Positions 1 through 64,000 of a DNA stretch of 64,000 bases are shown here, piece after piece. Below the pieces are notes generated by a model. It had not been told where the DNA came from and did no database searches. It was given only the letters and a program-made list of their open reading frames with translations. The position numbers and the translations under genes are program-made. The number at the start of each line of letters is the position of its first letter. Positions within the stretch are counted from its first letter, which is position 1. The stretch comes from Melastoma dodecandrum (lineage: Eukaryota; Streptophyta; Magnoliopsida; Myrtales; Melastomataceae): the NCBI GenBank assembly GCA_029817715.1, contig JARUPY010000164.1, positions 2,911,663 through 2,975,662 of the forward strand. Direction: 5' to 3'.

Positions 1-807
1 CGTATAATATCAATTATGAAAATATATCTTAAATTATTTAAATCTACAAAAGTGAATGATTGATCCAGGAACCTTATGCTAGGCTTTAAACAAGAGGATT
101 TGATTGAATCATTGTTCTATTTGATATGATTTGATCCCCGATACTTTCTGACAATCATTAGGATATTTAAGATTTATATATATATATAGTTTTCTACATT
201 TAGGTTTTGAGTCACGCGTATAATAGAGTATTTCAATATTGTGAGTAATTGTTGTCAAAAAATGGACAGAGAGTGTGAGAAAAAGTGTAAGAAAAGTTGT
301 AAATGGCCTTGTGTGTTGTTAGCAACACGGGAACGAACGAAAACTGCATAAGGCTGTAAAGTTGGTGAAGCCTCCGTGAGGATGACCTGTGGGCTTGAGG
401 GATCTTGGTTTGGGGCTGCGGATAATGTTGGAGGCAACGTATGGTAGGAAGCTGTGGCGTATCAACGTGTAGTGAGCCGGAGTGAATAGTTGTCACTCCA
501 AGAGCACACAAGGTGAGGGGTTGACCAACTTCTGTACTACCTTCTAGGTGTACGGAGACACCTTGGACAGGGGTACTGTCTCGAGAGACGCACAAGAGAA
601 GTCGCATTGGATTATTGTGCCAGTGATGACACCACCGGAGTGAAACGTTTCACGAGAAGTCGCAACGGGTTATTGTGAATATAAGGACAATGCCGGAGAT
701 AAACATTCGAAAGGAAGTAATAATGGACTGCTCTGCAGGCGAGAACACCGCCCTAGAAAATCGTCCCCACAAGCGGTTACTATGTTAGTCACATTATCTC
801 ATGCAAT
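1..807. other. LTR-like debris, no gene recognised
   Basis: No reading frame here resembles a known protein. Two imperfect copies of a roughly 58-bp unit lie at about 598-655 and 656-714, each starting with a GAGAAGTCGCA-type word followed by a TTATTGTG word. The GAGAAGTC phrase recurs at 25200-25400 and resembles direct repeats I associate with plant Ty1/copia LTRs. I read the stretch as decayed LTR sequence, without fixed boundaries. Confidence 0.35.
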
Positions 808-1107
808 TGTCATGCCCCTAAAAAAGATGGGATTGGAAGAAACAACAAAAGGAAGGCATGAGAAGCGAAGAGAAGGAATGTTTCAATGTTTTGGTTATAA
901 AAGTAATTACAAAATGTATATAAAGGGGGAAAATGCTTCATTAATAAGCAGTTGAGTACAATTGTAACTTCTTCTTCCTCGCTGATAGTCAGCTCTTCTT
1001 CTTCGAAGTTATAATGGAATAATCAGTTCGATTACGTTCTTCTTCGATCAATCCTACTGCTATTCCTCGGTTTCTTCAATCCCCGGCGATCCTAGAAGTT
1101 CATTACA
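808..1107 (+). repeat. 5' LTR of gypsy element
   Basis: It starts TGTCATGCCCC and ends in CATTACA, immediately before a primer-binding-like site. It is closely similar along its whole length to 2496-2792, including the GGAAACAACAAAAGGAAGG-like word and the GATCCTAGAAG word near the end. A TATATAAA box lies at 917-924, a plausible promoter for the element. Confidence 0.8.
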
Positions 1108-1109
1108 AG

Positions 1110-1120
1110 TGGTATCAATC
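1110..1120 (+). promoter_or_regulatory. Primer binding site
   Basis: TGGTATCAATC lies two bases after the 5' LTR. Its first eight bases match the TGGTATCAGAGC site that many plant LTR elements use to prime from initiator Met-tRNA; the last bases have diverged. Confidence 0.6.
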
Positions 1121-1314
1121 GTGCCTCGATCCTTATAAGTAGGAAAATGGATGATGGCGGACATAGTTCCAGCTTTCCAGATAACTCTCAAGCAGCTTTG
1201 GAGGAGTTCTAACATTCTTTCAAAAATTCATGGTCAAAGTTCGTTACACAACAGCAACAACAATATCAAGATTTCTGCGAATTAATGAGGATTCAAAAGG
1301 AAATGATGCTGTAG

Positions 1315-2037
1315 ATGTCTACTCAATTTCAAGAACTCAATACAAGGGTCAATGATGAGCATACACGGATTCATGCCAAACTGCAAGATAACAATGCGGG
1401 GAACGTATATCAATCTATCTTTGGTTGTTTCCCAAATATGGGTTTTCCCAGATTTAAAGGTGATGAGGTGCAAGAATGGTTATGCAAGTATGAATTTTTT
1501 TTTTTTTGAAAAAGATCGAACATGGAAGATCTGAAGGTGAAATTAGTCTCAATACATTTAGAAGGAAGGGCATTAGAGTGGCATCGATAGTTAATGAAGA
1601 ATAGACCTGTAGGAAATTGGCCTGTTTGGAATGAATACATGTCGGCGATTTTAGAAGGATTTGGGAATTATTCTGTTGATGATTTAATGTTTGAATAAAT
1701 TGATCCTAGTTTCTGTGATAGTACAGAGGTGATCATAGAAGAATTTGATAGTTTTGAGCAAGAACAACAAGAGAATCTGTACATGCAGAGGCTATTTTCT
1801 CTTGGTTTTGTTTTGTGGAATTTTCAAAAGCTCCGGATAGAGTTTCTCTATAAAGGAAAGAAGCATGTATTTTGTGGGGAAAAAACAGAGGTATTGATTG
1901 GATTAATGAAAGACAGCTGTAGTCAATACTTCAAAAGGGAAACATTATGCCAACTATTTAGCTTTCTACAATATTTTTTCAAGATTCAGCAAGCACCAAC
2001 TCCAGTAAATGAAACTTGTGTTTTTGTTGGGATCTAA
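1315..2037 (+). pseudogene. gag and protease remnant (gypsy)
   Basis: The first part reads as a Retrotrans_gag domain across frames: a stretch with FPRFKGDEVQEWLCKYE, a break at a T-run near 1495-1507, then GRALEWHRQLMKNR and WNEYMSAILEGFG to about 1700. The section from about 1800 to 2010 resembles the region after the aspartic protease (RIEFLYKGKKHVFCGEK). At least two frameshifts and an in-frame stop near 1695 break it. It would once have made the capsid polyprotein. No DTG-type protease active site is preserved, and the frame runs directly into the integrase tail, which marks the internal deletion. Confidence 0.7.
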
Positions 2038-2038
2038 G

Positions 2039-2394
2039 AGGTTATAAACAAAAATCTATCGCATATCAATCTTCAGCAAAACTATCACCCCAATATTTTG
2101 GACCATTCGCTATCGTTACAAAAATTGGTGTTATTGCTTATAATCTGCAACTTCCACGTGTAGCAAAGATTCATTTGGTGTTTCATATATCTCTACTAAG
2201 GAAACATGTGGGTACCTAACCCAATGTCTATTCCATTCCTGAAATTAATGGATGACAGTGTAACACCAAAGAAACTATTGGACAAGAAATTATTGAAAGA
2301 AGGGAATCAGGGAAAAGTCTATGTTCTGATTCAGTTGTCAAATAGAGATGTGAATTATTCTAATTGGGAGGCTTATGATGAAATTGTCCCATAA
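2039..2394 (+). pseudogene. Integrase C-terminus with chromodomain (gypsy)
   Basis: The sequence reads LSPQYFGPFAIVTKIG, then AYNLQLP and FHISLLRKHVG, the classic C-terminal end of plant gypsy integrases. After a frame change at about 2206 it continues to a short chromo-like segment with VLIQLSNRDVNYSNWE and a final YDEIVP. In intact elements this chromodomain is thought to tether integration to marked chromatin. The integrase zinc finger and catalytic core are absent. It ends about 100 bp before the 3' LTR, as expected. Confidence 0.85.
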
Positions 2395-2495
2395 AGGTTC
2401 CAAATTTTGATTCTAGCATAGCTCGAGGACAAGCTCAAAGAGGGGAATGTGAAATGAGAAGCTTGAGGACAAGCTTCAATTGAAGCGGGATGGAT

Positions 2496-2792
2496 TATCA
2501 TGCTACTAAAAAAGATGCATCGGAGGAAACAACAAAAGGAAGGCATGAGAAGTGAAGAGAAGAAATGTTTCAGTATTTTGGTTATAAAAGTAGTTACAAA
2601 ATATATAAAAAGAGGGGAAAATGCTTCATTAGTTAGCAGTTGAATACAATTGTAACTTCTTCCTCTCTGAAAGTCTACTCTTGTTCTTCGAAGTTCTAAT
2701 GGAATAATCAATTTGATTGCGTTCTTCTTCGATCAAACCTACTGCTATTCCTTGGTTTCTTTGATCCCCGGTGATCCTAGAAGCTCATTACA
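2496..2792 (+). repeat. 3' LTR of gypsy element
   Basis: It is the direct-repeat partner of 808-1107. It starts TATCATGC, a decayed TG terminus, and ends CATTACA. The purine-rich word GAAGCGGGATGGA just upstream could be the polypurine tract. A TATATAAAA word lies near 2602-2610, matching the TATA box of the other LTR. Confidence 0.8.
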
Positions 2793-4489
2793 ACAATCAA
2801 TCATTTTTGGTGCAGAATCTTCCATTTTGTGATAAAAAAGTAGATCACGCATCCCATTTTGTATTCACTAATACATTTCATTTTATTGATAACCATCCAA
2901 ATTCTGCCTGAGAGTAGACGTAGGCCAAGTTTATCGAGCCACGATTAAATTCCTTGTGTGTTACGAATTATTTCTTGATCATTGTATACATTCTGTTTTG
3001 CAGGAACCTATCTCAAAGGTTCTGTCTTACATAATTTATCTTCCAGTGCAAGGTTATCGTTAAGAAGTTAAAAATTATTTATTGGACTTTAAGATTGATT
3101 CACTCCCTGTTATTGTAATTAATGGGCAAACACATCTTATTGATGTTGTCTGTTAATAACGCACACATGAGTGCATCGATAATTAACTTTAATTATTCAT
3201 AATCAAGAATTCAATATGATATCAAAACATCTTCTAATTTCGTGCCTTCGGCTTTTTCTACCAACCCTTCTTCCCAGACATTTGGCACACCCTCTACGCC
3301 GTCGTTTTGTTGATGCCACACCGCTCACTGTAAGAGACACTGCACCTCCCGCCTTTGCACATCAGACTCCTTCACTATTGACTGACTTGCTTGCCCCTAC
3401 AGTAGTGCCTACTCTACCTGGCGCAATATTGTTGTTACTGTCAAGTTGTCGGTTGAGAACCATTAACTATGTCAACATCTTCTAATATGTTGAGGGCACG
3501 ATACAAGCTCTGTCGGCCACGATCACTCGTCCAATAGGTCTAATAGTGCTGAACCTACAGCTTCGCACTAAAATAGGAGAATCATTTGTCCGCATGCTCC
3601 TTCTCGCTACCATGACCCCATAGATCATGGTTGAAGTTTACAGCGTACTTCCCTTTATCGCCTTCGAATTCTGGTTGGCGATCAATCCTCGAGAATATGC
3701 TTGCTCGAGTACTCAAACTTTCGGAGAATCTCATCCCCCATCAACTCAGACGTAACCGATGGTTGCCTGCCTTCGCATCATGACATCAACAGTTGACCAA
3801 CAACATGTAACTATTAGGTAGGAGTGAGCATTTTATTGTTTTAGTATATCGAAATTCCAAATATTGAAATATCGAATTTTGTAAACCTAAAAATTATAGA
3901 CCTCAATCTCGAATTTAAAATTCAATATTTCGTTAAATTACCGAAATTTATATTACTTGAAGTTTATATAATGAATAAAAGAAATTTATCCCAACACAAA
4001 TTCGATTTCCAAACATATAGGGACATCCAAATTACCCCAATACAAATTATCCTAAACACAAATTCTCCCAAAAAAATAAAATACCATCATATTCTCCGCA
4101 TATATGTGGAGGACCATAAAAATCCCACCCAATCTAATGTCCGAGGTTAAGATACCCTAATGGGAAAGCCATAGTAGAATACAGGTTTCTCATACCAAAG
4201 CAAACCAACCCTCCTCGCATTTGGATAATCCCAGCCTCAGACACGACCTTCACAAGCTAAAGCAAATTCAAATTAGTATGATTATCACCAAAAATCAAAG
4301 CAGTTTTAAACACATAATTAACGCCTGAAATAAATGAGAGACTATATCATTTATGTGTTTGTAGTATAACAAGTCTCCATAGATTGAGAATTCATAAATA
4401 GTACTGCCATTTCTAAAAAAATATCCACATCATATAAAATATTAATTATAAGTAATAGTAATTCTATATAAACTAGATATCAAATAATA
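2793..4489. other. No gene; possible copia leader and AT-rich hAT flank
   Basis: No protein is recognised. TGATATCAAAAC at 3217-3228 follows a TTCAATA word and resembles a decayed Met-tRNA primer site, so 3216-3800 may be the start of a copia internal region; its reading frames match nothing I know. From about 3820 (GGAGTGAGCATTTTATTG) the sequence turns AT-rich and could be the non-coding end of the hAT element whose transposase remnant begins at 4490. No terminal inverted repeat could be confirmed. Confidence 0.3.
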
Positions 4490-6185
4490 CCATCATCAAC
4501 TTTCTCTTGATCATACGGGTCTTCTTCAATTCCATCTTGTATATTTATTGCATGAAACCAATGTTGGATACATAAAAGAGCCTCCATACTCCTAGGTCCC
4601 AAAAACTACAAATGGATCAAGGATATGTCCACCTATTAAGTATAAGAAAATATTAGGAGAAAAAATATCATAACGACGAATTATTCAAAAATTAATTGTA
4701 TAATAGGATAAATATAAACAATCACGTATATTAAATTCAGATTCTAATACGACGGTAGAGAGAGGCATGACCAAAACATCACCAGCAAGTTGAGACAACT
4801 AGAAATCTTATAGCATTGACTGTCCAAAAATCAAGAATGTCAAATTTCACTTTGTTCTTAATAACTTCTCTATATTAAGCCATCATCACTCCTTCCATCT
4901 TTCTTTCTTTTGTCAAAATGTTCCAATCTTTCTCGTATTTTCAAGTCACTATGTAACACAACACATAATATGTGATACCAAATACTTTGTATTACTTTGA
5001 TCGGAGTTATGATCACTCATATCTTCTTGTAGTAATCGTACAATGCATTCAAACTATCTTTCATTTTTCAAAGTACTCCATCTTTGAACGAGGATTGAAT
5101 GCAATTGAAGTGAACAACAACATATTCAGTTTTTTCAACATTTCTCCACTATTTCTCGTACTTGAACTTCATATTGGTAGCCATTGTAGCCAATTCATGA
5201 TCAGTGGATGTTTGTATTCTTTTAAAGACTCATCAAGAGTCACCATCTCATAGAAAACATAATTTGAAGTCACAAACTTCAAAGAAGAAACTTTTAAAGT
5301 AAGTTTATAAAATCGCTTCAGAAGTGGACAAGTCTTCAAACATTATCCTTATCAACTGAGTCCAAGACATGCACATATCATCTTCATTTTTGAGATCATT
5401 TCTTAAACATGTATTCTCATTATCATATCTCACAAATCCTTTCTCATGCTTAAGTGTAGTACTTAGCATCAGATAAGTAGAATTCCATCTAGTTGGACAT
5501 GTAGAACCAAAGCGCACTTACTTTCAATAGTTTTGCTTCAATGCACTCTTTGAATTTTGCCCTTATTTGATAAGATCCTCTAATCTAATTTACAATATCC
5601 CTAACTCGTTTCAAATAATCTGAAATCAATCTTAATACATTCTTCATAGTCAAGGTGACGATATGTGAAACACACCTCACGTGGATTAAATCACACTTCA
5701 TAATACTTCAAACCTTATTACAATATTTGTCTTTCGGAAAATGGACAACAACATCATTTGAACTGGCATTGTCCATCGTTATAGTAAAAATATTCTCCAA
5801 TCTTAATCTCGTAAGTATTTGTCAATAGCAATCTAAGAGGTGGAATAGAATAACCCGGTTGAAGCAGGGATCCTCAACATGATGAATAACCAAATTCGAA
5901 TTGAAATTACCTTCTAGGGAGGTCAGTTTGATATCCAAAAACTGCCCACAAACAGTTGGAAAAAATCTTTTTCCCTATGGAACGAACCAATTCTCATCAA
6001 TATAATGCGCAATCAGACACATGTAGTTATCACTTCGTGCTAAGGAAGTCCATCTATCAATTGTGAGATAAATTCTTTGCTTTGAGTTTAAGAATTACCT
6101 TCTCAGCTTCTCTTTTTCACTAATGAAAATATCAATACAATCACGTTGAGTTGTCCATCTTGAAGGTACTTTAAATTTGGGACTG
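4490..6185 (-). pseudogene. hAT transposase remnant (RICESLEEPER-like)
   Basis: Read on the minus strand and allowing for many stops and frameshifts, the family landmarks appear in order. A TIDRWTSLARSDNYMCLIAH block lies near 6030-6090, then HVRCVSHIVTL near 5670 and FKECIEAK near 5540. CPTRWNSTYLMLS follows at 5450-5510, MATNMKFKYEK near 5180, and the C-terminal dimerisation region FDILDFWTVN and LAGDVLVMPLSTVVLESEF at 4745-4850. A final RSMEALLCIQHWFHA lies near 4580. In intact elements this protein cuts and pastes the transposon. No open frame exceeds about 70 codons, so it is dead. The N-terminal BED zinc finger was not found. Confidence 0.85.
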
Positions 6186-6459
6186 TTACACTAAGAGGGG
6201 GGTGAATTAGTGTTAATCTCCAAATTCGGATTTTAAAGCTTTTTCGTTTTACCCTGCAGCGGAAGAAAGCTTCTGTTAAACAGAATCCTAGATAGGTTTC
6301 TGTACAACAGAACGTTCAAGTGTGTTCACAATTTGTCTTATTGGACACAAGTATTTTTATAGTGGTTCAGCAAATTGCTTACATCCACTCTTCACCCAGA
6401 TATTTGGATGGTTTCCACTCAAATGTATCTCTGTACAAATTACACAAATGATTGCAACT

Positions 6460-7020
6460 GAAATCAGATCCAAAGGTTCTGTACAATAGAGGCTTGAGTG
6501 GCAGAGCACAGACCAGAAGGCTCTGTACCGTAGAGGCTCGTTATATAGCACAAACCCGAAGGTTCTGTACTATAGTAACTTAGGCTCATTACAGACCAGA
6601 AGATTCTGTATCGTAGTAAGTTCGGCACAACACAGACCAGAGGGTTCTGTGTCGAAGTATGTAAACACGACACTGACCAGAAGGTTCTGTGTCGTAGAAA
6701 GTAAAGCACAACACAGACCAGAAGGTTCTGTGTCATATGTGTTAACCTTCTATAGCGCATATCAAGAGATTCTGTACTGTAAGCGTCAACCTTCTATAGA
6801 ACAGATCCAAGGATTCTGTATCACAGAAGGTATAGCACATACCGTAAGGTTCTGTACCAAGAATGTGTTAATCTTTAACAAACCAAAATGGTTCGTATTA
6901 GAAATGACTTGAGTTATGTACAGACCGTAAGGTTCTGCACTAGAGTAGATTCAGACCTTAAGGTTCTGCTCTACAGGAGGTTGTACAGATCCGAAGATTC
7001 TGCACTACAGGAGGTTGCAC
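6460..7020 (+). repeat. Array of about 13 units built on AAGGTTCTG
   Basis: The phrase AAGGTTCTGT, or a near copy (AAGATTCTG, AAGGCTCTG), recurs about every 40 bases from 6472 to 7000, usually preceded by ACAGACC and followed by a GTACTGTAG or GTGTCGTAG word. Isolated copies occur again near 7760 and 8170. The array lies just after a CACTAAGAGGGGGGTG word at 6190, so it may sit in a non-autonomous LTR-type element. It has no long open frame. Confidence 0.75.
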
Positions 7021-7109
7021 GCGTTAACGTGACTAACAAGGTAGCAAATGCGCAATCCCTCAAGGATAACGACTTCGTGGCGTACCCCACGCGAGTACGT
7101 AGCGTACCC

Positions 7110-7245
7110 TACGCAAGCAGACAATGTTCCCTTTGTCTTAGGGTGGACAACGTATCATTTGTCCTAGGATGAACAGCGTGCCCTCTGTCCTGGGGTGACA
7201 GCCTTCCTCCTGTCCTAAGGTGACAACCTTCCTCTTGTCCTGAGG
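7110..7245 (+). repeat. Short tandem repeat, about 30-bp unit
   Basis: Five imperfect copies of a unit around TTTGTCCTAGGGTGGACAAC follow one another (TTTGTCTTAGGGTGGACAAC, TTTGTCCTAGGATGAACAGC, CTCTGTCCTGGGGTGACAGC and so on). They directly follow the AAGGTTCTG array. Function unknown. Confidence 0.7.
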
Positions 7246-8471
7246 TTCCTGCACACAGAGCTCTACATAACAGAAGCTGGTTAGTCCCTCACCTTCTGTG
7301 CTCCCGAGCTTCAGCCTTTCTCTCCGACCCGCTGCACGTTGATCACACGACCTCCAGCCGTGCCTCCAGCCAACGTATCCTGCAGCTTCCAGTCGAGTCC
7401 CTCGAGCCCCCGAGTCACTCTCCCAAAAGGTTTCACCAACGATGCAGTTCCGCCGGTAGTGCTCCTCGTGTGACTAACTTCGAACGACCAAAAGAATGAA
7501 GAAACTAAAGCTCACGCTCTCTTTCAGAATGAAAGAAGGGAAATTGAATGTTCTATATTTTTTAATCAAAGAGCGTGGCCCCTTTTTATACACAAAGTCC
7601 AAAGAAGAAAATGCAAGAAGGAAAATATAAATGCGTAATCTGTAAAAAAAGAAATTAAAATAATTAAGATACAATAATATTATGTATGTGCATGTATTTA
7701 GTCAGAAAATGAATCAGAATTAGATCATGATATATTTTCCATGAATAGTGCACCACAGAAGGTATCGCAGGAGGTTCTGCTTGATAACCTTCTACAGATG
7801 GAAACAATCGTTGATTTGTTTCCAAATGACTTGAAGTCAATTCCATCCTGATAAAAACACACGTGAGAGTGTATTTGGACAGGTGGTGGTGATTTGCAAT
7901 CAAATAATGTTTGTATGTTGATCAAGTAAGCTTACAGAAGCCTGTAGACCAAATAATAAAACCTTTCCATATATAGAAAATACATTTCCTTCTACAAGAA
8001 ATATTATCTCCAATATGATTATTTGAAAATCAAATCATGGTAATCTGATTAGACGAATATCTTAATCAGATAATATATATTTCGTAATTAAATAATTGAT
8101 AACTAATTATTTAATTACAACAATGATTCTTACAAAAAGATCCTTATTATGATAAGCTTCTGTAGAATAGAATGTTCGACCTTCTGTAGTACAGAGGGTT
8201 CGGTTCATCATCAAAACCGTCCCAACAGGGACACACAATGGATATGAATTCAGAAAACCCGGGATGAGAGACAAATCTGAATGGCTCGTCTGAATCCACC
8301 CGATGTCCAGTTGGCGGTGGCACACAACGTTTGCGGAATTACAATTCTCATAGCTCTAGTGACAAAAGCAAATGTCATTAGTCTTGCCAATATCGACTGT
8401 TATCAACATAACAATTGTTTTGTCGTTGTTCCAGATTAGTTTGCTAGTCTTTTTTATACGAAAATTCAGTT
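7246..8471. other. No gene recognised
   Basis: No frame resembles a known protein. The stretch is C-rich to about 7480 and AT-rich after that. Scattered ACCTTCTGTAG and GGTTCTG words near 7750-7800 and 8150-8210 link it to the array at 6460-7020, suggesting one decayed repeat element. Confidence 0.4.
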
Positions 8472-8960
8472 GACGTGTGGCACCTCGATTCTGGCACTAC
8501 TCACCATATTACATTGCAGCCAAGTACTGTCCCTATGCACTTACGGTGGTTCGACGCTTATTATTGTCAAATATAGTTCCACTTTCCCAATCATACACTC
8601 GAGTCACATTGACATCCAGTCTAATTCGTCGTCATTCCGGCTTCATGATGTTCTTTTTGCTCCCTCTCTTGCTCACAATATGAAATATGTCAACCATAGT
8701 TGTCTTAACAACAGTTGTTTTGTTTCTTTTGAAGCCAATTCTCCACCGTCAAAGTAGTGGACCGTAATATCCCCTTTATTTTTGCTTTTCAAGGTCTCCT
8801 ACTACCCTCATTGCCTAAGCCACCTCCATAGTATGGCATCAACGTTTGTGTCGCCCTTAACCATCGGCTCTTCAACTTCTTTGTCGTCGTCATCTTTTTC
8901 TTGATACCATTCATAAATCTAAACGACTTTCATTTTCTTCTTCCCAATTTAGTCGCTAAA
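8472..8960 (+). pseudogene. Ty1/copia polyprotein scrap (protease and pre-integrase)
   Basis: The frame opens with DVWHLDSGTTHHI, the copia aspartic-protease active-site signature (DSGTT). After a frameshift near 8540 it continues with SFRLHDVLFAPSLAHN, the typical protease-distal segment, and CLNNSCFVSFE. A WHQRLCRP word at about 8832 is the start of the GAG-pre-integrase zinc-binding region. Gag, integrase core, reverse transcriptase and RNase H are absent on both sides. Stops and frameshifts make it a fossil. Confidence 0.8.
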
Positions 8961-11900
8961 GAGTAATGTCTTTGTTAATCAAGTAAAGTAAGTGATATTA
9001 CTCCAATTATGCAATAACTTTCTTTAAAAGGTGATTCATATACAATTTACATATATAGTATTGTCCCTTATTTTAAGCCTTACCATAAATCTAATTTTGT
9101 TGAATACAAAAGCAACATTTATTACATATGATTATAGTCATAGTGAAGTACCCTTTCTTCCATACGTCCGCGTGAGAAATACTTATAACTGAGGCTACGA
9201 AATACATGTCTCCTTTTTATTTTACTTCATGAAAATGTATATGAATCCTTACATTTTTATGCCTTGAAGGGCGTTTCCTTGAGGTTACTAGTAGCGACTT
9301 CAATTGTGCCGTTGATAGCTGTGTAGCCACACAGTCAATGTGAACTTTCAAAGAAATTGGTCCCTTGGTGGACTAACTATGCTAGTTGTGGAGGGAACAA
9401 ATTATATTCTCTCCATGCATCTCTATCGTGAAAGGCAAAAGGAGGAGGACGGCCATTCGTTTGACCTTCACGTCCTATCACTATCCAACTTGAAGTTGGC
9501 TAGCTTTAAAGGGAGGGAGAGAATACAAATTTGGCCAAGTTTCTCACGTAGGGTGATAAAAGGGAGTCAGATCAAAGAACCATTTCATGCCATTATTATC
9601 CATTCCACGTTTTTCATCGGGTAAACCTACCAATTTTATTTTACTTTTACTAGTTCTTTGCTTATACCGGGTAAAAGGCATTCTATTGAACGAAAACCAT
9701 AGTCCAATTTATGGATGAAAGAAAATTATTGTAGAAATATTTATATTATTGTCATGGAAAGTGAACCACGACATTAGTGAAATGAGTGGCTCTGTTTGTA
9801 TGAGAGATTTATCTTTCCGACCACAGTATAGTTTTTTTTTTGTGGGCCTAAATCATGCTATGAAAATTAGTTTCGTGAGTTTCGGTTAAGCGGCAGGATA
9901 AAATCTATTCTTTCACTAAACAAAATATGTTATATTTTCGTTTTCATTCCTCCAACCAAGTCGCAAAGGTGATCGATCACTCGTGAATGGGTAATAATAT
10001 TATTATTGTTATGAGAAGCATGTAAGCTTTGTCACTTTTTTCACAGTATCTGGACATGCGCCGGACCCTTTTATATATATATATATATCATTAAGAACCG
10101 GCTAGAGACCCAATTGGCTCAGGGATCATGTGCAAAAATCTTCAAAAACATAGGGTGTCATAGGTTTGTTATCCTTATTTTAAAAGGGCATGTTCATGGT
10201 TAGATCCATAATTGAGTCGGGAGATTTTATGATCTTTGGAGGCGGGGGTTGGAAAATAAAAGCGACTCCACCTTTTCCACCCCCTACCCTTAAAACCTCT
10301 AATTCCTTCCAAAGAAAATGTTCGATCAATATTCTCGGTATACTTACTAATAATTTCTTCATATTAAAAAAGTACGATATGTTCGATTAGAGTTCTGTAA
10401 TTTCATAGGAATGTAGATATTTACAACTCTATTTTAATGCTTCTCAATAAGCAAGTTAAGCCCCTTAAACGAATACTAAAAATTATTATCAACTTTCCTT
10501 TTTCCGGGAGGATTGCATGCGGAGATCATTGGCCACTTCTATCTGTTGCTTCTGAGACGTGCCGACCCTCCATTTTCCTAAAATTATTAGCTCGAGTTAT
10601 TAGCTTGATTTGAGCAATGATTCATTATGCGTCGACTGTATTTTAAAAGTTAAAAGTGTACCACGGAAAATGATAATTAAAAGCTTATTGATATAATAGC
10701 CTAGTCTTGCGAGCCTTATTCTAATCATTAATATTGGGGGGGGGTTGCCTCCTTTGACACGTACCGGGGAGAGTCTGGGCACCCTCTTTTCAGACAAGCG
10801 GCATTAGTGGGGATGCAATCATGAACATTGTAGTAATATATACATTTTAATGCTTCTGGGATTGGACCATAACAGTTCCATATTATATTGTTACGATCCC
10901 CAAGGATGAGTTGTCGCCATAATGGACCGTATGTTGGTTGCAAAAGAAAAATATTGTAAAGTTGACCGGTGAAAGAAATGAATAAATAAAGCCAGGAGGG
11001 GGGAGGCACGTATTATTGAAATTTTTGAGACCGGAGAAGTTTGTGCATGAGGTGTGGCACCCGCATCGTACATTTGTTTTTCTTATATATTAATAGTATC
11101 GTGATTGTACATATAATGTTTTTTTTTTATTAATTGTTTGTTTTCTGGGGTGGAGGAACACCCTCTTTTTTGTTAGGTTATTGAAAGGGAAATCCACGAT
11201 TCCTCCACACCTTCTTGGGTTGAATGAGGAGTTGGAATCCACGTACAAGGGAATTCTTAAAATCTTTATTTAATTATTTTTCTTTTTTTTTCTTTAAATT
11301 AAGACGAGGAGGGAGAGGAGAACACACAACACAACACACATTGATGGTTTTTCTTCTTTCAGATTTTTTTTTTTAAATTTCCTTTCTGCCCTTGTGTTCT
11401 TGCTTCTGGTTTCCTCCATTGTTGTAGCGTGCGAGCAGTTGGGGGAATATGTGCTAACGAACAAGGGGAAGGAGGAAGCTCTAAAAAGCAATGACAAACG
11501 TTCGAATCTTTAGGACGTGGAAAGATGGAGTCCACTCGAGCCTCCCCCAAATGTTCCATCATTGGTGCCTTAACTTAGGAATATTTGAAACTAATGCTTC
11601 CTCCCCTCTATGCTACAATAATTGAAGTTGGCGGTTTAAGACAGTCTCATTGAAAAAGGAGTTCTCCCTTTTTCTCGGTTTCTGCTTAATTCCATTGCCC
11701 CGATCCCTTTTACATATGCTTTCCTGTATAAAATCTCAGATCTCGTGTCTCGGTGTGTGGGGGGAGTTAGGAACATCATTAAAAAACCACCCTCGTGCTC
11801 CCGCCGAATCATGCCTTTAAAATAACAATTTGTATCGGAATCAATGTAGAAAGACCTCAGACCACCCTAAACAAAGGACAAAGGGAGAGGATGTGGGGGT

Positions 11901-12949
11901 AAAAAGATACGTGTCGAATGGCAATGGGGGTGTAACCGAGGGGCTTTGTCAGATTTTCCATGTTGCTAATAACTTTTCCTTGCAGGGGTTGGATGATCTG
12001 CACCCGGTTCAGGTGGTCATTTGTTTTGCCCGAAACGTGTCCAGGGTTTCCGAAGAGAAAGGGAGCCATCATGATAAGCGTACGAGATGTGATTTAACGG
12101 AAAAACAAGGAAAAAGATCTTTATGATATATAGATAGCTCAAATTCTGTTACGCAATTAAACTAACAGGTTAAAAGCTAGAAAGTAAAAGAATATATCAT
12201 TTACATGTGATCCGATTTCGGCATTTGGTCCCGGCGTTGGAGGTGGTGCCACCCACAGAGGGAGAGAGGGATCATTATTAGGGATGGGGAGATGGAGGGT
12301 TACAATAATTAATAAACCACAACATGTAGCATTAAACTGATCACCCCTACTATATATTCCTATATAGTACCCACAAAGCATATACTTTCTCTCTGTTTTT
12401 AATAGAATATTTTTAGGGGGTCCAATCTTTCGATTTATTTCCTGTATGTTCCAGAAGTCTTGAGAATGAAGTATTTGTTTTCTCCTTTTGAGTGGTTACG
12501 ATGATTGTTCGGATGTGCAGCACAGCGACTAGGAAAGGAACATTTCCACCACGGTTAAACACTATCAACATGACTTGTTTCGTTATTGTAAATATATATT
12601 GAGACCCTGTCGAATTCGTATCTCAACGAGATTTCGACCATTATCTTGATGTAATATTTATATATGAGAAAAATAACCGACCGTTTTTCCTTTTTTTTTT
12701 GTGATGAACATATGGAACTTGTTCGTATACTTGGATAGTAAAATCAATAACCTTAATAATTCGTGATTCGGTATAAAAAAAATAGATCTAGCCGGGCTTT
12801 GGGTGTTGGGGGTTTGGCATTTTGATTCCCAGGTGGCTTCCGGGCTTATGTTTATATGGGTTTACGATGAACCATACAAAATCATTCTTCTCTAATTTGT
12901 GCCTATACGATTATAGAATGTTATCATAATGAACGTTCACATACATAAA
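8961..12949. other. Long stretch with no recognisable gene
   Basis: Open frames here stay under about 100 codons and none resembles a known protein. There is a (TA)n run at about 10072-10088 and several homopolymer runs (A, T and G tracts near 9830, 10735, 11115 and 12690). No LTR pair, inverted repeat or RNA gene was found by eye. Confidence 0.5.
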
Positions 12950-13537
12950 CTATACGTGTAACCACCTTTGGACAAAATAAATTATATTCGGAAATAAATC
13001 ATAGATAATTTCCTTCTACATAAGGTTGTAAGTGAAAAAAACCTTCTACGAAATCAAACAATCTCAATAACAATTGGACATCGGTAACAATTGTCACTAA
13101 TTTGATTTGTTTTAATATTAATCTTTTGTTTTGTTTTGTTTTTTCTACGTAACCTTCTATTGATTTATTGCCCAGTTTAGGTTCTGCATGTTAGTTATAA
13201 ATACTCCATCTTCATCGTAAAAAATTGAGTTGTACATTTGATTAACGTGTAAAAAAGAAAAAAAAATAGCATAGAGATCAGAGGACTAAGTGCATTCGTG
13301 TTTTCGTTGCACCATGAGAAGAACATAAGCTACAAAAGGCAACATCATTGTTGAAGTCTCAGTGCTGAAAGTGGTGGGCTCGACGGACTCGACTAGAAGT
13401 TGTGGATAGCGCTGGAGTGATGTAATACATGATCTAGTGGAATTTCTATGGACGTGACAACATATAGTGGGTCAGAGTGCAGAACTGGTTCTCCACGTTA
13501 CAGAATGTGAGGGACTGACCTCCTTTTATAACTACAT
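12950..13537 (+). repeat. Possible copia LTR, left part
   Basis: This stretch ends at the MULE insertion site. It has promoter-like features: TATAAATA at 13196-13203, followed about 100 bases later by a sequence rich in GAAGTC- and GACTCGACTAGAAG-type words like those beyond the MULE at 25200-25400. CCTTCTAC and GGTTCTGC words upstream recall the 6460-7020 array. I infer that it and 25182-25560 are two parts of one LTR split by the MULE, with no second LTR copy to prove it. Confidence 0.35.
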
Positions 13538-13546
13538 TCGGTTGGG
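13538..13546 (+). repeat. Target-site duplication, left copy (9 bp)
   Basis: TCGGTTGGG directly precedes the GGGAGCGG terminus of the MULE and matches TCGGTTGTG after the other end at eight of nine positions. Nine-base duplications are the hallmark of the Mutator superfamily. Confidence 0.85.
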
Positions 13547-14400
13547 GGGAGCGGCTAAAGTCCCGTGCGTGGGACGTCCCGTGAGTTGTACTAAATTCGA
13601 CCCTGATTTAGTACATTGTACTAACAAAAATTAGTACACTTGTTATTACTGACAATGTACTAACTACAGTGTTAGTACATTGTACTAATGTGTACTGTTT
13701 TTGTACTAGTACAGTTAGTACATTGTATTAATGGTTACTGTTTTTGTACTAGTACAGTTAGTACATTGTACTAATGGTCACTATTTTTGTACTAGTACAG
13801 TTAGTACAATGTACAAGTTTTTTTTAGTACATTACAGGTGTACTAATTGGTACGAAACAGTAACAGTGTTTTTTAGTATAATGTACTAATGGCCACTGTT
13901 TTTGTACTAGTAATGGTTAGTACAATGTACAAAACTTTTTTAGTACATTTTTAGTACATTACAGGTGTACTAATTGGTACAAAACAGTAACAGTGATTTT
14001 TAGTACATTGTACTAATGGTTACTGTTTTTGTACTAGTACAGTTAGTACATTGTACTAAATGTTACTGTTTTTGTACTAGTATGCTGGGTACAGTGTACT
14101 AAATGTTACTGTTTTTGTACTAGTACTGGTTAGCACACTGTACTAAAAATCACTGTTACTGTTTTGTACCAATTAGTACACCTGTAATGTACTAAAAATG
14201 TACTAAAAAAGTTTTGTACATTGTACTAACCATTACTAGTACAAAAACAGTGACCATTAGTACATTGTACTAACTGTACTAGTACAAAAACAGTACCCAT
14301 TAGTACATTGTACTAACTGTACTAGTACAAAAACAGTACCCATTAGTACATTGTACTAACACTGTAGTTAGTACAATGTTAGTAATAACAAAACGCAAAA
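13547..14400 (+). repeat. Left terminal region: TIR and GTAC-rich palindromic array
   Basis: The outer 120 or so bases match the reverse complement of the right end, apart from about 17 extra bases (a second GTCCCGTG-type copy) at about 13570-13586. Inside, a unit built on GTACTAATGGTTACTG and TTTTTGTACTAGTACAG repeats several times. Units then reappear in the opposite orientation from about 14142 to 14400, so the left end can fold on itself around a centre near 14075. Such subterminal repeats usually bind transposase in MULEs; here that role is inferred. Confidence 0.85.
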
Positions 14401-15114
14401 TATTTGACGGAACTAATTTCATTGTGTACGTTTTTAGTATATTTCTAACAAAATCGAGCCTAAATTCGAACCCGGCGTCAACGTGAAATTACAATTTTGG
14501 ACAAACCCCCGTTCCCCAAAAGACTTCGTCTGAGTGTTGGTCTTATTCCCAGGTGAGTTTCCCCCGGAAGGTCAGATTCTTCTCTTCGCGTTTCAGTTTG
14601 TTCTCCTCGACCGCGTTACCTCCCTTTGATGCTACTTCAGGAAATCAGGCCAGACAACGAATGTACGTTCATGGGTAGGTACGGGATGGATGGGGCTTCC
14701 AATGGGGTAAATTAGGGTTTACCGATCTGTCGGGCCGTGGTTGCGTGGGGTGTGCTGGTTCGTCGGGGCGGTGGCTGTGGGTATCGTCAGGTGCGGGATC
14801 GTAGTAGGTTCGTACGGGTGAAGTGGTCGGTGAAGTGGTTTCCCGTGGACGTGGGTAATTAGGGCAAGGTCGTTCCCTCGGGGCTTTGGGTGTTTAGGGT
14901 TTAATCGTACACTGTGGGTGTCGTGGGTATTGTGGATGTTCGCTTGGGCGTATTTGGGGCAGCGATTAATCCCATTCTTTGATAGTTGGAATGGATTGGT
15001 GTGGTTTCGTTCGCGTGGGTTTGTTATTATGTTGTTGCTTATGTGTGGGTGTGTTCGCCGTCGGGACGGATTAGAGTATTGATTGATACCCTCGATTGCT
15101 TAGGTATATCAATC
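14401..15114 (+). promoter_or_regulatory. Leader/promoter region of the Ulp-like gene
   Basis: This non-repetitive stretch lies between the left terminal array and the first likely start codon. It is G-rich from about 14690 to 14980 with many GTGGGT words. No clear TATA box was found. An upstream in-frame ATG at 14986 would add 43 mostly hydrophobic residues without resemblance to anything, so I treat it as leader. Confidence 0.4.
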
Positions 15115-18100
15115 ATGGATATGGAGGACATCAACATTCGTGAAGACCAAGAGATGGAAGATTTCAGAGAAGATCCGGCGGATCAGTCAGGCAGTAAACG
15201 GACCAAGTCATCTGGCCTTGAGAAGGTGAATTCCCGGTCGTCCGTCCTGCGTCCGAAGAAGTTGGAGCAATAAGGTTTTATGCTAACTCCATTTGGTATT
15301 GTGGTAGGATTACATATACACACGGTGTAGCCCGAAGAAGTTGTGGGCGCTTTTCAATTCATTCGACGAGGATAGGAAGGCCGTGGTAAGAGAAGTTGGG
15401 TTCGGGGGGCTACTGCACATGGCCAGCCACAACATGAACCACAGAGCGTTGAGGCTCTGCTTGAGGATGTTCGACCCAACGAGACGAGTGATTGTCATAG
15501 ACGACGTGGAACACAAGTTGAGACCTGCAGACGTAGAAGCGATTCTGGGTCTGACTTGTATCGGATCTCCCGTTCCAATGAAAGGCTCACTCGAATGTGT
15601 TCGACCCGAGTTACGGGAGCACATAAAACTTGGGCAGATATCAATGAAGTCTGTCGAGGAGAAGTTGCGCGATCGGCAAGCGACGGATGAACTATTCAAG
15701 GCCGAGCTGGTGCTATTCATCCTGGGGTGCTACCTCTGTCCAGGCACTGCGTTTGACATCCCAAGGGGATATCTACTGTCAACAAGTGACGCGGGATCGA
15801 TTGTGAATTTCGATTGGGCGAGTCACGTGTTGGATACACTGTGCGATTATGTGAGGACGTGGAAATTGAGAAAGGCCGCGCGTTACATAGGCGGATGCGT
15901 ACACCTCCTAATCGTAAGTACTTCTGTTTGTAATGCATTTCCCTCCAAATACATAGGACGCGCAAAATTTGCGATCAACGTTTTTTACCGCTGCGTCATG
16001 TCAAGATGTTTTTCACAACAATGTTTGCAGGTATTTTTTGCCTGCAAGGTCAGTAAACCAGGATCACCGCTTTCAATATCTGGTCGGACGACCCCGTTAT
16101 GTGCTGAGTGGGATGATGCCCGGTTGCACGCATGTTTAAAAATGTCGGACGAAATTTACCTTGAGAAGGTATGATGTGGCATATTGAACTTTCTTTTTGC
16201 CACTGCCAGCTACGAACAATACCTATATTATTCGTACAGAACCAGGTTGAGGGGTGTTCTCAGTCGGGTAACGTTGATGCTCGCACAGTGCCGGATGAGG
16301 TCGACGACATTCAGACGCTGCTACAGAACGTAAAGGTAAAACATAAACTAAGCTCCAACCGATTAAGTTCACATTGATTCAGGAACATGTTAAGCCCCAA
16401 ACGTTGATATTGCTGAAGGGCGTTGATTTCCGTGTACGATTTGTGGAGCACGGCATGGATGACCTAAAGCGGCAAGTACGCACACTGTTACTTGAAGTCA
16501 GAGAGGTCCAGAGCATTGTTCGTGGCCTGGCAGACGCCATAACTACCCGTGGAGCCGCACGTAACGAGAAATCGCCGATGGAAGACGTCGCGGCCCCAGG
16601 TGCTGAATTCTTCAATACCACGGCAGAGGTGGACCGAGCTGTGCCAATTGAGGACAATAAACAACAGGACCCACTGAATGAAGCAGGCCCTTCTGCTGTT
16701 AACAAGAAGAAGGTAGTAGTCGAAGTCGGGTCACTGCTGCAGTCCGAGGGCTTCGACGATTCCCAGCCCACACCTGATATCGGACAGCATTCACCAAAAT
16801 CTAATGAAGGCTCGGAAGCAATGGAAAGAAGGGTGATGGCTGTTCTCGACAAAATGACCCTACTACTGGGACAGCCGCAAGCCAATCCTGGGGCAGGGAA
16901 CGATATCGTCGATTGCTTGTCACAGCCACAGGCAGTCGACGTGTTACAGATGGTGGTGTCACCCGAGGAGCCGCATCACATTAAAGACAGGATCGATGAC
17001 ATACCGGCATCACCACCTGCGCAACACCACGCCGTTAACAAGGTCAGATCACACAGCATTTCAGTTTCGTTGATGTACTTCATTAATTGTTAAACTCGGT
17101 TAATCCGGTTTTTTTATATTGACGTGTTATTGTTTAATACGGTTGTCATAGGAGAGTTTTTCTTCCACCAATCAGGTGAAGAATCCGGATAAAGTTCAGA
17201 CCCGTCGTGCTTCCGCGCGTAAGCCGTCCGTCTACGCGACATCTCCCTTCGTTACGGATAAGGCAGGGCCCCGGCGATCGAAGAGACTTCGTGAGAATAT
17301 TCCGGAGGTATATCATCACTCTTCACCCGTAGGTGTAGGGTGTCGGCGTAGCATTCAGCGATATTAACCAACTAGTCTTACAGAAGTTTGTTAATATGTT
17401 AATTTATAGGACATTGATAAACTAATTCCGGAAGATGTTGATTTAGAAGAGTTGAAATCTTTCAACGTGGGAGATTGGAATTTGTTGTCCTATGCTTCGA
17501 ATGAACTGCTCGATCCCAGGTTGGATTTTCTTGTTATTGCTTGTATTTTATTATGTGCATGAGAGTGTAGGGGTTCGTTATTCCGTCTGCACTGTGATTT
17601 GTATCATGCTATGATATTTATGTTGTTGCAGCGAACTGCTTTGTTTGGGACATTCTGTCAACATTTCAAGGCATGGAATGCTAACTCTGAAACCGAATAG
17701 GTGGATACAGAATGACGTACGAATGTGCTTTACCAGGAAATGCAATGCTTTACTAATTGTCCCTTGCAACGACATTCATAGCGATGATATGTATTGCAGA
17801 TCATCGACTACCACGGGGTCATGTTGAGCAGCGCCCAACCGGACGACGGACCCACGCGATGGTATCTATCTAGCTGGTTGGGGGTATGTCCTAATATTTA
17901 ATCTGAAGTTATCGTCATTGGGCAGAACCTTGCATCCCGTAATTATAGCGCCGCAAAGATGCCAGTGATCACTATCGACGATCGACAGAATCTTCTAAAA
18001 TTGTTCAAGCCCAACATCGGATCCAATGATTGCGTCCAGTTGGTAAGTTAAATGTTTTCATGATGTACCACCAAATTGATCATTCATAGCATTTGTACAT

Positions 18101-18780
18101 ATAGATTTGCTTATAATTTCATTTACAGATATACATACCGGTGTGTCTATCGGAGTCACACTGGTGCCTACAGGTGGTGAACTTTCGCGCAGGCGAAGTA
18201 CTAGTACTTGACACGATGAATAAGGGAGCATCGAACGTCCATGGGAGAATGGACCTGCATGTTCGAGTGCTGACCCTGCTGAAGGTTATTTTGGATGAGA
18301 ATGCCCAGCAATCGAGTGCGCGCACCGTTCCGGACATATGTTCATGGCCCGTTCGTTGCCCGGCTTACATCCCCCAACAGTTCATGTTGGGCAATGTGTA
18401 AGTATTGTTAACCCAAAATAATGAATTATAGACATGAAAACACTGATTTCTTTGTATGTGTTTTAGCGCTGATTGCGGAATTTTCGTCATGAAGTTCATG
18501 TCCATGTCGGACCCAACAGAGGGTCTTCCAGCCGTGGTGAGCTAACGCAACGGCCAAAATATTTGTATAATAGGGACTTCATGTATAAGCATCTGATGAG
18601 AACCATTGCTATTGCGGCTTGCAGCGTGTGCGCGCTTTTAACAGGTTTCGTCTTGCGATAAGTCTGATCAAGTGGCCGGGAAACGGACTGAAGAGCATGG
18701 TGCTGGGTAAGTTGAAGGATCGCCGAAAGCAGAGGGCACGCGCAGCGAAAGGATTACCCCAACCAAGAAAAGCTAGCTAA
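15115..18780 (+). CDS. Ulp1/C48-type cysteine protease, transposon-borne
   Basis: The predicted exons are 15115-15225, 15308-15913, 16031-16168, 16240-16335, 16383-17042, 17176-17307, 17410-17519, 17632-17716, 17800-17883, 17926-18042, 18129-18397, 18467-18536 and 18625-18780. All junctions are GT-AG and in phase, giving 877 residues. Residues 38-285 resemble the N-terminal domain of MULE Ulp-like proteins (CSPKKLWALF, VGFGGLL, LRPADVEAILGL). Residues 318-537 are polar with a probable coiled coil, and RRSKRLRE near 568 looks like a nuclear signal. The C-terminal protease has H724 (SESHWCL), D741 (VLDTM), Q796/Q797 and C806 (DCGIFVMKF), the full C48 set. The tail is basic. Ulp1 enzymes cleave SUMO or similar ubiquitin-like proteins; the substrate here is unknown. 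The gene is tail to tail with the transposase. Confidence 0.88.
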
Positions 18781-18968
18781 TATCTGTCAGTGGCAGTGGT
18801 GTACATTGTAACATTCTGTAAGTAACGGATCATTGACTGCTGCCACAAAAAGGTCAGATGTCCGACAGGTTTTGTTAGTACTGTTCCGTAATGGATCCCG
18901 GATATCAGTAGCACAAAATATTTTTTGTCGTTTAGCACTGTACGGCAGACATTGTAAATACCTGGGGC

Positions 18969-21086
18969 TTACATATTCATCTGCCCGACAACGGACTTTC
19001 CCTCGTCCAGACTGCCTTCTTGCATCGCATTTGCAGTGAACTCCGAAATTGTGTTTAATTTATCAGTTTCCATATTGCAAATACCATATTGATTAAACCT
19101 TGACATAGTCGGCAGTGATTCGCACCCCAGAATCAGCTTCTTTCGTTTACCCTTGTCACCTGGGGACGGACTTGCCTTGCCGTCAGACATCTCCACACTT
19201 TCAAGAGCTACCGTTAATTCTTGTATGGACTTGCGGACTTGCACGTAGGCGGCTTCAGTTTTGCCTCCAAGAAAACATAAATGACGGCACGCCGTCATAA
19301 GAATACATTGTCTAAATTCTTCAGTAGTCGCGTCGTGCCCGGAGCCGCCTGCGATAGAAGAATATGATAATCGTGCTCCCTTTGTCCAACGTTGCAGCAC
19401 GAGCGGCGGTGGGATGGACTTGATGCCTTCGATCTTCATAACGTGGAACATATGTGCGCAAGACAGTCCGTACGTTTCGAAATGTACGCAACTACCGGTC
19501 AACGACGGACGATGTTTGGCTGAATATACTTCAACCCCCAGTGATTCCTCCTCGTAACTTCCCAGCCAATATACTCGATTAATATTTCCATCTATCATAC
19601 CTTCAACAACGAACAATGCTTCCTTGTGGATCTGCAAATAAACCTTACGAAACGATGCTAGAGTGTAGATCCGACTTGCGTCCGCCTCGAGGCTGCGCAA
19701 CATGGTTCGCAATTGATATGCCTTACATGTCGAATTGTAATCCGCCATACTTTCCTTATGGCGCAGGTCTGCGACGGCTCGCTCGTAGTGATGTAAAAAT
19801 TCGTGCACTTTGTGTTTCGTCTTCAGGTACATTTTCATGAATGCGTGCATCCCTTCGCAACGCTGCGTGCTCCTAAGAGTAGCCCAGAAATGTCCTTGAC
19901 AATACGTCATCCACCACATTCGTCTGCTATCGTACAGCTGTTGTAGCCAGCGAATGTTAACCGACCCAGTATTTTTCATCATATCCTCCCACTCTTGCTC
20001 TACCTCATCGATGGACTTCGAATTGTACATGAAGGCAGAGATGCATCGTCTCAGCGTCGGATCATGTACCCTACGGACAATATTGCGACTCATGTGCCAA
20101 AGGCAAAGACGGTGTCTGGCTGTTGGCCACGTTTCTCGTATGGCGGCGATCATCGATCTATCGGCATCGGTGACAACGCTGATAGGTACTTTGGAGCCCA
20201 TAACCTCGCTGTGCGTACATAAAAGCCAGGTGTAATCCTCTACTGACTCATAAGCCATTAAGGCGGCACCAAAGACAATGGTCTGGTGATGGTTGTTGAC
20301 TCCGACGATGACAACCATTTGCATACCATATGCATTCGTCTTGAAGGTTGAATCTAAAGCGACAACGTCTCCGAATGCGTTGTAATCCAACTTAGATTTT
20401 GTGTCTGACCAGTACATACGGACGACTTCGCCGTCCTCAATGGCTGTCACCAATGACATGCCTTGATCGCAACCTTGTCTGGACAGTAGATATGCATATC
20501 CAGCATCAAACATCGAGCAACTTCCAGATCTTTCATCCTTCAGCTTGCGATTGTTCATGTCTTTCATTAAGAAGCCCACCCGTTCGTGCCCTCCAGAAGC
20601 GTAAACCAGCAGACGCATAATGTCGCATTGCTTGAAACCTACGCTTAACATTCGATTCACGGCGGCCATGTCCTCATCAGTCACTGCTCGCCTTTCGCAC
20701 ATGAAACACGATAGAGGGCCAGGCACCAACGCGTGATTGTGAGATAAATTCGCTACTGTGATATACCAACGACCGTTGGTGTCCTTTGCGGTTCTAACCT
20801 CGCAGTGACAGCCTGACCTCATGGACGGCCTCATTCGCGATGACCCGTCAACGGCGGATCTTCTCCTCGGATGGCCTTCTCGCGAGCATACCCAAGTATG
20901 CTTCACGGCCTCGCCACTTCGGCGACGTCGTATGTCGTTTTTCCTCGTAGAGAATCCGTGTACCAGTCTGTACATCCTGAAAATTTGACCAACCTCATCT
21001 GCTTCACCAAAAGTCATCTCCATCATCTTCTCCTCCGACAGTCCCGACACGATCATCAGACAGTCGGCTGTGTCCCCAGCCTCCAT
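18969..21086 (-). CDS. FAR1/FHY3-type MULE transposase
   Basis: This is a single uninterrupted 705-codon frame. Residues 33-120 form a WRKY-GCM1-type zinc DNA-binding domain, with C67, C93/C95 and H116/H118 as likely ligands. Residues 240-370 are the MULE transposase core: D245 in VALDSTFKTN, D307 in VVTDADRSM, the C328/H331 pair in CLWHMSRN, and E361 or E363 before EQEWEDMM. A SWIM-like zinc segment lies at 531-547 (C533, C543, H545), but the first Cys of the usual CxC is Gly531. The C-terminus has a basic KGKRKK patch. It should bind the inverted-repeat ends and catalyse cut-and-paste transposition in the nucleus. The stop is 189 bp beyond that of the convergent protease gene. Domesticated FAR1/FHY3 genes share the fold, but the location inside a TIR element argues for a transposase. 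Confidence 0.93.
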   Translation of the reverse strand: MEAGDTADCLMIVSGLSEEKMMEMTFGEADEVGQIFRMYRLVHGFSTRKNDIRRRRSGEAVKHTWVCSREGHPRRRSAVDGSSRMRPSMRSGCHCEVRTAKDTNGRWYITVANLSHNHALVPGPLSCFMCERRAVTDEDMAAVNRMLSVGFKQCDIMRLLVYASGGHERVGFLMKDMNNRKLKDERSGSCSMFDAGYAYLLSRQGCDQGMSLVTAIEDGEVVRMYWSDTKSKLDYNAFGDVVALDSTFKTNAYGMQMVVIVGVNNHHQTIVFGAALMAYESVEDYTWLLCTHSEVMGSKVPISVVTDADRSMIAAIRETWPTARHRLCLWHMSRNIVRRVHDPTLRRCISAFMYNSKSIDEVEQEWEDMMKNTGSVNIRWLQQLYDSRRMWWMTYCQGHFWATLRSTQRCEGMHAFMKMYLKTKHKVHEFLHHYERAVADLRHKESMADYNSTCKAYQLRTMLRSLEADASRIYTLASFRKVYLQIHKEALFVVEGMIDGNINRVYWLGSYEEESLGVEVYSAKHRPSLTGSCVHFETYGLSCAHMFHVMKIEGIKSIPPPLVLQRWTKGARLSYSSIAGGSGHDATTEEFRQCILMTACRHLCFLGGKTEAAYVQVRKSIQELTVALESVEMSDGKASPSPGDKGKRKKLILGCESLPTMSRFNQYGICNMETDKLNTISEFTANAMQEGSLDEGKSVVGQMNM

Positions 21087-21610
21087 AGTTTCCTACCCAG
21101 AAGGGCTATGGTCACTGACACTGCGAGTAAACAGCGATCAAACCCTTCCGAGCTCACAGTTGGGTATGGGGATTCAGTAAAATATATGAAGTTTCATGGA
21201 CCTACGGAAAGCAGTAAAAGAAAACCTCGTTAAACCCCCAGTTATTTTATTCCATGCATTGTCGCTCAGGTGATCCAATAGGATAACATGATATTAATAT
21301 AACAAAATAAACAACGAATAACCTACCACCGGTTTAGTAGAAGGCATTTAATTCATTGCTCATCATGCTTGCAGGGCCGCCGGTTTGATCTGTGTGCAGG
21401 ACTTATCCGACTGAACATTAATAATCCACCAACCACGGTCAGAGAATTCGAAGCGACATGGAACCGTCGATACTGCTCCCATTAACTTCCCTCAGCCAAC
21501 TCCAATTGTAACACCGATTTCTTCTATCCCACTCACCCTACGGGAACGCGCCCACTAACCCACTTCCACCGAAACACAGACACGGTAACCAAACCCTTAA
21601 GCCTCCCCAG
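21087..21610. promoter_or_regulatory. Divergent intergenic region, transposase and paralog 1
   Basis: These 524 bases separate the start codon of the minus-strand transposase from that of the plus-strand paralog, so promoters for both may lie here. No other coding frame is recognised. No obvious TATA motif decides the start sites; the stretch at 21270-21320 is AT-rich. Confidence 0.45.
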
Positions 21611-22572
21611 ATGAACGGCACTCAGTCGCAGGGTAGCACAATAAACGGCACTACGCCTCTGCGGAACTATGACATCCAGGTATGCTCCGTCCGACCCTTG
21701 CCATGTGAAAAAGCATGTCGTCTGAGATTGGAGATATGGCATGGTACGCGTACACTGCAAGACCGCCCGGGCTACGAGGTTACTTTCGACGTCCGTTTGC
21801 CGACCAACTTCCACGCTCCGTATGGCAACGGACAGTGGGTACGCGATCTACGTGCTACGCTGCTGCACCTGCTAGATAGAGAGCCCCATTTAAGTGAAAC
21901 AAACTGCGATGCCACCTTTGAACGTGTCATCCGTACCATCCACCTGCCGATACTGAAACTGCTGCGTCCGGGCACGAACAAGCTGCTCGTGAGGCTAAAC
22001 AGGTTTCACTACGTTTAGCGACGATGTTCTCCGAAAACAGGATATTCCAGATGCGACTGAAACTTGAGGTGGTCGACAACGTATACGCATGGGAGTTCAT
22101 CTTGAAGGACACTCGGGGTGTCGTCGACCTGGCATTGGCGGAGGGCATCCACGATATGGATATGCACAACGAGCTGTCCTTCCTCATCTGGAGATGCCCG
22201 CCCTTCGCCAAGAACGGCTCCTTCGTCTCCGCGGCGCTGGACCTCTTCTCCCACCAGAAGATCTCCATTGCACTGGTCATCGGTCCCCCTGAGTCCGCGA
22301 TGAACGACCCAAGGAGCATATGCGCGGCCTTTCCATTCGACAGCCTTCACTATTTCAATTCTTGGCGTGGGGGCGTCTTCATCCTGTGGAGGCGGGAGGA
22401 GGTGAGCATCCACTTCTTCGAGGAGCAGAGCGGATCGGCCAGTGCACTTGTTGTGGTACGTGCTCGTATAAATACCTGGACTAAGTTCTCATCAACTTTC
22501 GCACGCACATTCATCATATGCATCGTACTTTCCACGTAGGACTACCCAAAGAACCTGTTATCGGACGTTTAG
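21611..22572 (+). pseudogene. Paralog 1 of unknown MULE gene, frameshifted
   Basis: It encodes a protein closely related to 23179-24124. Shared blocks are PCEKACR, GYEVTFDVRL, LLRPGTN, DTRGVVDLAL, SFVSAALDLF and SIHFFEE. After LLRPGTNKLLVRLNR the frame is lost: between AAACAGG and CGT this copy has eight bases where the intact copy has nine (about 22000-22010). Everything downstream stays open in the shifted frame to the splice donor at 22456. The intron ends at 22539, and a 33-base last exon (DYPKNLLSDV and stop) matches the intact copy. The single 1-bp deletion is therefore the only defect seen. The family is not one I recognise; no signal peptide or membrane segment is evident. Confidence 0.8.
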
Positions 22573-23178
22573 CTCCCCGGGTCTATGTCGCGAAGATGCA
22601 TATGCATATTTCTCTTCGACTGGAGCGGTCCTCACGGACGGTGGACGCGATAATTTTTGTTTTAATAGGCCATCGGACCCATTTCGTGAAACATCATAAG
22701 CTGCAAAATTTAGCTCTTGTCCGGTATACGCTGATGGGGAAAACATTCTGTACTGTAAACCCTACCGTAAAATTTCGCTGATGCCCTTTCTTGCTCCCAT
22801 TATATGCGTTCTCCAGCAGTATGATTGTTCGTCGTCTCTAACCCCTTATGCCAACTTCGACACTCCCTCCCGTGTACGCCGCATACGATGGTCCCCGTGC
22901 AAATTCAGCCCCTTGTTGTTTACTAGACGAACTGTAATCATACTGTTCCATGGACACAAACTACAACTCGATGGAGAACGAGTGCATCTGGGGACGAATG
23001 CATTGACAACATTAGGAGGGAAACCCTTACTTTCAACAACCGCAGCAGATCATTAATTTCGAAGTGATAGGGAACCAAAACCCTCCTCGCATTTACTAAT
23101 AAATTAAGGTCACAGTTTACAAATTCCTTTACCCCTACTACTACTCCGCCATTTCAACAGCCACCAGCCGAATCCACC
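22573..23178. other. Spacer between the two paralogs
   Basis: No protein is recognised. The sequence is not an obvious copy of the spacer upstream of paralog 1. It must include the promoter and leader of paralog 2, with CCACC directly before its start codon. Confidence 0.4.
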
Positions 23179-24124
23179 ATGGCGAACGACAGAACGCCAT
23201 CGTCCAACTTCCACATCCGGGTAAGCTCCTTCCGATCCTGTCCCTGTGAGAAAGCATGTCGGATCAGGGTAGAGTTATGGTCCGGAACTAGCGTATCGCC
23301 GGGCCGCGCAGGCTACGAGGTTACTTTCGACGTGCGTCTACACTCAAAACTCCAGCCTCAATGTGGTAACGGAGAGTGTGTGCATGATGTGCGTGTTACG
23401 TTGCTCCAAATGCTTGGTATGGAGCCCCAAATAGACGAAAACAACTGTGCGCCCACCGTGGAACGTCTGCTCCGGTTCTTGCACCTGCCACTACTCAACC
23501 TTCTGCGTCCGGGGACCAATAGGATACAACTCCAGCTAAACAGGCCGTCCCTTCGTGTAGCAACCGCGTTATCCGAGAACAAAATATTTCAGCTGCGTCT
23601 CCAGCTCGAAGTGTACGACGACTCACCGGTGTGGGAGCTCATGTTAAATGACACCCGAGGGACGGTCGACCTGGCGCTTGCACAGGGAGTCGGTGATTCG
23701 GACATGAAAAAGGAGATGTCCCTACTCGTTTGGAACTGCCCAAACTACCGTAACGAATACTCCTTCGTCAACGCTGCAGTTGAACTCTTCACCGTCCAGA
23801 ACACGTGCATGGCGGTGGTCGCTAATATCCCGTCCACCGCACTGAACGATGCAGCCAGCTTATGCGAGCAGTTTCCATTCAGCGACCATCACGTTCTGCA
23901 TTCTTGGCAAGGCGGCGCCCTCGTCCTGTGGCGACGCCAACGGATCAGCATTCATTTCTTCGAGGAGATGGTCGCAACGACGAGTGCTATCGTTATGGTA
24001 CGTGTACGCCTACTCAACCCAAATAACTTTCCATTCGACCTTCATACGCTCGTAACACATCTGCGTTGTATGTATGTCTACGCAGGACTACCCGAGGAAC
24101 CTCTTCTCCGACTTGTCAAATTAA
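23179..24124 (+). CDS. Paralog 2, intact protein of unknown family
   Basis: Two exons, 23179-23997 and 24086-24124, joined at GT-AG sites in phase 0, give 285 residues. The start codon lies in a good context (CCACCATGGCG). The protein has a Cys-rich start (SCPCEKACR, residues 16-24), a beta-rich GYEVTFDVRL block, a Leu-rich LLRPGTNRIQLQLNR block, DTRGTVDLAL, NAAVELF, SWQGGALVLWRRQ, SIHFFEE and a short acidic/polar tail. I see no known catalytic motif. Its paralog directly upstream has the same intron position. Codons show preservation of protein rather than DNA sequence (diverged third positions, conserved blocks), hinting at past selection. Accessory genes in comparable elements (mudrB, VANB, VANC) have roles in insertion or anti-silencing; any such role here is a guess. 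Confidence 0.8.
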
Positions 24125-24403
24125 GGACTCTTCGTGCTAGACGTAATTCCCTTTTGTAGAACGTGTGTGACTACGGTATGTCAATGCCCTGGCGGGGTTC
24201 CAAGCCGCATCATAACATTGCGGCCAACAATTTTTGGGCACCTCGCATCCTCTGTGTGCTTTTGCGTTGTAATATCCCTTATGAACGTCGGAACTGTGTA
24301 ATCCTCTTTAATATCGCCATGGACTTCGCAGTGTCCTCGGGAGAACATAACCTGTAATTCGACTTGGTTTCCTACAATTCCTGACCCCCTTTCACCAACT
24401 TCC

Positions 24404-24652
24404 ATGTCACCGTTACCCCAACTTTCTTACCTGCCTCAGCAACTCGTCCTCACCGCGATCTCCCTACATCGCAGGCTTCGAATCGCAAATGCGTGGGTGC
24501 CCGTCACTGGCCGCAAGTATCTACACAAGCTGAGGATCGGTTTCCCGGCCAATAACGTGCTCCAGACCCTAGCTGAGCTGGGAACGCACAAACTCACTTT
24601 TATTGGGCAAAATGGTAATATCACCCCCAAGGCAGGGTTGGAGTTAGGCTAG
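24404..24652 (+). CDS. Small open frame near right end of MULE
   Basis: An 82-codon frame, with LHRRLRIANAWVPV and GRKYLHKLRIG among its residues, ends just before the right terminal array. Its base composition resembles the neighbouring coding DNA more than the AT-rich array. It is not a third copy of the paralog pair and matches nothing I recognise. It could be chance, a last exon, or a remnant. Confidence 0.25.
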   Translation: MSPLPQLSYLPQQLVLTAISLHRRLRIANAWVPVTGRKYLHKLRIGFPANNVLQTLAELGTHKLTFIGQNGNITPKAGLELG

Positions 24653-24663
24653 GAGTTAGGCTA

Positions 24664-25172
24664 CTGCGAATGTACTAATGGTTACTGTTTATGTACACTA
24701 GTACAGTTAGTACATTGTACTAAAAAACACTGTTACTGTTTCGTACCAATTAGTACACCTGTAATGTACTAAAAATGTACTAAAAAAGTTTTGTACATTG
24801 TACCAACCATTACTAGTACAAAAACAGTAACCATTAGTACAATGTACTAAAAATCACTGTTACTGTTTCGTATCAATTAGTACACCTGTAATGTACTAAA
24901 AATGTACTAAAAAAGTTTTGTACATTGTACTAACTGTACTAGTACAAAAACAGTAACCATTAGTACAATGTACTAACCATTACTAGTACAAAAACAGTGA
25001 CCATTAGTACAATGTACTACCTGTACTAGTACAAAAACAGTACCCATTAGTACATTGTACTAACACTGTAGTTAGTACATCGTTAGTAATAACAAGTGTA
25101 CTAATTTTTGTTAGTACAATGTACAAAATCAGGGTCGAAATTAGTGCAATGCACGGGACGTTAGCCGCTCCC
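24664..25172 (-). repeat. Right terminal region: TIR and GTAC-rich array
   Basis: This is the inverted partner of the left end. The outer part runs from GTACTAACACTGTAG near 25060 to GCCGCTCCC at 25172 and matches the left end inverted, including the CAGGGTCGAA word. Inside, units such as GTACTAGTACAAAAACAG repeat at 24820, 24935, 24985 and 25027. Unlike the left end, it is not a long self-palindrome. Confidence 0.85.
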
Positions 25173-25181
25173 TCGGTTGTG
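25173..25181 (+). repeat. Target-site duplication, right copy (9 bp)
   Basis: TCGGTTGTG follows the last base of the right inverted repeat and differs from the left copy (TCGGTTGGG) at one position. Confidence 0.85.
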
Positions 25182-26089
25182 TGTTAGCAGGAACATCCTG
25201 ATGGGAGTTCAAGGGGTATTTGGTGAGGAGTCGAAGAGAAGTCTTCATGGGTAGTATAACAAGGTTGACGAGAAGTCAAGATATTACTTGGCGAGGAACG
25301 AAAAGGAAGACTTCATGGATAGCGGAGCATTTTTTGTGAGAAGTCAATGGATTACTTGATGAGAACCAAGGGGAAGTCTCGGTGAGTAGCTGGACAGGTC
25401 TGGACATCATCGCCGTAAAAGGTGGATGTCGAAGGGTATCCGGGAGTAATCGAACTAACTTGTGCAATTCGTCCCTTCTAAAAGTGCAATACCTTCTTAT
25501 CCGGGAGTAATAAAATTGTTTATTGACCATTTCATAAGCTTTGATCACATAGGAACAACAAACAAGAGGAGAATATCAAATCCATAGAAAGGTTGTTGAC
25601 AAATTATAGGTGGTGGTTCTATCCAACCTACATTCCTATTATTTGTCTTAACCTGAACTTCTGGGTTCCATTAGTTGTGAAAGATCATTCAATTGGATTG
25701 ATTGAGAATGAGTACAAGCAGATGTTAGGTTTTATATAATAACCTCCATCATGTATAAAAACCTCACGAATGTTATGTTCCTACGAAAGATTATCCGTGG
25801 ATGGGGTTCTGTGAAAAAGGTCAAAAGTCCCTATTTGGGCGATAAAACAAATTCATACCATCTTTGTGTTAAATAAAGGGCTGACAATTAGTATACGAGC
25901 CATATTCAACAGACACTTAACTGTTTGCTGATATCCAATTGAAATCCCAACAAAAGATGGTAACTCGTTAAGGTTCTACACGGTAGTCATCAAGGTTTCA
26001 TTCTACTTCCATAGAAACTAAACCAATTGCTGAAATCTTTGTTCTAAAATCTCATATATGAAATCTTCTTATGTTTGGTAATAAAAATT
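25182..26089 (+). other. Copia LTR right part and decayed leader
   Basis: From 25200 to 25400 there are several GAGAAGTC-type direct repeats (CGAGAAGTCAAGATATTACTTG, in shorter form TGAGAAGTCAATGG), a pattern I associate with plant Ty1/copia LTRs. From about 25560 the sequence leads into the gag remnant that becomes recognisable at 26090. No clean primer site was found, so the LTR end is not fixed. Confidence 0.4.
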
Positions 26090-26517
26090 TCTCATAATGA
26101 AAATTCGATGAGTGCCTTTATAGATGTGATTGACGAGGAGTTGTGATCCGACATAAAGGATGATACACGTTTTGTCCTATCGAATTACATACAAGTCTTG
26201 ATGGTTGTCCTATAAACAACCTACAAATTCAACAAAATGTCTAATGTTTAGTGTCTTATTTGAAAATGAGTTCGTAAAAGTTTCCACTTTCACTTTGGGT
26301 AAGGAAATCCTGAACAGGCAGGCCTGCACTATATATGTTGGGACAAACCAAATCAAAGAAATTAAGATGAATATTTTAATTCATCAATATAGAAACTTTA
26401 TCATGAAAGGTTGTGAAACCGTTGAACAAATGCTCCGAAGATTGAACTTTCTAATAGATAGATTCCTTAACAAATCTAGGAAAACTTACAACAAAGCTGA
26501 GTTGTTTAGAAAGGTTA
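26090..26517 (+). pseudogene. Ty1/copia gag remnant, first half
   Basis: The frame contains ENEFVKVSTFTLGKEI, YVGTNQIKEIKMNILIHQY and ETVEQMLRRLNFLIDRF, which follow the UBN2-type copia gag pattern. It ends with ELFRKV, exactly where the gypsy element begins. The protein resumes at 35189 with LPKSCEAM, so the insertion split the gag domain between its usual RKVL and RSLPKSWE words. In an intact element gag builds the particle shell. Confidence 0.8.
26513..26517 (+). repeat. Target-site duplication of gypsy element (left)
   Basis: GGTTA precedes the left LTR. AGTTA (35184-35188) follows the right LTR and agrees at four of five bases. Confidence 0.6.
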
Positions 26518-28532
26518 TGTAATGCTCCGAATTTTCAGGCACGTCACGGTAGTACAAAATCATAATCACTACAGTGGAATTTATTAAATCATTAAATGTC
26601 ATAATATCTATACATCACCCATGTAATTTCATTCTTTTAAAGTATGGAATGTGTCCCCTTATCTTGCATTATATCTCTACTTCTACCACGGTCCTTACTT
26701 GATTATCTGAAAAATGTTCCTCGAGGCAGGGTTAGCGAAAATGCTAAGTATATTCACAACACCCACCCTAGCAAACACACGCGTCGATCGGGTCCTAGAG
26801 AGCAAAACATAGTTCTCTAAGTTTTTTAAAATGGTTTGCATGCATGGTAACACGAAAACACCTTGACCAATCTAATGCAAGATCACATTAACGCAAGTGT
26901 CATAGGCAAACGCGTATATGTCATGACGCCAGACTAACATGTCATAAAACAGGTCGCACATATCGTATTTTCGAACCAGACAAATGTCATACAACAGGGC
27001 ATACATATCCAGCCATATGGTGTGACTCGATTCATCCCACTCATCGCCCATACGCACGTACAACTCACAAAGCACAAGCGCATGCCACACACAATTACAG
27101 GCATATGTAAGGCGATGCGATACAATGTATGCCATGTTATGCAATGCTTCAATCATGCTCTCCTCTGTTTTATTGTACGACTCTCCTCAACAGTGCAGGT
27201 CGATGCGTCGGTGGATCTAACCGGATGCAACAGTCAACTCAAAGCCTGAAATAATTTATTTTAAGGCTGGACACCCACTGTACTCCTCCGTTCGCACGAC
27301 CGCCCTGCCCACCATGGCAGGCCTAGAACGGGCTCCTCCTGCCTTCACCGGGCATCATATGCACAACCTAAGCCACGGAGTCCACGCTCAATATGACTCG
27401 TGCTCGGTTCACACCATCATGGATGCATCTCGTCCAAGTCACGAGGCTCAATATTGAGCGACGTATCCGCTAAGATCCATTTCGATGGTCTTGGTTACGA
27501 GGGAATGGGTGTGAAACATACCTCGTTCCATCGCTATCCATTCCCCTTCTTCGATTCTAAGCTAATCGAACTTCGCATCAGCTTCGGAGCCACCTTTTCC
27601 GGAGCTCTCGTCGACTCCCTTCTTTGCTTCCCTTTTTCTTTTCCTTTTCCTTTTCCTTCTTCTCCTCTTATTTTCCCCCGACACTTCCTCTTACTCTCTG
27701 GGATGGGTAGATTTTATTTTGGGGATTTGGAAAAATTGGGTGTCGTAGCCCCTTCCCCTTCCGCATAACAAAATTACTTATTTTATTAATTAATCCTGAA
27801 GCTTCCTCAACAAACTTTGAACAGTGTTCGTACATGTCACCCCTTTAGATAGTACATGTCACCAGTAATCATTGGTCACTTTTTGCACTAATTCATAAAT
27901 TTAATCACTAGCGTACATCTACCCACATTATCCTCTAATATACACTAATGCTCCTCGACATCAAATACTGATGTTCCAAAACCCGCCCCTGCATGAGGGC
28001 GCGGTCTCGCCCTCGTCTTGTTCTCGGGCGCGAGCCCGGGCGGAGCGGCCGTCTGAAAATCCTTTCAAGGAGATATTGACTGGTTGCCAAAAACGTGTTC
28101 GCGTCACACAACTTAAGCAAAGTTCTTCATAAAACATTCTATTTCCGTTAAAGGGGTCTGCCTTGGCCTCAGAAACTCCAATCAGCATCACTGCAGAGAT
28201 CGTCTGGTTCTTACCTCTCTATCTGCAACTATCCTGAGGGAAACTTTTGATCCCAGTTGAAACACAGAACGATACAGTGCCCGGCCGCACGGCGGGGCGC
28301 CGACAGACAGAGCTTGTCATAACAAATATACCCTTTGTCCCTTTTCCCTTGCCTCAGTATCTAACATCGATAGCACTTCGCGTACATCATTCAACAATGC
28401 GTCCATCCAGCTTCACGAAACGACATACAACTTATAACAAGCACCATACAACAAGCAATACCCCAAAGTAACACATACAAAATCCACAAGTATAACCTCA
28501 TGTCACGGCGCATACAAAATGGGCTCATTACA
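26518..28532 (-). repeat. 3' LTR of gypsy element (left)
   Basis: It is a direct-repeat partner of 32980-35183, running from TGTAATGCTCC to CTCATTACA on the plus strand. Matching landmarks include the ATGGAATGTGTCCCC word, the GGCTGGACACCCACTGTA block and the CCTCAGTATCTAACATCGATAG word near the end. About 350 bases at 27970-28325 have no counterpart in the other LTR. Confidence 0.85.
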
Positions 28533-28555
28533 AGTTCTCTCCCACTTAGAACATT

Positions 28556-29580
28556 TTGTCCTCAAAATGTAACTTCCTTAGCTCTAATGAGGACGGCTCA
28601 TGCGTCAACAAAGAGAGGTGGATGATTCCTTCTCATCAACTCTTCGGTTTCTCATGTCTCCTCTTCAATCCCTGGGTGTCGCCACAAGATTTTTACCATG
28701 GGAATCCTCTTATTCTGCAAGTCCTTAACCTGTCTGTCGAATACAACGATTAGTTATAAGACTGTTTCCAACTACTGACTAACATCCACATCCTCATCCT
28801 CTAGCGCATGCCTCAGATCAGCCACATACTTCCTCAGCATCGACGCATGAAAGGTATTATGCACATGAGACATTCTCGGTGGCAACACTAAACGATATGC
28901 CATCTTCCCGACACGCATCAGTATCTCGTATGGTCCAATGTACCTTGGACTTAACTTCCCTCTTTTCTCAAATCGGACGACAGATTTTATCGGCGATACC
29001 TTAAGAAAAACATAATCACCGACCTCAAATTCCAAGGGTCTTTGTCTATTATCCACATAACCCTTTTGTCTATCCTGAGCCACTTTCAACCTCTCTCTAA
29101 TAGTCTTAATCACCTCCGTCGTGATTTGTATCATGTATGAACCTACGATATTCTCCTCGCTCCCTTCATTCCAACACAATGGGGACCGGCAATCTCATCC
29201 ATAAAGTGCTTCAAATGGTGCCATCTTAATGCTTTCTTGGTAGCTATTGTTGTAAGCAAACTCAACCAATGGTAGATGGTCCTCCCACGAGCCACGGAAC
29301 TCAAGTGCACATGCTCTCAGCATATCCTCTAAGATACGGATGACCCGCTCTGTCTGTCCATCGGTTTGAGGGTAAAAAGTTGTGCTCATCTTAATCTTTG
29401 TCCCCAATGTCTCATGAACACTTCCCCGCGGGGCTTCCGGTGTTCGCCTTTCACACGTTGACACACCAAACGAGCCGCATACTTGCTACATCTCGTTTCA
29501 TGCCGTGTCATAAAAAATTTCTTTACGTGCCACCCGGATATACGCCATACGGACTCCTATGTGCCTCATCTAAGATTTGA
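28556..29580 (-). pseudogene. Integrase and chromodomain remnant (gypsy)
   Basis: From high to low coordinates: the zinc-binding-region words EELRLQILDEAH and YGVYPGG near 29530-29600, then EHRKP near 29440. The frame then jumps directly to LGTKIKMSTTFYPQTDGQTERV, so the first part of the catalytic core is deleted. After a break, KLSPRYIGPYEIL and FHASMLRKYVAD lead to a stop at about 28770. The chromodomain (FDRQVKDLQNK, VKILWRHPGIEEET) is readable beyond that to about 28600. The word AAGTGGGAGAGAAC next to the LTR is the likely polypurine tract. Confidence 0.85.
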
Positions 29581-29708
29581 AGTCTCAACTCCTCGATCGT
29601 CGGAACACATACTCTTTCCTTATATATAATCAATCCCACCGTCGAGATCTTAAAGTCCTTGCCTTCTCCGCTATCTATCCTTGACCTAATAGATTTTAAA
29701 TACCCGTC

Positions 29709-30935
29709 CTAACCTTGTCCCTCCTTTAATGCAACTATCATCTGGTCTCCCACTTGCATACTCGCAACAATCGCTTTAGATTCATTCTCCCCAAGTCGAG
29801 CGTCAAATTTACTCATCTCCTCACACAACATCCATTCCCTAATCATCAGACTCGTAATCGAACAACTCATTTGACTCAAAGCGTCGGCAACAACATTGGC
29901 CTTCCCTGGGTGGTACGATATTGTACAATCGTAATCCTTTAGTAACTCTATCCATTGTCGCTGCCGCATATTTAGCTCATTTTAGGCAAATAAATACTTG
30001 AGGCTCTTATGATTCGTAAAGATATCAAACGTCTCACCATAAAAGTAGTGCCTCCATATCTTGAGAGCAAATACCACCGTGCCAGCTCTAGGTCGTGCGT
30101 AGGATAGTTCTTCTCGTGAGGTTTCAATTGCCTTGATGCTTACGCTACGACCCTTCCATTCTGCATAAGCACATCACCAATTTCATGAAGTGATGTGTCA
30201 CAATAAACTGCATATCCCCAACTCTCATTAGGGATAACCAATATTGGAGCACTCGTCAACCTCCTTTTCAACTTAGCAAAACTCCCCTCACATGCCTCTG
30301 TGCATACAAAGGTTGAACCCTTCTTTGTCAACTCCGTCATTGGTTTTGCAATTTTTCAAAATCCCTCTACATCGACGGTAGTATCTTGCTAACCCCAGAA
30401 AACTACAAGCATCCGTCACACTACGAGGTTATGGCCCCCTAGCTACCCCTTCGACCTTCATTGGGTCTACTTCTACTCCTTTCGCTGAGATTACATGACC
30501 TAGGAAGGTTACCCGGTCTAACCAAGGCTCGCTTGTTCAACTTCTCATATAACTCATTCTCCTTTAAAACTTTCAACACCGTCCCCAAATGCTCCTCATG
30601 CTCAGTTACACTCGCTGAATACACCAGGATGTCATCAACAAACTGAACTACAAACTGATCTAAGTACGTTCGAAACACTCGATTCATCAACTCCAAGAAA
30701 CAGTTGGGGCATTCATCAATCCAAAGGACATAACTCGAAACTCATAGTATCCGTACCTCGTCCTAAACGCCATTTTCTTAACATCCTCATCCCCCACTCG
30801 AATCTGGTGATACCCAAACCGTAAGTCAATCTTAGAATACATAAAAGGATCCTTCAATTGATCAAATAAGTCATCAATTCTAGGCAACGAATACTTGTTC
30901 TTAATTGTCACCTTGTTAAACATACGATAATCCAC
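29709..30935 (-). pseudogene. Reverse transcriptase and RNase H remnant (gypsy)
   Basis: The reverse transcriptase half carries [20 protein letters not shown] and [13 protein letters not shown], and after a frameshift FVDDILVYS, the catalytic YVDD-type motif. RNase H words follow (TSAPILVIP, YAVYCDTSLHEIG), ending in [20 protein letters not shown]. Stops and frameshifts separate at least four fragments. The enzyme would have copied the element's RNA into DNA. Confidence 0.9.
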
Positions 30936-31127
30936 ACAAACCTTAGACTACCATCCTTTTTCTTTACAAAGAGAACTGGTGCACCCCATGGCGACACACT
31001 AGGACGTATAAATCTTTTGTTCAAAGGTCTTGAAGTTGCACCTTAAGCTCCCGTAACTTAGCGAATCCCATACGATAAGGTGTCTTGGATATCGGCTCCG
31101 TCCCTGACATTATTTCTATCACAAAAT

Positions 31128-31870
31128 CTACTTCCCTCCTAGAGGCAATCGTGGCAACTCCTCGGGAAACACCTTAGGAAACTCGCGGACCACTAGAACC
31201 TCTTGGAGCTTTGGTAGGTCTTGCTCCGAGTTTAACACCATTGCTAGGAACAACTCGTTGCCCTTCTCCCATTGGTTTTGCATGGTCGCAACCGTCGCAT
31301 AAACTTGTCCACCAGGAGTACTTCGGCCTCTTCCAAATGTTATATCTACATCGAGGATCTCAAAACATATTTCCGTCCTTCCACATTCCATCTTGGCATG
31401 GTGTTCCCCGAGCCAATCCATGCCCAAGATTATGGCAAAATCACAAATCTGAAAAATCACCAAATTAGCCACTGTAACTATTGCAATCACCTCACATCTC
31501 ATACAAACTGATTGGGTATCATTATTACCATTCGGCATCTAAACTATTAATGTCTTTTCTACACACTTACTTTCGAAGCTCGACCCCGACACAAATACCT
31601 CAGCTACAAATGAATGTGTTGCCCCAGTATCGAACAATGCGTACGCCTCTCGACCATCAACCAAGACCGTACCTGCAATGACGTTCTTCGATGCACTCAT
31701 GGTCGCTCGAGTCATCGCATTCACCCATCCTCGGCCTCGTGTTACATTAGCTAACCCTCGTGTGGAGTTTGATCCTGAAGGGGAACGCCTCCCCTGACTC
31801 TGTTGTTGCACTCAGCGGAGGACTCCCTCGGTCTTTCCCGCGCAATTTCACAATATATGTCCTTCCTGAC
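31128..31870 (-). pseudogene. Aspartic protease remnant (gypsy)
   Basis: The active-site word ALFDTGATHSFV lies at about 31600-31640 within GTVLVDGREAYALFDTGATH, and the flap-distal ILGMDWL lies at about 31400. A frame break near 31540 separates the two. A degraded Cys-rich knuckle region may precede it near 31860-31930. It would have cut the polyprotein. Confidence 0.85.
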
Positions 31871-32409
31871 CACAACCATACCAAGTGATTGATCTTCATG
31901 CACATGTTACTCCATAATGACTTTGGCCACACTTGTCACAAATTGGTGGTATTCTCGTTGCATATCCTCCACTAACCATCAATCGCTCTACCATTCCTAA
32001 ATAGCCACCATGATTACTTGGCCTTTGGCTCCGACTACCACCTCCTGAATGTGATCTACGTACTCCCTTAGTATAGCGAGGGACATGTACCCACCACTTA
32101 CATGTCCATTCTTTCTCACTCAGGCTTGCTCAATGAGAAGGCCCCTTCAGAGTACCTCCTCATAGGTGGGCAAATTCAAAGCCACCAACTACTCCCTTAT
32201 GGGGGAATTCTCCCCCAGCTCAAAACTCCTAGCTCTCATCCCGGAAGTCGCCACCAAGTGTGGAGCGTACCTGGACATCCATACTATTCAAATGTGAGTT
32301 GTTCTTGTACAAGGACTTCAAATTCCCCAGCCTTACCCTCCCTCATTGCTTATGGGAAGAACCGCTCAATGAACATCGACTTGAAACTCTCCCATACATT
32401 TTCTCTAGT

Positions 32410-32652
32410 TGATTGTTCATTCATGTCTTACACAGTTTCATACCAGTCATCAGCATCTCCATTCAATTGATGTTCTGTCAACAATAGTTTCTTCTCATTT
32501 GTGCTGCCTAACAATCGGAATATTTTCTCCATCTGTCTCAGGAATTGCTCTGCCTCCTCTGGAGTTTCCGTGCCGCGGAAAACAGGTACATTCAACCGCT
32601 GAAAGTGTTCTACCATTGACACTCTTCTGTTTAACGCGGTTTGATCCACATC
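32410..32652 (-). pseudogene. gag remnant (gypsy)
   Basis: The frame reads FQRLNVPVFRGTETPEEAEQ in part, then FLRQMEKIFRLLG and LNGDADDWYETV, a standard Retrotrans_gag core. The rest of gag, to about 31930, is broken by stops. It begins about 310 bases inside the primer site. Confidence 0.85.
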
Positions 32653-32964
32653 TCCCGACGAAGCACTAAACGACTCATTCCCTATATGTATTTATATAAA
32701 CGATGTCACAACACCGTTCAAACTAATTATCTAACTATTTAACCAGATCCACAACGTCCTTAACCAATTCAACTATCAACATGACCACACGAAACAATTC
32801 TCAATCAACAATAATCATCGCATCAAGCATGACAACACATATCAAATTCCCAATCATTACAAACTAAACATCCAAGTTATCCCTCATGTATACACATTCT
32901 CTACAATAAGAGACTCTTACTCCATCACCAACCTATTCGTTCTACCTTATCACTCCATTACCTC

Positions 32965-32976
32965 GCTCTGATACCA
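32965..32976 (-). promoter_or_regulatory. Primer binding site (initiator Met-tRNA)
   Basis: On the minus strand this reads TGGTATCAGAGC, the exact plant initiator Met-tRNA primer site, three bases inside the right LTR. It fixes the element's orientation and the 5' LTR boundary. Confidence 0.92.
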
Positions 32977-32979
32977 ACT

Positions 32980-35183
32980 TGTAATGCCCCAAATTTCCGA
33001 GCACGTTACTGTAGTACAAAATCACAATCTCTAGAGTGGAATTTATTAAATCATTAAATGGTCATACTATTTATAGATCGCCAATGTAATTTCGTTCTTT
33101 TAAAATATGGAATGTGTCCCCTTATCTTCCATTACATCTCTACTTTCACCATGGTCTTTACTTGATTACCTAAACAAGGTTCCCTGAGACGGGGTTAGCG
33201 AAAATGCTAAGTATATTCACAACACCCACTCTAGCAAACACAGGCTTCGGCCGAGTCCTAGAGAACAAAACATAGTTCTCTAAGTTTTTGGAAATGGTTT
33301 ACGTGCGTGATGACCCGACAACACCTTGACCAACCTAACGCAAGATCACATTGATGCAAGTGTCGCAGACCAACACGCATATGTCATGACGCCAGACTAA
33401 CATGTCATAAAATAGGTCCCACATATCATATTTTTCGGACTTGACAAATGTCATATAACAGGGCATAGATATCTAGCCATATGGTGTGACTCGATTCATC
33501 CCACTCATCGCCCATACACACGTAAGTCTCAAAGCACAAGCACATGCCACTCACAATTTTAGGCGTACGTAAGGCGATGCAATATAATGTATGTCGTGCT
33601 ATGCAATGCGACTTCAATGATGCTCTCCTCCGTCTAATTGTACAACACTCCTCAATGGTGCAGGTCGATGTGTCGGTGGATCAAACAGAACGCAACAGTT
33701 AACTTAAGGCCTGAAACAATGTATTCAAGGCTGGACACCCTGTTGTACTACTCCGTTCATACGACCGCCCTCCCCACCGTGGCAGGCCTAAAACGGGATC
33801 CTCCAGCCTTCACCGGGCAATATATGCATAACCTAAGCAATGGAGTCCACGCTCAATATGACCCGTGATAGTTCACACCATCATATATGCATATCATCCA
33901 AGTCACGAGGCTCACACTTATTTCAGCCATACTCGGTTCATACGTTATGCACATGCCACCAAATAATGCAGCTCGCATATGTCAGAACCTATTTCGCACA
34001 TGTCCAGATCCACATTCGTACATCTCAATAGATTCACACATACCTACACCCACCTCCTTAGATGTCCACAAAGCTCAACACGTAACCGCAAGTTCACATA
34101 TCAGACAACTCACTTTACACACAACAACAAACCAACATTGCATAAGATCCAACACACAACACATTTGTCACCCATCAACAAGTCATCACTCTTAAGCGAC
34201 AATAATAAGGCCTATCTGACAAATATAAACCTTTGAACTGTCTCGCTCAATATTGAGCTACGTAGGCTGGACACCCCACTATACTCCTTCGTTCGCACGA
34301 CCGCCCTCCCCACCATGGCAGGCCTAGAACGGGCTCCTTTGGCCTTCATCGGGCATCATATGCATAACCTAAGTAACGGAGTCCACTCTCAGTATAACTC
34401 GTGCTTGGTTCATACAATCATGTATGCATATCGTCCAAGTCACGAGGCTCAATATTGAGCGACGTATCCACTAGACCCATTTCGGTGGTCTTGGTTACAA
34501 GGGAATGGGTATGGAACATAACTTGTTCCGTGGCCATCCACTCCCCTTCTTCAATTCCAAGCTAATCGAACTTCGCATCCACCTCGAAGCCACCTTAACC
34601 GGAAGTCTCGTGGACTCCCTTCTTCGCCTCCCTTTTTCTTTTCCTTTTCCTTCTTCTCTTCTGTTCTTTCCACCCGACACTTCCTCTTACTCTCTAGGAT
34701 GGCTAGATTTTATTTTGGGGATTTGGGAAAATTGGGTGTCGTGGCCCTTTCCCCTTCCACCCCTTCCACATAATAAAAATTACTTATTTATTAATCTCGA
34801 AGTTTCCTCAAGAAGCTTTGAATGGTGTTAGTAAATGTTACCCCTCAAGGTCGTACATGCCACCAATAATCACCGGTAACTTTTTCACTAATTCATAAAC
34901 TTAACCACTAGCGTTGGCCTATCCGCATTATCGTCTAATATACGCTAATGCGTCTCGAATTCAAATACCGATTTGAATGAGTCCGGGCATCCCTTTCCCT
35001 CGCCTCAGTATCTAACATCGATAGCATTTCGCGTACATCATTCAACAATGCAACCATCCAGCCTCACGAAACGACATACAACTTATAACACACATCACAC
35101 AACAAGCAACGCCCCAAAGTAACACATACAAAATCCACCAGTATAACCTCATGTCACGGCACATACAAAATGGGGTCATTACA
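32980..35183 (-). repeat. 5' LTR of gypsy element (right)
   Basis: It runs from TGTAATGCCCC to GTCATTACA on the plus strand. It contains two copies of a roughly 185-base block (about 33728-33912 and 34264-34450) that starts GGCTGGACACC and ends CGTCCAAGTCACGAGGCTC; the left LTR has one. It lacks the 350-base segment present at 27970-28325 of the left LTR. Confidence 0.85.
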
Positions 35184-35188
35184 AGTTA

Positions 35189-36560
35189 TATGCACTCTTC
35201 CGAAATCTTGTGAAGCCATGGCTAAAATTAAGGATCAATTTATTTATACTCTACTTTTTCCTAAAGTCTAAAACGCTCCATCCGTTCTTGAATAACTTTT
35301 TTCAAAATGGAATCTGCTTCCTCGGTATCGAGAAAAGTGAAAGATCTTTCTATACTTCCCTTAAATCATCTAATGAGTTCTTTGATGTAGTATAAGATAG
35401 AAAATCCGCTCAACCCGACAGGAAAAGAGTATATGTTATCTTCAAAGCATTGGAGGATTCAACAGAAGCTTCTGACAATGACGCATAAGCCAATACAAAT
35501 GACGAACTTACTGTGGTTATAAGATGCCTTCTACGATTTTCATCGAAACGTCGCCTCAATAGAAGCAAAGGTGATGTAAAGGAAAAATATTCCAAGAAAA
35601 GCGATCCAATGGTGGTCGTATGCTTTTAATTTAAAAAGAAAGAACAAAATTAAGCCAAGTTATCTATTTTTCAAGGAGAGGGAGAAACCTTTTTCCTCGG
35701 TAGAGGCAAAAATGCAATGATTGCCTTGGACGACATTGAGGATTCTGAGGACGAGCAGGAAGAAGCCTTAATTTGTTTAACTGCTCATATAGAACATGAC
35801 AATGTTATAGAAGGTCAAATTTGTCATATAATAGATACTAGGAAAAATTAATGGCACGTGGACAGTGGCTGCTCTAAACAATTAACCGGGGTTCCATACA
35901 AAATTTTCATATTTGAATATACAAAATGGAGGTTCTGTAAAATCCAAAGACAATAGCAAAGGTTGTGTCATTGGTGCATGAATTATAGGAAGTACTGATT
36001 ATATGGTCATAGAAGAGGTTTTATTAGTTATAAAACTCAAGCATAGCCTACTAACCATTAGCCAACTTTGTGACAAAAATTATTCAATAACATTTTATCA
36101 AGATAAATATTATGAAATCATTGACAAAGAAGTTCGATTTATAGACAAACAAAAAAGGAATATATGTACAATTACATAGGAGAACTTTTGTTCAACAGAA
36201 AGTTGTCTCCACTCCATCAAAGACAAAACTCATCTTTAGCATAAGAGGCTCATACATTCTAACTTTCAATTGTTGTCCAAGTTTGTTAGAAAAGAATTGG
36301 TCAAAGGTTTGCCCAATATCAAACTCAAGCAAGATAGATTCTGTAAAGCTTGTTCTTTGGATAGGTAAACAAAAACTTCATTCAAATCTAAGAATTAAGT
36401 TTCTACTACATAATTTTTCGAACTTTTACACATGGATTTATTTGGTCATCAAAGAGTCTAATGCACTATTGGTAAAAGATATAGTTTGGTTGTCGTTGAT
36501 GACTACTCAAGGCTTACGTGTGTTAGATTTCTAAATCATAAAGCCGACGCTTATAGAAAA
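35189..36560 (+). pseudogene. Ty1/copia gag-pol remnant, second half
   Basis: The copia polyprotein resumes after the gypsy insertion with LPKSCEAMAKI. Later words are HVDSGCSKQLTG near 35860 (protease active site DSGCS), LLVIKLKHSLL-like pre-integrase sequence near 36030, and near 36430 MDLFG, VVDDYSR-like and FLNHKADAYRK words from the integrase core. The element stops abruptly at about 36560, before the rest of integrase, reverse transcriptase and RNase H. Many stops and frameshifts are present. Confidence 0.8.
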
Positions 36561-38670
36561 TAAAATATATGATTTTCATATGAATCTTCTTTGTGCTCAC
36601 CCACACCATATAACTTTTTTCCTTTCTAAATCCACACTTTCACTCACCATCCTAACTCCCCAATCTCCATTCTTCTTTCTTCTTTTTCCTCAGAAAAACC
36701 CGAATCTCCTTTCTCTTCTTTTTTCTCTTCAATTTTCTCTTAATCGAACCCATGGTTCGTAAGAAGCACTGCTTGGACTATTCCTCATATTCTAATGTCC
36801 TTCGTTCAAAAATGTTCTACAAAGTCTAGTAGTTGCCGCAAAAAAAGACAAGGACGACCAATCATAAGATGTTTAGATCCCCGATATTAGAGATGGTTTT
36901 TCATGATCCTTTTATGGACAAAGATGATGATCTGATAGCCAATCTAGCAAAATCCTTGAAGAGGGCGTGGACGTTGTTGTTGAGAAATCGCCCATTATGG
37001 AGGTTCCCTATAAGGTCCCGAAGTTTGCTACTTTAAGGAAATTATCCTGATTTTCACTTAATGTGGAAGTCTTACACAAGGTTCATAGCATTCAGTATTT
37101 AAAAGTTTAATGTGTACATAGAAAGACGAACTAATTATTGTTTGAATTCACACAAGGCTTCCGACCATATAAAATATAAGGAACAATTTTTAGTCAAAGA
37201 CTAACTACGACACTATAAAATTCTTCCCATAACGCTTCCGCCTGTACAAGTCCCTTGAGCTCTATCCGAGCCAAATCAAATGTCCCATTTCATGTCAACT
37301 CCACCCATGGGGAGGAACTCATCCCCTACTTATTAATGCAAAAATCGGGGCCCTCTAGACCCACCCATTATATGTTGTGCAAGACTATATCATCTTAGCA
37401 AGTTTCTCGTGAATTCACCTCACGATTTTTGAGCATTATCTGCCCTAATACTAGTTCCGCGGTTTTATTCCATCGCAATATTCTGGCCCTCGTTCCGGCC
37501 GTTACAACCAGCCTTTAAGGCTATTTAGCCGAGCAATATGGGGTCACAGTCATTTGTGCCCCTGCTCCAAGAAATGCCATGAACCGGCTCCCTATCAAAC
37601 CTCATCACACGACTCCTCCTCATGTGAATATCCCGCCACAATGACAGCCAAACGGAGGTCCCCTCACCCAAACGTGATGAGTACCTCGACGAAAACCATG
37701 ATCCGAATGACCATCCTCAACTCCAAGGATTTTCTCGCCCGCATCACCCCAAGGAGGTCGAAGGATCTTCCCTCCCATCCGAGGTCCATCTTCAACCACA
37801 ACAATCCCCACAAGCAACGTATCTACGACATGACTGATTCAAGAGAATAGCGTGAAAAAGAAAGGAAGAGGGAAGAGAGTCATACCTCTCTTTCCTTCCC
37901 GTGCACAAACTCTCAACTTCTTTCCTCCTCCGTGCCACTTCACCGCGTTGTAGACGTTTTCCCAAGGTCCTCCCTTGGGGGGTCGCACGGCGTCAGTCGC
38001 TTCTCTTGTGCTCTTCCACGGTGATATCCTTCTTCCTCCTCTTCAGTCTTCCCTTGTTCTTCCTTTCTTCCTCTTTTTTTTCTCCTCTTCCTCGATGCCT
38101 CCCTTTTTCTCCTTTAAAAGAAAAAACTTATTTTGGGTAATTGGGAAGAAATGACACTGGCCCACTTCTCTTCCATTCAATAAAAATTATAATTTTATTA
38201 ATTAATTTTCAACGCTTCGTCCACAAGCCTTAAACAGTATTTCTACATGTCACCCCTCGATTTCGCACATTTCAACCCACAACTTTTAGCAACAAGTTTT
38301 GACCGTTCATAATAGTCACCTTGCACATGTCACACTTGATGCCATGCATGTAAAACTTAGCATTGTGCATGTCAACCACAATATCGTACATGTCAATCTC
38401 GAGATTGCACATGTTGGCTATATTATCGTACATGTCAATCTTCCCTCTTAAACATTGATCATTTTCACATACACTTAACACCCTCCATCACTCCTGCTCC
38501 CCAACCTTAGGGGTTATATTCACAACGATGTACCATTCTGAACTTATTAAAAACGCCACAATCAACATACTCATAACAAGTATTTCACCTCTTAGCGCTT
38601 TAGAATAACATACAATATCCTTATCAAACTCCTCGTACCCTCCGTTATTGTTAAATACATGGGTCGTTAC
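36561..38670 (-). repeat. Decayed LTR related to the Tekay-like LTRs
   Basis: The stretch 38100-38480 parallels 27720-27870 of the gypsy LTR: a TTATTTTGGG tract, AAATTATAATTTTATTAATTAA-like words, a CCACAAGCC-to-ACATGTCACCCCT segment, then GTACATGTCA repeats, ending with GGTCGTTACATTCCCCC near 38660. No second copy or polyprotein of the same element is seen, so it may be a solo or truncated LTR. The part from 36561 to 37130 is unassigned; a 67-codon frame at 36833 resembles nothing known. Confidence 0.4.
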
Positions 38671-40439
38671 ATTCCCCCTATGGAGATATCCCTTGTCGAC
38701 GCCCCTACAAATCTTGCGGTCTGTGATACTGCTAATGAGGAGGATATCCTTCCTTCTAATCAAGTGGAACATGACATTGAGGATGTCGATCCCTTGTTGT
38801 CTAGACATCCCTTTTCACGGATGAATATACATGATCACAAGATGAAGGGTGTGTCACTACTCCCGAGCAAAAGCCTATATCTAATAAGGTGGCTTCTGCC
38901 TCTTTGAAGCTGCTGGCCAGAGCAATAAAATCTGGCATCACCACTACGATCAAGTTGAAAAGGAAGAGCCCTGAGGTTTTAGCGAAGTCCTTGAACAACC
39001 TTTAGTTAAGCGAGTAAAGGAAACAAGTATTCTTGTTTCCAAGCTCTCGAAGTTTGTGACTCCACTTGACTTATATTTAATTCAGCATGGCATGAAAAGT
39101 TTTGAGTATGACCTTACTGACAGACGACTTACTGCTACTTGATGGTAGACTTTCAGTGGTTTGTTGCAAACGCACATGATGTCGCTACTCTTTGAGAAAT
39201 TCAATATAAGAAACTTTTGTGAGTCCTGTTGTGATCTCTTTGGAGATTTTGTACGAATTCTACTCAAACATGATCATATACAGAGATTAATCAATTCCAA
39301 CTTTCTTAAAAATAACAATGGGAGTGAGGACACTTGTCTACTTCATATATGATGTGAATGAGTTGAATGGCTGTGAAGGTCATATTTCGTCTATCAAGAT
39401 GGATAAGAATCATGCTTATAACATATCATCACCATCACGTAGAATGTGACAACCCCAATGGTTGGAAGCCAAAAGCGGAGGTTGTGTCGCAATAATAGAA
39501 ATGACAACCAGGGCTTAAGGGAAAAGTGTTATAATAGTAAAGGTCCCTCCTACTACCATTGCTATTATTGTTGGTGTAATCACAACCTCCACATAACCAA
39601 CTACAAGGCATTTATTTCGGTTCAAGAAAGACTTTCTCCCTCACACTACTGTCACGCATGGCTGTTGTGTCACAATAATAGATATGACAACCAGGGCTAA
39701 AGGGAAAAGTGTTGTAATAGTAAAGGTCCCTCCTACTACCATTCCTATTATTGTTGGTGTAATCACAACCTCCACATAACCAACTACAAGGCATTTATTT
39801 CAGTTCAAGAAAGACTTTCTCCCTCACACTACTGTCACGCATGGCTGTGCTTCAACGTCAAGTTAATACTAGTTTCACATGATACCGAAACTGGTGACAA
39901 ATCGAATCTGTTCCAATGAGCTAGTTTCTGTGAAAATGCATCGACGGTCCTGTCATTGATGAGGCAGAGTGATCCTCTGCATCTCCATTTGGAAAATATT
40001 GAAATTGTTTCTTTTAAGCCAAATATTTAATGTTGTGGGTTGGCTTTATTGTTTTGATGTTTGTAGGTGTTAATGTTGTTGTCGATTCAATAAAGTGTTT
40101 AATTATGTTAATGTGGTTTACGAGGTACTTGATGATTGGATTGATTCGGTGCAAAGGGAAAGTAATATTAAATTGGTGAAGTGTCTCGTAGACGAGTTGA
40201 GAAACTACTACCCTTTTGTAGTAGTTATGTTAATAACGGGAATGCAAGGTACAACAAATAAGGCATTACATACGAATGTGATTTTGCGAATGGATTTTAT
40301 AAAGGGATGTAGTTCATGATAAGAACAAACTTCTTCATTTAATCAACAATTATAATATATAGAACCAATTCAATTATCAGATATTTGAATCATATAAGAA
40401 GTAATGATTTTCTTATGATTATGAGAATTCCCCCTTTGG
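38671..40439. other. No gene recognised; contains a tandem duplication
   Basis: Short open frames at 38659-38907, 39161-39352 and 40095-40319 match nothing I know. The only clear structure is the 183-bp tandem duplication listed separately. Confidence 0.4.
39481..39846 (+). repeat. Two tandem copies of a 183-bp unit
   Basis: 39481-39663 and 39664-39846 are nearly identical head-to-tail copies, each starting GTTGTGTC(G/A)CAATAATAGA and ending CACGCATGGCT. They differ at only a few bases (for example GGGCTTAAGG versus GGGCTAAAGG), so the duplication looks recent. Confidence 0.92.
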
Positions 40440-41519
40440 AGGGCGCATTTCGGGAATGCGCCCCCATGCGACCTAAATCCCAAACAATAGGGCGGATCCC
40501 TCATTTTGTCTAGGCTTCCTTTACATAACCTGGCGTAGCATCCTAAATCCCACGATCGGCACCTTCTAAATCCTCGTCCCCGCGTCCCCGTTAGCCCCTC
40601 TTATGTCGTTCTCGTCTTCGTGCCAGCGCGACGACCTTACCCACGACCTGACGACCCTTACCCACTACCCGACGACGCTCACCCACGACCCACGATCCAA
40701 CGACCTACGACCTACGATCTGACGATCCGATGACCCTTTTACAATATTTTTCCTTAGCCATGTGTTTGCTATTTAGTCGGAGTTGAAGTTATTTAGGTTA
40801 AGGTTAAATGAGTGAAAGATTTTAGTTAGGGTTTGAATAAGTAGAATAGTTTATAATTTTCTTAGAAATTGGTGAATTGTCTTCTTTAGATTGCTACAAT
40901 TAACGATTTATGTATTTTTTTTTGGTTGTAGGTTTCGGAATCTCTGGTTGGAAGTGTTAAACTAGTAAGATCAGCACTTTTGTTTAAGTTTCGACGACGC
41001 ACATTCACTTTTGTTTGTAATGGGAGGCGATTAATAGTAATGAAGGAATTAGTTACAGTATAAGTCCAATTAAGTGGATTAAGGTAGATGATGATGTAGA
41101 TTATGATAAATTTCAAAGTGCAATTGTTTGAGGTATAAAATTAAATGAATGATGTAGATTGGAGATAGGTCATAGATATCTGATGCCTTCTTATGGTCAT
41201 ACTGAGGTTAAGTTTATTATGGTGCCAATAAGCGATGATGATGATGATGTTAGGTTGTTGGTGGAATTCACTACAAGTAATGCAACCAAATTTAGGAAGT
41301 ATACGTGATTTCCGTTTATGGTAATTCAGGTAACGAAGGAATATGATCATGCAATGATAATCAACAAAGTAACTTTTCGATTGTACAAGTGAATGTTAAT
41401 TATCCACAAAACCTGGAGGATGCTGCAATTGTTAAGGATGTAGTGAGTGAAAATATTGGTGCATTTAGAAATGATCATGGGGGAGTAGCCGTGTTGCTTT
41501 TACTGAGTATTAGGATGAT

Positions 41520-43480
41520 GGAATTGATAGAGTCGATGTTGAGGAAGATCGTATCGTAGATGCAATGATGCATTCTGACGATGATGCTAATACGGAGGAA
41601 GAAATGTCTAATGAAATAAATAGGAGAGACGATGAGGATGTTGCTAATTTGGGGTATTTATTAGAGGAAACGATGTTGGCCCCTTCGAAAAATGAGCAGA
41701 GAAAACACTTCATTTTTATCGATATTAGCGATACTAGAAAGGTGGTTTTTGATGAGAATGGGGATGAAGAAGTTGTGGATGATGTTGACTCCCTAACTGA
41801 ATTTCAGAAAGGGACGCGTTTCAAGCACAAAATTCATTTGATTCACACGGAGAATACATTTCATATTAATTACAATAACGAAATAGTCAAGTTAGATAAA
41901 AGGCTTTGGTCTGTTTTTTGTTCTATGTATGGATCTGGTTGTAAGTGGAGATTACATATAATATAATGTACTTGTGATGTTGAATGTGAAATCACGATTG
42001 TTGGTAGACCACATAGTTGTTTAAATTATGTGTTATCTCAGAATCATGTGCATCTTGATTGCAACTTCATGGCACCATACTTTCCTTGTTTCGTTAGGGA
42101 ATTATCCGAAGTGAAAGTTTCTTTCTTACGGGATGTGATTAAGGAGTGTTTTAGATATGACGTATCTAGGATACGTGTGTGGGATGTAAAAAGAAAAGTA
42201 ATAGCGATTGAATACGACGATTGGGATGAATCTTACAATGATGTTTCCATATCTGTTGAATGCGATTAGAATAGCTAATCCTAGAAATGTGGTCAGTTGG
42301 GATAGTTCATATAATGTTAGTGATTTGGTTGTTTGGATAGAGTATATGTGCATTCAAGCATTGTCATCCTGTTGTTCGCGTAATGGCACATTTATGTATA
42401 GGAAGTATTGGCATAAGCACTTAATTGCATGCAGTATGGACGGTATGAACCATATTGTTCCGCTTGCATTTGCAATCGTAGATGAAGAAAGTTACGATTC
42501 ATGGAGTTGGTTTCTAAGATGTCTGAAAGGCTACATAGTAGGAGAACGGACTGGAGGTATTTGTTTGATTTTTGATAGACATGCAGGCATACAAGCAGCT
42601 GTCAATGATCGGGATATTGTTTGAACCCCGCCTTTTGCCAATTGGCGCGATTTTGTATTAGATTTCACTAGCAATTTCAATACCAGATACAAGAATGTAT
42701 TATGCAAAATGTGATTGGTAGTAGCAGCTAGAAAGTCAACGCCACCAAAGTACAGATGAGCCTTGAACAAGTTGTTAAAGGCATTGCCAGAGATGTCTCA
42801 GTTCCTCGCTGAAATGCGACCGGAGTAATGGTCGCTGACTAATGACGGTTTCAATAGATATGGGGTAATGACAACCAATTTGAGTGAGAGCTATAACTCA
42901 GTGCCATAAATCTCCCAATTCTTGCTCTAGTTAGGAAGATATGGTATAATTGTGTTGCATATTGTATTAATAGACGGGATGATGCGGAAGATGCGATTAA
43001 GGTCGGTGAGAAATTCACAACTCCTTGTGATGGAAAAAGCGAAACGGTTGCAAGTAGTGTTTTTGGACAGACAGTTGGGTCATTTTTACGTGAAAACAAC
43101 ATCGAAACAAGAAGGCGTATTTAGAGGCACGTACATACACGTGCAAGAAATGGCAAATATATCAAATTCCTTGTTCCCATGCTTTGGCCTGTTATGCATA
43201 CTTACATATTGACAGGACCAATTAAATAAGTCGTTTCAATACTTTCGAATGCCAGAGGGCTATATATGTATTGCGATGGCATTAATTTGATTGCAAGGAA
43301 GATTGGCAGGAAAATCAATTATGAAGATGAAGCCTGATCCTAAAAGAGTAAGGCCACATGGGCGGCCAAGAACGACACAAATACACAACGAAATGGATAT
43401 TAAATAGAAAGCATGTAAAAATAGTTGTTGTAAAAAATAGGGTCATAATCGACGTAATTGTCCGAATCAGTCTAACGATT
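41520..43480 (+). pseudogene. MuDR-type MULE transposase remnant
   Basis: The N-terminal MuDR DNA-binding region reads FQKGTRFKHKIHLIH, then GSGCKWRLHI and VGRPHSCLN, followed by SQNHVHLDCNFMA and an AIEYDDWDESYN word. The core follows (YRKYWHKHLIACSMDG, VPLAFAIVDEESYDSWSWFL, ICLIFDRHAGIQAAV), then TNDGFNRYGVMTTNLSESYN in part. A SWIM-like word QIYQIPCSHALACY lies near 43160-43195 in another frame. The C-terminus has a GRPRTTQIHNEMD motif and a CCxHxC knuckle (KKGHNRRNCPN-like) near 43420-43470. Frameshifts near 41965, 42270 and 43150 and several stops inactivate it. Confidence 0.88.
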
Positions 43481-43563
43481 GCAAGTGGAAACGTCATTAT
43501 TTTGATAGTGTTTTACTATATTCATTTGCCGTGATAATTTGTATTTTTTTGTAGAAAATACAT

Positions 43564-45560
43564 ATGGGACCTGAAAGGAATGATGTTCTGAATGCCCAAG
43601 TGGAACATCGTTCCATAACAATATGGGATGAAGGCTGCTCTTCGGTATGATGGATTCATTTGCAATGATAACATGTTTTTGAAGTTTTTCACTTGACAAT
43701 TTTTTGGTAGCTTTGTTACAAAACAAAGTTCTTACCTGTCGTCGTTTGGAGAAAGTTTTAAAAAGTGTGAATCGCGATCCTATGATGGATGTTTATCTAC
43801 GGCAGTCTAGTTTCCAGAGAGTTGCAAAACAACCATTTATCTCATTGGATTGGGCACCGATTACTGCATTGGTGGAGAGACACGTACGTTCAAATGGTAT
43901 ATGGTGAGATGACTATTACATTAGAGGATGTAGCGATTCAGCTTGGATTGCCTGTAGATGGGGATGTTGTCATTTCTGGTACTAGCATTCCGTTAGAGGC
44001 CATTTGTCAGGATTGATTGGGTGTACTACCCGGACGGAATGCACTAAGGCATAGTGGCCGTTTGAATCTTAGTTGGTAGTTTGAGAACTTTGATGTGAAT
44101 CCTGAGTGCGCAACGGACGAAATGATTCAGATGCATACTAGGACTTATATATTGCAATTGACCGGTTGTTCCCTAATAAGATTGGGGATTTAGTACATCT
44201 ATTTTGGTTGCCTCTACTTATTGATTTTGAGAGGGCGGGTCATTATAGCTGGGGGGTGCTTGTTTGGCATGGCTATATAGGAGTCTGAGTAAGGCCGTGC
44301 ATCATAAGGCAGAGCAGATTGAGAGATCGCCCATTCTCGTACAGTTATGGGCATGGGATCGGTACCCACATATATTCCCTCTTAGACTTTGAACTCCTAA
44401 TGTGCCTTTGAGCTATAGATGAGGAGTTTAGTTCGATATTCGCACCATATCTACCCATGTCCTCGTTGTTTATAGAGAGAAGCTTTTAATAAGCAGAGCA
44501 TTGATCAGGTTCAATTATGACTTTTCATATTTATTAAATCGATGACAACATTATATATCTAATTGATATTTTTGTTGTATGCAGGTTGTATGGGCAGCCC
44601 TACCTTGAGGGACTAATTACCATGCTTCCCCATTATTGTCTATCGGGGAGAGATTGCTGGCGTGCAAGAGTCCCACTAATTTGCTTCTTGGTTGTGGAGT
44701 GGAAGTTTCCTGATCGAGTTATCCGCCAATTTTGTGACGAGCAGCTAGTTCTGGGGCCATGCAATGCAAGCAAAAATCTACATCGAATGGATTTGTGTGG
44801 CCAATCCATGAAAAACTAGTGACAGATCCATCACGAGTATGTAGAGATGTGGAATAATCACATGAATAATATAGTCTTGCTGATGTGGGTGATTGACAAG
44901 GAGTACTCCATATGGTATGCACGGCATAACAGGAAGTATATCTCCCACACCGCTGAAATGTTAGGCAACTTGGTAAGTATAAATTGTGAATTATTTTGTT
45001 TATTACTACAAAAGCTAAAGATATCATTTTGAATGAAATAGATGACGAACTTGCGGAGAATAGAGCTACGTGCTTCAAATCCTGAAGAAGTAGTGGCTAT
45101 CGCCGGAGAAGCGAAGGACTTGCTGAGGCAGTATTCACCGCTACGCCTCTATGGTCGCCGCGGTGGATTAGAAGACCAGCCACAAACGTGTTTAACCACA
45201 AGAACTACAGGAGGAAGGATCTGAAGATGAACAAAATGGTGCGGAAAACGAGGTTGCATCATTAAGGGATGAGATGATGAAAATGAGGATGTTGTGCCGT
45301 TAGGGGAACATCATGAAAGGCGAGATGGAATATCAACAAGAAGGAATGATGATCTCCCAAATTACGCAGCTCAGCAACGAGACACCCCACTTTGATCCCC
45401 TTTCAAGTTCGACTCCGGCGACACCTATGAAGGCGCAAAGAACATCGTCATTACCATGAAGAAGAATCTTCACAGATCACTCAACAGATACAATATGGGG
45501 ATTCTTCGCAAGCTCCCGTTGAAGAACGACCGGTGCAACACTACGTGAGGAAAAAACATT
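43564..45560 (+). pseudogene. Plant mobile domain (PMD/MAIN-like) gene remnant
   Basis: The start reads MGPERNDVLNAQVEHRSITI. In the next blocks are RDPMMDVYLRQSSFQRVA and FISLDWAPITALVERH, then EMTITLEDVAIQLGLPVDGD, LGVLPGRNALRHSGRLNLSW and RTYILQLTG. Later exons give YGQPYLEGLITMLPHY, WRARVPLICFLVVEW and PDRVIRQFC near 44590-44740. This is the plant mobile domain family (PF10536-type), found both in MULEs and in host proteins such as MAIN and MAIL1, which keep transposons silent and meristems healthy. Stops between blocks, beyond what introns explain, suggest a pseudogene. Confidence 0.82.
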
Positions 45561-45734
45561 GTTGAAACTTTGGATTTGTAATGAATACATCTCATGTTTT
45601 GAATGCGAGTTTGTATGAGTGTTTTGAATCAATATTGAAGTTTATTTATGACGACTTTTGCCTTAGATTGACATTATCATTGCATTTGCGTTGAATGGGG
45701 AATAGAAAAGGAAGTTTCCAGTGTTGTTGGGGTG

Positions 45735-46060
45735 TCTGGGGCACATTACCAAAATGTGCCCACCTATTTTTCAAATGGGGCGCACTTTGGGAATGTGCCC
45801 CAAACATTTAATTTTTTTCAACAATATGTATTTTATGCTGTATCTGTTGGGGGGCGCATTTTGAGAAGGCGTTCCCACCAAAGACACATTCTTAAAATGC
45901 GCCCTCATCTTTTTCCAAAGGGGTGTATTTTGGAAATGCGTCTTTGATGGGTGGCGCATTCTCAAAACACGTCAACCGTCAGACACCGAAACAGACCACC
46001 CTATACTGAAAAAGTCTAAGTGTCTGGGGGCGCATTCTTAAAACGGGCCCCCCACCAATG
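45735..46060 (+). repeat. GCGCATT palindrome cluster
   Basis: Units such as GGGGCGCACTTTGGGAATG, GGGGGGCGCATTTTGAGAAG, ACACATTCTTAAAATGCGCC and GGGGGCGCATTCTTAAAACG recur six or so times, each able to pair with itself or its neighbour. The related unit at 40441-40466 lies on the other side of the transposase and PMD genes. Confidence 0.7.
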
Positions 46061-46866
46061 CATTAATAGACGGCTCATTTTGTGGGAAAATTTCTAAGGT
46101 TTGGAAATTCGATATCGATAATAGTTTGATTCTATATACACAATTTTGAACTGGCTAATTTCTTTTTTTGAATCGCGTTTTTTAATTATTCTCTTGCTGT
46201 ACGATTATTCCGCAGGGGTCGAATTTACCTAGAAAAATAGAAAAATTGGTTAAGGCGAACCATTTTATAGAAATTTTCATTAGTATTTTATTCTATTTTC
46301 TTTTTTTCTTCGTTTTTATTCAATTTTATTTATTTAAAAATATTCATAAATAAAATAATAAATATAAACAGGACATTTATTTTAGGAAATCGATCCTCTT
46401 TCGTTTTTTTAAGAAGCTCCACTAAATATTTTATTTTTCCTATTACGGGATATTCTAACTACCTTAACTTAATTTGTTATCCTTTATTAGTTATCTAATG
46501 CCTTATTAAAAAAAAATGTCCTTTAGACCCGTCCTCGGTCATCTAGCATGAGAGCGAGTTCTCGCCCTGTTTATAAATTTACTCGCCTTCTCGATGGTAT
46601 TCAAAACTTTAACCGCATTTAACGAATTTTTTACGAAACTAACCGTAAATCCGTATAAACCTCAAGCAGCTTCACGAACCGACCATAAATTCACAGGAAA
46701 GCTAGCAAGTTCATTATTACTTCGGAGATGTACGAAAGAATTAGGTCTCCACGACCAATACGAAAATAAAGATTTATTTTAAGAGAAATCACTAATTAGC
46801 CCTTCTATTTTCTAAGGAATTATCATAATTTGGCACACTAAATCGTGTCGTAGTCCTTCAAAATGG
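46061..46866. other. AT-rich spacer downstream of BRF1
   Basis: No gene is recognised. It is strongly AT-rich with A and T runs at 46150-46510. A 62-codon frame at 46594-46782 matches nothing known. The 3' untranslated region of BRF1 should extend into 46700-46866. Confidence 0.45.
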
Positions 46867-49800
46867 TCAAAATCCATCGTAATCATAACTGCCATCATCA
46901 TAATCATAAGACTCGTACAAATTCTCATCGTGTGTGTCATCACCATATGTTACTTTCCCATCATCATAATCACCATCACTTCTTGTTGTTCCGTCTTCAT
47001 TTTGCTCTTCCTCAATCTCGGGCTTACCGCCGGTTCTGTGAGATACTTTCTCATCATTCTCGGGATTTATCTCTGTTCGAAGTTTCTTGGACTTATCTGG
47101 AATCACCTATGCATAAAAATGAAGGGAAGAAATTACTAAATTGGCCACCTCACAAATCAAACAAGTAAGGTTTCATCATTAATGCCATACAGATGAAGAG
47201 CTTTGAAAAATAACTCTTGACCACTAAGGTCTTCATGTACATGAACAGCTAGGTCAGCTCAGCATTATGACATTGAACCCTTAAGGCAACCGCAATTCTA
47301 CTGAGTTTAAGGCTTATAAGCAACCTCAATGCAACAAGGATAAGTTGTTCCATTGCCTTGCGCAACTACATGCTTCCTAATTATGGCTACTTCCATTAAT
47401 GGTGTGATCGCCATATCGCCGGCTAGATAAAGAATTATAGCAAACTATCCAAACACTAGCTATGACCAGAGATGTATGTTTAGAAAAGCAAACAAAACTA
47501 AGCAGAATTTATGCGAGAACCCAGCAACATACAAGATGAGAGAACAGTTAGGACGTACAGGTTCGTCGAATAACGTTTCCAGCACATCGTAGTTGATTTT
47601 GGAACTAAGCCTCTGCAAGATAAAGAGTCTCAATCAGAACTGAATAACCATCCAGCAACTGTACTACTGCATAGATTTTGACATGCAGAATCAACCAAAT
47701 TTTCCATGCATCATTTTCCACTGCAGTGGGTTCCAGCTAGAAGGTACGACTCCAATTAAATGATATTTACAAATTAATGAAATGACGTAGCTAAATGGAG
47801 TTCACTGTTTAAGAAGCTTTCAGTAAACTTCTAGCACCCTTACAATACAAATCTCTGTGATATGAGTAATGACGAATCATTACAGGTTCTACAGAAAATT
47901 AATGTTATTCAGCAAAACAAAAAATGAAAGAAAATAAAAGTTGAATATAATATTTACTTTATATCAGCAGCAAGATAGAAACCATGACAACTAGAATTAC
48001 CCCTGCACATGCCCGAACATATTTAAAGGCAATCGAAACACTAAGTATTGGCATTCCAGCAAATTTGAGCCTAAGCATAGGCAAAGCTTATGTCTACGTC
48101 AGAATGTTTCAATCATGAAATCGTCTTCCAAATCTGTCACTACAACAGACGTTTCTCCTTAAAGTGGAAAAATATATATCAGCCCAATGAGACGGTAATT
48201 CAGACAAACCTTCTTTACAAGCATTTGCCTCGTGGCTTCAGCAGCTGTTTGAGGAGGAGCTGCATTTTTCAGTTCGGCAGCCCGTTTCTGTTGCCTTTCC
48301 TGCAAAAATGTGTCATAACTAAAAGTTAGCATTTGGAGGAGTTTCAGATTGTAAGTGCTCTGAAGCACGTATGCATCACACAACAAGAAATGAACACGAC
48401 ATTCTAAGGCGAGATGATGTCATAGATAAAGATTGCACCTTCCTGGATTTAGCAAGTGCTGCTGCAGTAGAAGCAGCGAGTTCCTGCGCAGCTTGCAAGT
48501 CTTGTGATCCACCCTTGAAGTTAGCTGCTTGAGCTTCCCTTGCGGCTGCTGCAGCTGCTTCCTTGGCAGCTTGTTCCTGTTGAATAAGGATAAGATCACG
48601 GCTATTACTAGGATCATTAAGAAGATGAGACATAGATAAAGCACTAGACGGAACTGGCACTTATGCGGATTAAAACAAACATGACTTAAAATTGCATAAA
48701 ACACTAATTTCATATGGAAAGTCCAATACTGACAACAATGATATTCAGCAAACTAGCACATCACATTAATTGGATAACTTTGAAGTTGGTTGTAGAATTC
48801 ACTGATTGATATGCAGAAAAGGAAAAGCTCTTGCACATGGTCGAACTACCTGAATGTATTCCCGATTTACTTCCTCCCATATCATCGTTTTATATAGTGT
48901 TTCCTGCTCGTTGTGCAGATAATCATCAACCTGTCATGTTCAAAAGCAAAGCTGACAATCTCTATCATCTTCGCTTATAAAACTAGAAAGTTCAACAAAG
49001 AATTGTGGAGGCACCTCAACATCATCAATGTCAGAAAATGTGTCTGATTCCTCACCAGCTTTGCCATCAATACCATCGGCCTTACCAGAACCCTCAAACG
49101 AACCCATGTCACCGTCACCAGCTTTGCCATCGACATCATCAGCCTTACCAGGTCCCTCAAAACCCATGTCACCCGTGTAACCTGCAAACAACATGGTCCA
49201 AATAGTAAATCTTAAGACAGATATAGCTACGGAAAGATAAAGATAGTACATTTAGAATCAAAATACTGCACCAGCTTCGCAGGTCCTGGTAATTAGAGAA
49301 TTCACATCGTGATCTTCGGGAGTACTGTTGTGTTTTTCTCCTTTCTAAAGGAAAATCAGATGAAATTAGTAAAAGAAAAAACCCAGAAAGTAATCCTAAG
49401 GTGACTTTAGCATAGTGAACATATCAAAGTCGCAAACACGAGATATGAACTATAAGGAAGGAAGCAAATATTAATTTAACAATGAAATTGATAAGGCATA
49501 CTAACAGAACAAGGATCGCCTTCTCTTTCTCTTCCAGATGAGTTTGACATCCTTTCCAACTCTGCACGCTGGAAAGCTGGAGGATCGGAACCTCCTTCAA
49601 GACCACCTGAAAACTCTACAAACTGGCGAATAGCTAAAAGTTAAACCTTTCAAAATTCCTCCCAACAAAAAGAACTAGATGTAATTAAACATTAGGAACT
49701 CACTTCATTGTAACAAGATTCACAAAGTCCAATTGCAAAGTGGGGCACACCCGAGCCCTTATGTTCACATAGCAATTCTCTTGAACTGGATAAGTTCAAC

Positions 49801-52800
49801 CCAATATTTGGATGTTTTGCAGGAGTCCTTTCATCTAGTCTCGCCTTTGCATTCAGCTCGTCAATCTAGTCACAATAAGAAATTTTCATGACTGCAGTAA
49901 GGACGGAGATGCAAGGGATAGAGACCAGAATGATAAGTACTATTTTAATACTTCATGGGAGCTGAAACTTTATAGCATGATCTTTTCTGTTGTTTTTTAC
50001 ATAACTGAGTAGACCATGATTCACAATGTTAATAAATAAGATATGCTAAACCGCTTATCTCAAGCAAATAGTCACCTTCATCCAATTCCAATAACGCCTC
50101 TCTTTATAAAAGTTCAAACCACAATGGAGAAACGAGTCCGGATCCTCCAGTAAACCAATGGGAAAATGAAGTTTTGAATGTCCCTTTGTTCTGTTGATCA
50201 TGTAGTATTCAGCAATTCCCTCCTTTCTTTCAAGACTATATATCAGAGCAATTGAAAGACTTTGATGTTTAGCAGCCATAGCTGGTTGTTTGGGGGTTTT
50301 TGTTTGCATTTGATAATTTATTTTCAAAAAAACGTTATTGGTGCTGGGCCTAGCTTGCTTGACCTTAATTTTATCCACCTGGCAAGCAATACCCCATATA
50401 CTATTCAGTGTTTTTTGGAAGGATGGAAAAGAAAAGATAAGAAAGAAAATGGAGAGAAAATTTTGAAATATTCGAGAGGAGTATTTTCAGAATGTGTAGT
50501 TTCCTCCTTTTCCTTTCCTTTCATTTACACCGTCAACACAGTATTAAGGCTAGGCTAGCAAAATTCTGAAAAAAGGCAATACCTAAGCTTAACGTAAGGA
50601 CACGAACTGTCTGACTCAAAGATAACGCCCTCAAGCCCCAACAAGTAGGTCATTCCTTCCTTTTGGGACAACCGATAAACTTCTATTTACTCAACCATAA
50701 ATAAGCGTCATTATTTTTCATAAGAACAATAGCCCCGCCTCAGGAAAAGTCAAACTAACCTAAAAATATATAAGATACTAAGAAAATAGAAATAGAAGAG
50801 TACTTGTATACTTGTTATCATAATACCAAAGTTTCCAAATAATAATCAGAAACAAGGACCATACCAGACTGATAGAGCATTAATACAAATTTATATTTAA
50901 GAACAAAAACGGCGCTCAAGAAAAGTACCGTCAAGCTACCAGATTCTGTACTCTCGAATTCAACCAAACGCTTTGTCAGCGTCGCTTCACAAATATGCAC
51001 CAGCCTCAACTAAAGATAGGTTCAACCAGGAAACAAGTGCAGAATTGATGAGAAACCATCATATTGAGAAAAGCAATACAGAAACATAGTCATACCTTTG
51101 GGAAGTACAAGCATACAAGATTTTTTTGATAACTAAGACATACAAGATTCTGTAAAAGCATACTTGATAATCATAAGTTTACAAAAATTTACATGCAATG
51201 AGAATTTTCCCAACAGGAACAGTTCCAACTCTACACATTGTCTCTTCCATCACCAAACTACTGAGGTGAAGGTATTTCCAGTTGAAGGATCGATAATCAA
51301 GATAGAACAGAGTACATGACAAAAGACACATCATTCTCATGTAACTCGTCAGAAGCAGTTTTAGAAACCAAATGTGCAGACACCAAATAAGTTGGATAAT
51401 TCCAAATTTAATTTCGTTTCCTCGGCCAATGGTTCAGACCATACGCTACACTTACAATGTCAGACTTGGAACACTTGATGCCATGTGCAAGTGCAGACAC
51501 ATATACTGCAGCTCCCCAAAGTCCACTAGGTTTTCTTCCTGTCTGCTACCAAAATATAGAAAATGAAGTCTAGTTTAAGTTGACATACCAGTTCTACCAA
51601 AAAAAAAAACAAAAAAGAGTCGGCATGCCACAGATCCATGTCTACTATGGATAAGGATACAAAACCTGCATCCAATCCCTTCTCATGCTCGCTATTATGC
51701 GTAAGGCAGTTCTAGCAATTTCATTGTTCCTTCCCCCTGCTAAACCTATACAGCACATAAAAGTATCTCATGAACATCCCAAAATTACAATTCTATCTAT
51801 GCGTATGCAAATGTGCTGCACATGCAAGTATGCATTTGTGGGCACAAGTGTGCATTGGTTAATGGGTGGGCGTGTATGCTCATGTCAAAGAGTAAGTTTG
51901 GGGGCACTCATTGACATGCAGACTTCTGCATGAGTATCATTCTCATCTTAATTTCATGACAAACTAAGCAATTTAAATTTATAAAGCAGTTTGACTAACT
52001 CCCATAAAGCAATGATTCAACTAAACCAAATAAATGAAATTTCTGGCAAAATGACATGACTCTCCAAAAGAGTCGGCCGAAGAGCTTTTTCATGAAAAGA
52101 AGGCCAACTCCAAAATGGCACACAAGTACATTCAACTTGCATTACATAGCGCCATCCAAATTTCTAACCACTCAACTCATTCATATTCACTTCCAATAAT
52201 CACCTTGAGCAAATTATAACACGTTAGTTCCTGACCTTCTACAATTTCCATCCAAGTAAGAAATTGATCTTATCGTTTCTAATCTGACTTTTATAACTCC
52301 AAAACATATACAATCTAGAAGTTTGAGGAAAACATTAGGTTTCAGAAGAACACGTCCTCCCTGACTGAAACCTTTATCTATCCCGTTGACAGTAATATTT
52401 CACCAAAACCTATGATGTCTGAGCTGCAAAATTTAGTTTATCGTGGTTTAAAATAAAAAAAAAATATTTTACAAAGCAAAAATCAGCAAAACACAACTTA
52501 AATAGGCTTCCTATGAAATTGCCTAGTTATGGAACTTACATGACTAACAATACTAATAAACAGTAGTTATAACAAATGTTAATATGCTACAGAACTTAGA
52601 TCATAGCCAAAAGAAAGTTAAAACATTATCAGATCCATACTGGCTGTATACTTATGAATGAAAAGGGAAGGATCAATAGGCTTCTGTAAAATATGATGTT
52701 CTTCAAGCCAAAGAACTTTACAGAGCTGCAAAAACACAGCACCAAGCACATATCTGCAAAATGAATGTGAAACAACGCAGAAATACATCACATTTACTTC

Positions 52801-55669
52801 ACAAGCACTCTTTTAAGTAATACTGGAAACACAAGGGTCCTCACATATTTATCTTTAGTGAATTTGCAAAGTCAATAAGGAGGTATGGCAACTTGCTTTC
52901 TCTGCACAGCGAAAAACAGAAAACAGATATTAGTGAAATGAATAAACCCCAGGAAACATTTCCACTTTTGAAAAGGGGGCTTTAAGTTAGTAAAAGTACA
53001 ATAAATCCAAAACATTCCGGATTTCTCCTATTGTGTATCCTTCTTTCCTGTTTCCCAAAGAATTTCCAAAAACATGCAATTACACTGTAAACCCACAATT
53101 TTCTTAAGCAAATTTATTGATGTCTACACATAGCAATTATATTTCATGCCATGCTAGCTGGCCAAATAAATTCCGATCCAATTATACAATTTTGGGAAAG
53201 TCAAATAAGTAATCACAATGTTTAGTTACACATTTACATATTTAGTTGATCTTTTACAAGCAAATGTGCAACATGCTATGCAAAAAGAAATTGCCTATTA
53301 GTTGAAATCGCATGTAATCTTCAAGGGACGGTGCATGAACATTGAATTGTCAGCTAGATCATAATAAGGAGAAAATATTCAAAACAAAGATGTTACAAAG
53401 CAGCTGACAAAATCATGGTCCTGTTAACTGTGAAATGGATTTCACTATTTAAAACATTAAAAATTCGAGTACACTTCCTTTCACCTATGGCTAAAGTTAA
53501 AGTTTGACCACTTAAATAACATATCAGTAGAATTTGCAATTTACAATACTATATTGATATAAACGGTAATAAGATCACTCACCGGCAGGCAATATAAATG
53601 CAGGCAGCCTCCACATGTTCTGCTCTACGCCCCCTGGTAAAGTTCTTCTCAAGAGCCATCTTTGCATGAAATAAAGAAATTATAAGTTCTGGGCTCTCCA
53701 AATAAGTCCAGAAATTACAATTAACAAAGAATTACCCGGTAAAATGCCGAAGCTGCTTTAACTATGCCATGTGGCTCATCCATTCCCAAACCATAGCAAA
53801 TATTCTTCATACCTTCACTTGCTGGACAGTAAGAAAATAAATAAATGTTATAAATTACAGCATTCTCGGAGTAAGTCACATCTTTGCAAGTTGAAGGCAA
53901 AGTTTACTCGGGTAATTGGCTAGACTTATTTCCATAGTTTTCCTTAACATATTTCTATTTTGATGATCCGAAGCAAACATATAAAAATTAATTGCTAAAG
54001 ATGCATCTCAGACATGCCTAGATAAAAGATCCAAAGCAAAACGGATGTTAAAGTGCACAAACAAGTCAATGAACAATACAGGGAAGCAGGATTAGGTTAG
54101 GGGATGGGTAGGAACAGGCACAAGTTTGCAACGATGCCAAGGCCACACCCAGATTCAAAGATAAGAAAACAAAAACATACATCTCCAAAACATGATACAT
54201 TGATGTCCATGTCGGCTTTCTATACTATTAAATCCCACAGTCAAATCAATAATATTGCATCTATGTGTTTTGTTCAACAATGTAACATCTACCATCAAAG
54301 GTACATCAGGTTAAGGAATCTTCCCCCAAGATTCAACATGAGACACTTTACAACACCTTGTACCTAGCAGAAAAGTAAATAATGTAATTACCCTACAACT
54401 CTACTAAATATACTGTTAGAACTAAGCCAGAGAACCCTTCCATCTCAAAGGTAAAAAGATCCATGTGGCTCGTTAAAATTTATGTCGGGAACCGTGACTA
54501 TTCTGCGAAACACAATGAGAGCAAGCTGCAAGTTAACCTTGAATTTCAAGGATATATCTAAAGAAACTACTCTCTTAACAAAATGTACAGAGATGCATGC
54601 AATCCCAGGCACCTTTGTCCCCATTGGGCTACAATACAATGTTATGGTTGACCATAAGTCCGAAATGAATACTTTCCATGAAAAGAAACCTTTTGACGTA
54701 AAAGCACCACAAATATATAACAAGTTAAATACTTAAGACTATTACAGCATTCATGCAATAAAGTGTACCTTTTTCCAATGTTCTCTCGCGTGATGCCGAG
54801 TCGCTTTGTACTGTCCTTATGAAGTTTCCTGATAGATAGCTCTACAGATGGACAGAGTATTTTATTTAGAAAAAAAAAATAAATTAAGGGAACTAAAGCC
54901 ATAGGAAAACAACTTACAAATGGAAAATAACATGAAAAAATAAGTAAACTTTGACTCTAGCACAAACAGCAGACTGCTCACCAAAGAAACCACAATTAAA
55001 GTTCCCAAACAGCAAAGTTCTTTCACAGGAGAAGCAAATAGCGATGACTAGCAAACAAACATAAGCCAAACCTACAGAAGAACTCTAGCTCTTACTGACT
55101 CTCAAGGTACGTAGCGCTTTTCAGGTGGTCATGCATATTCAAGACAGGCAATATAGAGATCATTAATTAACAAGAACCTTATGGTATACCCCAATGACAT
55201 AATGTCACTGTCGCTTTCACCTCCATTAGAATAAAAGACGCTCCGCATTCAGCACAACGTGATTTTATATAAGTGATTGTGAAATAAATATACAATAGTG
55301 AGCAAACCATTCAACTTAAGTTGTTTAGCTCCAAAAAAGGAAGAAGACTGAGACAGAGTGTGAACCAGTAAGGCTGTACCTGACCAGCACCATCTTTCAT
55401 AAAAGTGGGCTCAACAGAAAAGTTGAAATACTCCAATACTCTCCCACAATCAGTGCAGCACCTACCAGACAAACACGAGATTGCTCCCTTAAGCATCAAA
55501 ATCTAATCTTACCATCGTTTGACTACACTGGTATATATGGAAACCCGAAGTCGTATGACATTCCAGTATAAAGTAGAAAAGAAAAAGGCTAGGGAAAACT
55601 CACAGAGAGCCATCGAACGGTCCGCTCGGCTATCACGAATTTGGCACAATGGGAGCACCAACTCTTCAT
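46867..55669 (-). CDS. BRF1, TFIIIB subunit of RNA polymerase III initiation
   Basis: Nineteen exons are readable on the minus strand: 55604-55669, 55380-55461 (or 55487), 54769-54841, 53736-53821, 53583-53659, 52845-52901, 52641-52753, 51666-51739, 51456-51542, 50929-51009, 49704-49865, 49502-49613, 49272-49340, 49015-49181, 48850-48930, 48439-48576, 48210-48299, 47559-47612 and 46867-47106. The product is about 635-645 residues. The N-terminal zinc ribbon uses WCSHC and TDC, followed by FNFSVEPTF. Two cyclin-like repeats hold NFTRGRR, LPYLLIDFAN, RRDWMQ, TGRKPSGLWGAA and LRLVHICEATLTKRL. The BRF1-specific tail has DDYLHNEQE, WEEVNREYIQ and RLSSKINYDVLETLF, ending in an acidic Asp/Tyr-rich stretch. 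BRF1 bridges TFIIIC, TBP and Pol III at tRNA and 5S promoters in the nucleus. All junctions keep phase except exon 1 to exon 2 (see findings). Confidence 0.93.
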
Positions 55670-57399
55670 TCCAGCACAAACAGGAAACCTTACCACCTGA
55701 TGGCCCCTTCAACTGCAAATAACCAACCACTGGAATCATTTAAATTCCCAAATATCAAACCGATTTGATCAACATCAAAATATACGAGAACATGTCATAA
55801 TTCATAAAGCAAGTCGCAAGTAAGCAGGCGAATCCAGTGTTATTAAGGGCGCCTCGGGGGGCTCGCCCGAATCACCAACGCGAGGCAGGGCGAGCGTCAT
55901 CAACAAGGTGCTGCCCGGCGAACACATTGAATTGGTCGAGGAAAGAAAATAGATCGAAGCAGGGACGACAGGCAAGACAGATTGAATTGGGATTGTAGAC
56001 AAGTCATGGAAGTATCGTGTGGGTAGCCGCCACAATTATCCCTCCCCTCAGTCAGATTGAAGGATTACATGAGATGGGAAAATCAGAATACACTTGGAGA
56101 AGGTCCGGGACAGGGAGTGCCCTATTACCACTCAAGCTTATGTAAACCCACGCTTGTCCTCGAAAATATAACAGGAGCGCAGAGAGAGGGAGAGAAGCTG
56201 ACTGATCCTCGAGTCTGATGGGAGGAGTGTCGGGAAAACCTAATTTTCTTTCGGCAAGTCGATTTGGGATCCCCGGGGAAATGTGCCGCGGGTATTTTTA
56301 ATATTTTGGGCCAATTTAATTTGCTTGGGCCGTATTGTAACAATGTTTATGAGAAAAGGACGTATCATATTTCAATGGAGATGGGACTTTGAGATGTTAC
56401 TTGATTTGAAAGGATACATGAAGTCCAATGGGACAATAAGAACACAATCGCTCGAACAGTTGTGAAGGAAGAAAGAAAGGGTATACACTATCTTTTGTCG
56501 ATGAAAAATACACTTATCCAATAAGAATGAATATTCATTAAACTTGTAATTTTTATGACTAATCCCGATGTTTGACGTTCAGGTCGTGACGACCTCCACA
56601 CGTCATATATTCACGTAATATTAGCGAATGAGAGAAATTATAGTTTTTTAGTTGTTTTTTTTCATCCAAAGAAGTTGAACATAACATCTATATGCTTTTA
56701 TATATGCAGGTTTTAATGTTACTAGAGCAAGGAAACCATTTTTTTATATAGTCATGAGATCAACATGTTTCTAATAAATTTATTACTATTATTGATACTA
56801 GTTTCATTGACTAAGATTCACCACCATGAACTTAAGATTGAGGACGAAGAACAAGGAAAATAATATAAATGTGCCACCACCGATTGGCTTACTCAAGCTC
56901 AATGACACTTGCAATCCCACCGAGCTAAGAAGAGGGGTAGACACAAAGTCTGAAAAGGGAGTTTTCTGAAATCTCAATAGTAAATGTCCTCCTCTATTAC
57001 AAGGCATATATATTTATAGAAGTCGTCCAAACTAAAAAAATTAAATGCTAACCTATGGAGATTAAAGTTTTGCCTAAAAAGTAGTGACATTCATAATAAT
57101 GGTTGTTAAAATTGAGATCCTATGCGAGATCGTAGGATCGTTAGAAAAATCGAAATGAATTCTTAAAATTCTTAATGAATTTTGTAGGATGGCGAGTTAC
57201 AAAATGTAAATTAGGATGACGTATAAAACACACCATAAGTTCACAAAAGTGCCAAGTCCCACATAACAAAATTCATCTAAGGACCCAAAAAATTATTTAA
57301 GTTATCATCTCCCTCCTCGGCCATATCATCTTCATATCCTCCTCGAGTTCATCGTCTTGAAAGCTTGGAATCTGCAAATCATCATCAACCAAAACTACT
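55670..57399. promoter_or_regulatory. BRF1 promoter/leader region and spacer
   Basis: The BRF1 promoter and 5' leader should lie within roughly 55670-56300, where base composition is less AT-rich. GAATGAAG surrounds the start codon. No TATA box is clear. Beyond 56300 no gene is recognised; the sequence becomes AT-rich. Confidence 0.4.
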
Positions 57400-59655
57400 A
57401 ACTCCTTCTTCTCTACAATTTGCGCAACATTTTAATTGTAGTCTCATTCTCCTCATCAAAATTTTCCCCGTCTTCATCATCAAGGATCCATTCATCTTCT
57501 GATAGAAGGTCATCAATCTCATACTTCTTGGGTGTCCTTGTTTGCTTGTTCTTTCTCAACCTTAAGTTAGCCATCACAAAAACCACATCATTCATAGTTT
57601 TCTATTTCAAATGATTTCTTCTTTTTGTAATGGACCTAAACAAACACAAGAAGACAAGTACTCCAGCTAGTCAACTTCAATTATAAGAACTTTAATGTAA
57701 ATAAGTAGATTTTGATAAGAAAATCTCAAAAGCACTCAAATTTATCTTGTCAACCTGAGGAACTGCATGTAAGAGATAGCACACGAATAGCGAATTTCTG
57801 CAACCATGGATATTGACTCTCATAAGACTCCCATTGTGACGATGTTTTGGTATTAAATGATTTGGTATCAACTATACTTCCAAACACCTCAGACTTGCTT
57901 TTAAAACTCCTCAAGTTGATAATCAATCTTTGATATTTCTTCCACATCTCCTATAATCCTTTGTATGCAATCATATAATCCTTTCTACACTACATAATTA
58001 GTTTTTGAATCCTGAATTATAATAAAAACTTAGATTTCAAATAATAGTCTGCTGTATGAAGAGGCCTATGCATTTGGCTATCCCATCATCGATCAATGAT
58101 TTCTCACAAAGTCATATAGCTAAACAATGAAAACAATAACCAAATTTAGTTTATAAATGAGCTATTAAATAAAATATATGAATAACTACATTTACCTTTT
58201 CTTGACTCCATGAAATACGCTCTGAATCATTTCTTTAGCCTTGTCCATCTCCTCATAAATAAATATCATTGCTGGGCTTCTCATCAGAATCAACCAACCT
58301 CGACACTTTGATCAAGAGAAATGCACCGTTTAGGCAAACAACAACGTTCATCTAAAATGTCTTATATGTAATCACATCTGCACTGATGTTTCCCATAATT
58401 TGTCTTATGCAAATTGGTTGGACTTCCACCGATCTAAGAAGTAAAATCATTCCTTATTAATGCTCATTTTCTTGTTCATTCAAGCATCCCTAAAATGAGA
58501 TACTGCATTAGCAAAACGATGGTAGCCACCTAGTCTCACTAAATCCTTTCCATTGGTGAAGTTTGTAACATCGAAATTAGATATGTTCTTCCGTTAGATG
58601 TAAGTTGTTATCTTCCTTCCACTTGAGATAGTAATTCTTTTGAATTGGTATTTTTCTTCTTAAAAGGTCTTTCAACATTAGATCAATGCAATGGGACAGT
58701 GCAGGGAGGTCTAATAAAAAATTCTTCCTTTTCTTCCATCAATAACTCCCCTCGCAACCTTGTAATTTGCCATGTTATCCCTGACAGCCTGGATAACATT
58801 CTCTTCTCCAACCTCCTCAACAACTTCGTTAATCATCTTATAAATATTGTCAATCATTCTTACAAATGTGAGAGGCATCGATGGATTTTAGAAAAAACAG
58901 TACCTCTTAGTGCAATCAATTAACTAGAAAATTCAGGAATAATCCTCCTTTTGCTTGTTAGTCCATTCCATCACGTCATTAATAGAGGCATCCAAAAGTT
59001 CTTTACAATAATTCTCACTGCTCCTGGAATAATGTCTTAGTCGCATTCAATTGCTTTCTGTCAAATACTTAACCTGAATTCTCATGATAAGGGAAAGGTG
59101 ACTAGAAATCTTGAAAGTCCATAACCGCAGTTTAAGGCAATCTTTATGGTATTCATCACCTTTTGCCACATTGGAAGGGGAATTGGTATTGTTTGTAGAA
59201 AAAAAGATGTAATTGACCTCAGAAGCCTTTCTTCTCTGAGTTCTTTCTTGAAACATTTGGTATTGATATGTTTGAGGATAAAGCTTACACTTCTTTTGAG
59301 AGATTATCCTTCCTAGATTGAGATGAATTATACTTGCAGATGGTTCAGTGCTTGTATTCTGACCCATCCTCTCAAACGAATATAACTTTGGATCTTCTTA
59401 GTCAATCTCATCTTGCAAAGTGCAAACACAACACTGCCATCATCTTCCTTTTGCACATAATCTATGGACTGCTCTATACAGTTTTTCAACGTCTTTATTT
59501 TGTTGCAATCAAGATTGATGTTGTTAGCTTGTATAAAAAATTTTCTCCAGTCATCACTTTTTGTCACAAGTACTTGCATTTTAACGATCTTGGGAATTGT
59601 TATCCTAAACGACGTGCATGCTCCCAACCCACATCTTCCTTTGGCTCAATGGAGT
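57400..59655 (-). pseudogene. hAT transposase remnant, BED/DUF659 type
   Basis: On the minus strand a BED-finger start is visible (DVGWEHARRLG, FPRSLKCKYL) near 59600. RLVDSDEKPAMIFIYEEMDK and AKEMIQSVFHG follow near 58200-58310, and then the C-terminal dimerisation words WLQKFAIRVLSLTCSSSG at 57755-57815. MNDVVFVMANLRLRKNK and DDLLSEDEWILDDEDGEN close it at 57470-57595. The DUF659 centre is only faintly readable at 58600-58900. Stops and frameshifts are frequent, so it is inactive. It belongs to a different hAT branch from the remnant at 4490-6185. Confidence 0.85.
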
Positions 59656-62600
59656 AATTTTTTGGAGTCTTTCATTTTGGGGTTGTAGGTTGCAAACAGG
59701 TGAAGAACTAGCACTTCCAAATATGGTATCTTTGTTCTCTCAATAATAGTCTTCTGCTCTCTTACCCGAGTTACCTACAAAAATAAATAAATATAAATAG
59801 TCCTTATTAATTTTTGCATGAAATAGTGATCACACAGGTGAAATTACATCCCAATTCCCAATCAAGAGGTTCCCAAACTCAACTCCACTCCTCCAGTGTA
59901 CTTGAGGCCTTTTGCACTTATATATGGGTCTGTCTTGAATAGTTCAGAAACTCGAAGTTCACTACAACAAACACTATAGAAAATAAAATGGTGAAGTTCA
60001 AGCGGAACACGGTAGTCGACGAAGGATTGTATTCCTTAAAGATGGGAAAAAAATCTATTGATAATTTCTATAAAATTTCATCTTAGCACAAAAAATGCCC
60101 ATTTTTCTTGAAATGGTGTTTCCCTACATAGGTTTAGAATCAACAAGCATAACAACCAGACTAGTCTAAGTTCAAAACTCAGTTTAGCTACACACATAAT
60201 CGGTACTAGGAAAAACCCAACAAAAAGCATTCCCAATTACAGAATCTTTCTTGGTCTTCCATGTTGATCTTCATTAGTTAAAGTTTCCATTGATGGGACT
60301 TATGTTTCTCTCATTGTTGGACCAATTAGAAGCCATATTGTTTGATCTTCGACACTTTGAAAACAATGGTCGAATGGCCTCTCTGATCGTGTTGACTAGT
60401 GGCCTTTCGAGACTTTGAGATTCAATGTTGGTATTTCGCCTCCAAGATTGTCAAATGGAGTTCTTGACTACGAGTCACTCCCTTTGTTGAAGGACGGAGG
60501 CCTTCTCAAATGCGTATATTACTTTTTCTTTGCTTTCGTTAATGCCCTTGTTGTCTTTGTATTTTCTTGGTCGTTCTTAAAAGGTTCCATGGTTCTGTTT
60601 TCTCTTGTTATTTTGATTTTTATTCGTTCTACTGTTCTTTATTTTTTCAGGTGTCAGTTTTTCAAAGAACTCAATCTGCTTGAGGTTAATTGCTCGAATC
60701 TTGTAGGATGGAAATGCTCGACACGTCATCATACTGTCTCGAATATGCGTTGAAGTTCGGACTACTTCAAAAGATTTGTGGCTTTAGTTCCTGTGTAGAT
60801 ATCTCATTATGTGTCTACTCTGGTGGCCTTTTAGACGTCACATGTGTACTTTATAGCACTCTCGAATTTTCATTTATGTACTATGCGCACACTTCAAAAC
60901 CTATTGTAGTGCAATTGTAGCTTGTATGATAACATTGTCTCAACGATATTGCTCAGGTAAGAAACGCTTAGTCATGACCCTCATTCATTTTTTACCAAGT
61001 TTTGATCTTTTCTCTTCCTGCTTGTTCGACATTGATTCATTAATGTTTTCCCACTATAGATTGACATACATTTTTCAACCTTACTGCAGACCCAACTTAA
61101 CAATAGTCATCTTCTGACTCACTTCTTTGTATTTGAAGATTGCGCTCAACTTAATGTGCATACAATCCGAGGAAACAATTCTACAAGGTTAAGGTTTTCC
61201 TTAAACTTTGATAAATCTGGAGATTCATCGAGTGGGCGGATCCTTCTCTACCAGTCGTGTGTGATGATAGGCTAGGCAGGAGTTGGACTCACTTTTTCAA
61301 AGGTTTGCACCTACACATACTCATTCTATATTTTGAATTTGTTGCCCACCGCTTACTTTCTTTCACCTTCTCAATCACAACCACAATCACACCTTCCTTT
61401 TTCTTCTTTCTTAGATTAGTGATTTGTAGCACTAAAATTGGACATATCAAGAAAGTCTAAGACGAATAAATCTCAAACAAGGAACGTTGGTTTTTGAGGA
61501 AAGGGGCTAGTAAAACGTACTAATGGAAGCTTGGGGTGCGGTATCCATCGACCCCTACGAAACTTCAGCATCCCCTTATCTTAAGCAAAAAAGATTACAA
61601 ATTATATTAGACAACTTATAAATTCTAGTAAAAGAGATTTATAGAGCTCTACAGGCACGTTACTTGTCTCTGATAATAGAGATAAATGAAAATTAATGCG
61701 AGGTCTTATTCTCAAATTGCACAATCTAAGAACATTGGAGTTGTTTGTTTCAAACTTAACCTCTTTTTGGGTACCATAAAATATAATCTCAAAAAATAAT
61801 GGCACCTACTATCAAATTTTGGGTAAATAATACTCCAAACTCGATGTTACAAACACTGATGTAGTTCAGTTTCAATAGAACCTAATATTGTAACAACGAG
61901 TTCACTTTTAGAAAGGATGAAAACTCCGCGTTACAAAATACCGAGTTATGATGAAGAATGTTAGATTTTCATGAACTCATAGCATGTTTGTTTTCCTGGA
62001 ATGGATTTCCTACTAATCCTTTATATATTTTTTGTCCATCTTATTAAATTCCATCTATGAAAATTTCCATTACGAAAACTAAAACGGGGCTCTCGGTGTT
62101 ATTATAACACCGGGTTCATAAATAGACTCTTGAGGGAAAATTCTGGTGTTAAAATTACATCGAGTTCAAGGACAACTCCATCGGAAATTTTTTGTGTACA
62201 GAGTGTGAGGGGATGTAAGGGGGGTGTTGGAGGTGTCAAGTACGGAGTGTTGGGGTGACGTGAGGAAGGGAGGGTGAGGAGAGAGTGGTTGAGGTGTCAG
62301 ATAACAAGAGATATTTACGATGAGGCAGGGGCGTCGGGGTGTGAGGAGGGGGGATGACTCTTCGTAATCGGAAAATAAGTCAGGTATTTATAACACGAAC
62401 TTACGGTTCCCTAAAAGAAACTTGGGGTTTAACTTTTTAAATGAACTCGATGTTAAAAAATATCGAGTTCTTTAAAAATAGAACTCGGGTGTTTGATTAA
62501 CACCCAGGCTCTGTGGCATTGTTTTGATAAATTTTAAAACTTTATCGACCCTATTTTATAAATTATTTTACGAACCAACAGTAAATACAAATTAAAAGCT

Positions 62601-64000
62601 ATAAAAACTTGAACCAAGAAGTTTTACTACCTTCTCTTAATTCTTCCTATGTTTAAAACCGGGTTTGCTACTTTCTATTAGTTGATGCATCAAATCAATA
62701 TATCAGCAATACTTTTTTTGTCTGTAATCGATATCGAGATTATATCAATAAAATCTATTAAAAATAACAAAGTAGTTACACACAAAGTTTGGGGTGTGGG
62801 TACACCAAATAGATAGGGTCGATGATTATAGCGTTATAGGGTAACCCTAGTTGTTTAGTTTGGCATAAATAAAAGTGGCTCAATCATAAGTTGAAAGTAA
62901 CAATGTGGCTTCCTTCATACTTTAAACTTGCTGTTCGTGGGAAAATAATTGAAGTCGGATATTGTGAATTGGATGACAAGTTATCTGTTTATACACAGAA
63001 AGAAATTTCTTGACCACAGATTTCGGCCTTGTCTGTGGGATAAAACGGTCCAAAATGTAGGCCCAAAGGACGGAAATCCAGTTAAGGATTAGGGTGACAA
63101 ACGAGGAAACAACACCAGGTGAAGGTTCGTGTCTGGGCGAAGCGGTCACCAAGCGACGGGGGTTACCATGTGTAGACGGGCGACAAGGGACAGAGGGGAT
63201 GATACAAGCTGCAGTTAGTTGGTGCGGAGCGAGGAAATTCTATGGCGAAGGTCCAGATGGGGGCCAATCCGCGATCGGATCAACTTAGCTGTTAAGGAAG
63301 GTTCCGGATGATCTTAGGATCAGGAAGGAGATTGTTGCCATGATTTGCTCACATGGAAAGGTGATATTCCATGAACGTTGGGCAGCAAAGGAAACGTAAT
63401 ATATGAGCAATAATTACTTTACCGTATTATTACGTAGGTCTAAGCTTAGTATAAATATTTGTTCTTAGGCACATTGTTACAAAAACACCTCTCTACAGGA
63501 CGAAATCATATTATTCAAATTTTATCTTTTCAAGCATTACGGGCGTTCAAGCTCTCTTTGTGGTCCTGCGTTCTTGCTCATTTCTGAAGGCATCGTCGAT
63601 GCCCATCCTGTAAGTGCTTCCGCCTAAGGGTATTTTTTATTTTTTTTTCGTGGTTCTACTTTCATCCCGCTGCTCTCTTCTTTTTAATTTCATACGGCGA
63701 CCACACATTCAATCGAATTCCTCGGGACACCCAATGTTTCCGACGTGTTTGGATATTGCTTATCTGCGGTCACTTCCGAAAGTGAACAGTAAAGCCACAG
63801 AGGAAACGGACCTTTAGCACTTAGAGGCTTCTTCTGTGCAACTATTCACAAACTCCTTATATTTAAAGAATAACATTGGATCTGGATTTATGAAATTAAG
63901 CATATAATTACGCATGGGAAATAGCAAAAAATTCGGGGATAACTCCAAAATTCTACTAAACCTTCGTATTTTCTTTCAGGATTCCTTACCCGAAAAAATG
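59656..64000. other. No recognisable gene; repeat-rich
   Basis: Open frames up to 112 codons (60415-60753) match nothing I know. CACTACAACAAACACTATAG at 59960 looks like the terminal CACTA word of a CACTA transposon, but no matching inverted end was found. A set of related palindromes occupies 61830-62512. A TATAAATA box at 63450-63457, with no recognised gene after it, could belong to a truncated LTR. Confidence 0.45.
61830..62512. repeat. Series of short palindromes around ACTCGGTGTTA
   Basis: Six dyads share one consensus, ACTCGGTGTTA, a 3-8 base loop and its inverse. They lie near 61838-61858, 61920-61949, 62091-62121, 62143-62168, 62442-62470 and 62481-62512. The two clearest are CTCGGTGTTATTATAACACC and AACTCGATGTTA with TATCGAGTTC. 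All could fold into hairpins of about 10 bp. Confidence 0.7.

What the first reader, a model, noticed from the sequence alone, without database searches (positions are those of the whole stretch)
21611..24124. Tandem pair of unrecognised genes carried by the MULE
Two paralogs of a protein family I cannot name sit head to tail inside the element with the same intron position. One is intact (285 residues), the other has a single 1-bp deletion. Shared blocks include GYEVTFDVRL, LLRPGTN, DTRG-VDLAL and SIHFFEE. They occupy the place where other autonomous Mutator-group elements keep accessory genes (mudrB; VANB and VANC), so they could be a new class of transposon helper or anti-silencing factor.
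Basis: partly seen in the sequence, partly recalled or inferred. Interest (0 to 1): 0.88.

Follow-up and report, generated by a model that had tools for sequence, protein, structure and literature searches.

The report
Orphan gene pair inside plant transposon
A plant jumping gene of the Mutator type carries, next to its transposase, two sister copies of a protein-coding gene that matches almost nothing in the databases searched; selection has kept its sequence, so it may help the element move or escape silencing, but what it does is unknown and it could still be a captured passenger.

Summary
Two paralogous two-exon genes lie head to tail at 21611-22572 (copy A, one net 1-base shortening) and 23179-24124 (copy B, 285 codons, intact). 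They share 52% of residues and a phase-0 intron at the same place. Both lie inside an 11,626-bp Mutator-like element (13547-25172) with ~0.45-kb terminal repeats, a 9-bp target duplication (8/9), an open FAR1/MULE transposase and a Ulp1-protease gene.

A and B diverged under purifying selection (omega 0.38, LRT 30.9). No Pfam or PDB relative was found; one protein relative was, an 83-residue Melastoma candidum protein (59% and 58% identical to B and A) that runs on into the exon-2 tail.

The last ~95 residues resemble the first third of a LINE-type EEP endonuclease, without its catalytic Glu. This rests on recalled comparison sequences, of which 2 of 3 aligned. If right, the protein is not a nuclease.

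Best reading: a new accessory-gene family of this MULE, in the slot of vanB, probably a binding protein. A helper or anti-silencing role is untested, and a captured passenger is a serious rival. No plant genome could be searched, so homologs between other MULE ends were not counted.

The parts
13538..13546 (.). left target-site duplication TCGGTTGGG
   Evidence: 8 of 9 bases equal to the right copy TCGGTTGTG
13547..14016 (+). left terminal inverted repeat, rich in ~43-bp repeats of GTACATTGTAC / GTACTAGTAC type
   Evidence: 91% over 455 columns against the right end reversed; tandem repeats; inverted repeats
15308..18780 (+). multi-exon gene (extent approximate, no gene model made) with Ulp1 protease (Peptidase_C48) exon at 18117-18398; probable KI-ULP/VANC-type gene
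   Evidence: PF02902 E 5.4e-07; 15308-16171 matched no Pfam family, its KI/PMD name is recalled
18969..21092 (-). transposase: FAR1 DNA-binding + MULE domain, 707 codons stop to stop; DDE read at DSTF (from residue 247), TDAD (from 308), STQRCEGMH (from 408)
   Evidence: PF10551 E 8.4e-25, PF03101 E 3e-15; relatives; motifs
21611..22455 (+). copy A exon 1, frame broken once at 22004-22008
22456..22539 (+). copy A intron, 84 bp, GT-AG, phase 0
22540..22572 (+). copy A exon 2 (DYPKNLLSDV, stop)
23179..23997 (+). copy B exon 1, 273 codons (P0001)
23716..23997 (+). part of copy B exon 1 (residues 180-273); residues 180-258 resemble the N-terminal third of a LINE-type EEP endonuclease, catalytic Glu absent
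   Evidence: hhalign (against recalled sequences, 2 of 3 align); weak Foldseek/VIA rows for TDP2 and other EEPs
23998..24085 (+). copy B intron, 88 bp, GT-AG, phase 0
24086..24124 (+). copy B exon 2 (DYPRNLFSDLSN, stop)
   Evidence: the Melastoma relative continues with DNPRNIFSDV at the same joint
24707..25172 (-). right terminal inverted repeat
25173..25181 (.). right target-site duplication TCGGTTGTG

Best explanation
The pair is a transposon-borne accessory gene family for which I found no description, duplicated in tandem and carried as normal cargo of a probably autonomous Ulp1-type MULE. Shown: two-exon genes, common descent, purifying selection, location inside an element with TIRs, TSD, an open transposase frame and a Ulp1 gene, and one relative in another plant whose sequence runs on into the same tail. 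Inferred: the protein is a non-enzymatic, probably nucleic-acid- or chromatin-binding partner of the element's transposase or of its Ulp1/VANC-type protein, in the role of VANB or MURB. Its C-terminal ~95 residues probably descend from the first third of a LINE-type EEP endonuclease, now without catalytic residues and reused as a structural module. Two copies would have let one drift; A is broken in this insertion and B would carry the function.
For: Inside TIRs and TSD, next to an open 707-codon transposase frame. omega 0.38 over 269 codons, 2dlnL 30.9; residues 3-122 0.39 (13.7), 125-179 0.13 (20.9), 180-273 0.54 (3.84). Same intron site in A and B, same tail in A, B and the Melastoma protein. 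Melastoma is 49/83 and 48/83 identical to B and A while A-B is 40/83, which suggests (unequal rates aside) that the duplication is about as old as the split from that lineage or older. A conserved host gene would be expected in many annotated plants; only 1 of 7,603 candidates scored E<=10, although the same database gave 22 hits for the transposase, of which the 15 that name an organism are all from flowering plants.
Against: No evidence of expression, transposition or binding. Homologs between other MULE ends could not be counted: no plant genome could be searched (genome search did not complete), and the genomic setting of the Melastoma protein is unknown. omega <1 could have arisen in the host before capture. 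One of two copies is broken. Third-position GC differs somewhat from the transposase (B 0.64, A pieces 0.61 and 0.77, transposase 0.53), which neither supports nor excludes a separate origin. The EEP resemblance rests on recalled sequences; 1 of 3 did not align, and it was the first, the weakest recognised by Pfam and without any EEP match in the PDB, that aligned best. MULEs often carry passenger fragments.
Confidence: 0.5

Rival explanations
1. Captured passenger: the MULE transduplicated host sequence, possibly a chimera of an unknown gene piece and the start of a LINE endonuclease, and it was duplicated in tandem. It has no role in transposition and decays; A already has.
For: MULEs commonly carry captured fragments (PMC2528002 and PMC13317346, passages). 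The C-terminal part looks like a truncated LINE endonuclease without its active site. A has a broken frame.
Against: omega 0.38 with A and B at 52% identity and conservation of the tail into Melastoma point to long selection on a complete gene, not a fresh fragment. No host source was found, within the limits of those searches.
Confidence: 0.33
2. Anti-silencing factor: the pair does what VANC does, binding motifs in the element (for example the GTACATTGTAC/GTACTAGTAC arrays of the TIRs) and causing loss of methylation.
For: Accessory slot in a MULE; dense tandem motif arrays at both ends, and VANC targets evolve by tandem repeat formation (PMC5735166, passages).
Against: No DUF1985/DUF287 or other Pfam domain. 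The element has another gene, with a Ulp1 domain, of the type called KIU/VANC (PMC13317346, passage).
Confidence: 0.12
3. Active nuclease helper: the C-terminal EEP-like part cuts DNA and assists excision or integration.
For: EEP-like alignment of residues 180-258.
Against: Only about the first third of the fold is present; the Glu of the TETR/METK strand (recalled motif) has no acidic counterpart at that place; the strand-1 Asn is Arg in A; the gene ends before the later EEP motifs (recalled).
Confidence: 0.03

Closest known systems
vanB of the Arabidopsis VANDAL21/Hiun MULE
   Same: Accessory gene of a plant MULE, protein of unknown function (PMC6446971, passage)
   Different: Sequence relation not tested: no VANB sequence was at hand. 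No Arabidopsis protein appeared among the hits (none; one), which have limited reach.
VANC / Kaonashi-ULP (KIU) genes
   Same: MULE accessory gene; KIU is one of three genes in its elements (PMC13317346, passage)
   Different: VANC carries DUF1985/DUF287 (PMC5735166, passage), absent here by Pfam; the Ulp1 gene of this element is the better counterpart. KIU elements of Arabidopsis are non-TIR MULEs, this one has TIRs
mudrB of maize MuDR
   Same: Accessory gene beside the transposase
   Different: Relation not tested; mudrB is one gene, here there is a tandem pair
MULE-Solanaceae_1 group
   Same: Listed with an 'unknown ORF and PMD (antisens)' (Table 1 of PMC6446971, passage)
LINE-type EEP endonuclease (Exo_endo_phos, PF03372)
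   Same: Residues 180-258 align with the first ~79 residues of one recalled LINE sequence, and nearly as far with a second
   Different: Not detected by Pfam, no alignment to the third recalled sequence, no catalytic Glu, truncated to about a third

Membership tests
Mutator-like element (host of the pair) | TIRs and 8-11 bp TSD | tested here: met
   TIRs 91% over 455 columns, TSD 8 of 9 bases
Mutator-like element (host of the pair) | MULE transposase domain | tested here: met
   PF10551 E 8.4e-25 above cut-off
Ulp1-carrying MULE (KI-MULE type) | Ulp1 protease domain gene in the element | tested here: met
   PF02902 E 5.4e-07, 30.1 bits against 20.7 cut-off
VANC (the pair as member) | DUF1985 / DUF287 domains | tested here: not met
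   no Pfam family at E<=1 for B and both pieces of A
VANC (the pair as member) | sequence-specific loss of methylation | not testable with these tools
   needs plants
VANB | sequence homology to VANB21 | not tested
mudrB / MURB | sequence homology to MURB | not tested
   no MURB sequence at hand
EEP (Exo_endo_phos) domain | sequence match to the family | tested here: inconclusive
   no EEP family for the C-terminal pieces of B and A or for P0025 at E<=10; hhalign P 4.1e-5, 1.3e-3 and 0.23 against three recalled LINE sequences
EEP (Exo_endo_phos) domain | fold | tested here: inconclusive
   model of residues 176-273 pLDDT 62.5; TDP2 and other EEPs occur among weak rows but IF3-C and Alba folds score as high or higher
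EEP (Exo_endo_phos) domain | catalytic Glu of strand 2 and later motifs | tested here: not met
   stretch at the place of the Glu reads NIPST / GPPES / NPPSF in B, A and Melastoma (the motif itself is recalled); gene ends soon after

The most novel reading that the evidence does not exclude
A previously undescribed class of MULE accessory protein, made of an orphan N-terminal domain fused to a dead LINE endonuclease fragment, is maintained by selection as a tandem gene pair in Ulp1-type MULEs of several flowering plants and is needed in trans for their transposition or escape from silencing.
Probability: 0.25. Interest if true: 0.7.

Novelty: new variant of a known kind. Interest (0 to 1): 0.45.

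Why it matters
If the pair is a maintained accessory gene, it adds another, apparently unrelated kind of helper beside mudrB and vanB/vanC, and shows that plant MULEs have recruited helpers repeatedly. It would also be a case of one transposon class building a gene from part of another (LINE). Copy B is intact and short, so it can be tested directly.

Tried and rejected
Family searches of B, of A's two pieces and of the C-terminal pieces: Pfam, NCBIfam and PDB sequences gave nothing or chance-level rows (for example DUF3119 with P0025 at E 0.044, far below its cut-off; ribosomal S2 with B at E 0.47). Protein search with B alone: 989 candidates, none at E<=1. Profile search with A's pieces: 1 hit among 7,603 candidates.

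Scans for DNA relatives: viral contigs with A4 and with a recalled LINE sequence, genome contigs likewise, plasmids with B: none confirmed. Those collections are not plant genomes, so the absence says little. A search of papers for LINE peptide words found none. I looked for a LINE endonuclease in the window with three motifs: only copy A itself matched. The first recalled LINE sequence found no EEP in the PDB (one unrelated row at E 1.7); the third found exonucleases and AP endonucleases from E 0.0028, yet it does not align with the pair.

Translations were in the wrong frame; corrected. The first alignment A1 misplaced single end residues; A2 replaced it.

Full report
Setting. The window is plant DNA (inferred): of 22 hits for the transposase, 15 name an organism and all 15 are flowering plants, many called FAR1-RELATED SEQUENCE-like (Quercus, Citrus, Rosa, Fragaria and others; 7,992 candidates scored, a capped list). 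The element runs from 13547 to 25172. Its ends read GGGAGCGGCTAA and match as terminal inverted repeats (91% over 455 columns), flanked by TCGGTTGGG and TCGGTTGTG, 8 of 9 bases equal. Both ends hold arrays of ~43-bp repeats built of GTACATTGTAC and GTACTAGTAC. The transposase frame (21092-18969, minus strand, 707 codons stop to stop) has FAR1 and MULE domains and motifs consistent with DDE. A plus-strand gene at about 15.3-18.8 kb carries a Ulp1 protease exon (PF02902 E 5.4e-07). Read by eye, its His, Asp and Cys motifs are present. Its upstream part looks like the KI/plant-mobile-domain region by recall only; Pfam gave nothing for it.

The pair. Both genes are on the plus strand, divergent from the transposase. 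B: 23179-23997, intron 23998-24085, 24086-24124, 285 codons. A: 21611-22455 with one frame break at 22004-22008, intron 22456-22539, exon 2 22540-22572. tblastn of B against the window finds A in two frames at E 2e-38 and 1.4e-52 and nothing else below E 4. Introns are 84 and 88 bp, phase 0, same site; they still align at 54 identities and 29 mismatches. Nucleotide similarity found by blastn covers the coding part and intron only (21672-22559 against 23213-24105, 67%).

Selection. Nei-Gojobori dN 0.353, dS 0.754, ratio 0.47 over 269 codons; bootstrap 95% of pN/pS 0.48-0.74. A codon-model fit gives omega 0.38; omega = 1 is rejected by 2dlnL 30.9. By region: residues 3-122 0.39 (13.7), 125-179 0.13 (20.9), 180-273 0.54 (3.84, borderline). 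The middle is most constrained and the C-terminal part, the LINE-like one, least. This is an average over both lineages and includes any time before the genes entered the element.

Relatives. P0001 alone found nothing at E<=1 among 989 candidates. The profile with A's pieces found one protein among 7,603 candidates: P0025, Melastoma candidum MLD38_039735, 83 residues, E 1.8e-25. It covers residues 201-273 and continues with DNPRNIFSDV, matching exon 2 of B (DYPRNLFSD) and A (DYPKNLLSDV). That supports the intron independently, though the Melastoma gene's own exons were not seen. Over the 83 shared positions B-Melastoma is 49, A-Melastoma 48 and A-B 40 identities, so the duplication is probably not recent. 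The search relies on shared 5-residue words and predicted proteins, and genes inside transposons are often masked from annotation (established knowledge), so rarity in the database is not rarity in nature.

C-terminal resemblance. Residues 180-273 of B begin with LLVWNC, then helix, strand, helix, FPF, GG..LW (secondary structure from the model). This recalled the start of plant LINE endonucleases. hhalign of the 3-row C-terminal alignment against a recalled 98-residue LINE sequence gives score 30.7-31.0, P 4e-5, probability 69-70%; the best of 200 shuffles is 22.1 and of 138 windows of FAR1-type proteins 16.4. A second recalled sequence gives 23.0 (P 1.3e-3; best of 100 shuffles 21.2) in the same register; a third does not align (11.2; 32 of 100 shuffles reach it). 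A profile of all three gives P 7.7e-5, probability 62%. The stretch at the catalytic Glu reads NIPST, GPPES and NPPSF in B, A and Melastoma; strand 1 is WNC in B and WRC in A. Structure comparison is inconclusive: EEP proteins recur among weak Foldseek rows (TDP2, 3mpr, 3teb), but unrelated folds score as well or better. I hold the LINE origin of this piece at about 0.6. If true, it argues against enzyme function and is neutral between recruitment and passenger capture.

Function. In the literature seen here, MULE accessory genes are mudrB (unknown, apparently needed for integration), vanB (unknown), vanC (anti-silencing) and mutB (DNA binding) (PMC6446971, passages). VANC carries DUF1985 and DUF287 (PMC5735166, passages). 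KIU genes, the Ulp1-bearing VANC type, are one of three genes in their elements (PMC13317346, passages). By elimination the pair sits in the vanB slot; no sequence comparison with VANB or MURB was possible. I commit to a non-enzymatic accessory protein at 0.5, a passenger at 0.33, a VANC-like anti-silencing role at 0.12 and an active nuclease at 0.03.

Novelty. I found no description of the family in paper searches of the open library (listings; passages seen in PMC6446971, PMC5735166, PMC13317346, PMC10398659 and PMC2528002). Most subscription papers are not held and Repbase was not searched, and an 'unknown ORF' is already listed for MULE-Solanaceae_1. So I file this as a new variant of a known kind: an unfamiliar accessory gene, in a tandem pair, in a familiar type of element.

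Noticed in passing
13547-14391 and 24707-25172: Both element ends hold dense arrays of ~43-bp repeats built of palindromes GTACATTGTAC and GTACTAGTAC; of 13 and 10 exact copies in the window, 13 and 9 lie in these ends. They could be binding sites for an element-encoded protein.
   Followed up: partly
15308-18780: Gene with a Ulp1 protease domain, reading convergent with the transposase; its His, Asp and Cys motifs are present by eye, so the protease may be active.
   Followed up: partly
28775-31538 (minus): Open frames that read like pieces of a Gypsy-type retrotransposon polyprotein, identified by eye only.
   Followed up: no
41514-42621 (plus): Open frames that read like a second, different MULE transposase, identified by eye only.
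   Followed up: no
39481-39848: Two tandem copies of a 183-bp unit, 96% matching.
   Followed up: no
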